From the IMG/VR virus record IMGVR_UViG_3300007735_000658, positions 1-35,203 of that record: a DNA stretch of 35,203 bases; one strand, 5' to 3'. Source of the stretch: a virus. Made by a program: the position numbers and the translations under genes. Below the pieces are notes generated by a model. That model ran no database searches and had not been told where the DNA came from. It saw nothing but the letters and a program-made list of their open reading frames with translations. This document shows, piece by piece, positions 1 to 35,203 of the stretch (the stretch's first letter is position 1; each line of letters begins with the position of its first letter).

Positions 1-592
1 CCAACCACACCAAGAACACCAGCAACATCAACCCTAGACGCAAATGTAGCACCACCATTAACTTGGAGGGTTCCAGCAAAAGTAGATCCTGTGGACGCAT
101 AAATGGCAGAGGCACTCAAGCCACCAGAGAATCTTGCTGCACCAGTATGATCGGTAGTAGACGCAAATGTAGCACCACCATTAACTTGGAGGGTTCCAGC
201 AAAGGTAGATCCTGTGGACGCATAAATGGCAGAGGCACTCAAGCCACCAGAGAATCTTGCTGCACCAGTATGATCGGTAGTAGACGCAAATGTAGCACCA
301 CCATTTACCTGAAGAGTTCCGGCAAATGTTGATCCTGTGGACGCATAAATGGCAGAGGCACTCAAGCCACCAGAGACTCTTGCTGCACCACTTACATCAA
401 CTGTAGAGGCAAATGTAGCACCACCATTTACCTGAAGAGTTCCGGCAAATGTTGATCCTGTGGACGCATAAATGGCAGAGGCACTCAAACCACCGTTAAA
501 TCGTGCAAGACCAGTTACATTAACCGTAGATGCAAATGTAGCACCACCATTAACTTGTAGTGTGCCGCCAAAGGTTGATCCTGTTGACGCAA
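1..592 (-). repeat. Tandem 123-bp coding repeat in tail fibre gene
   Basis: The core AAATGTAGCACCACC (plus-strand reading) recurs at 42, 165, 288, 411 and 534, exactly 123 bp apart, giving four full units and a fifth that leads in. Units nearest the left edge are almost identical at DNA level; the unit near 534 has diverged most. Each unit encodes 41 residues, so copy-number change keeps the frame. The array continues past the window edge. Confidence 0.95.
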
Positions 593-1154
593 ACAAATAG
601 TCTGCTGTGATTCCACCACGAACATCCAGTCTAGAATTGCTTGGAGTTAGAGTTCCAATACCAACTCTGTTGGTGGAAGAATCCACGAAGAATGTGGCAT
701 CGCCCGAACTATCAACTTGAAGATTTCCAGTTATAAAAGCAGAAGTTCCTACAGTAATTCCACCACCAATACTGATGCCTTGATTCACAAACACACCACC
801 ACCAATTGTTAGCCCACCACTTGCTGTTATTCCACCAACAATCCAAAGATTTCCAGAGTCTATTGTTACACCACGAGTGGAAAGCACACCAGCAGCACTT
901 ATTCCAGAATTAAATCTAATCAACTGACTGAAAGTTATGGCTTCTGTGATGGTGGGCTTTATAAAAGCAGTCCACGCACCAGTTGTTCCATAAGTGGCTC
1001 CGATGCTACCGCTATCAACGATATCATAAATCTTTAGTTTGTTCAGTTTATAGATGGCAGTATTGGTGACATCCTTCCAATAATTGAAGGTGTCTCCCAA
1101 TTGAACTTCCGGAATGCTGTAAGTATTGAGATCAGGTCCTGTACTTCCGGGCAT
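1..1154 (-). CDS. Tail fibre / virion structural protein with 41-residue repeats (C-terminus beyond left edge)
   Basis: Open reading frame starting at the ATG at 1154 and still open at base 1, so about 384 residues are visible and the C-terminus is missing. The N-terminus (MPGSTGPDLNTYSIPEV, then a segment rich in LNKLKIYDIV) looks like a baseplate or fibre attachment region. Around residue 160-185 is DSSTNRVGIGTLTPSNSRLD, the GIGT-x-TP-x-LDV type motif common in phage tail fibres. After it come near-identical 41-residue repeats containing LQVNGGATFAS and GLSASAIYASTGSTFAG, typical of beta-rich fibrous shafts. The gene lies 3 nt after the small coiled-coil gene and is the last visible member of the baseplate operon, as expected for a receptor-contacting fibre. 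The receptor-binding tip would lie outside the window. Fibre identity is inferred from repeats and position; no exact family was recognised. Confidence 0.8.
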   Translation of the reverse strand, partial: MPGSTGPDLNTYSIPEVQLGDTFNYWKDVTNTAIYKLNKLKIYDIVDSGSIGATYGTTGAWTAFIKPTITEAITFSQLIRFNSGISAAGVLSTRGVTIDSGNLWIVGGITASGGLTIGGGVFVNQGISIGGGITVGTSAFITGNLQVDSSGDATFFVDSSTNRVGIGTLTPSNSRLDVRGGITADYLFASTGSTFGGTLQVNGGATFASTVNVTGLARFNGGLSASAIYASTGSTFAGTLQVNGGATFASTVDVSGAARVSGGLSASAIYASTGSTFAGTLQVNGGATFASTTDHTGAARFSGGLSASAIYASTGSTFAGTLQVNGGATFASTTDHTGAARFSGGLSASAIYASTGSTFAGTLQVNGGATFASRVDVAGVLGVV

Positions 1155-1157
1155 GGA

Positions 1158-1334
1158 TTAGTCCTTTTTGCCTTTTTCTAAACTGAGTAATCGTTCGTTC
1201 AATTTATCTATCTGGGTTTGTAGAGATGTAATACGATCTTGCAATTCTTCTCGTTCACGAATTTGCCGTATGATGGTGGTATCTCCTAAAACAACACCCC
1301 TACCACTACTGTTTTTTATGTATTTCCCTATCAT
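1158..1334 (-). CDS. Small coiled-coil protein in fibre cassette
   Basis: 58 residues starting MIGKYIKNSSGRG. The second half (about residues 20-58: IRQIREREELQDRI, then LQTQIDKLNERLLSLEKG) is a charged heptad-like helix, probably a coiled coil. Its ATG overlaps the TGA of the DUF4815 gene in an ATGA arrangement (1331-1334), which suggests translational coupling, and it ends 3 nt before the fibre start. By position it may be a fibre trimerisation or attachment factor or a small chaperone, but that is inference; no family was recognised. Confidence 0.7.
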   Translation of the reverse strand: MIGKYIKNSSGRGVVLGDTTIIRQIREREELQDRITSLQTQIDKLNERLLSLEKGKKD

Positions 1335-4300
1335 ATTGTTCTTATACTAGCCATTCGGAGGTTACGAACAGCGGGAAGAATAGAGTATTTCTTGTCTGCA
1401 CCTGTTTTTGATGTGGTCATAACCAGTTTGATTTGATACGAACGAATATTGGAAGATGAATTCAAATATGCCCATTGTGTGGGTCGGAAATCAAATTCAG
1501 TCTTGGACAGATTTGAAGACGCTGTGAATGGATATCTGTAACTTCCTATACCACCAACAGCGACCATTTGTGTCCACGGCTTGTTGAAAATATCAGACTC
1601 GCCTCGTTCGGCAAATCTCACATAAGCACGAACCTCTGATCCGTATGGGCAGCACACATCAGCAGTGGTAAACACTCCAGTAGATACCAATTCTTCTGGA
1701 AGTGTAACTGCCTTTGAAACATATGATGAAGTTGGATATTGTGTGTTGGTGTCGTCTGTGGCGATCATTGCCGCTCCCACACCAAAAAACACACCAGTAT
1801 CCAAAGCAGGAGACAGGTAGGTTTTTGAATACGGTTTGATTGCAGTGAATCTAATATCCTTTGTTGCTGTGTATACACTATTCAGATATTCATTTTGGTT
1901 GTTCATCAAAGTCAAATTAGTTGTTCCAGGATCTATAGCAATAACAGCATCGCAAGAAACAGGGATAATTTCCGGAATGTTTACTTTGAGAACCTGACAG
2001 TCTTGTACGCTAAGAGAAGAATAGGTTGCGGTTCCAGACTGTGATGTACCAAAATCACACCGATTCACAGTAAACGAAATGTCTGTGTTGAGATTTTGTG
2101 CTGCTGGCCCAATAGACTGTGGCTGATACAGCGTTCCAACAGCAGGGTTGTTGCCTCCGCGACCGCTATTTGTTAGATCGGTTCCAGAATCATAGGCTCG
2201 CAGAGTATAATCTTTACTGTTTGTTATAACCGCAATTGCGTATTCGCCCGGTTCCATATAAACAGGGCTACTGAATGTGAATCCTGTCGGAACAGGAGTG
2301 GTGCTGTTACCAACATATCCAGTATTCACCTGAGACGGCATAAGTGTAACAGTTGAGAACGGGAAAGAAACCGATGGAGAAGGATATCCGTTCACAGTTG
2401 GACGCAACTGAACGGTAACTGGAAGGTTTGAATCCTTGGTATCAAAATATAGGTTGACGCTATTTACAAATATTCCTTCAGGATACGCCTTTTTATCCAC
2501 TATAAAAGTTTGGCACAGTGGATCTACCCATTGATTACTGGAGATAGTCTCTTGAATGTTGTCATAAGAAACTTCTCTGTTGAATGGATCTTTTATGATT
2601 CCTTCACTTGTTACGGTTTGACGACGATACTCTGGATTTCGTGTGGAGTAAACACCATCAAATCGCTGACGAACAGTTCCTCCACAATAGAAAATACCAT
2701 CCGCTGCTTGTGTGGTATTTTGAGTTGTTGCGTTATCAGATATTCTAACAGACTTTTCGCCACTCAAATAACCCTCAGAACTGAAAGCAAAGGTAGCACC
2801 AACTGTTCCATTAGAATTCGTTGTCAATCCACTCTTGACTAGAATTCCATCAAGATACAAATTCAAACCAGTAGAATTCGGACGCAATCCGTATGCGGTA
2901 ACACCAATAACACTGGATGGCACATACGGAACAACTGTTCTGTCAACAATTCTGTTGTCTGGTGTTCTATATGTGGTTCTTCCAATCATACGATTGGCGT
3001 TTACCAAATTACCAGTCTTTTGATCTACTTGCGAGAAATTTCTATTTACGCTAGTCTTTTCGTTGCCCGAATTTACTGTGGGTATTGAAGACGGAGAGTT
3101 GGTTCTTGGAGTTTCAAGAATTCGTTTTTGGATATCATCCTTTTGATCTGTACGAATTTGTGTACCAGACCACAGATACTCCCAATCGTTCCATTGCGTT
3201 CCGAATCCACGAGCGTCGTTTGCATTAGACCCAATCCAATTGTCATTTTCCAACATGTTATTGTTGTATACAACTGGACGAACATTATTATCAAACGATG
3301 TTTCGTATTGCTTGGTAAACTTCATAAAACCAAGCCAATTGACTGTTCCATTCGGATTTACAGCAACACTCTTGTTGTATCCATCATTTGTTATATGGGG
3401 TGTGGTGGTGTAATCCATCAGTATCAAACCGTCAGACGACACGGTAATACCTGAAGAAGCAGAAGGCGCAGCACCAAGACTCAAGAACTTGTGAGTAAAC
3501 ATTGGGCGAAGTTCGCCATACTGATAGTCAACAGAACATCTGTGGTCTTTATCTGCTACATCTCCACCGGCGTGACCGTAGAACTCATCAGTGTATATTG
3601 ATGTTTTTATTGGTTCGTTGGTCAGAGAAACAATTCCAGAAGTGGAACCACCGTTAGCGATAAACCCATCAATCAGTGGTTTTACTCCTTCTGCTGCCAT
3701 TTCAGATTCAGACAGAGACAACTTAGAGAATACTTCAATATCATCAACTCGTTTTTCTACATTACTAATGTCATTCATGGTGTAACGGCGAACACCACTT
3801 CTGTTGACGACCACATCGGTTGGACGATAAGTGTACGCTGGAATCACAGCAGTAGCCAATGTCATTGAATTTTCTGCCTCTGGTGGAGACTGTGGTGATA
3901 GTTCTGGCACACCTTTATCAACAGCAAATGATATGGACGAATCTGATGGATTTATTTTCAAACTCACGCGATCAATTCTAGGCAGGTAGTTGGTCCATTG
4001 TGCGTTTGTTGCACTTAGGGATTCGTAGTCGCCGTATGGTTTTCCGTTTATAGTATCCAAAGTTGGGCCGCTGTGTCTGAAGTCTATACAGTTAGCCAAA
4101 GAAACAGTTCGTCCGGTTTTTGGATTTGTAAATAGTGGAATCTGATCGTATGAAATTCCCAAATACGAATGGAATCCAACAAATGGCCCAAAAACTGTTC
4201 CTCCGTGTCGTAGATATCGGTATGTGATATCTGCCACTACAGAACCGCTGGTGTATAGATATTCCTTTGACTTTTTAGCAACCAAAGCAGAGTAGTCATA

Positions 4301-6460
4301 GAATGCCTCTTCTTGACCGTCATCCAGTTCAAAATCTGAAAGTTTACTGCTTCCGCTAAAAGACAAACCAGTTACAGAGTACACATCCCAGTGAGGAAGA
4401 GTAAATCCGTATCTTCCGTTTATATTAGACAAGTTATAGACCTGACCAGTTGCAGAATAAGTGGTAGCAGTTTTTGTTCTGCAAGCACCAGAAACTCCAG
4501 TTGGAGTACTGAAAGCAGTTGAGTCTATTGTATATTTGAATGGAAGAACAACCCGCACAGCAGTTCCAGCGGCTCCAGTGAATCCTGCGGGGGTGTTTTC
4601 TGTGGTTAGAACTATCTGATTGCTTGCATTTCTACTGATGTATGCAGTAGCAACATTTCCGGGAGAAAACACCAATCCACTATTTGCAGATCCAACACCA
4701 CTATTGCTTGATAGTGTGTATCGTGAAATTATACTCTTTGAAGACGAAGTAGTGGGAGATAGTGGTATATCGTTTGTGTACAAAACACTCAAAGCACTTG
4801 GAACTGATGGCAGATCAATATCACTTGAACCAAAAGTGTAAGTAGTGGTTGCATTGGTTGGATTCCAAGAAATTGCAGTTGCCCAAGAAGCCGAACTTTT
4901 TGTTGCAACTTTTCCATAAAAAGTCAAACTGGTAAATGCACTTATTCCTTGTGTTGGTGTGATTTCATAAACCAAAGAGGTGTCGTTTGCAGCAGAACCA
5001 CCAAGCAATCCAAAGGTAGAACCGTTTACAGGAAAAAAGATTCCAAAAGTTATACCTGCACTAGCACCACCTGGACTTCCATAAACCACAGCACTGCTTG
5101 CTCCACTAATAACAGAACCAGCGCAAATTCCGTAAAGATACATGGAGTACACAGAAGAAGTAACACCAAAAGACGAAGGAATCAATCCGTGAACTCTGGC
5201 TTGACCTATCACGGCATTGCTATTATTTCTGAAACGAACAAGAGCAGAACCACCATTCATATTATTCAGATATGTGTAAGCAGTGCTTCCACTATTGGTT
5301 CTGTCCAAAGAAACACCAATGTAATTACCAGTGTTGAATATAAAATCTACATTGTTTGCTGTTGTGTCTATATCTCTGCCTTTTGAAATTCCAAGAATCG
5401 TGGGATACTTGGTTTCAACTTCATTCCCGTAAATATATGCTTTGCCTGGCCCAATAACAAGATCCAAGTTTTGTTCTGATGAAGATGAATTTCTCACACT
5501 TATATCAAAAGGGTTCACCAAGTAAGAACCCGATTCGTCATAAGTTCTTTGAGCCAAAGTCTTGGATATGTCACCATAAACTACTCTATCAATCTTCTTT
5601 GTTACACGCCCGTCTTCGAATCTCAACAACTCCACAAAATCGTCCGGTGTGCTGTTTAGATCGGTCTGATCCAGTTCAAGATTGACTACAAACCGATCTG
5701 CTCCTGGTGCTTTGTAGTTTGGAGAACCAAAAGACGGATCAAGAAGAGACAAGTTTTCAGAAGAAGTGGTTGTGTCTCTAGTTACTGCAAATCCTATCTT
5801 TTTATCCAATCCAGCAAAGGTCACACCACCGCTTGTGCATGTAAGATCACGATAACCTCCAGCAGCAACAAAGGGAGTAAACGACTGTTCATTGTTCAGA
5901 ACAAACATGCCGTCAATATAAAATATTCCATCACCCACAGTTACAAGTTTACACAGCCCGTTATGGGTTGAACCAGCAACAACAAACGGAGAATATCCTG
6001 CACCATTAGAAGTTGTTATGCCAACGGTTACTCCTGTTATCGGTATCTGTTGACTGTAACCAGAAACATAATCCACAACAACAAACAATTTATCGTCTGT
6101 TTCTGGTGGAAGAACATGTGCAATTTTTCCGCTAGCAGTAGCACCCCAATAAATCGTACCACCAACAAGAGAGTCCCAATCGGTCGTTCCAAACGCAGAA
6201 AACGGAGTGCCTGTTCCGGTTTTTAGTCCTAAAAAGTTTGTGTTTCTGACAGAAATAGGAGCACCCACTATTCGTGAGCCGTCTTTGAACAGGTGATCTC
6301 CTATTTTTGAAATTTGATTCTGAAGAATTGATTGTATTTGTGTCAGTTCACGAGCCTGAACAGCGTATCCGGGTTTGAATAGGATTCTCAAAAATCCATT
6401 ATCTGGATCGTAATCGTCATAGTACGGAGAAACATTGAAGATACTAGGATCGTAAGCCAT
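1331..6460 (-). CDS. DUF4815-type large virion structural protein (baseplate/short-fibre region)
   Basis: 1709 residues. The N-terminus (FNVSPYYDDYDPDNGF, then LRILFKPGYAVQARELTQIQ and SILQNQI) matches the conserved start of the DUF4815 structural proteins that marine T4-like phages encode after their wedge genes. The middle is a long Ser/Thr/Gly/Asn-rich beta region with little helix. Near residue 1300-1420 a segment with DPLCQTFIVDKKAYPEG, VTVQLRPTVNGYPSP and EPGEYAIAVITNS resembles beta-sandwich modules seen in other phage structural proteins. The product is probably a virion protein at the baseplate periphery, in the place T4 uses for gp9-gp12; the exact role is unknown. The gene starts 9 nt after gp8 and overlaps the next gene by 4 nt. 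No signal peptide or membrane segment is seen. Family placement is confident, function is not. Confidence 0.8.
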   Translation of the reverse strand: MAYDPSIFNVSPYYDDYDPDNGFLRILFKPGYAVQARELTQIQSILQNQISKIGDHLFKDGSRIVGAPISVRNTNFLGLKTGTGTPFSAFGTTDWDSLVGGTIYWGATASGKIAHVLPPETDDKLFVVVDYVSGYSQQIPITGVTVGITTSNGAGYSPFVVAGSTHNGLCKLVTVGDGIFYIDGMFVLNNEQSFTPFVAAGGYRDLTCTSGGVTFAGLDKKIGFAVTRDTTTSSENLSLLDPSFGSPNYKAPGADRFVVNLELDQTDLNSTPDDFVELLRFEDGRVTKKIDRVVYGDISKTLAQRTYDESGSYLVNPFDISVRNSSSSEQNLDLVIGPGKAYIYGNEVETKYPTILGISKGRDIDTTANNVDFIFNTGNYIGVSLDRTNSGSTAYTYLNNMNGGSALVRFRNNSNAVIGQARVHGLIPSSFGVTSSVYSMYLYGICAGSVISGASSAVVYGSPGGASAGITFGIFFPVNGSTFGLLGGSAANDTSLVYEITPTQGISAFTSLTFYGKVATKSSASWATAISWNPTNATTTYTFGSSDIDLPSVPSALSVLYTNDIPLSPTTSSSKSIISRYTLSSNSGVGSANSGLVFSPGNVATAYISRNASNQIVLTTENTPAGFTGAAGTAVRVVLPFKYTIDSTAFSTPTGVSGACRTKTATTYSATGQVYNLSNINGRYGFTLPHWDVYSVTGLSFSGSSKLSDFELDDGQEEAFYDYSALVAKKSKEYLYTSGSVVADITYRYLRHGGTVFGPFVGFHSYLGISYDQIPLFTNPKTGRTVSLANCIDFRHSGPTLDTINGKPYGDYESLSATNAQWTNYLPRIDRVSLKINPSDSSISFAVDKGVPELSPQSPPEAENSMTLATAVIPAYTYRPTDVVVNRSGVRRYTMNDISNVEKRVDDIEVFSKLSLSESEMAAEGVKPLIDGFIANGGSTSGIVSLTNEPIKTSIYTDEFYGHAGGDVADKDHRCSVDYQYGELRPMFTHKFLSLGAAPSASSGITVSSDGLILMDYTTTPHITNDGYNKSVAVNPNGTVNWLGFMKFTKQYETSFDNNVRPVVYNNNMLENDNWIGSNANDARGFGTQWNDWEYLWSGTQIRTDQKDDIQKRILETPRTNSPSSIPTVNSGNEKTSVNRNFSQVDQKTGNLVNANRMIGRTTYRTPDNRIVDRTVVPYVPSSVIGVTAYGLRPNSTGLNLYLDGILVKSGLTTNSNGTVGATFAFSSEGYLSGEKSVRISDNATTQNTTQAADGIFYCGGTVRQRFDGVYSTRNPEYRRQTVTSEGIIKDPFNREVSYDNIQETISSNQWVDPLCQTFIVDKKAYPEGIFVNSVNLYFDTKDSNLPVTVQLRPTVNGYPSPSVSFPFSTVTLMPSQVNTGYVGNSTTPVPTGFTFSSPVYMEPGEYAIAVITNSKDYTLRAYDSGTDLTNSGRGGNNPAVGTLYQPQSIGPAAQNLNTDISFTVNRCDFGTSQSGTATYSSLSVQDCQVLKVNIPEIIPVSCDAVIAIDPGTTNLTLMNNQNEYLNSVYTATKDIRFTAIKPYSKTYLSPALDTGVFFGVGAAMIATDDTNTQYPTSSYVSKAVTLPEELVSTGVFTTADVCCPYGSEVRAYVRFAERGESDIFNKPWTQMVAVGGIGSYRYPFTASSNLSKTEFDFRPTQWAYLNSSSNIRSYQIKLVMTTSKTGADKKYSILPAVRNLRMASIRTI

Positions 6461-6469
6461 TTTTTTTCC

Positions 6470-8905
6470 TTAGAAGCCTATTCGTAGTCTAAATTCTTCG
6501 CTTTGATTTCTCAATCTTTGTACAGGCTGGATACTGTTTATGTATAAGATTTCTCCAGAATGAACATCAATCTCTGGTGCGGTAATAGAGGTCACGGTAT
6601 ATCCATCATTGATTGAATTTCTATTCAGTCTAGAGAAGGTGTTTCCGTGCAGAGTGCTATATTTAAAAATTCCAAAAGGTTCACCAACATACAGTTTTCC
6701 GGAAGCAGTATCAGTTTTTTCCCATTTATAAACATATCCACCAGCATAGTCATAAGAGTACGAGCCACTAAGTCCCTGCTGTATAAAATCACCATTTACC
6801 CATGTGGTGTCAGTAAATTCTGGCAAAATTGAAGGGCGAGAAACATCCAAAACAGTAAGTCCGCTGTATCTTGGAGCAGTTGCCTCATCAAAATACGGAG
6901 TACTAGCGTTTATTATCTTGAAGAGTTCAGCAGTATTTCCACCTTCTGTCGCCAAAGACAAACCTCTGTTGACAAAAGCATATTCCCCGTATGCAAGAGA
7001 CACGCCACCAACCAAAGCGGTAACACCACTAAAAGAACCTGTTATTTGTAGTGTGTTAGATGATCCTCTGGCAAAAGCATTTGAAGTAACACGAACATTT
7101 AGTGTATTACTAGACGCACTTATTATTGTTCCCTCTGCGGTTATACCGAATCCGTAACTTATACCACCATATGCAGAAATTCCTGCTGGAATATTTTGTG
7201 TCACTCTTTCTCCAACAACAAATCCAGATTTTGCGGGAGACAGATTCAATTCGTAATTTTGCAAACGATCAGCCCAAGTTATTGGTTGAGAACCATTATT
7301 TTTTACCTTAACTTGAACTCTGGTTTCATTATTGAGTGTACTAACAGCCTTTACTTCAGAAATAGCAAAAGACGAATACGACTCTGCTCCTGTTATAAAG
7401 TTTTTGGAACCACTAAAAAAATTATCAGTAAAATTCTGTTTGGTAGATGAAACAGACCCAAGATACAGCAAGGTCAAATCACGATAGTACTGCTGATCTG
7501 TTCCTGCAACGATTCCGCTTCCGTCATTCAACAGAGGATTTTTTATTATACCAAATTGACGATATTTTCCATCTGTTGGAATCACATCACTATCATTCTC
7601 CTCACTTAGTTCCACAATTATGATTACATCTTTAATGTTCAATTCTTTTAGAATGTTTGAAGAGTGACCACCTTTAGGGGTAAGAACAGCATTCAAGGTT
7701 GGATGAACAGTGTTTCCCGAGGTTCCATCTGACTTGGGGCTAACGACTTCTACTCTTGCTTGGCTATAATTTCTTCCTCCACCAATCAAATCTACCCCAG
7801 TCACTTTTCTCCAAGACGATTCTCCTGTTTTGCCCAAAGTGAGGAAACAGTACGCTCCGCTTCCGTCTCCAGAAAAACGAGCATATGGAATAATATCATA
7901 GTAAATTTTTTGTGTTGTTTGATTATTGTAAGACACATTGAAAGGTTGATATTCTCCACGAATTGTGAAAGTATATTGGTTGCTACTAGCCGTTACACCT
8001 TTTATAATTCCGTATTTGTTTACATCTGACGGATTTGTTCCTGAACCGCTCACATCAACTACTCTTAATATGTACCCCTCGTAATTGTTTATTTGTGACA
8101 CAGGTAAACTATACAGATTGGTGTTTGTACTAGACGAAATTGTATAGTAATCACCGACACCTAAAGAATCGTTTGGAGCAGCAGCCGTAGTACCAGTTGC
8201 ACCTGCCACAAATCTTGCTCCATACTCACTACCAAGATAAGTTGCAGCAGAAACACCACCCGTAGAAATCAACTCAACAGAATTTATTTGACCATCAACT
8301 GCTGATTGTTGTGCGTTGAATTGTAATGAGGTTTCACTTGTAACTGCATCAGAAAGGTTGTCTTTATCAACTTTTACGAAATTGATTGGCACATAATCTA
8401 TCAATTCATATGGCAAATCAGATTCATTTATAGTTGCAAGATATTTCCAAGTGTAACCGTCTTGTTCGGTTTGTGCAATACTACTGTTATGTGATGGCTG
8501 ATAACGAGAAGGAACTAGAGGAGTGGGAACACCAACACACTTGTATATGTTGTTGGAATCTGTCACAACATAAAAGTTTTGGGGATCGTCTTCACTAAAC
8601 AGTTCAACATCGTCACGATAAGCGTCGTAATATTCTCCACTCGTCCACGGTACTCGTTCAAGAGCAAAAACAATTTTACTAGGATCTATCTTCTTGTATC
8701 CTATTATGCTTCTCATTATGTCATATTCCGCTTCCACAGTATCACTTGGAAGAACGGGAATAATATCTGCACCTTGTGTTTCTGTTTCTGCCCATGCACT
8801 AGATTTTGAAATGAACAGAAAATACTGATTTCTGTTATCTGCAATATCATTAAAGAACGCTTCGGCAAAGGCTCTTTTTATTGATGTTTTTAGCAATAAG
8901 GGCAT
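6470..8905 (-). CDS. 8: Baseplate wedge subunit gp8-like
   Basis: 811 residues, much longer than T4 gp8 (about 334). The N-terminal 180 residues carry the gp8 pattern: NRNQYFLFISKSSAW, then VLPSDTVEAEYDIMRSIIGY, RVPWTSGEYYDAYRD, a YKCVGVPTP stretch and DGYTWKYLATI. A second gp8-like block (KYRQFGIIKNPLL) lies near residue 447, and the C-terminus (GEILYINSIQPVQ, ending in RLRIGF) mirrors the T4 gp8 end. Between these blocks lie extra beta-rich insertions, including residues about 548-645, which resemble the C-terminus of gp7 in this phage. In T4, gp8 is a dimeric wedge component joined to gp7 and gp10. The gene follows gp7 with a 5-nt gap and has a GGAGATTAAAG leader before ATG. Confidence 0.85.
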   Translation of the reverse strand: MPLLLKTSIKRAFAEAFFNDIADNRNQYFLFISKSSAWAETETQGADIIPVLPSDTVEAEYDIMRSIIGYKKIDPSKIVFALERVPWTSGEYYDAYRDDVELFSEDDPQNFYVVTDSNNIYKCVGVPTPLVPSRYQPSHNSSIAQTEQDGYTWKYLATINESDLPYELIDYVPINFVKVDKDNLSDAVTSETSLQFNAQQSAVDGQINSVELISTGGVSAATYLGSEYGARFVAGATGTTAAAPNDSLGVGDYYTISSSTNTNLYSLPVSQINNYEGYILRVVDVSGSGTNPSDVNKYGIIKGVTASSNQYTFTIRGEYQPFNVSYNNQTTQKIYYDIIPYARFSGDGSGAYCFLTLGKTGESSWRKVTGVDLIGGGRNYSQARVEVVSPKSDGTSGNTVHPTLNAVLTPKGGHSSNILKELNIKDVIIIVELSEENDSDVIPTDGKYRQFGIIKNPLLNDGSGIVAGTDQQYYRDLTLLYLGSVSSTKQNFTDNFFSGSKNFITGAESYSSFAISEVKAVSTLNNETRVQVKVKNNGSQPITWADRLQNYELNLSPAKSGFVVGERVTQNIPAGISAYGGISYGFGITAEGTIISASSNTLNVRVTSNAFARGSSNTLQITGSFSGVTALVGGVSLAYGEYAFVNRGLSLATEGGNTAELFKIINASTPYFDEATAPRYSGLTVLDVSRPSILPEFTDTTWVNGDFIQQGLSGSYSYDYAGGYVYKWEKTDTASGKLYVGEPFGIFKYSTLHGNTFSRLNRNSINDGYTVTSITAPEIDVHSGEILYINSIQPVQRLRNQSEEFRLRIGF

Positions 8906-8910
8906 GTACT

Positions 8911-11900
8911 TTAATCTCCGAGTCTATCGTATGTATCTTGTGTGAGAACAGTTCCATCTGCGAGTTTAGTGCCTTCGGACTTGTATACAAGACCGTAAAG
9001 ATTTACAAAATCTTCCACACTTATCTCACCAAAACTAGCAGTAGCCAAAGAAACACCGCTCAAGGATGCTGTAGCACCGCTAACAGAACCAACCACAAAC
9101 CTATCAGATTGGATTCCCCTGATAAAACCGTTTTTAGTCACCTTTACCGCTAATCTATTAGGAGCAGTACTAGTAATCACCCCTTCTCCACACACACCTG
9201 CGGCAAAAGAAATACCCTGAAGCATTTCTATTGTTATTCCTGCTGGAATATTTTGTTTTAAGGTTTCACCTACCAAGAATCTGGTATTTGCGGTTGTTAG
9301 AGTCAAAGCGTAATTGTTCAGTATGTTAGAAGCCCGTGTTGTGTTTGGGTGCTTTTCTATGTCCCAATACGAATAACCAAGCAGAGCAGCACTGGGATAC
9401 ATTCCAGAAGCAACACCATCAAAATCAAATGGAATAATCTGATCCAGTCTATATTTTCTTGAAAGATATGAATACACCACAAATCGCTCAGTAGGAGTCA
9501 ATACACGATCATAGACCACTACTTCGTAAATGACACCGTTGAAAGAATATGAAGGATTGCCCAAAGCAGCATTCACAAAGCCAGAAGCAGAAGTTGAGTT
9601 GGCATCTAATACAGGCAAGCAGAACGCCCCAAATCTTCCCATATCAAGGGTGTTTCCATTATAAGAAACTTCAGAAGCAGCAAAATTGAGAGGGCTTGAA
9701 CCACCCGGACTATCGGTTCTTGCTATTCTTCGTGATACTTCTTTTGAGAAATTTTTAGATTCGTTCCCGTTATAGAACGATTGTATTCTGCTGTCTCGTT
9801 TTCTGCTCCACTCTCCAATAGAAATATTCTCAAGAGAGATACCGCTTAGAGTGCTTGTATACGGGTTGTATGCTATGCGAGAAGCAGCGGTGCTTCCCAC
9901 ATTATTTCTAAAACCAACCAGTCCCGTTTCGTAAGGATAAAACGCTTCATTAGTTCCAGAGTTTACAAAATAATTTGTGCTGTTCTTTTTTGTAGAATCC
10001 AAATCAACATTATTATAAGAACGATTGTAGAAAAGGTGATCGGTTTCACCAACAAAAGGAGAAAGTCCACTTCCAGCAAACAGTTCAGGACTCCAAATGT
10101 CAACTGTTAGGCTATCGCTTGTTCCATACCCTCCACGAAGACCAAATCCAAAATTTTGAGGTGTAGAAGCAGCAATCTCTTGCACATAGTGTTTTCTCCA
10201 ACTGGTAGTAACAGGTATCAGTAGATAATTACTACCAGCGGCATGTCTAAACGCAAGCGTTCCTCCTGCCGCAATACCTTTCACCCACAAAAATCCACCG
10301 TAAGTGGAGCCACTAACCATAGTAGAAGGCAAACTCTGTAGAACCAAAGTCATATCAGTAGTATTTGTTCCTGCTCCTTTATTCAACACAAATCGTGTTG
10401 CAGTTTTGGTTCCTAATGGATCAAAAACCCCATATGTTCGTGTTGGAGTAACTCCGGTTCCCGATATTGCACTGGGCCAATTAGTAGTATTGCTTAGATC
10501 TGCGGTATTTGAAAGCACATTTGTACGAGTCTGCTCTACTGACGGAGAGAAATTGTAAAGAGGTTTAGAAGAACTAACCAAACCCAATCCGTAATTGGAA
10601 GCAGTGTATCCTGCTGCTCCTGTTGGGCCTGCTCTAAACACTATGAACGCAGTCATGTCTTTGGTTAGACTCAACCCACGAGTCAGGGTAAAGAATCGTG
10701 CAGTTTGAATCCGCTCACCAGTAAAACCGGAAACAAACGGAGCAACACCGTTGGCTCCAAGAGTCACTCCTGCGTAGCCACCACACAAACCTGCCTGTGT
10801 CCATACTGTGTGTGGGCCGTAAAGCACACCACCGTTGAACTCAATTCCTGTGCGACCTGCTATCCCTCTGTCGTTGATTATCAGAGTTGGGCGCAGTTTA
10901 TCTACGGTTAATCCTTTTACTTGGACAAACTGCATGTTTGATGTGCCAGTCCACCCAGAAATGGGAAGATCTACACCATCGTTTTGTGCTTTAACTATTT
11001 GGCAATTAGAAGTGGGATACAACCACGAAGAATCCGCATAAAACACTTCACCAGCGGAAACACCAGGTGATCTCAAAAGGGTTGGAGTGGAATCAAGAGT
11101 GTCTTTTCTGTAATAGTTAACCGTATTGTTTACTTTATCGTGACTCAAACCAAATATAGTGGATGTGGTATACGATCCTAATACTCCATCTCCGGCTAAA
11201 CTAATATTGCCTCCACCACCTGTTCTACCAATCTCATACGCTGATAATTTTGGTGCACCAGAATCATAAGCGAGAATATAAATACTAAAATCTAAACGCT
11301 TATAACCATCGTTTGTTACATTTCCTCCAGTACCGAGGGGAGCAGTGTTTCCACCGCCGACATTTCCCCAAAAACCAACCATAAATCCATTTCCGTTGGC
11401 TTGAGAAATACCTTGTACGGGTGGGCCATAATTTCCCACTCGGAACTCAATGTTGTCACATGGATTGGTATTCCATACTGATTCATTCCAATTGTTTCCG
11501 CCTGCTCGTTTTCTCGCATACAGAACTGTGTCACCGTCCCACAGATCCCACTTGGGTGGTACAGCATGGTTTTGAGACGGCGAAGCGTCTCGCCATATGT
11601 CCATGCTTCTTCCTGTTATCAACGAACCACCACACACACCAATATTCTCTGGTTTTAGCCAAAGCACTAAATTGTTTATTGCTTGCGGAGTGAACCCAAC
11701 AGTATCGGGTGTTAGTTTATTTTCATAGTTTAGACTCCAAGCGGTGACACCACCCAAAGCACCACCCAAAGGATCGTGAGCAGTTCTTCCACTTTCTGGA
11801 ACCAAACAATATGTGTATCCTAAATTTCCACCAGAACCTCCAGCAGTAAAAGTTGTTCCAAGAGGAGCAGTTTTTCCATTTGGCCCCAACTCTGCGGTTC

Positions 11901-13272
11901 CACCAATATACGGATTGTAACCAAGAGGATACAAATCACCAGTTTTTCCGTATGTAACACCACCAACATTTATCAACCACGAACCACTCAAAGTCACTCC
12001 GTTTGCACGAAGATCAAGAGTTGTCCCAAAGGTATATGGTGTGTAGTTTCCTATAACTGGCACACCAACACGAGTCAACTGAGAAGATCCGCTGTTGGTT
12101 GTGGATAACGCATCTTCTAAAAGAATTGAACCAAACATTTTGGTTCCTGCTGGATGGACAAGATGCTTCAATATAGAATAATAACGATCTATACTAACAG
12201 ACGACTTCAACTCATAAGAAAAGTCTTGATAGTAGTCACCATCATAGATTTTATTTGTTGATGAAATTTTACCAGAATTTCCGACATAATATCCTGGATA
12301 ACGAGTAATTGCGGTGGGTGTGAGCACTACAATAGAATTACTGTTCTGTCCATTTGCACCAACAACCAAAGCAGTAACCGTGTTGAAATAGTTTACACCA
12401 GAGTTGTCAATTTGAATCTTTTTGACACCCCCATCAAGTCCTGTTTGTTGAACCTTTGCAGAAAAACCCACACCATCTGCCGACACAAAAACAGTATCAC
12501 CAACTTTATAATTTGATCCTGGTGTTTGTATAAAAAAATCACCAAGCACACTGAATGATGTCTCGGTGAAAGAATCAACTCCGGTATCAGAAAACGGAAC
12601 CATTGTTGTGGTCGCGTTTGGTAAAAAATTTCCAGTAAGATTGGTCAAATATAGTTCAGTAACAGGAACTCCGTCTTGATAATACTTGAAAACTTTATCA
12701 ACCAGAGCATAAGCGATCAAAATACCATCAGCATTGTACTGTTGAACCTGCCCACCAACCATGTACTCGTGTAGAGACTCGTTGTTTCTAGTTACTTTTA
12801 TTGATACCTGCTCTACCCATTTTCCATCAGAAGCACGGAGAATTTGTTTTTGTGGATAACCTACCTGAAGATTGCTATCAAAAAATAATCTAAACAAGAA
12901 ACGATAGGCACTTTCTGTGCCTTTGCTGCCATAAAACTGTCGTATCTTCTTTAGTAGTGTCTTTTTGTTGGGTGTGAATCCTTGAGTGTTCACATGATAT
13001 AGATCACAAAAACTGTCCATAAATGTATGCTTGAAGTACGAATAAAACTCTTCAAGATTTTTATCAATATCGTAAACAGAATCCAAATTATAATTTACAA
13101 ATCCTGGATTGCCTTCTTTTTCCATCCACTCGTAATACGCCTTGATGAAAAGTATGAGTTTTCTGTAATCACTCTTGATAAAAGAAGGGAATTGCTCTTC
13201 TATAAATGGAGACAGAATTTTTTCTAAAGATTCTGATGGCGTACTCAGTATTATAGATTTTATATCTGTCAT
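8911..13272 (-). CDS. 7: Baseplate wedge gp7-like protein with nested lectin-like insertions
   Basis: 1453 residues (T4 gp7 is about 1032). Residues 1-160 carry the gp7-type start of environmental T4-like phages: SPFIEEQFPSFIKSDYRKLI, FIKAYYEWMEKEGNPG, LLKKIRQFYGSKGTESAYRF and ILRASDGKWVEQ. Residues about 530-915 and 1110-1275 look like a split LamG/concanavalin-type jelly roll, beginning NNLVLWLKPENIGV and ending VIYEVVVYDRVLTPTERFVV. Residues about 917-1078 look like a second jelly roll of carbohydrate-binding-module type (RTNVLSNTADLSNTTNWPS to DIWSPELFAGSGLSPFVGET). The last 140 residues share a domain with gp8. gp7 in T4 nucleates wedge assembly with gp10 and gp8. The gene sits between gp6 and gp8 with gaps of 6 and 5 nt. 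Glycan binding by the insertions is inferred. Confidence 0.85.
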   Translation of the reverse strand: MTDIKSIILSTPSESLEKILSPFIEEQFPSFIKSDYRKLILFIKAYYEWMEKEGNPGFVNYNLDSVYDIDKNLEEFYSYFKHTFMDSFCDLYHVNTQGFTPNKKTLLKKIRQFYGSKGTESAYRFLFRLFFDSNLQVGYPQKQILRASDGKWVEQVSIKVTRNNESLHEYMVGGQVQQYNADGILIAYALVDKVFKYYQDGVPVTELYLTNLTGNFLPNATTTMVPFSDTGVDSFTETSFSVLGDFFIQTPGSNYKVGDTVFVSADGVGFSAKVQQTGLDGGVKKIQIDNSGVNYFNTVTALVVGANGQNSNSIVVLTPTAITRYPGYYVGNSGKISSTNKIYDGDYYQDFSYELKSSVSIDRYYSILKHLVHPAGTKMFGSILLEDALSTTNSGSSQLTRVGVPVIGNYTPYTFGTTLDLRANGVTLSGSWLINVGGVTYGKTGDLYPLGYNPYIGGTAELGPNGKTAPLGTTFTAGGSGGNLGYTYCLVPESGRTAHDPLGGALGGVTAWSLNYENKLTPDTVGFTPQAINNLVLWLKPENIGVCGGSLITGRSMDIWRDASPSQNHAVPPKWDLWDGDTVLYARKRAGGNNWNESVWNTNPCDNIEFRVGNYGPPVQGISQANGNGFMVGFWGNVGGGNTAPLGTGGNVTNDGYKRLDFSIYILAYDSGAPKLSAYEIGRTGGGGNISLAGDGVLGSYTTSTIFGLSHDKVNNTVNYYRKDTLDSTPTLLRSPGVSAGEVFYADSSWLYPTSNCQIVKAQNDGVDLPISGWTGTSNMQFVQVKGLTVDKLRPTLIINDRGIAGRTGIEFNGGVLYGPHTVWTQAGLCGGYAGVTLGANGVAPFVSGFTGERIQTARFFTLTRGLSLTKDMTAFIVFRAGPTGAAGYTASNYGLGLVSSSKPLYNFSPSVEQTRTNVLSNTADLSNTTNWPSAISGTGVTPTRTYGVFDPLGTKTATRFVLNKGAGTNTTDMTLVLQSLPSTMVSGSTYGGFLWVKGIAAGGTLAFRHAAGSNYLLIPVTTSWRKHYVQEIAASTPQNFGFGLRGGYGTSDSLTVDIWSPELFAGSGLSPFVGETDHLFYNRSYNNVDLDSTKKNSTNYFVNSGTNEAFYPYETGLVGFRNNVGSTAASRIAYNPYTSTLSGISLENISIGEWSRKRDSRIQSFYNGNESKNFSKEVSRRIARTDSPGGSSPLNFAASEVSYNGNTLDMGRFGAFCLPVLDANSTSASGFVNAALGNPSYSFNGVIYEVVVYDRVLTPTERFVVYSYLSRKYRLDQIIPFDFDGVASGMYPSAALLGYSYWDIEKHPNTTRASNILNNYALTLTTANTRFLVGETLKQNIPAGITIEMLQGISFAAGVCGEGVITSTAPNRLAVKVTKNGFIRGIQSDRFVVGSVSGATASLSGVSLATASFGEISVEDFVNLYGLVYKSEGTKLADGTVLTQDTYDRLGD

Positions 13273-13278
13273 TTGAAA

Positions 13279-15132
13279 TTACCGAATCAGATTGAGAATG
13301 TTTGCATCGTCTTCACTCACTACATCAACTTTCACCGAATCAAGGTACGCATTGCTTATTCTTAGTATGTTATTTTCTTTTGCGAAAATGTTTGTTGTGT
13401 TTGGTTCTACCGTTATGATTATAGGAAAAGCAGTAGAAATGTCAGTAGAGGGCAGGAACTTGTTATTTGTTGTAATTATTCCATTAGTGTAATCAACAGT
13501 TCCAACAGACGGATACACAACATCGTAATCTCCTGTTTGCTCATTCAAGGCTACAACATTCACCACTCCATTTCCATCGTCTCTCAACGAGCACGATGGT
13601 ACAGACTGTCCTATCAAATTCAGATGAGTAAAATTATTTGAAGTTATTACAGAGGTGTATCCGTCATATGGATGAAAGAAAGCGTTTCCAAAGTTGAAAG
13701 CATATGATTTGGAAGAATAGATGACTGAAGAATCTACTGTCTTTCTCATCTTTATCTTTGTATACACGCCCAGAACAGAACTGTCTATGTTGTTTATTCC
13801 TTCTGCCATTTTTGAGTAATAAAAATCAGAACCAAACCTATCAAGAACAGCAGACGAATACGCAAAAATATAAGCATATACCAAAGATTTCAACACACCT
13901 GGACTAATAGAAAGAGTGGTTGGAGTATACACAACTGTTGAATCAATCACCAAATCTATAAAACTAGGATCTACCACCTCAACTGTCATGGGTAACACAG
14001 AATAACTAGATCGCAGTTTTGATTTTAGCGTCACCTTGTCACCCTCTGTCACAACTTGCCCAGACTTTGGCTTCACAGCAATAAGAACTTTTCCATATTG
14101 AGGTGGTGTTACTGTTTCTCCACCATACACACGAACAGATGAAGCATTTGGATAAATCTTATAGACTATAGCCGTATAGTCGTCTTCTGTGACTGCTCGG
14201 TTGTTTGTCTGATAGAATTTTGGGGCAAGAAATTTTATCTTGGAAATGCTTTCACGATCTGCGCCGCCATAAGTTTGTTCAGATGTTTCTGTAGAAGAAA
14301 AAGCAATACTTCCTATGCTAGCGTCTCCACTCTTCGTAAATGAAACCACACCATTCCCATCAACTCCATTTGTTTCAAGATACTCAATAGAAACAACATT
14401 TCCTGTTTCTGGCTGTTGACCTATAATACCGTCTCCAAAATATAACTCGTATATGCCTGCGTCTTTTTCTTGCAAGAAATACACTTTAGACTCGCCATTC
14501 AAATTTAGATAATCTGTGCCGTCTGTCCACACATCGTCTATACCTGTAGTATCAGTTACGGAATTGTAAACACGAACTTTTAGAGTGCTGATATCTGCTT
14601 TGTCGTTAGGAATTATTAGATACGAACCAATCTTGGTGTCTCGATTGTAAATATAAGTGACCCGCCTGATGGTTCCTTCATATAGGGTAACAGAACTAAA
14701 CTTGTTAGTAGTAGTGTCAGCAAAAACAGTCTCTAGATTTACGAATTTGAATCGTTTGCCTTCTCTATTGGTTCCACTGAACTCTGTGCCTCTTGGAAGA
14801 TAAAGATCAGATGTAGCAGTAATGGCTATAGAAATATCAACAACTGCACGGGAAGATGTTATAGATGACGGAAGATATCCTAAATGCTTGGCATGTGAAA
14901 CTACAGATGGGCGAAGAACTGCACTATCCAAAAACATCTCATTAGCAACCATATTAGAATAAAACGCTTGATAGTGGGTGTTATATGCCAACACATCCAA
15001 TATAGTGTTTATAACCGAGCCGTCAAAGTTGTAGTCTTTTAGTGTGCTCTGCGATTGCAAATAGGTTTTCAAAGACTCTTTAATATCTTGAAAATCTAAC
15101 CCAACTACATTTATTGCGTTGTTCTGTGCCAT
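13279..15132 (-). CDS. 6: Baseplate wedge subunit gp6
   Basis: 617 residues, close to T4 gp6 (about 660). The N-terminus shows the gp6 signature: GLDFQDIKESLKTYLQSQST, then LKDYNFDGSVINTILDVLAY, NTHYQAFYSNMVANEMFLDS and AVLRPSVVSHAKHLGYLPSS. The middle holds the J/gp6 family block SISKIKFLAPKFYQTNNRAV, then TEDDYTAIVYKIYP. In T4, gp6 dimers form the continuous ring that ties six wedges together and moves on sheath contraction. The start codon overlaps the gp25 stop by one nucleotide (position 15132), so the two are probably coupled. Nothing unusual was seen. Confidence 0.95.
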   Translation of the reverse strand: MAQNNAINVVGLDFQDIKESLKTYLQSQSTLKDYNFDGSVINTILDVLAYNTHYQAFYSNMVANEMFLDSAVLRPSVVSHAKHLGYLPSSITSSRAVVDISIAITATSDLYLPRGTEFSGTNREGKRFKFVNLETVFADTTTNKFSSVTLYEGTIRRVTYIYNRDTKIGSYLIIPNDKADISTLKVRVYNSVTDTTGIDDVWTDGTDYLNLNGESKVYFLQEKDAGIYELYFGDGIIGQQPETGNVVSIEYLETNGVDGNGVVSFTKSGDASIGSIAFSSTETSEQTYGGADRESISKIKFLAPKFYQTNNRAVTEDDYTAIVYKIYPNASSVRVYGGETVTPPQYGKVLIAVKPKSGQVVTEGDKVTLKSKLRSSYSVLPMTVEVVDPSFIDLVIDSTVVYTPTTLSISPGVLKSLVYAYIFAYSSAVLDRFGSDFYYSKMAEGINNIDSSVLGVYTKIKMRKTVDSSVIYSSKSYAFNFGNAFFHPYDGYTSVITSNNFTHLNLIGQSVPSCSLRDDGNGVVNVVALNEQTGDYDVVYPSVGTVDYTNGIITTNNKFLPSTDISTAFPIIITVEPNTTNIFAKENNILRISNAYLDSVKVDVVSEDDANILNLIR

Positions 15133-15554
15133 TAGCGTATCCTCTCTAATACGGTGTCAACTCTTTCTTTTTGACCACTGGCACGAACAGAAAATTCAAT
15201 GCTTACATCATAAGAATTTTGATCGGGAGAAGATCTAACATCAACAAAAAGAGTGCCTATTCTTGGTTCGTGGGTTCGTAGCGTGTTCAGTATTCTATCA
15301 CGAATTTCAAGTGTAGTTATTCCGTCTATTGGTTCAAACAAAATCGCACGAAGAGACGCACCAATGTTCGGTTGAAACAGGCGTTCTCCATATGCTGTTG
15401 ACAACAGATTCATTACTGAACGACGAATTGCTTTGGTGTCTTGAAGCAGCATCATATCTTCTGTTTTTGGATTAACAGACAAAGACGGATCTAAGTCTGT
15501 ATAAACTGGGTCACGGACTTCTTTTTTTGTGTTTGATGTGATATAATTTGGCAT
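15132..15554 (-). CDS. 25: Baseplate wedge subunit gp25
   Basis: 140 residues, near T4 gp25 (132). It carries the GPW/gp25 family pattern: DTKAIRRSVMNLLSTAYGER, then LFQPNIGASLRAILFEP, TTLEIRDRILNTLRTHEPRI and a final beta strand region. The conserved EPR motif is present (HEPRI, about residue 94-98); the glutamate is structurally important for sheath initiation in the family. gp25 joins gp6 and gp53 in the inner wedge and primes sheath polymerisation. The gene lies between the GAF-like membrane gene (1-nt gap) and gp6 (1-nt overlap). Confidence 0.95.
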   Translation of the reverse strand: MPNYITSNTKKEVRDPVYTDLDPSLSVNPKTEDMMLLQDTKAIRRSVMNLLSTAYGERLFQPNIGASLRAILFEPIDGITTLEIRDRILNTLRTHEPRIGTLFVDVRSSPDQNSYDVSIEFSVRASGQKERVDTVLERIR

Positions 15555-15555
15555 T

Positions 15556-16239
15556 TTAGTTGTGTGTGTTTAGCAAGTGGTTGTTTATGCTTCTTGTACT
15601 GCTTTCTATTACTTCTTGCAGATTGGTGTCGGTAATTTCTTCGTCATGCAATCTATCTAAATCATCAATATCACACCAATGACAACACACAAATCCCATC
15701 GGAGTAAGAGAGTCTTCACATTTTAATTCGCTTACGCAAAAATATACAACATTATTTATCTCAAGAGTGGAACGAAGTGAACAGTGGGGCAGAGAGTTTA
15801 CGCAAATCATTTCGTTGTTTTTTTTATCCAAAATGTCTATCATTTCCATGTATCGGGTAAGAAGCACATCTTGGGATTCTAACATCATGCTTGGAACACC
15901 GTTGGCACATGATTCGTGAGTAACAGAGAATCGCTTTATAGAGGTTCCGTCAGCAAATTTTCCACCGTTATGAAATTGAAATATTAGGCTACGAGACGCA
16001 CGAACCAATACACGAAGTTCTGTAAGGCTTTCGTGAACTCTGCTATGGGCTTCTCGGTTCTTGTTTTCTCTCTTTATTTTTCCAATTTTAGGGAAAAGAT
16101 TTTTCTTTTTGATTACTCCCACAACACCCAGTCCTATACCCACAGCAAAAACACCAACCAACTCTCCTAATGAAAGAAGAACATCTCGTAGAGAAAAGGC
16201 AACATTGGGAAGTTCTGTTGGTATTGTTGGGTCTGTCAT
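15556..16239 (-). CDS. Membrane-anchored GAF-like protein of unknown role
   Basis: 227 residues. Residues about 21-43 (LLSLGELVGVFAVGIGLGVV, then GVI) form one clear membrane segment followed by a basic cluster (KKKNLFPKIGKIKRENKNR), so the bulk is predicted cytosolic. Residues about 60-195 look like a GAF-type sensory fold: an entry helix (HESLTELRVLVRASRSLIFQ), the FHNGGKFADG turn, SIKRFSVTHE and a Cys-rich core (MGFVCCHWCD). Similar unannotated proteins with an FHNG motif occur in other phages and in bacteria. It is odd inside a baseplate operon: it overlaps the preceding gene by 4 nt (ATGA) and precedes gp25 by 1 nt. A late-promoter-like box is present 34 nt upstream (16273-16280). It could be a host-membrane sensor, a lysis-timing factor or a virion-associated membrane protein; this is inference. 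Confidence 0.75.
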   Translation of the reverse strand: MTDPTIPTELPNVAFSLRDVLLSLGELVGVFAVGIGLGVVGVIKKKNLFPKIGKIKRENKNREAHSRVHESLTELRVLVRASRSLIFQFHNGGKFADGTSIKRFSVTHESCANGVPSMMLESQDVLLTRYMEMIDILDKKNNEMICVNSLPHCSLRSTLEINNVVYFCVSELKCEDSLTPMGFVCCHWCDIDDLDRLHDEEITDTNLQEVIESSTRSINNHLLNTHN

Positions 16240-17063
16240 CTGGTAATTGTTCCAAAACCTGGATCTGGTGCAGTATTTAGCGGGTTCGAACGACGCGCCC
16301 GTTCAATAAATTCTGGGTTCAAGATGCCCTGTTGGAACCCAACACCAAACTTGGTGCAAGGGTCATTGGAGAAATTCATGGCAAAATTGATGTTTGTAAA
16401 TTGCGTGAGAAAGTCCAAAGCGTCATTAAACAATCCGTTCACCTGATCTATGGCTGTATTGATATCGCCTGCTATGGCGTTTATTTCATTTGTTATCTTT
16501 GTAATTTCAGCCAAAAGTCCACTTATTGCGTCTTTGGCTTCTTGGAATGTTGAATCGTTACTAACTCCCATTTGATCTAATATTTTATTTAAGTTTGCTT
16601 GAACATTTATAGCGGTATTCAATTTTAATTTTCCATTTTCGGTCATCAAACCAATACCCACACCCACATCCAACCCTTCTATCCCAAGAGCACATTGAAA
16701 ATTAACAGCCGCTCCAACTGTAGACACCAAAGACAATAGATCTGGGCCAGTTCCATCCTCAAACGGCAACCCCGACAGTCTGTTTGATGTGTTTGAGTAG
16801 TTGGCGAGAGCACCCTGCATATTTCCTATGGATCTCAACAAAGCATCCATTTCTGATGTGTTTCCACCCAAAGCATTCAATATTCCACTTACTTTTTGTG
16901 CTTTACTCAACCCCTGTGCAAACCCTCCCTGTGCATTGCTGATCTGTGATGCTATGGGGTTCTGAAAAACTGGATTGTCTCGTCCCCAGTTAATAGTGCT
17001 TCTATCTGCATCTGATAGTTGTGCTCCACAAGGACATTCTGGTGTTGGGCCTACATCTGCCAT
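16236..17063 (-). CDS. Conserved-position protein of baseplate hub region, function unknown
   Basis: 275 residues, start ATG at 17063 two nt after the PAAR gene. The N-terminus has a small Cys motif (ECPCGAQLSDADRSTINWG). The middle is helical and Ala/Asn-rich (NALGGNTSEMDALLRSIGNM) and residues about 170-235 form long amphipathic helices (LLAEITKITNEINAIAGDIN, then TAIDQVNGLFNDALDFLTQF). The C-terminus ends PGFGTITR. No membrane segment or signal peptide is seen. It lies between PAAR and the GAF-like gene, overlapping the latter by 4 nt. It is probably a virion or assembly protein of the hub, but no homologous family was recognised. Confidence 0.75.
   Translation of the reverse strand: MADVGPTPECPCGAQLSDADRSTINWGRDNPVFQNPIASQISNAQGGFAQGLSKAQKVSGILNALGGNTSEMDALLRSIGNMQGALANYSNTSNRLSGLPFEDGTGPDLLSLVSTVGAAVNFQCALGIEGLDVGVGIGLMTENGKLKLNTAINVQANLNKILDQMGVSNDSTFQEAKDAISGLLAEITKITNEINAIAGDINTAIDQVNGLFNDALDFLTQFTNINFAMNFSNDPCTKFGVGFQQGILNPEFIERARRSNPLNTAPDPGFGTITR
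16273..16280 (-). promoter_or_regulatory. Late-promoter-like box CTAAATAC upstream of the GAF-like gene
   Basis: CTAAATAC followed by TGC on the minus strand, 34 nt before the ATG at 16239, inside the end of the preceding gene. It matches the gp26 box (GATAAATA-CT) at six core positions and would allow extra expression of the GAF-like gene, gp25 and those after them. Confidence 0.35.
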
Positions 17064-17065
17064 TT

Positions 17066-17329
17066 TTAACTCGCTATCACAGAAGAATTAGATGATGCTA
17101 TGTGACCGCATGTGCCTTTGCTCACGCCTTCAATACACACAGGAATACCGTTTACTACAAATCTAGATGATCCATTTATGAGAATAGCATTTTTATGCGG
17201 ATCGTCTCCGTGAGAAACTATTCTGTTTCCTTCCAGCGCAACAGGAAATCCGTCAATAAAAACATTGGAACTTCCCCCAATTATTAGTCCACCTGCTTTG
17301 TCTATGTTTGCTCTACAGACCCTTCCCAT
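17066..17329 (-). CDS. 5.4: PAAR-repeat spike-tip protein (gp5.4-like)
   Basis: 87 residues, the usual size of phage PAAR proteins. It shows duplicated PAAR hairpins: GGLIIGGSSNVFIDGFPVAL and AILINGSSRFVVNGIPVCIE, with candidate metal ligands in VSHGDD, DPHKN and GTCGHIAS (three His and one Cys in the family). PAAR proteins cap the beta-helical spike with a metal-stabilised sharp point that breaks the outer membrane. The gene follows the gp5-like spike by 9 nt and has an AGGAGG-like leader (AAGGAGGTTTTATG), matching that partnership. Confidence 0.95.
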   Translation of the reverse strand: MGRVCRANIDKAGGLIIGGSSNVFIDGFPVALEGNRIVSHGDDPHKNAILINGSSRFVVNGIPVCIEGVSKGTCGHIASSNSSVIAS

Positions 17330-17338
17330 AAAACCTCC

Positions 17339-18439
17339 TTATTGAACATTTACCTTTGATGGTCGAATGGTTGGCTGTCCAGAATTTAGTTCTATTCTTC
17401 CGTTTTGAGAAACCACCATCACTCCAGCATCACTTATGAAAGAAACAGATCTACCAGAAAAACCAACATCACCAGCAGAGAAAAATTCCATTTGTTTCGC
17501 AGATGCTTTAAGATTTCCTTCACATTGAATATTTACATCTGATTTTGAAAGAACATTTGCTTCACCATTTATTTGTATGTTTGCTCCACCGCCTATAGTG
17601 ATATTTACTCCACCATCAACAACCAAATCCAATCCACTTTTACCAGAGATATGAACTTTTTTGTCACCCAAACACAACTCGTAATCGTTTCCTATTATTT
17701 TTTGAACTCGGGTTCCATCTGGATCTTTACTCACTTTCCATCCATTACCTATTTCAATAAAAGAGCCAGACGCATGATACCAGTGCAGCCTTTCCGAATT
17801 TGGGGTGTCATCAAATTCTTCAACATGACCACTTTCTGTATATCGAACATGATTTTTTGGATACACAGCAGAATATGGAGTAACTGGTTCGTTCCAATTA
17901 GATTTATTCTTCATGTCAGGAACACTTTGAATATTTCTTTTTGTTTCTGATACCTTTTTTGCGTATATGGTAGACTCCATCTGTTCCGCATTTTCATTTC
18001 TTGCAAGACGATTGGTGTCTTGTTCCTCAACAACAGACACTCCAATAGGATACTTTTTGTCTTCTACCCCTGTTTGAGTAGCAGGATATCTTTCGTTGAC
18101 ATCATTGAATCCTTTAGTTTTATTTGGGGCTTGGCTTGGTATTCCACCAAAAGATCCAATCACTACTGGGGTTTGCCCTTCTTCTCCATCAAGAAAAAAG
18201 CCAAAAACATGAGATCCTCTAAGAAGACCAGTAGGAGAAATGCCTATCCCCGAAACAGCAGCACTTGTTATAGGCTGCATTGGATGTGCCCAAGGCAAAT
18301 CCTCTGTTGGTAGTTCAAGTTTGTCATCTGTGTGATAACCAAAAACGCGAACTTTGCATCTGCCCAACATCAAAGGATCAATGATGTCTTCGACTACACC
18401 ATGCCACCAATAAAATCCTTCTTTTCCTGCAAAATCCAT
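17339..18439 (-). CDS. 5: gp5-like baseplate hub/spike without lysozyme domain
   Basis: 366 residues against about 575 in T4 gp5. Residues about 8-100 are the OB-fold: YWWHGVVEDIIDPLMLGRCK, VRVFGY, DLPWAHPMQP and HVFGFFLDGEEGQTPVVIGS. Residues about 195-235 hold the spike signature HVRYTESGHVEEFDDTPNSE and YHASGSFIEI also known from VgrG. Residues about 255-366 are short beta repeats (VHISGKSGLDLVVDGGVNIT, IGGGANIQINGEANV) forming the triple-stranded beta helix. The roughly 95 residues between OB-fold and spike are too short for, and do not resemble, the T4 lysozyme domain. It should trimerise under gp27 and carry the PAAR tip. Gaps are 1 nt to gp27 and 9 nt to PAAR. Confidence 0.9.
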   Translation of the reverse strand: MDFAGKEGFYWWHGVVEDIIDPLMLGRCKVRVFGYHTDDKLELPTEDLPWAHPMQPITSAAVSGIGISPTGLLRGSHVFGFFLDGEEGQTPVVIGSFGGIPSQAPNKTKGFNDVNERYPATQTGVEDKKYPIGVSVVEEQDTNRLARNENAEQMESTIYAKKVSETKRNIQSVPDMKNKSNWNEPVTPYSAVYPKNHVRYTESGHVEEFDDTPNSERLHWYHASGSFIEIGNGWKVSKDPDGTRVQKIIGNDYELCLGDKKVHISGKSGLDLVVDGGVNITIGGGANIQINGEANVLSKSDVNIQCEGNLKASAKQMEFFSAGDVGFSGRSVSFISDAGVMVVSQNGRIELNSGQPTIRPSKVNVQ

Positions 18440-18440
18440 G

Positions 18441-19742
18441 TTATACTCCCATAGCGTTTCTTGACAGTTCTAGTCTACACATATACCGTTTACCTATACT
18501 GTGGCAGATTGATGTAATCATATAATCACCACTCAAATTTTTATCATCTTTTTCTTCTTTGAGATGTCCATCAGAAGCAATCTTTGGAACAAACACTTCA
18601 ATAATCTGACCAACTCGTTTTGTGCTGTCTCCGTATATTTGAGCAGTTAGTTTTTGAGTCATCATGGTGTTTACCATGTATCGTCTTTTCAAATAGTACT
18701 CTTCAATTCTTGGGATAAACGGCAAATAGTAGTATGAGCCTGTGCTTTTTGTAAACATCTCGTTTGATTGTTCTTGATTGCCGTATAGAAGATGTGGGTT
18801 TTTTCCCAACCGTTTCATGGTATCAAAAGTTTCAACTTCTTTGAATGTTTGATCTCTTTTTTCCTTTATCAACATATCATATACTGTTAGTTTAGAAGCC
18901 AAAATACCTCCAGTAATGTTCTCTATCATATCAAACCGATTCTGCTCTTCCAACGACTGTATTCTATGATAAATTCCAGGAAATTTAGATTTGCCTTTTA
19001 CGGCTATTCCGCTTGATTCACCATTATCTGGGTTTTTGTTTACATTGCTTTTTGTAAAATAATAAATGTCTTTTGATTCTCCACCTTCTTCTATGATCTT
19101 TGAAAGACTTTTAAAATTGTAACCATCTAATGTTTCGTAAAAGAAAAGAGGAGAGTATTGTTCAGCAACTCCAACAACACCTCTGCGAGACAAGAATGTT
19201 ATTGCTTTGAATGGGGTATAATAAGACGGCAACACAAAAGTAAAATCGTCATCGGTCTGCTGAACAGATAGTTTTTCTTGCCAAATGTATTTGGGAAAAT
19301 GTTTTTCAAAAATCTGCCCAACCATGTCTGATACTTTTCCTTTCACAGAATATCCGCATCTTTCTGTGTAGTTATAGTATCCACCCTCACTCATTAGGTG
19401 TAGCACATACTGTTGCCCTCTACCATTTTCATCAATAGTTTGTTTGTCTATTTTGTAAACTCTAAATGTTTTCTTGATGGGATCAATCCCTTTGATGTCA
19501 GATTGAAACTCTAATTCAAGAACCTCTTGTCCCCGTATAGGCAAAACTTCAGGTATGTTTAAAGAATCAATCATATAAATTTTTGCCGTCATATACGGGG
19601 AAAACAAGTCTTCATAGACCTCAAACGAACTATAAAGTCCTCGTATGTCTAAAAATTTGTCATCAATGCCTGATCTCAAAACCATTTTGTTGATTTTGTA
19701 ATCGCCAGCCTTTACAATGTCACTGCCATGAATATCAGGCAT
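18441..19742 (-). CDS. 27: Baseplate central hub gp27-like
   Basis: 433 residues (T4 gp27 is about 391). The N-terminal half has the hub tube-domain pattern LDIRGLYSSFEVYEDLFSPY, MTAKIYMIDSLNIPEVLPI, RGQEVLELEF and KTFRVYKIDKQ. The middle (SYYTPFKAITFLSRRGVVG and SPLFFYETLDGYNFKSL) is the conserved hub block in which marine T4-like hubs resemble other phage and type VI hubs. gp27 trimers sit between the tail tube and the gp5 spike, switching six-fold to three-fold symmetry. The gene is placed directly before gp5 (1-nt gap) and after gp53 (1-nt gap). Assignment rests on sequence pattern plus order. Confidence 0.85.
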   Translation of the reverse strand: MPDIHGSDIVKAGDYKINKMVLRSGIDDKFLDIRGLYSSFEVYEDLFSPYMTAKIYMIDSLNIPEVLPIRGQEVLELEFQSDIKGIDPIKKTFRVYKIDKQTIDENGRGQQYVLHLMSEGGYYNYTERCGYSVKGKVSDMVGQIFEKHFPKYIWQEKLSVQQTDDDFTFVLPSYYTPFKAITFLSRRGVVGVAEQYSPLFFYETLDGYNFKSLSKIIEEGGESKDIYYFTKSNVNKNPDNGESSGIAVKGKSKFPGIYHRIQSLEEQNRFDMIENITGGILASKLTVYDMLIKEKRDQTFKEVETFDTMKRLGKNPHLLYGNQEQSNEMFTKSTGSYYYLPFIPRIEEYYLKRRYMVNTMMTQKLTAQIYGDSTKRVGQIIEVFVPKIASDGHLKEEKDDKNLSGDYMITSICHSIGKRYMCRLELSRNAMGV

Positions 19743-19743
19743 A

Positions 19744-20637
19744 TCACACTCCTAGTGCTATTTTTAGTTCTTTTAGTGCCTGTGACAAGAACTGTGGTGC
19801 GAGTATTTTTATGGTTCGTTTCTTTTCGTTTTCATCTTGTTCGTATTTGAAATTGCTGATCGCATATGTGTTCACTTCAGAGCCAGAAACACCCATGTAT
19901 CTGCCTATAAAAGTTTCCCAAAACTCAACTGTAGCACCTGTCACACCACCAACCAAAGAAACAGGAATTCGTGTTCCGACAACCGTTCCTGTCTCTTCGT
20001 AGTCCGGTGATTGTTTTGTCAAAGGATCTACTATTGGGAACTCTTGTGCTCCATTAGATCCATCTGCATCGGTTGGTCTTTCAACAGTAAAATGGTGAAC
20101 GCCGATATAAGACGGAAGAACTCTTTGTATTTTTATTCCTGCGGTTGTTCCGTTTGGTTTTTGAACCTCTGCATTACCTTCGATAAAAGAAGGATCTGCA
20201 ACACTAAACTCACAAAAGGTGTCTCTATATTTTGTTATTGACGATAGTATCCCCGATTGACTCAAAGTACAACCACTTTCAAAGGCTGAATCATATGCAA
20301 ACTTGTCGTTACGATCTGTAAAATAAACAGCAATAGAGTTGTAAACCCGCTGAATATAGTTTTCCATAACGGTTTGTGGCTTATACCATCCGTGATACGG
20401 ATCAATAATATTGTTAGCAAGCAAAATGATCCAATGGTACTGTGGACTTCCGTATATTCGGTTTGCTATATGCTCGGGTCTTTCTCCGTCTTTTATATCG
20501 TACTCTATGAAAGCAGCCCGTTCGTTTATTCTGTCTGTAAAGCCAACTCTACGCAAAACATTTCTGGCTATAGCATATGATCGCTGATCCCCAATATAAA
20601 ATGGATACGGCAAAACTGGAAAGTCTTTGAAATACAT
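19744..20637 (-). CDS. 53: Baseplate wedge subunit gp53
   Basis: 297 residues (T4 gp53 is about 196). The start has the gp53 pattern FIEYDIKDGERPEHIANRIY, then GSPQYHWIILLANNIIDPYH and GWYKPQTVMENYI; this is the LysM-like part that clamps gp6/gp25 to the hub. Residues about 105-250 are an added beta-rich region (CTLSQSGILSSITKYRD, GTTAGIKIQRVLPSYIG), common in the longer environmental gp53 proteins. The C-terminus (KRTIKILAPQFLSQALKELK) is also family-typical. Its ATG overlaps the gp48 stop as TGATG (20637). Confidence 0.93.
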   Translation of the reverse strand: MYFKDFPVLPYPFYIGDQRSYAIARNVLRRVGFTDRINERAAFIEYDIKDGERPEHIANRIYGSPQYHWIILLANNIIDPYHGWYKPQTVMENYIQRVYNSIAVYFTDRNDKFAYDSAFESGCTLSQSGILSSITKYRDTFCEFSVADPSFIEGNAEVQKPNGTTAGIKIQRVLPSYIGVHHFTVERPTDADGSNGAQEFPIVDPLTKQSPDYEETGTVVGTRIPVSLVGGVTGATVEFWETFIGRYMGVSGSEVNTYAISNFKYEQDENEKKRTIKILAPQFLSQALKELKIALGV

Positions 20638-22115
20638 CAGTATCCGTCCTTGATATCTTCTCTTGTGAGTTGAGCAACTTCAGAGAAAGAAAGAGTTAGA
20701 GAATATGCTGTGGGAGAATTATCTTCAAAAGTAGAAAAAACACCGTTTGGTGTATAGTCAACCGCTATTGAAGTCAACACGCAGCGAGATATCTTTGGAA
20801 TGTATTCATTTTCTACGAATCCGTTTCCTTGTCCTGTTCCCAACGAAGACAAAAATTTTATAGTAAACTCTGCTGGAACGCGAAGCATTATTTGTGGGTC
20901 AAACGCACCATCAGTAGAACGAGCAGACGCACTAGGATGTGCGTGATATCTAAAAGTTTCGATTATATCTCTCACATGGTTCACTTCATCTTGATTTCGT
21001 GGATAGAAGTCCCATGTAAAACTAAATGTTCTCATTTCTTTTTGGCTGAACATTTTTTCTAGTCGAGGATTCAATACTAACCCACTTATTGCAGGAACAA
21101 CTCCAGCCAAAGCAGTTCCGCTCGCTGCACTAGTCGCAAGAGCAAGAGCACCTTGTTTTGCTGTTTCACCTAATTTCCCTGCAAGATCTCCAACCCCAGT
21201 AGCACTTGTTGCAGCGTTGAATATGCTGTTAAAAGCAGCAGCAGCACCAGTCGCTTTTGCCATATCTGCATCACTATAAGTAAACGCATCTTCTCCGTTT
21301 ATACGGGTGCACACAGGCAAATAAATAGAAACCATTTGATCGTATTGTGGATCTCTTTGCTGTAGCCCAATTTGGGATGCCAGAGAGTTTAATTGCCCCA
21401 ATCCACTGCTGCTCAATTGTTTGTTGAAACGGTTGCTTAAGAAGTCTTTGTCAAGACTTATATTTGTAGCACCTAATTTTGACTCTTTAGAGTTTCCAAA
21501 ATCCATACCTATGCTTTCAACACGATTGGTAGCACTTCTCACATTTCTTTCCATCTGCCGCTGTGCTTCGTCTCTTCGTGAAGGATCTGACAACATGTCT
21601 GCTAAAACTGTGTCGTTTGATGGATTGACTGGGTTAGCAAAAACAGGATTCATCAACATATTGGCAGCATTGTTGAACGATGTCTGCGGAACAAGTCCTG
21701 CTTGTAGCGAAAGATCTTGAACAGTAAAGTTTCCATCATTTATAAGATTGGTAGCATCTACCAGTTCGTTCAATGTACTTTCTGATTCAGCCTTTAGTTT
21801 GGTTGCAGAGTTTCTAAATTCTTCACTTTCCCATCTCCAAAATATTTTGAACTGCATAGCATGGGGAATTTGCCCACTACCAATATCTAAAGGATATCTC
21901 ATTACTAGAGGTTTTTCTCGTGATCCTCTGTCTCTTGGAGTAAACGACTCTAATCTGTTTATCGTTTCGTCGTTGCCTTGACTGGCAAGCAATTCTTGAC
22001 GAATAATACTTCCAGTTTGTGGTCTGTTTGTTGCCCACGAAGTATTCGCGTCCAACTGCTCAGGTGGTTGAACCAGAGATCCTATTCCTTGACCAACTAT
22101 TGGGGGGATTGCCAT
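20637..22115 (-). CDS. 48: Baseplate tail-tube junction protein gp48-like
   Basis: 492 residues (T4 gp48 is about 364). The C-terminal 150 residues carry the gp48 pattern: EMRTFSFTWDFYPRNQDEVN, then HVRDIIETFRYHAHPSA, PAEFTIKFL, RCVLTSIAVDYTPNGVFSTF and PTAYSLTLSFSEVAQLTRED. The N-terminal half is helical, with an Ala-rich stretch (about residues 275-325) that could contact membrane-like or tube surfaces but lacks a clear membrane segment. gp48 caps the hub and starts the tube with gp54. It is the first gene of the leftward operon, with an AGGA leader (AGGAAATATCTAAATG), and is divergent from gp4 with only 36 nt between the two starts. Confidence 0.85.
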   Translation of the reverse strand: MAIPPIVGQGIGSLVQPPEQLDANTSWATNRPQTGSIIRQELLASQGNDETINRLESFTPRDRGSREKPLVMRYPLDIGSGQIPHAMQFKIFWRWESEEFRNSATKLKAESESTLNELVDATNLINDGNFTVQDLSLQAGLVPQTSFNNAANMLMNPVFANPVNPSNDTVLADMLSDPSRRDEAQRQMERNVRSATNRVESIGMDFGNSKESKLGATNISLDKDFLSNRFNKQLSSSGLGQLNSLASQIGLQQRDPQYDQMVSIYLPVCTRINGEDAFTYSDADMAKATGAAAAFNSIFNAATSATGVGDLAGKLGETAKQGALALATSAASGTALAGVVPAISGLVLNPRLEKMFSQKEMRTFSFTWDFYPRNQDEVNHVRDIIETFRYHAHPSASARSTDGAFDPQIMLRVPAEFTIKFLSSLGTGQGNGFVENEYIPKISRCVLTSIAVDYTPNGVFSTFEDNSPTAYSLTLSFSEVAQLTREDIKDGY

Positions 22116-22151
22116 TTAGATATTTCCTATGGGGCTGTTCTACATATCTAT
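22116..22151. promoter_or_regulatory. 36-nt divergent gap between gp48 and gp4
   Basis: Both late operons start here and run apart. No TATAAATA-like box or sigma70 pair is evident in the gap, so promoters probably lie inside the opposing coding regions. The leftward side holds the gp48 ribosome site (AGGA). The rightward side has only a weak purine run (GGGGC) before the gp4 ATG. Confidence 0.35.
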
Positions 22152-22595
22152 ATGCCCTACAAAGGATATTTTACCCCAACAAACCCATCCAAGTATATGG
22201 GAAATCCTACCCAAATAATATACCGATCCATGTGGGAACGCCGATTTATGAAATTCTGTGATTTAAGCGAAACCGTAATCCGTTGGGGATCTGAAGAGGT
22301 GGTGATACCGTATATCAGCCCTTTAGACAGAAAGCCGCATCGTTATTATGTGGATTTTATAGTTGAAATGCGAACTGTAGACGGTGGAATCAAAACTATG
22401 CTTATAGAAGTCAAACCAAAAAAACAGACACGCGAACCAAAAAAACCAAAACGACAATCCCGAAACTACATCAACGAAGCCCGTACATGGATCACTAACA
22501 GGGCTAAATGGGAAGCGGCTAAAACCGCAGCAGAGTCTCGTGGGTGGGAGTTCCGAGTCATAACCGAAGACGATCTGTTTCGACAAAAACAATGA
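22152..22595 (+). CDS. 4: Head completion protein gp4 (nuclease-like fold)
   Basis: 147 residues, as in T4 gp4 (150). Start chosen at the ATG at 22152 because MPYKGYFTPTNPSKYMGNPT aligns with the T4 start MAYSGKWVPKN; a longer in-frame start inside gp48 is unlikely. Family blocks: IIYRSMWERRFMKF, VIRWGSEEVVIPYISP, RRYYVDF-like HRYYVDFIVEMRTV, MLIEVKPKKQTREPK and GWEFRVITEDDL. The acidic and Lys residues (E in WGSEE, D in YVDF, E and K in IEVKPK) form the PD-(D/E)xK-type nuclease signature. gp4 works with gp50/gp65 to finish the DNA-filled head for tail joining. It overlaps the next gene as ATGA (22592-22595). Confidence 0.95.
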   Translation: MPYKGYFTPTNPSKYMGNPTQIIYRSMWERRFMKFCDLSETVIRWGSEEVVIPYISPLDRKPHRYYVDFIVEMRTVDGGIKTMLIEVKPKKQTREPKKPKRQSRNYINEARTWITNRAKWEAAKTAAESRGWEFRVITEDDLFRQKQ

Positions 22596-23191
22596 CCACC
22601 AAACCAGAAGAGGCAAAAGAACTAAAGTCTCTGCTTGAGGAGACGGTTGCAGGATTGGGTGGAACCGATCTATCGTACACCCAACTACTACACTATCTTT
22701 CAAATAATAACGAACTACAAATGCCTTCCAGATTTTTACCGGGTCAGATGGTATTTTTTAAATATAAACCACAAACAGATCGCTTTTTGGGTTCTAATTC
22801 TGCATACGATGTGTTTCCTCTTGTGGTGATAACAGAAGTGTACAAAGACGGATTTGAGGGCATAAATCTGCACTTTATATCCAGACGATGGAGAAGAGAA
22901 CTGTTCAATGCTATTGAGCAATTCCTACCTGTTCGAAGAATGGGTGATCCGTCTCTTACTAGACTCGGTGCTACCTATCGAAGAATAAAGGGGCCAAAGA
23001 AATTTAAATTTTTCAAACCATGTTATCGAAGATATGTAAGAGGTGGGTTCCGAAGGCGTCCAATTTTGATACCATCTGAATTTTGGGATGTGCTCGTGGA
23101 TGTTGATCTTGCCTTGTTTGTTAAAGGCAGAAAAATGGGAGTTCGTCGTATGTCTTACAATTCTGCCATAAGTTCGGAAAACAAACTATGA
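22592..23191 (+). CDS. 2: Probable DNA-end protector (gp2-like)
   Basis: 199 residues from the ATG at 22592, which overlaps the gp4 TGA; the longer in-frame start at 22544 lies within gp4 and was not used. Features: LPGQMVFFKYKPQTDRFLG, YDVFPLVVITEVYKDGFEGI, NLHFISRRWRRELFNAI and KFKFFKPCYRRYVRGGFRRR. This sequence of blocks (phage-type FPLV, DGF-GxNLH, FKPC-RRY) is what I know from proteins annotated as DNA end protector in marine T4-like phages. In T4, gp2 shields packaged DNA ends from host RecBCD after injection. The C-terminal third is very basic, fitting DNA contact. Location beside gp4 agrees with T4. Similarity to T4 gp2 itself is weak, so the name is provisional. Confidence 0.6.
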   Translation: MTTKPEEAKELKSLLEETVAGLGGTDLSYTQLLHYLSNNNELQMPSRFLPGQMVFFKYKPQTDRFLGSNSAYDVFPLVVITEVYKDGFEGINLHFISRRWRRELFNAIEQFLPVRRMGDPSLTRLGATYRRIKGPKKFKFFKPCYRRYVRGGFRRRPILIPSEFWDVLVDVDLALFVKGRKMGVRRMSYNSAISSENKL

Positions 23192-23895
23192 CACAATTTC
23201 AAGGTTCATCAAAAGTAGAAAACATAGTATCCAATATTTTGGATAATGGCATCATATCACCGAGCAGATATGTGGCAGAGTTTGCTCTGCCTAAAAGTCT
23301 AATAAACGAATATCCCAAGATGCCAAATCTTATGATTAGGTGTTCTAGCGTAACCATACCGGGTAGAAATGTATCTACTGTTGGTTATAGAATCTATGGG
23401 CCGGCAAGACAAATGCCATATGAAATTTTGTACGGTGGAGAAATAAGCATTACATACATTTTATCTAGAGATCTAGGAGAAAGAGCATTCTTTGAAAAGT
23501 GGATGAATAGTGTAGTCAGCAACGAAAACTATAAACTAGGTTTTTATGATGACTATATTGGAAATCTTGCGATACATGTTTTAGACAAAAGTGACCAGTT
23601 AGCATACACATCTCTAGTTGAAGAAGTGTTTCCAAAAACTGTGGGCGATTTGGTTTTAGCCAACGACAAAGAAAATGACTACATGACTCAAGAGATTACT
23701 TTAGGATTTAGAAAATACACCTCACAATATCTAATTCGCCAGTTCCCAGAGTTCAACGGCGGCGAAACACCAAAACCAAGCATTCCCAAAAACAACGGAA
23801 ACGGTCTAGGAATAGGTTCCATATTTGGTGGAATTCGTCAAGGAGCACAGGGAATTTTTGGTGGTATCACAAATGTGTTTTCTGCGAGAGCCTGA
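23188..23895 (+). CDS. 54: Tail-tube-fold protein, probable baseplate-tube initiator gp54
   Basis: 235 residues (T4 gp54 is about 320). It has the tube-type pattern SPSRYVAEFALPKSL, MIRCSSVTIPGRNVSTVGYR, IYGPARQMPYEILYGGEISI, ERAFFEKWMNSVV and a late beta strand ITLGFRKYTSQYLIRQFP. The C-terminal 40 residues are Gly/Asn-rich (NNGNGLGIGSIFGGIRQGAQ). gp54 forms the first tube ring on gp48, and its fold is shared with tube protein gp19. gp19 is the main alternative, but tube genes normally sit beside the sheath gene, which is not here. The ATG overlaps the previous stop by 4 nt. Confidence 0.6.
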   Translation: MTQFQGSSKVENIVSNILDNGIISPSRYVAEFALPKSLINEYPKMPNLMIRCSSVTIPGRNVSTVGYRIYGPARQMPYEILYGGEISITYILSRDLGERAFFEKWMNSVVSNENYKLGFYDDYIGNLAIHVLDKSDQLAYTSLVEEVFPKTVGDLVLANDKENDYMTQEITLGFRKYTSQYLIRQFPEFNGGETPKPSIPKNNGNGLGIGSIFGGIRQGAQGIFGGITNVFSARA

Positions 23896-23901
23896 TAAAT
23901 A
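23894..23901 (+). promoter_or_regulatory. Late-promoter-like box GATAAATA upstream of gp26
   Basis: GATAAATA followed by CTATTG matches the T4 late promoter core TATAAATA recognised by gp55 in seven of eight positions. It sits 30 nt before the gp26 ATG, so a start about 7 nt downstream leaves a short leader containing AAAGGAAC as ribosome site. This is the only sizeable gap (36 nt) in the rightward operon, which supports a promoter. Confidence 0.55.
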
Positions 23902-23931
23902 CTATTGATTTTATATTGAAAAGGAACACAC

Positions 23932-24642
23932 ATGGAAAAACTTCGTCTTGCACCGTCTACAGTACCGACTTACACAATGACTCTGCCAATAACAGGAATG
24001 GTTGTAAAGTATAGACCGTTTTTGGTTAAAGAGGAAAAGATCTTATTGATTGCTTTACAGAGCGGAAACCCAAACCAAATAATACCCGCAATCCGTAACC
24101 TAATTTTAGCGTGCACGGACAACAAACTAGACACAAAAAAGATACCATCAGCAGACGCTAGTTATGCTATGTTGCAAATACGAGCACGATCTATCGGTGA
24201 AGAGGTAAAACCAGTGGTCAAATGCTCTCATTGTGAAGGCAAAACACCTATAAAAATAAATTTGGAAAAAATACAAGTAACCAAAAAGCAAAACGAACAA
24301 CTATCTCCGAACATCAAAATAAACGATGATGTAACACTGGTGATGCGGTATCCAAACATTCACGATCTAGATGTAACCAAAGATGAAGCGTCCATGATCT
24401 TTGAAATGGCATATTCGTGCATAGACAAAGTGGTTTACAAAGAAGAAATCTATGACAGAGGAAGCGTTCAAGAAGAAGATATAGGAATGTTTATAGAAAG
24501 CCTTTTGCCAGACCAGTTCAAGCAAATAATGGAGTATTTGGAATCTGCTCCTACCATAAAATACGAGTTTTCATTCACATGCCCAAACTGCAAACAAAAG
24601 GTACGAGTTGCACTGGAGAACATATCTGATTTTTTTCTCTGA
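23932..24642 (+). CDS. 26: Baseplate hub subunit gp26-like (T4_baseplate family)
   Basis: 236 residues (T4 gp26 is about 208). The N-terminus YTMTLPITGMVVKYRPFLVK, then EEKILLIALQSGN, is the hallmark of the T4 baseplate gp26 family. Two CxxC pairs, C98/C101 (VKCSHCEG) and C217/C220 (FTCPNCKQK), probably bind one zinc. The C-terminus is ALENISDFFL. gp26 takes part in hub assembly and, together with gp51-like proteins, is thought to act as tape-measure chaperone. The gene is preceded by a late-promoter-like box and an AAGGAA ribosome site and overlaps the next gene by one base (TGATG). Confidence 0.9.
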   Translation: MEKLRLAPSTVPTYTMTLPITGMVVKYRPFLVKEEKILLIALQSGNPNQIIPAIRNLILACTDNKLDTKKIPSADASYAMLQIRARSIGEEVKPVVKCSHCEGKTPIKINLEKIQVTKKQNEQLSPNIKINDDVTLVMRYPNIHDLDVTKDEASMIFEMAYSCIDKVVYKEEIYDRGSVQEEDIGMFIESLLPDQFKQIMEYLESAPTIKYEFSFTCPNCKQKVRVALENISDFFL

Positions 24643-24818
24643 TGCTGACACACACAGACCTGTCAGCGTTTTTTAGAACTAATTTTTCACTAATGCAACA
24701 CCATAAGTACTCGTTAGACGAGTTGGAGTCGCTAATTCCTTGGGAGCGTGAGGTATACATAAATCTGTTGATTGCTTATTTGAAAGAAGAAAAAGAAAAA
24801 GCAAAAAATAGAAAGTAA
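24642..24818 (+). CDS. 51: gp51-like hub assembly / tape-measure chaperone partner
   Basis: 58 residues, ATG at 24642 sharing its A with the gp26 stop. It reads FFRTNFSLMQHHKYSLDELE, then SLIPWEREVYINLLIAYLKE and a Lys/Glu-rich end. The pattern of Q-H/H, YS-x-DE-x-E, and P-W/F-ER-xxY is typical of the small protein that follows gp26 in T4-like phages and of the C-terminal part of tape-measure chaperones in other tailed phages. In T4, gp51 is needed catalytically for hub formation and is larger (about 249), so this is the minimal form. It lies between gp26 and the tape measure, the same order as T4 26-51-(27-28)-29. Confidence 0.7.
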   Translation: MLTHTDLSAFFRTNFSLMQHHKYSLDELESLIPWEREVYINLLIAYLKEEKEKAKNRK

Positions 24819-24826
24819 CCTGACGC

Positions 24827-27800
24827 ATGGCAAAAGGGAAAAAAAAGGGGTCTGGGCCAGGAAGAGGCAGAAAAAACCCTCCGCGTGACCCCAAAACAGG
24901 CAGGCTGCTAGGCAAAACACCAGAACCCACACCCAGTGGTTCTACTGTTGTTTCTGCTCCTGAAGCCGCCAAGCCCGCGCCTAAAACAGCAGAAATGAAA
25001 CCTGCTGGATCAACCGAACTACCAAAAGAAATCGAAAAGGATATTTCTGGTTTTAGAAAGGCGATGACTGAACGCCTAAAAGAACTAGGAGAAACCGAAT
25101 CAGGAGTCCAAGAGGCGGTTCTTGACGGGCTTCGTGATACAGCAGAACGATTGGTTCAAGAAAACACAGACATATTTGGAAAGCGTGGAGAAAAGACAGT
25201 AGACCAGTCTGCTGCATATGAGGTGATTGAGGGAGTTGTTGCTCTTGGAGAACAGGCAGCAGCAGCAAAAACCGTAGAACAAAAAAGAAAGATTCTACAA
25301 AGACTCAAAACATATAAGTCCGTGGTTGAAAAAGTCATAGTTGGCAAAGACCCACGATTAAGTGCAATAAGTGGAAAAATTTTAGAGATGATAGACAACA
25401 TCGAAAAACCACTATCCCGAGAATCGGGAATGCGGGCTGCTGCAAAAGAAAAGATAACAGAATTTGCAAAACGAGTTCCTGAACGAGCAGCAGCAAAAAT
25501 TCCTCTGATTGGTGGCATACTTAGTCGATCTCTGCAACGACGAAGAGAAAAGAAAGAAGAAGAAGCATCGGCTCTATCTGATCTAACGCAGCAGATATCA
25601 AGAGCAGGAAGAAGTAGCCTATACGGAAAACGGGGAGAGGCTATGGGAGCAATTCCTTCTATAGAACCTCCAATTTCTGGAATGTCTGCTGTTTCTGATA
25701 TTATGCCAACACCAACTGAAGGAGTTGCTCCATCTGCGTCTGGAGTTGGTTTTTCTATAGACAACGACACTAGAAAAAATATAGCAAATATTTTGATTCA
25801 AGTAAAAGACATCAAAGAATTTATTATAGACAGATTTGATCCTGCAATAGAAGAAACCAAAGCAGAAGAAGCAAAACGAGAAGAGGAAGATCGTCTTTTT
25901 GATCTAGCAAGAAAACAAAAAGATAAAACAGGAAAAATAGTAGAAGGTGCAGAGAAAAAAGGAATATTAGACTCTTTACTCGGTTTGTTTGATGGTGGAA
26001 TTGGTGGAATGATGAAACAATTAACAGGTGCTTTAAGTGGAATCGCAACCACAGTAGCATCAAGTTTGGCTGGAATAGCACTTCCAGCACTTGGAGTAAT
26101 GGCAGCGGCAGCAGGTGGAGCAGCGGCTGGATATGCCATATACAAAAACTGGGTAGAACCTGCTATGGAAAAAACACAGGCAGAGAGAGAAGCCGTCGTT
26201 GCGAAGAAAACAGAAACAACAAGAAAAACAATAACAACTGATACTGGAGAGGCAGCATACTCTGTTGACATGATGGGCGAAAGCACAGTTATGACTGAGC
26301 GAGAAATAAAAGAAAAAATGGCTACTGCTACTCCAGAAGAAAAAGAAGAACTAGAAAAAGCCTTGCTTCGCGGCCCAATGCAGCAGATAGTTGATACTGA
26401 AAGCGGTTTACGAGCAGACGGATTTGAAAGATTCAAGTCTGGAGAAACTATAGAGCAGTTCAGAGAACGAGAAAAAGCAGACACAGAAGCAAGAAAGAAA
26501 GATCCAGGAGAATACAGATTCAGGCTACTGAAAGATCAAATTGTAAGGTTTGATGAAAAATCACGAATAGAGTGGAAAAAAATGAAAGAGTCAGGTGCTT
26601 CTTGGGATGCCCTAGACACCAAAGTGACTCTTATGCAAGGCGAAGCAGAAATACTGTACAACAATATAACAAAGGGTGGCATAATGAACAAGATGACACC
26701 AGAGCAAAAAGAAAAGTTGCTCAACTTGTCTAATCTTGTTACTGATATGGGCAAAGGTCAAATTGTAGAACCTGGTAATGTAGACAACATGATGGGTATA
26801 GGAACAGCATTTTCGTGGTTGCAGGGAGAACAATCAGAAGAAGTAAAGCAAAGAGTTCAAGAACTAAAAGCAGGAATACAAGAATCGGTTACAGAAAAAC
26901 CTGAATCAACAGAAGAATCTTCTACAGATTCTCAAGTAACCACACCCTCAAATTTAGTTTATCCAGATCTTCCACCTCTACCAAAACTACCAACACAATC
27001 TTCAAAGGTAGAATCCTCAAACATAGAATCTTCAAAGGTAGAAGAATACGCAAAAATGTTTACTCCTGTGACAGATCCAGACACAGGAGACATTTTGGGA
27101 TACGAAAATCAAAGTGGAGAAATAATAGATCCATTACAATACGAACAGGGATTGAGCGATATAGCACAATCAGAATACGAATCTCCTACAACTTATGGAG
27201 TTTATGGAGACATTCAAAAAACAACTGTTCCTGCTCTGTCGCCTCCGTCTGTTCCTGTTTCTGTCTCTTCAAATACATCGTCTCTTCTTCCTCTACCACC
27301 TTTACCATCATATCCAACTTCCACACAAACCACTCTAAAACAATCCACGACAACCAATACTATTCCACCAGTAGTTGGAAAAATAGAATCGCAACAGAAC
27401 AACAATACAAACACAACAACCACCATATCTCCAGAAAAACAAAAAATACAAAACAGAATAAACGAAATAAAATCGGAGATGACAAATCTTGAAGTAGCAA
27501 TGTCTGATCCAAGTCCATCTAATCCGTACAAGACTATAGAAGGAAGTACTAAACTTAGAATCAGAAGAGAAGAACTAAATCGAGAAAGACAAGAACTGTA
27601 TAGAGAACTCTATTCTAGTGAAGAAGGAAGCCTATTAACTCCACCAACTCCTTCAACGGATGTGGGCAGAGCAACAGCAGAACTTGAAAAAGCAAGAACC
27701 GCAGCAGAAGAAGCAAGCCAACCATCGCAACAAATGTCTCCAAACATCAACGCGGTGAATGCTGCACGAACAACAAACAACGCAATCACAGTAAATAACA

Positions 27801-27865
27801 ACAGCGGAACATCAACACGAAACAACGATCCAACCCTAAAAGCAGCAGAACGAGGAAGTCTATAA
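24827..27865 (+). CDS. 29: Probable tape-measure / baseplate hub protein (gp29-like)
   Basis: 1012 residues (T4 gp29 is about 590). The N-terminus is very basic and Gly/Pro-rich (MAKGKKKGSGPGRGRKNPPR). Residues about 60-375 are mainly charged helix with coiled-coil character. Residues about 380-440 form a hydrophobic Gly/Ala block (IGGMMKQLTGALSGIATTVA to VMAAAAGGAAAGYAIYKNW), usual in tape measures and able to insert in membrane. After more helix, residues about 690-1012 are Ser/Thr/Pro/Asn-rich and low complexity (VNNNSGTSTRNNDPTLKAAE near the end). Length, helix content, hydrophobic core and place after gp26-gp51 support tail-length ruler; sequence identity to gp29 was not evident. It begins 8 nt after gp51 with no clear ribosome site. 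It is the last gene before the terminator. Confidence 0.65.
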   Translation: MAKGKKKGSGPGRGRKNPPRDPKTGRLLGKTPEPTPSGSTVVSAPEAAKPAPKTAEMKPAGSTELPKEIEKDISGFRKAMTERLKELGETESGVQEAVLDGLRDTAERLVQENTDIFGKRGEKTVDQSAAYEVIEGVVALGEQAAAAKTVEQKRKILQRLKTYKSVVEKVIVGKDPRLSAISGKILEMIDNIEKPLSRESGMRAAAKEKITEFAKRVPERAAAKIPLIGGILSRSLQRRREKKEEEASALSDLTQQISRAGRSSLYGKRGEAMGAIPSIEPPISGMSAVSDIMPTPTEGVAPSASGVGFSIDNDTRKNIANILIQVKDIKEFIIDRFDPAIEETKAEEAKREEEDRLFDLARKQKDKTGKIVEGAEKKGILDSLLGLFDGGIGGMMKQLTGALSGIATTVASSLAGIALPALGVMAAAAGGAAAGYAIYKNWVEPAMEKTQAEREAVVAKKTETTRKTITTDTGEAAYSVDMMGESTVMTEREIKEKMATATPEEKEELEKALLRGPMQQIVDTESGLRADGFERFKSGETIEQFREREKADTEARKKDPGEYRFRLLKDQIVRFDEKSRIEWKKMKESGASWDALDTKVTLMQGEAEILYNNITKGGIMNKMTPEQKEKLLNLSNLVTDMGKGQIVEPGNVDNMMGIGTAFSWLQGEQSEEVKQRVQELKAGIQESVTEKPESTEESSTDSQVTTPSNLVYPDLPPLPKLPTQSSKVESSNIESSKVEEYAKMFTPVTDPDTGDILGYENQSGEIIDPLQYEQGLSDIAQSEYESPTTYGVYGDIQKTTVPALSPPSVPVSVSSNTSSLLPLPPLPSYPTSTQTTLKQSTTTNTIPPVVGKIESQQNNNTNTTTTISPEKQKIQNRINEIKSEMTNLEVAMSDPSPSNPYKTIEGSTKLRIRREELNRERQELYRELYSSEEGSLLTPPTPSTDVGRATAELEKARTAAEEASQPSQQMSPNINAVNAARTTNNAITVNNNSGTSTRNNDPTLKAAERGSL

Positions 27866-27870
27866 AAGAA

Positions 27871-27896
27871 AAAGGCACACCGAAGTGTGCCCTTTT
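27871..27896. terminator. Bidirectional intrinsic terminator between gp29 and gp32
   Basis: Perfect 7-bp stem GGCACAC (27874-27880), loop CGAA, GTGTGCC (27885-27891), flanked by an A-rich run on the left and CTTTTC on the right. The A run becomes a U run on the minus strand, so it can end both the rightward gp29 mRNA and the leftward gp32 mRNA. It lies exactly in the convergent gap. Confidence 0.85.
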
Positions 27897-27916
27897 CGTG
27901 CTGCTAGGCGGGTGGC

Positions 27917-28873
27917 TTACTCGTCGCCTGCCAACTTCTCAAAGTACGACAAAGCGTCCTCTGAGTCGTCAGACTCCACAGCCCTCTTAACTTCCCGCTT
28001 GGGTGCAGGAGCAGCCGCCGCAGGCGACGGCTTCCGTCCAACAGGACGGCTAGGGGCTTCATCCTCATCATCAAAAGAAGCGGTTTCAGCACCGCCCTTT
28101 GCAGCGGACTCGTTGACAGACGCACGGATATCGCCACCGAGAACCTCGTGGAGCCGTGTCTTCAACTCGTCGTAAGACTTGAAATTCTTGGGATCGGTGA
28201 ACTCCTTAAGAGGATGCTGCTTCTTCCACAACTCCTCTAGAGCCTTGTCATCGCCACCCATCAGGGGAGCCACTTCTGCAAACTCGCTACGGTCGTAATT
28301 CACATAACCGTCCACCTGACGAATCTTCAACTTAAAGTCTGCACCGCCCCAGAAGTCAAACGGATTCATGGGCTTCTCGTCCTGATACTCAGGATTCATG
28401 GCACTCTGAATCTTCTCAAAAATCTTCTTGCCGTAGCGGTACAGAAACACCTTGCCCTCGTTTTCAGGATTCTTGGGGTCGCTGACCACGAGAATGTTGC
28501 TGACATACGAGAGACGACGCTTGCGGTCACGAGCCAACTTCTTGTCCTCGTCGCTGCCGCTGTTCCACAACTGCGAATTGAGTTCTGAAACCGGATCCTT
28601 TAGACCGATGGTAGTGAGCGAATTCTCAATGTACCAACCGCCCGGACCGCGGAAACCGTGATTCCACACCCGTGCCCACGGCAGGTCTTCGCCTTCAACC
28701 GCAGGGAGGAAACGGATCACCGCAAATCCGTTAGAAGTCTTGTCTAGTGTGGGCTTCCAAAATCGGTCGTCCTTGTAGGACTCTGAACGCTTGTTCAGTT
28801 TCTCCATTTCAGCCGCGAGGGACTGATAGGAGGTGGGCGACTTGGAACGGCTCTTCATATCCTTGAAACTCAT
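27917..28873 (-). CDS. 32: Single-stranded DNA-binding protein gp32
   Basis: 318 residues (T4 gp32 is 301). Blocks: DDRFWKPTLDKTSNGFAVIR, RFLPAVEGEDLPWARVWNHG, FRGPGGWYIENSLTTIGLKD, KRRLSYVSNILVVSDPKNPE and NEGKVFLYRYGKKIFEKI, then MNPFDFWGGADFKLKIRQVD, the core OB-fold. The T4 zinc ligands (H-x-C-x-CxxC region) are absent, as in cyanophage-type gp32. The C-terminus is an Ala/Pro linker followed by an acidic tail (ESDDSEDALSYFEKLAGDE), the part that contacts replication and repair partners. It is visibly richer in GC than the tail genes, consistent with high expression. A strong sigma70-type promoter lies at 28949-28977 and an AAGGAGATACGC ribosome site precedes ATG. Confidence 0.95.
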   Translation of the reverse strand: MSFKDMKSRSKSPTSYQSLAAEMEKLNKRSESYKDDRFWKPTLDKTSNGFAVIRFLPAVEGEDLPWARVWNHGFRGPGGWYIENSLTTIGLKDPVSELNSQLWNSGSDEDKKLARDRKRRLSYVSNILVVSDPKNPENEGKVFLYRYGKKIFEKIQSAMNPEYQDEKPMNPFDFWGGADFKLKIRQVDGYVNYDRSEFAEVAPLMGGDDKALEELWKKQHPLKEFTDPKNFKSYDELKTRLHEVLGGDIRASVNESAAKGGAETASFDDEDEAPSRPVGRKPSPAAAAPAPKREVKRAVESDDSEDALSYFEKLAGDE

Positions 28874-28937
28874 GCGTATCTCCTTGTACTTGTTGTACTG
28901 TGTGTGTTTGTGTGTTGACGAACAATTCAGACACAGG

Positions 28938-28977
28938 TATTTAGGTAACTATACCTCAAGCCCTGCGGCTTGTCAAG
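28938..28977 (-). promoter_or_regulatory. sigma70-type promoter of gp32, with late-like box
   Basis: On the minus strand TTGACA (28972-28977), 17-nt spacer and TATAGT (28949-28954), a near-consensus host promoter, about 70-75 nt before the expected leader end. Just downstream, CTAAATAC (28938-28945) resembles the late box used elsewhere here, and could add late expression. Confidence 0.75.
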
Positions 28978-28979
28978 TG

Positions 28980-29216
28980 TCAAATAGGAAGTTTTGCTTT
29001 CTTGGGAAGCAGATTTAGATTCTGCCCTTCAGCCCGTATCTTTTCAATTATGGGCTTGTTCAAAAATTTTGCGGCTACTTGGGGTTCGATTCCAAATCGC
29101 TCGCACACGGCAATCACAGCATCAATATACGAAACTCCATATTTGCCTACATGGGTTTCTACTTCTTTGGGAAATCGTGAATTGGTCACTTCCATGTCTT
29201 CCAACCTTTCGTTCAT
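28980..29216 (-). CDS. 33: Late promoter transcription coactivator gp33
   Basis: 78 residues (T4 gp33 is 112; environmental versions are shorter). The diagnostic core is KYGVSYIDAVIAVCERFGIE, then PQVAAKFLNKPIIEKIRAEG and QNLNLLPKKAKLPI. In T4, gp33 binds the host RNA polymerase flap and, through its C-terminus, the gp45 sliding clamp, linking late transcription to replication; the short hydrophobic end AKLPI is the expected clamp-contact end. It sits 106 nt upstream of gp32 on the same strand. Two promoter elements lie before it: a sigma70-type pair at 29249-29276 and a GATAAATA box at 29223-29230. Confidence 0.85.
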   Translation of the reverse strand: MNERLEDMEVTNSRFPKEVETHVGKYGVSYIDAVIAVCERFGIEPQVAAKFLNKPIIEKIRAEGQNLNLLPKKAKLPI

Positions 29217-29222
29217 GCTTTG

Positions 29223-29276
29223 TATTTATCATGTCTGTTGAGTGGGGCATGATACACCAAAACCACCAAATGTCAA
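29223..29276 (-). promoter_or_regulatory. sigma70-type promoter and late-like box before gp33
   Basis: TTGACA (29271-29276), 16-nt spacer, TATCAT (29249-29254) on the minus strand; a start near 29242 gives a leader of about 25 nt. GATAAATA (29223-29230) also matches the late core, but lies only 6 nt from the ATG, so transcription from it would be almost leaderless. The sigma70 element is better supported. Confidence 0.6.
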
Positions 29277-29300
29277 CTGCCAAAACCACACTTTGAATAT

Positions 29301-29445
29301 TATAAAAAAAGACTAATAGGGGGCTTGGAGCCGCTACCCATGCCGAGATACCCACACGGGTATAGGATTCGGCAGAGGGCATCGTAGGCGGTTGTACGAG
29401 ACAGAAACCCCTGCTCTCACAGGGGCATCGTGGGTATTATTGGAC
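29301..29445. ncRNA. Putative structured RNA region, strand unclear
   Basis: No convincing gene lies between gp33 and 29454. The stretch holds a three-tier stem: CCGC/GCGG (29331-29334 with 29388-29391), TAC/GTA (29335-29337 with 29384-29386), TGCCGA/TCGGCA (29341-29346 with 29369-29374) and ATACCC/GGGTAT (29348-29353 with 29358-29363, loop ACAC). A second hairpin CCCCTG/CAGGGG spans 29408-29425. GGGCATCGT occurs twice (29378 and 29424). It is more GC-rich than its surroundings. The stems work on either strand; the minus strand is favoured by neighbouring tRNAs. Confidence 0.4.
29408..29425 (-). terminator. Possible terminator after the small membrane gene
   Basis: Minus strand stem CCCCTG, loop TGAGAG, CAGGGG followed by TTTCTGT, 29 nt after the stop at 29454. 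The U run is short, so termination would be weak. Confidence 0.35.
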
Positions 29446-29453
29446 GGTCAGAT

Positions 29454-29642
29454 TCAAATATTGACAGCGATTCGGGACTTCTTTTGCGCTCGCTCGTGAG
29501 CCTTCCACAGCCCCTCGCTAAATCCTGAATGATGCCCGTGGGAGTAGCCTTGAGAATAAGACCACCGATAAAACTTCATTTGGGCAGCAATGAATGCAGA
29601 CACGCCTGAAACAATTAGAGATATAGTCTGTAGGTCTTCCAT
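29454..29642 (-). CDS. Small membrane protein with Gly-spaced segment
   Basis: 62 residues from ATG at 29642. Residues about 5-20 (QTISLIVSGVSAFIAAQ) form a short hydrophobic segment. Then comes FYRWSYSQGYSHGHHSGFSE, in which Gly recurs every four residues, followed by a basic helix (LWKAHERAQKKSR). Small phage membrane proteins of this layout are common, but no named family is recognised. No clear ribosome site precedes the ATG. It lies 53 nt after tRNA-Gln, and could be co-transcribed with the tRNA cluster. Confidence 0.5.
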   Translation of the reverse strand: MEDLQTISLIVSGVSAFIAAQMKFYRWSYSQGYSHGHHSGFSEGLWKAHERAQKKSRIAVNI

Positions 29643-29694
29643 ACTGGTATATTGGCTTGGAAACGGGGTTGAACAGGTTCTTTACAAACAAAAA

Positions 29695-29765
29695 TTCCTT
29701 CGCTTGGATTCGAACCAAGACAAGGAGGACCAAAATCTCCTGTGCTACCGTTACACCACAAAGGA
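29695..29765 (-). tRNA. tRNA-Gln (TTG)
   Basis: 71 nt. Acceptor TCCTTTG/CGAAGGA, D stem GTGT/GCAC, anticodon loop TTTTGGT (anticodon TTG), T stem CTTGG/CCAAG with loop TTCGAAT, discriminator A. The anticodon stem has one A-C mismatch next to the loop (31-39). CCA is not encoded. Confidence 0.92.
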
Positions 29766-29766
29766 A

Positions 29767-29838
29767 CTGGCTCGGCTGGATTCGAACCAGCAACCGATCC
29801 GTTAACAGCGGATTGCACTACCGTTGTGCTACGAGCCA
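29767..29838 (-). tRNA. tRNA-Asn (GTT)
   Basis: 72 nt. Acceptor TGGCTCG/CGAGCCA, D stem GCAC/GTGC, anticodon stem ATCCG/CGGAT with loop CTGTTAA (anticodon GTT), T stem GCTGG/CCAGC, discriminator G. CCA is not encoded. It is separated from tRNA-Gln by one nucleotide, so both are surely cut from one transcript. Confidence 0.93.
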
Positions 29839-29843
29839 AGCAG

Positions 29844-29930
29844 CGGGCAAGGTGGGATTCGAACCCACGATACGATTACTCGTATACAGCATTTCCAATG
29901 CTGCTCCTTCAACCGCTCGGACACCTGCCC
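29844..29930 (-). tRNA. tRNA-Ser (GGA)
   Basis: 87 nt with the long class II variable arm (TACGA/TCGTA, loop GTAA). Acceptor GGGCAGG/CTTGCCC, anticodon stem CAGCA/TGCTG with loop TTGGAAA (anticodon GGA), T stem GTGGG/CCCAC, discriminator G as for serine. CCA is not encoded. Confidence 0.93.
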
Positions 29931-29935
29931 TGAAA

Positions 29936-30100
29936 TCAGATGCCCTTTTCAGCCTTTACCCAAGCAGGAAGACGATCCTGTGCTTCCAACTTGCGAAGGG
30001 TTTCTTTCTTGGCATTTAGCAGTTGGGTTTGGCGAGCCTTCTTACGAGACTCGTAACGACGCTTACGACGACGATTTAGTTCACGATACTTGTTCACCAT
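29936..30100 (-). CDS. Small very basic protein between tRNA genes
   Basis: 54 residues from ATG at 30100, with a good ribosome site (AAGGAGAACACTAAAATG). Sequence MVNKYRELNRRRKRRYESRK, then a helix (TQLLNAKKETLRKLEAQDRL) and PAWVKAEKGI. The Arg/Lys density suggests RNA or DNA binding, possibly related to tRNA processing by location, but this is inference. The TGA is 6 nt before the mature 5' end of tRNA-Ser, so translation and tRNA maturation must share one transcript. Confidence 0.7.
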   Translation of the reverse strand: MVNKYRELNRRRKRRYESRKKARQTQLLNAKKETLRKLEAQDRLPAWVKAEKGI

Positions 30101-30122
30101 TTTAGTGTTCTCCTTTACAAAG

Positions 30123-30195
30123 TGAGCCTACGGAGATTCGAACTCCGGTCAAGAGGATGAAAGCCTCCTATCCTAGACCACTAGACGATAGGCCC
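30123..30195 (-). tRNA. tRNA-Glu (TTC)
   Basis: 73 nt. Acceptor GGGCCTA/TAGGCTC, Glu-type D arm GTCTAGTGGTCTAGGA, anticodon stem GGAGG/CCTCT with loop CTTTCAT (anticodon TTC), T stem CGGAG/CTCCG, discriminator A. CCA is not encoded. It lies upstream of the basic protein gene on the same strand. Confidence 0.93.
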
Positions 30196-30255
30196 AGAAA
30201 GCAGTCTTTTTTACTTCTACAGGAAAAGACCGCAAGAAACCTGTTGAAAGGACAA

Positions 30256-30582
30256 TCAGTAAGGATACCCGTACTGACCGTAGTTGGGAACCACCACAGG
30301 TACAACGGGCGGATACATGTTGGAGTAACTGTAGCCACCACCATACAGAGGCATGGGAGCAGGAACGCCACCGTAACCGTATCCGTAACCGTAATCACGA
30401 ACATGAACCGACTGTTCCGCAGTCCCAGTAAAGTTGGGATTGTAGTTGTAGCCGTTGCTCTTGTTCTCGTAAACTTCAGTGCTGCCGTCCTTGTGAGTCA
30501 CGGTGCGAGTAATGTTGGTCTGCGTATAGCAGCCAAAGCAGGACAGGGACACGGCAATCAGAGTAGCAGTAGCGAAACGCAT
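30256..30582 (-). CDS. Exported Gly/Tyr-rich protein, possible lipoprotein
   Basis: 108 residues. The N-terminus MRFATATLIAVSLSCFGCYT is a signal peptide with cysteines at positions 15 and 18; it may be a relaxed lipobox (CFG-C or SLS-C), though neither is canonical. Residues about 25-60 are polar (HKDGSTEVYENKSNGYNYNP), and the rest is Gly/Tyr/Pro/Val-rich (YGYGYGYGGVPAPMPLYGGG, YSYSNMYPPVVPVVVPNYGQ). The ribosome site is GGAGATTTGAA. It follows the other exported Gly/Tyr-rich gene by 27 nt, so the two form one transcription unit. It could coat or modify the host envelope, or derive from a host surface protein. No family was recognised. Confidence 0.7.
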   Translation of the reverse strand: MRFATATLIAVSLSCFGCYTQTNITRTVTHKDGSTEVYENKSNGYNYNPNFTGTAEQSVHVRDYGYGYGYGGVPAPMPLYGGGYSYSNMYPPVVPVVVPNYGQYGYPY

Positions 30583-30609
30583 TTCAAATCTCCGTTTGAT
30601 TTTGAATGT

Positions 30610-31005
30610 TTAGCGAACGATGAACTGACCGTTGCAGATGGGATACACGGGAACCGCACAACCACCACCGTAGTACGGAAGCACCACGGGAGGATAATAC
30701 GGAGTGCCGTAGCAACGAGTAAATGGGGAGTACACAGGCACGACAGGCACAGCGTAGCCGTAGCCACCACCACACCCGTAACCGCCACCGTATCCGTAGC
30801 CACTAGCGGCGTTCACACCAATTCCGCCACCAATGTAACTGTTGGAAACCTTGACAGTCCCCTGCGGGGTATCAATCTTGGTTCGGCTATAACCGCCTCC
30901 AAAGTTGACACCGATAGCACTACCACCGTATTGGGCGGCAGCAGGCGATGCAAACACGGCAGACACGGCGAGAGCGGCAGACGCTAGAAAATTCTTGAGG
31001 TTCAT
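30610..31005 (-). CDS. Exported Gly/Tyr-rich protein with signal peptide
   Basis: 131 residues. The first 24 residues (MNLKNFLASAALAVSAVFAS, then PAAA) are a classical signal peptide with an AxA-type cleavage site before QYGG. The mature part starts with IGVNFGGGYSRTKIDTPQGT and VKVSNSYIGGGIGVNAASGY, then becomes a Gly/Tyr/Cys/Pro stretch (GYGYGGGYGCGGGYGYAVPV) with four Cys in the mature part that could form disulfides in the periplasm. A sigma70-like promoter (31027-31054) and an AAAGGAGTTCATCC ribosome site precede it. Phage genes with Sec signals are uncommon outside lysis functions, and no lysis motif is seen. Role unknown; envelope modification is inference. Confidence 0.75.
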   Translation of the reverse strand: MNLKNFLASAALAVSAVFASPAAAQYGGSAIGVNFGGGYSRTKIDTPQGTVKVSNSYIGGGIGVNAASGYGYGGGYGCGGGYGYAVPVVPVYSPFTRCYGTPYYPPVVLPYYGGGCAVPVYPICNGQFIVR

Positions 31006-31026
31006 GGATGAACTCCTTTCACTATT

Positions 31027-31054
31027 ATGTTAGCACAACCAGACGAAAAGTCAA
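31027..31054 (-). promoter_or_regulatory. sigma70-like promoter of exported-protein pair
   Basis: Minus strand TTGACT (31049-31054), 16-nt spacer, TAACAT (31027-31032), about 15 nt before the ribosome site of the gene starting at 31005. Five of six at -35 and four of six at -10. It overlaps the stop of the 43-residue gene upstream. Confidence 0.5.
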
Positions 31055-31059
31055 TCCCT

Positions 31060-31191
31060 CTAACGAGGTTTTTGATTATTTGATTTAGATTTTTGACACC
31101 CACAGCCTTTGCCGCTCCGTATTTTTTGAACAGCATTTTTTAAGAGTAGACTTTTTAATTTGTCCCGAGAACTCTTGGGAAGTTTAGGCAT
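31060..31191 (-). CDS. Small basic Cys-containing peptide
   Basis: 43 residues from ATG at 31191: MPKLPKSSRDKLKSLLLKNA, then VQKIRSGKGCGCQKSKSNN. A basic helix is followed by CGC, which could hold a metal or form disulfide links. The ribosome site AGGAG is well placed (4 nt before ATG), but it lies in the 3' arm of a hairpin (31196-31214). The gene lies 16 nt after the stop of the 288-residue gene. No family is recognised; a coding role is supported only by the ribosome site, spacing and sensible composition. Confidence 0.5.
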   Translation of the reverse strand: MPKLPKSSRDKLKSLLLKNAVQKIRSGKGCGCQKSKSNNQKPR

Positions 31192-31195
31192 TTTG

Positions 31196-31214
31196 CTCCT
31201 AAACTATTTAGGAG
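31196..31214 (-). promoter_or_regulatory. Hairpin that hides the ribosome site of the 43-residue gene
   Basis: Minus strand CTCCTAAA, loop TAG, TTTAGGAG: a perfect 8-bp stem whose 3' arm contains the AGGAG of the next gene. Its 5' arm covers the TAA stop of the upstream gene, so a ribosome finishing that gene would open the stem. The CCTAAATAG part also resembles the late box. Confidence 0.5.
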
Positions 31215-32074
31215 TTTTCTGCGTCTAATTCCTCAAAAATTGTGATCCACTTGGGGTCTTCACCACGACGCAGATACGCAGCCTTTGCAAAACCCCATTC
31301 CTCGCGCTCTTGAATGCGATATCCGCTTTTGTGCTTCTTGGCGTATTTACGAGCAGCCTCTTGGTCTTCGTAATACTCGTAGTTACCTTCGCTGTCCATA
31401 CCACCCCACAGACCACTAGAGGTCTTCCACACATCACCGGGGCGGTGCTTCTGTGCAGCAGCAGCACTTTCACCACTCTTCTCTTGTTCGCCGCCTGCTG
31501 CTTGTTGTGGTTCGTCTTTCACATTGAACACAAACTTCTTGCCGCTGTGTGGGCCCTTGCGGAGTTGCGAGAAGAACTGTACAACCTTGTGCTTGGCGAG
31601 TTCAAGGTTGTTTTGTCCTTCGCCCTTCTTGAAACGCATGAGAACTTTACCAATTCCAGCACTTTCGTTTGTGCCGATATAGTAAAAGTCCTGATCGTTC
31701 TTATACATCACCGAGTGTTGCTTGTAGTGGCGACCCAACTTCACGATTTCTTCTTTTTTGATGTTGGGGATGAGCAGACTCAACTCCTCAACAACGCCAC
31801 TTTCTTCTTGGTAGCCGCCCTTCATCTCAATATAGCCGTAACCCATGTCACGAACACGCTTCTTGAGGTCATCGTGTAGTTTTTTGTTGTCTTCGCGTGA
31901 GTTTTCGCCACGGAAAGCACTAACAATACCAAAATCCTTGCTGTCGTCTTCCACATATTGAAAAACGCGAGACAATTTGGCTTCAATTAGTGGCGTTTCG
32001 GTCGCGTCTTTGCGATCAAGCCACTCGTTTAGTCCGTTTTGGTCAAGAAACTGTGAGAATTTCTTCATTTTCAT
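31208..32074 (-). CDS. Putative internal head protein with capsid-targeting leader
   Basis: 288 residues. The start MKMKKFSQFLDQ resembles the T4 internal-protein leader MKTYQEFIAEA, and residues 29-32 (LIE/A) fit the gp21 prohead protease rule (L or I, x, E, then A, G or S). Residues about 35-160 form a compact domain (FGIVSAFRGENSREDNKKLH, RVRDMGYGYIEMKGGYQEES, VKLGRHYKQHSVMYKNDQ) that looks like DUF3293-type proteins. After a Gln/Ala/Gly linker, residues about 215-255 form a second module (DVWKTSSGLWGGMDSEGNYE, YYEDQEAARKYAKKHKSGY). If cleaved and packaged, it would be injected with the DNA. A late-like box (32096-32105) and a CAGGAGAACG ribosome site precede ATG. Packaging is inference. 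Confidence 0.7.
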   Translation of the reverse strand: MKMKKFSQFLDQNGLNEWLDRKDATETPLIEAKLSRVFQYVEDDSKDFGIVSAFRGENSREDNKKLHDDLKKRVRDMGYGYIEMKGGYQEESGVVEELSLLIPNIKKEEIVKLGRHYKQHSVMYKNDQDFYYIGTNESAGIGKVLMRFKKGEGQNNLELAKHKVVQFFSQLRKGPHSGKKFVFNVKDEPQQAAGGEQEKSGESAAAAQKHRPGDVWKTSSGLWGGMDSEGNYEYYEDQEAARKYAKKHKSGYRIQEREEWGFAKAAYLRRGEDPKWITIFEELDAENS

Positions 32075-32486
32075 CGTTCTCCTGTCGGGGTTTCACTATA
32101 TTTAGCGGAAAAAGGGTGTTCCCGTGGAGCATTACACCCTCATTTGTGGTGTACCATATCTCCGAAAACGCCCCGTAGCACCACGGCATACACCGTTCGC
32201 ATGGTCTAGCCATCCGCATCTGCCCCAAACTGTTGAAACGCACATTAAAAAGCACCAAATCCCGTTCAGGAGAGTCCAATTTCAAAAATGCGTCCAATTC
32301 CGAGTGCATTTCTTCAAACATGTAGCCCTTTTCCTTCGCAACAGGGTGAGTTTTGAAGCGATTGCGACCAATCGCAACAATTCGGTCACGCCGAAGTATC
32401 AGAGAAAGGTGCTTTTTCTGCCGCTTGATGTTCAAGCACAGAGGATAAGCGTATTCCAACAGTCTTTGAATTCGCTTTGCGTTCAT
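32043..32486 (-). CDS. Cytidine/nucleotide deaminase-like enzyme
   Basis: 147 residues from ATG at 32486; a longer frame to 32693 has unlike composition and overlaps another gene, so it was not used. The zinc-dependent deaminase motifs are present: H61-S-E63 in MHSELDAFLKL, and P95-C96-E-R-C99 in RPCERCMPW. H61, C96 and C99 would bind zinc and E63 would shuttle the proton. Before them comes a strand pair (LILRRDRIVAIGRNRFKTHP) and between them LVLFNVRFNSLGQMRMA, as in small phage deaminases of the dCMP/cytidine family. The substrate is uncertain: free cytidine nucleotides or nucleic acid. Its last 32 nt overlap the next gene. No ribosome site is seen, and a terminator-like hairpin ends 4 nt before TTTTCC at its start. 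Confidence 0.75.
   Translation of the reverse strand: MNAKRIQRLLEYAYPLCLNIKRQKKHLSLILRRDRIVAIGRNRFKTHPVAKEKGYMFEEMHSELDAFLKLDSPERDLVLFNVRFNSLGQMRMARPCERCMPWCYGAFSEIWYTTNEGVMLHGNTLFPLNIVKPRQENDENEEILTVS
32096..32105 (-). promoter_or_regulatory. Late-promoter-like box CTAAATATAG
   Basis: CTAAATA core on the minus strand, 22 nt before the 32074 ATG and inside the deaminase gene; leaves room for a short leader with CAGGAG. A late start would suit a virion protein. Confidence 0.4.
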
Positions 32487-32490
32487 AAGG

Positions 32491-32524
32491 AAAAGACGAC
32501 AGAGAGAATTAACCCTCTGCCGTC
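32491..32524 (-). terminator. Intrinsic terminator after the two-TM protein gene
   Basis: Minus strand GACGGCAGAG (32515-32524), 10-nt loop, CTCTGTCGTC (32495-32504) with one G-T pair, followed by TTTT (32491-32494). It lies 15 nt after the stop at 32539 and immediately before the deaminase ATG at 32486, so it may act as terminator or as an attenuator for the deaminase. Confidence 0.75.
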
Positions 32525-32538
32525 CAAAAGTGGGGGTA

Positions 32539-32913
32539 TCAGAGAGCCTTGCAGCAGTCTTCAGTCTTGCTGAAACTTGCCCGCTCAAACTCACGATACA
32601 TTGTAGTCTCGCTATCGTCAACGCGGCGAGCGATCTTCTCGTTCTCGCTGTCAATGTAGCGATACACAGACTCAATCTCACGATTGCGGTCATTCGTCTC
32701 GCTAGCGATCACCTCGTTGATAATGTCCATGCTCTGCTTCTGACTAGCAAGCACATAGAACACCACCGTGGTGGACAGGAAACCGTAGAACGCGAGGAAT
32801 GCGTTGGTAGCCGACAGAGAGTCACCACCCTTGGCAGTCATCCACCAAAAACCACCAAAGCCAATAAGGCTCAACAGAGCGTAAGTGCTGAACACAGAAA
32901 TCTTGATACGCAT
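32539..32913 (-). CDS. Two-TM membrane protein with cytosolic coiled-coil tail
   Basis: 124 residues from ATG at 32913, chosen for the AAGGAGAAATTC ribosome site; a start 13 codons earlier lacks one. Membrane segments are at about 5-26 (ISVFSTYALLSLIGFGGFWW) and 36-56 (TNAFLAFYGFLSTTVVFYVL). Residues about 60-118 are a charged helix (NDRNREIESVYRYIDSENEK, then IARRVDDSETTMYREFERAS), probably coiled coil, and the end is TEDCCKAL. Both ends are predicted on the same side. Candidates are a superinfection-exclusion, antiholin or host-membrane organising protein, but no family was recognised. It has a terminator after it and a strong inverted repeat before it. Confidence 0.75.
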   Translation of the reverse strand: MRIKISVFSTYALLSLIGFGGFWWMTAKGGDSLSATNAFLAFYGFLSTTVVFYVLASQKQSMDIINEVIASETNDRNREIESVYRYIDSENEKIARRVDDSETTMYREFERASFSKTEDCCKAL

Positions 32914-32953
32914 GAATTTCTCCTTAAAAGTGTGTAGTGATGAAACACCCACA

Positions 32954-32993
32954 GGGTGGGCGTGTGAAGAATTTAGCAGTCACACGCCCACCC
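32954..32993. repeat. Perfect 14-bp inverted repeat
   Basis: GGGTGGGCGTGTGA (32954-32967), 12-nt spacer, TCACACGCCCACCC (32980-32993). It lies in the 104-nt gap between the 83- and 124-residue genes, and can form a very stable hairpin in the minus-strand transcript; no U run follows. A competing small stem CACCC/GGGTG overlaps its edge (32947-32958). GGGCGTGTGA recurs at 33290-33299, before the other gene. Confidence 0.85.
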
Positions 32994-33017
32994 CAAAGAT
33001 GTTGGAAAGGCTTTGAA

Positions 33018-33269
33018 TTAGCCGACGAACACCTTGACGGTGGCATCGGTCATGCCCGAACCGAGACGCTTCGTCCAACGGTTCAGCAGAATCGCCACGC
33101 CCTGCTCGCTGCAACGGAAGGTGTACGCACGACCCTCATCGGTGTTGCGGGTGCGAATCAGGTCGATGTTCGTGCCGCTGATGCGATCAGCGAAAGCATC
33201 AAACTTGCTCTCGTTGCTGCCAGCGTAGAGGTCAACATTCACAGAAACGGTGTAGTTGCGAGTCTTCAT
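33018..33269 (-). CDS. Small protein of unknown function, strongly promoted
   Basis: 83 residues from ATG at 33269 with a TGGAGATACTCGTA ribosome site; an in-frame start 5 codons upstream lies on that site and was rejected. Sequence begins MKTRNYTVSVNVDLYAGSNE and continues SKFDAFADRISGTNIDLI, RAYTFRCSEQGVAILLNRWT and DATVKVFVG. The beta-alpha-beta-beta-alpha-beta pattern suggests a small ferredoxin-like fold. It is richer in GC than the tail genes. A near-consensus sigma70 promoter and a leader hairpin precede it, so it is probably made early. Function unknown. Confidence 0.75.
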   Translation of the reverse strand: MKTRNYTVSVNVDLYAGSNESKFDAFADRISGTNIDLIRTRNTDEGRAYTFRCSEQGVAILLNRWTKRLGSGMTDATVKVFVG

Positions 33270-33306
33270 TACGAGTATCTCCAAAAGTCGGGCGTGTGAT
33301 TAGAAG

Positions 33307-33339
33307 AGCCGTGGGTGCTGCCCGTTAGCACCGTTGGCT
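33307..33339 (-). promoter_or_regulatory. Leader hairpin of the 83-residue gene
   Basis: Minus strand AGCC, AAC, GGTGCT, loop AACGGGC, AGCACC, CAC, GGCT: two stems (4 and 6 bp) with a symmetric internal loop. It starts about 10 nt after the expected transcript start and ends 38 nt before ATG. It may stabilise the mRNA. Confidence 0.45.
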
Positions 33340-33354
33340 GACTTGTACTCCCAT

Positions 33355-33382
33355 AGTATAGCATCATTCGCCACGATGTCAA
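33355..33382 (-). promoter_or_regulatory. sigma70-type promoter
   Basis: Minus strand TTGACA (33377-33382), 16-nt spacer, TATACT (33355-33360) preceded by TGC (extended -10 type). It lies in the 155-nt gap between purA and the 83-residue gene and fires leftward into that gene. Confidence 0.75.
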
Positions 33383-33424
33383 TACCCTTGGGAGAGTTTT
33401 CTATATTTGTTTTGATTACTTGAA

Positions 33425-34417
33425 TCAAATAGTCTCGGGACTATCTGAAAAGCGAACATCGTGCAGTTCAGGAACTCCACCACACGACAACTCACGAACC
33501 AAATACATTTTGAATTCGCTCAAATCCTTGAATTCAACAATTTCGCCGTTGTGAATTACTTTAAACACACCAACCCGAGACAGCACATCGCACTTGTTGA
33601 TAATCATTTGAGTGCAGCCTGAAAGGTTTGCTGCGGCAATCAACTTGTCTAGATTCAACCAATTTGCAAGTCTCTTTCGTCCAGTGGTTGTGCCGTATTC
33701 ACCGCCTTCACGAATAAGCCTGTCAATCTGCGGGTCTTCCCAAAGCGTTTCAGGGAACAGAGGGTCAACACCACTCTTGGTGTCGTAGGCTTTGGCTACA
33801 CCAATTATCTGTCCGATTCTGCGCGGTGTAAAACCCAAAGAGCAAGCACTATAAGGAAGAGTGTTGCTAGAAGTAACATACGGGTAGTCTCCGTGGTCTA
33901 TGTCTAGCCAAACACTCTGTGCTCCTTCGCACAGAACTCGTCCGCTCATCTTGCCGTCCCAAAGCCAATCAGAAATGAAATACTCTGCTGCTCGTCGTCC
34001 ACGACGCAGCATCTTGTCTGCGTAGCAGGGAGCAATTCCTTGTCCTGTGGTTCCCAAGTGACCCAAATTCTTTTTGTCGTAAGCAATATGCTCTTCTGTA
34101 ATTATATGAGCAGCAGGAGAAATCTTGACAAGATTTGTATCAAATCCTTCACTACGGAGGTAGCGAATCTCTTCAAAGAACTTGTCGGTGTTGATTACGC
34201 ACCCTGGCCCAATCACACACGGCTTGCCTGCGAAAATGCCTGACGGAATAATATGGGTCTTGTGCTTCTTGCCGTTCACCCACACAGTGTGACCCGCGTT
34301 TGGGCCGCCGTTCCAACGACACACCCAATCGTATCGGGGAGCCATTGCAGCAGACACCTTGCCCTTGCCTTCGTCACCCCATGCCAAACCGTATATCACA
34401 TCAACGCTGGTAATCAT
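33425..34417 (-). CDS. purA: Adenylosuccinate synthetase (PurA family, short phage form)
   Basis: 330 residues against about 430 in bacteria. It catalyses IMP + aspartate + GTP to adenylosuccinate, first step from IMP to AMP. Motifs in order: WGDEGKGK (residues 13-20) with catalytic D15, GGPNAGHTV with catalytic H43, HIIPSGIF, GTTGQGIAPCYADKMLRRG, GAQSVWLDIDHGDYPYVTSS and GTTTGRKR (aspartate/GTP loop), INKCDVLS (the NKxD guanine-binding motif). The catalytic Asp equivalent to E. coli D13 is kept, so it resembles true PurA rather than the 2-aminoadenine enzyme PurZ, in which that Asp is reported to be replaced. It probably supports dATP supply. The shorter C-terminus omits part of the bacterial protein. 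The start overlaps the 59-residue gene as ATGA. Confidence 0.93.
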   Translation of the reverse strand: MITSVDVIYGLAWGDEGKGKVSAAMAPRYDWVCRWNGGPNAGHTVWVNGKKHKTHIIPSGIFAGKPCVIGPGCVINTDKFFEEIRYLRSEGFDTNLVKISPAAHIITEEHIAYDKKNLGHLGTTGQGIAPCYADKMLRRGRRAAEYFISDWLWDGKMSGRVLCEGAQSVWLDIDHGDYPYVTSSNTLPYSACSLGFTPRRIGQIIGVAKAYDTKSGVDPLFPETLWEDPQIDRLIREGGEYGTTTGRKRLANWLNLDKLIAAANLSGCTQMIINKCDVLSRVGVFKVIHNGEIVEFKDLSEFKMYLVRELSCGGVPELHDVRFSDSPETI

Positions 34418-34593
34418 TGTAGCCCCAATTCTTCGTCTAGTTGTGCGAGGCGGTCAAGTGCTTCCTGACGCTTGAGTTGTTCTTCAAGGCGAACAATCTC
34501 TGCATACGCATCAGAAAAAGTGCGAATCACATCGGTAGGCAAATCTGTTCGTTTGCTCTGCTCTCGCAAGTGCATGGCTACATCATACTTCAT
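34414..34593 (-). CDS. Small helical protein coupled to purA
   Basis: 59 residues from ATG at 34593 with a CGGAGATTACT ribosome site. Sequence MKYDVAMHLREQSKRTDLPT, then DVIRTFSDAYAEIVRLEEQL and KRQEALDRLAQLDEELGLQ; the second half is a heptad-like coiled coil. Its TGA overlaps the purA ATG by 4 nt, so purA translation probably depends on it. Mature tRNA-Lys ends 16 nt upstream. No family is recognised. Confidence 0.7.
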   Translation of the reverse strand: MKYDVAMHLREQSKRTDLPTDVIRTFSDAYAEIVRLEEQLKRQEALDRLAQLDEELGLQ

Positions 34594-34609
34594 AGTAATC
34601 TCCGTTTAG

Positions 34610-34682
34610 TGCCCCCAGCAGGACTTGAACCTGCAACCTACGAATTAAAAGTTCGCTACTCTGCCAATTGAGTTATGGAGGC
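34610..34682 (-). tRNA. tRNA-Lys (TTT)
   Basis: 73 nt. Acceptor GCCTCCA/TGGGGGC, D stem ACTC/GAGT, anticodon stem GCGAA/TTCGT with loop CTTTTAA (anticodon TTT), T stem GCAGG/CCTGC with loop TTCAAGT, discriminator A. CCA is not encoded. It stands apart from the other four tRNAs, between two small protein genes. Confidence 0.93.
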
Positions 34683-34691
34683 TGAATTTCT

Positions 34692-34907
34692 TTAGAACAG
34701 ACTAGGCTGTTGTGAATCGTTTTCTACACGAATTCGGACACGCAAATCGTCCAACGCATCGGTGAGACGAATAATCAAATTTTCAAGTTCCACCGCTGTG
34801 TAACTCTCTACCATCTCAATGGTGTCCACACCGAAAACTGCCATGCACGGGGTGTTGCCCTTGTGGGGATTGCGAACGATTTGTGTTCTGAAATGTGGGT
34901 TGTTCAT
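34692..34907 (-). CDS. Small protein ending in a clamp-binding-like peptide
   Basis: 71 residues. Start MNNPHFRTQIVRNPHKGNTP, then CMAVFGVDTIEMVESYTAVE, LENLIIRLTDALDDLRVRIR and the end VENDSQQPSLF. The last five residues QPSLF resemble the sliding-clamp pentapeptide Q-L-(S/D)-L-F, placed at the very C-terminus as in other clamp partners. A central helix could pair. The ATG follows the TAA of the upstream gene directly, and that end (GGAGAATTAA) supplies the ribosome site. It ends 10 nt before tRNA-Lys. No family is recognised. Confidence 0.75.
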   Translation of the reverse strand: MNNPHFRTQIVRNPHKGNTPCMAVFGVDTIEMVESYTAVELENLIIRLTDALDDLRVRIRVENDSQQPSLF

Positions 34908-35203
34908 TTAATTCTCCATTAGCCACTTGTGTCTAGCAACCAATCCAAATTCTTTTCTGATGGGCTTGCCTTCACGGAAAGCCTGCATCATGTCCATGAG
35001 GAACATTGTAATGTGTTCGTCACCCGAAATCAAGACCTCATCGTGAAGAATATCAAACAAATCCAGAGTTGCTTGGGCAGTCACGGGATAACGCTCACCA
35101 TTGTGATTATAAAACCACAGGGGCTTGTTCCGAGTCTTCTTTCGCACAGGCTTCTTCATCGCTTGAACAGATACTTTAGTCTGCTCCAAAAGTTTTCGTA
35201 TTG
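34908..35203 (-). CDS. Protein of unknown function, N-terminus beyond right edge
   Basis: The frame stays open to the right edge (reading IRKLLEQTKVSVQAM), and neither the TTG at 35189 nor the ATG at 35159 has a well placed ribosome site, so the gene probably starts outside. About 98 residues are visible: a basic part KKPVRKKTRNKPLW, then FYNHNGERYPVTAQATLDLF, DILHDEVLISGDEHITMFLM and DMMQAFREGKPIRKEFGLVA. No membrane segment or known motif is seen. It runs straight into the next gene (TAA then ATG). Confidence 0.65.
   Translation of the reverse strand, partial: IRKLLEQTKVSVQAMKKPVRKKTRNKPLWFYNHNGERYPVTAQATLDLFDILHDEVLISGDEHITMFLMDMMQAFREGKPIRKEFGLVARHKWLMEN

Follow-up and report, generated by a model that had tools for sequence, protein, structure and literature searches.

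Lectin-type modules on phage baseplate proteins are known in principle. Vp4 Gp119, a baseplate wedge protein (BW3) of the Herelleviridae, contains two CBM folds, and the purified protein binds host cells (PMC11406892). These CBMs are missing from the homologs Deep-Blue Gp177 and A511 Gp105 (PMC11406892). In siphophages, the evolved form of Dit (evoDit) carries inserted CBMs that aid adsorption to saccharides (PMC7291167, PMC10688798). Here we describe a gp7 gene in which modules of the host-recognition type are nested two levels deep, inside a wedge protein that is commonly regarded as conserved and structural. The window, by which we mean the whole stretch of 35,203 nucleotides analyzed, is a linear IMG/VR fragment of an uncultured phage; the distal fibres of this phage lie outside the fragment.

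Results

A gp7-type wedge gene between gp6 and gp8

The ORF of interest lies in a wedge cluster, flanked by gp6 and gp8, which is the position of gp7 in T4-like phages. The wedge features are:

8911-13272, minus strand: gp7-type baseplate wedge ORF, 1453 aa (ORF call; PHROG 17744, 2e-55; Pfam PF23786 above cutoff)
12007-13272, minus strand: conserved wedge core, residues 1-422, kept in orthologs with and without LamG
8914-9033, minus strand: C-terminal tail of gp7, residues 1414-1453, conserved where a LamG is present and recognisable in gp7 without one
13279-15132: gp6 (PHROG 219, 5e-165)
6470-8905: gp8 (PHROG 438, Pfam Gp8)

The matches to the baseplate wedge families, PHROG 17744 and Pfam Baseplate_wedge, fall in the first ~400 residues, and a profile of the wedge core matches residues 733-759 of T4 gp7 (~27 aa) with E values of 1e-5 to 1e-4. 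The gp6-gp7-gp8 order is also found in phiM12 and Cr30. Among cultured phages, relatives were found for the wedge part of gp7 only, for example in Caulobacter Cr30, Sinorhizobium phiM12 and Synechococcus BUCT-ZZ01. Sequence and gene position identify the ORF product as a baseplate wedge protein of the gp7 type, from an uncultured T4-like phage. The initial annotation had given it this name, which the family matches and the gp6 and gp8 flanks bear out; its ORF, coordinates and motifs are likewise exact (NLVLWLKPENI at residue 534, NVLSNTADL at 918, DIWSPELFAGS at 1058 and YEVVVYDRV at 1249). A frameshift or chimera artefact was ruled out, as the gene is a single open frame and orthologs have the same layout (L004 is 68% identical throughout).

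Elsewhere in the fragment, a 1709-aa DUF4815 protein is encoded after gp8 (1331-6460, minus strand), where phiM12 has a VrlC-like gene; it is possibly a further adhesin or baseplate layer. A short adenylosuccinate synthetase-like gene of 330 aa (33425-34417, minus strand) has PurZ-type PHROG and PurA matches, all below the NCBIfam cutoffs. Five tRNA genes (Gln, Asn, Ser, Glu, Lys) are located on the minus strand at 29694-30195 and 34609-34682.

Three predicted beta-sandwich modules, two of them nested in the third

Between the wedge core and the tail, structure prediction places the following modules:

9460-11679, minus strand: split LamG/ConA-like sandwich, residues 532-1271 (Z 12.5), an insertion in ancestral gp7
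10915-11538, minus strand: insert B, SPRY-like, residues 579-786, identified by fold and by presence or absence in orthologs
10048-10542, minus strand: insert D, CBM4/CenC-like, residues 911-1075 (Z 9.7 to CBM4-2)

Residues 515-1320 (806 residues) were modeled using AlphaFold2 with 28 aligned sequences. The model is all-beta and of moderate confidence (pLDDT 60, pTM 0.51). Using VIA-align, model positions 18 to 757, corresponding to the split LamG, were matched to the LamG-like domain of AbnA; the alignment covers about 197 residues across both gaps. The ortholog L025 contains the LamG without either insert and gave a good model (pLDDT 82.6, pTM 0.87). This insert-free LamG is a two-sheet jelly roll that matches LamG/ConA-like structures at Z 13-17. 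The best match is the tailspike of the cyanopodophage Pan3 (Z 16.8), and others include arabinofuranosidase and AbnA (Z 14-15) and further lectin-like domains. Matches to clostridial neurotoxin receptor-binding domains and sialidases reflect the shared fold, at ~10% identity, and a toxin or enzyme reading was ruled out.

Domain 4 of AbnA, which matches the L025 LamG at Z 14, was solved with arabinotriose, and polysaccharides of plants, algae or bacteria are frequent ligands of CBM4 and LamG-type domains. The modules might accordingly hold virions near their hosts by binding a dissolved or capsular polysaccharide matrix instead of a receptor, much as Ig-like or Hoc decorations do. The location of the wedge at the tail tip favours contact with the cell, and we regard matrix binding as quite unlikely.

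The two inserts form sandwiches of their own in the model. Residues 581-768 of insert B match several PRY-SPRY structures at Z ~10, as expected for a SPRY beta-sandwich. Residues 913-1066 of insert D match the CBM4-type sandwich of CBM4-2 with an rmsd of 2.9 over 137 residues, and the insert D profile, searched against the whole PDB, returned two matches only, both to CBM4-2 (E 0.006 and 0.009). When the LamG core and the SPRY alignment were used as profiles against the PDB, the matches were at chance level only, and the LamG core had zero matches among 50,697 phage records. In Pfam searches, the window LamG has no Laminin_G_3 match, insert B no SPRY match and insert D no match at all; Pfam and NCBIfam together detect none of the three modules, because the modules have diverged, while the folds themselves are clear. 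The assignment of the window LamG is one of predicted fold, not of Pfam-family membership, and insert B is called SPRY-like by its modeled fold alone.

The initial annotation had described two lectin-like modules, a LamG and a CBM-type module nested within it. Structure prediction and structural search recovered both and added the SPRY-like insert (~579-786), bringing the total to three; also overlooked was that the entire LamG region is an insertion within gp7. A family assignment through Pfam, which it had named as a check, did not follow for any of the modules, although the insert D profile does reach CBM4-2 in the PDB.

We then compared insert D with the ligand-binding positions of CBM4-2. 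Two key aromatics of CBM4-2, W69 and F110 (the latter position is named in PDB titles), align with Met974 and a Gly in the window, although the alignment is weak. In the same weak alignment, the W69 position is Trp, Trp, Tyr and Ile in four relatives. On sequence grounds this variation would fit a changing specificity, and would equally fit a loss of binding. Insert D is the least conserved large module of the window protein, being 54% identical to that of L004 compared with 71% for the wedge core. Members of its CBM family are likewise present in a podophage protein and in further non-gp7 phage ORFs.

Modules occupy fixed sites and are exchanged among relatives

A degenerate-pattern scan of viral contigs with the whole region gave no matches, after which relatives were reached via gp6. 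The resulting alignment contains the window gp7 and 31 relatives, whose lengths at each of several fixed sites fall into distinct classes. At site A (residue ~425), eight relatives carry an additional complete LamG of ~310-330 aa, and one carries a module of ~165 aa. Site B is either empty or occupied by the SPRY-like module, the insert being missing from some orthologs at the identical point. Site C holds a ~200 aa module in four relatives, CBM-like in its sequence pattern (NLxxWSEDF type). Site D holds insert D in 5 of the 32 aligned proteins (the window, L004, L008, L009 and L039), and an insert of ~450 aa at site E has a Laminin_G_3 domain at its end (Pfam 1.3e-11). Profile comparison relates the closing motif of the core LamG to the LamG of site A (hhalign 96%, 2.5e-9) and, weakly, to that of site E. 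Mapped by hand onto the L025 model, sites B, C, D and E correspond to positions of about 50-58, 102-115, 162-175 and 279-298, all of them stretches without regular strands. Because the inserts are cleanly missing from orthologs at the same loops, their nesting is more than chance. The variability of the insert among related gp7 proteins, which the initial annotation had proposed as a test, extends to presence or absence at fixed loops and to the swapping of modules.

The LamG itself shows the same behavior one level up. In gp7 relatives of 576-637 aa, the segment TPYTFGTT...DLYPLGYNP runs straight into the tail, YGYxFWDIYHHPN...FGGITLENF, and in LamG-bearing gp7 the LamG sits between these two segments. 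The short proteins, with no LamG at this junction, indicate that the LamG is an insertion into a shorter ancestral gp7. The wedge thus came first, followed by the LamG and then by the SPRY-like and CBM-like modules inside it.

In many relatives (L012, L016, L021, L022, L031-L033, L035, L037, L038, L044 and others), a long insertion is present at the position corresponding to residue ~1190; its last part is a complete Laminin_G_3-type domain, and a stop codon there terminates gp7. The leftover LamG strands and the conserved tail make up an ORF of their own, ~175-195 aa in length, immediately downstream. The lectin domain is thus spread over two genes in about half of the relatives.

Across IMG/VR, the gp7 core is present in 60 of the 63 distinct ORFs that contain the LamG core; the remaining three are cut off at the 5' end, and every LamG-core match on a contig reaching the gene start is a gp7 ORF. 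By a coarse tally, the 52 complete LamG-bearing gp7 genes display 12 cassette combinations. Many sites and combinations, including no module at all, are tolerated, and similar modules are spread across many phage proteins. This would fit promiscuous lectin cassettes that gathered by recombination in a permissive gp7 loop as near-neutral passengers without a specific role. Against it, the frames are open, and the LamG core is confined to gp7 wherever the gene start is visible and is strongly conserved, its first segment reaching up to 94%, above the wedge core. We consider this explanation very unlikely.

Pairs of close relatives reveal the exchange directly. Over gp6 and the part of gp7 that precedes site B, L004 and L006 share ~94% DNA identity, and beyond site D the value is again 95%. 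In the stretch from one site to the other, L004 has both modules and L006 has neither, and the intervening LamG part is only 77-82% identical; the exchanged block spans exactly the insert modules. In L013 and L042, the wedge core is 93% and the tail 98% identical, whereas identity falls to 50% in the SPRY-like module, 40% in LamG segment 2 plus the site-C module, and 57% in LamG segment 3. The modules have diverged in excess of the wedge core and tail that carry them.

One further module is common to gp7 and gp8 of the window:

9034-9327, minus strand: module F, gp7 residues 1316-1413, 46% identical to the phage's own gp8
6977-7270, minus strand: gp8 copy of module F, gp8 residues ~546-643 (tblastn 2e-19, 46% identity)

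Module F (~95 aa) is present in gp8 of nearly all relatives and in no other relative's gp7. From this distribution, the gp7 module was probably copied from gp8.

A module common to gp7 and gp8 is what one expects of a structural wedge component, raising the question whether the inserted sandwiches are structural as well, contacting the neighbouring wedge, gp8, gp10-like or fibre proteins, or bracing the baseplate, without binding host glycans. Beta-sandwich insertions are frequent in phage structural proteins, and the CBM4-2 aromatic positions are non-aromatic in the window copy. Structural contacts, however, should co-vary with the core, yet the modules diverge or vanish at ~93% core identity and are exchanged as a block between near-identical phages; moreover, the closest structure to the LamG is a phage tailspike. 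A purely structural role is therefore unlikely.

Discussion

Lectin-type folds located at the tip of a contractile tail, and swapped while the core stays constant, are best explained by adhesion to host glycans. We think it fairly likely that gp7 also serves as an adhesin for host glycans, one that is modular and diversifying; surface exposure, glycan binding and a role in adsorption are what we infer from the folds and their exchange. Protein binding and structural roles are also known for LamG, SPRY and CBM-like folds, which counts against this reading. The baseplate probably contributes to host attachment in its own right. Contact of the wedge with the host surface, raised in the initial annotation as separate from the fibres, is plausible by analogy, with Vp4 Gp119 as the precedent.

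We propose that the N-terminal core and the short C-terminal tail of gp7 would build the wedge, and that the LamG between them would be exposed as a platform whose surface loops carry the SPRY-like and CBM4-like modules. Six copies of gp7, or a multiple of six, around the baseplate could grip glycans of the host surface or capsule multivalently and with low affinity, adding to the contact made by the fibres or taking its place. Selection imposed by the host would exchange and diversify the modules and keep the wedge core fixed. A stronger version, which we find doubtful, is that in this group of aquatic myophages gp7 is the main, combinatorially built receptor-binding protein, a core chassis with docking loops in which lectin cassettes are swapped to change host, and that the split LamG halves may reassemble on the baseplate.

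The exchange pattern is visible over dozens of relatives in nature. Should binding be confirmed, predicting the host range of uncultured myophages would require reading gp7 along with the fibre genes, and gp7 would offer a natural system for studying how loops tolerate domain insertions.

Our literature search, which was incomplete, found no published description of such nesting, combinatorics or split genes; the double nesting in the gp7 LamG, the combinatorial variation at many sites and the forms split over two genes seem to be new versions of the known principle. Among cyanophages, P-SSM4 has a LamG-bearing gp7 (AAX46881, 7312 aa) with two Laminin_G_3 matches, which shows that the lack of such domains, stated for T4 gp7 in the initial annotation, is not general for T4-like gp7. 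It differs from the window protein in being far larger and in having LamG at other positions. This gp7 also holds YHYH, and that of S-CAM22 is likewise giant, an 18.8 kb ORF. At the level of single folds, the Pan3 tailspike (PDB 9vyh) shares the LamG/ConA-like fold of the L025 LamG at 14% sequence identity, in a tailspike and not a wedge protein. CBM4-2 of the Rhodothermus marinus xylanase (PDB 1k42, 2y64, 3jxs) shares the fold of insert D at about 13% identity, but its aromatic binding positions are not kept in the window copy. Like the window gp7, evoDit is a conserved baseplate protein, in its case of the ring, with added CBMs; it differs in being Dit and in belonging to siphophages of Gram-positive hosts, and we did not find a LamG-in-gp7 type of nesting described there. 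Vp4 Gp119 is likewise a wedge protein with CBM folds that homologs of related phages lack. It differs in being an A511 Gp105-type wedge protein (the proximal fibre part) from another phage family with a Gram-positive host, and its description mentions no nesting of the CBMs in a LamG.
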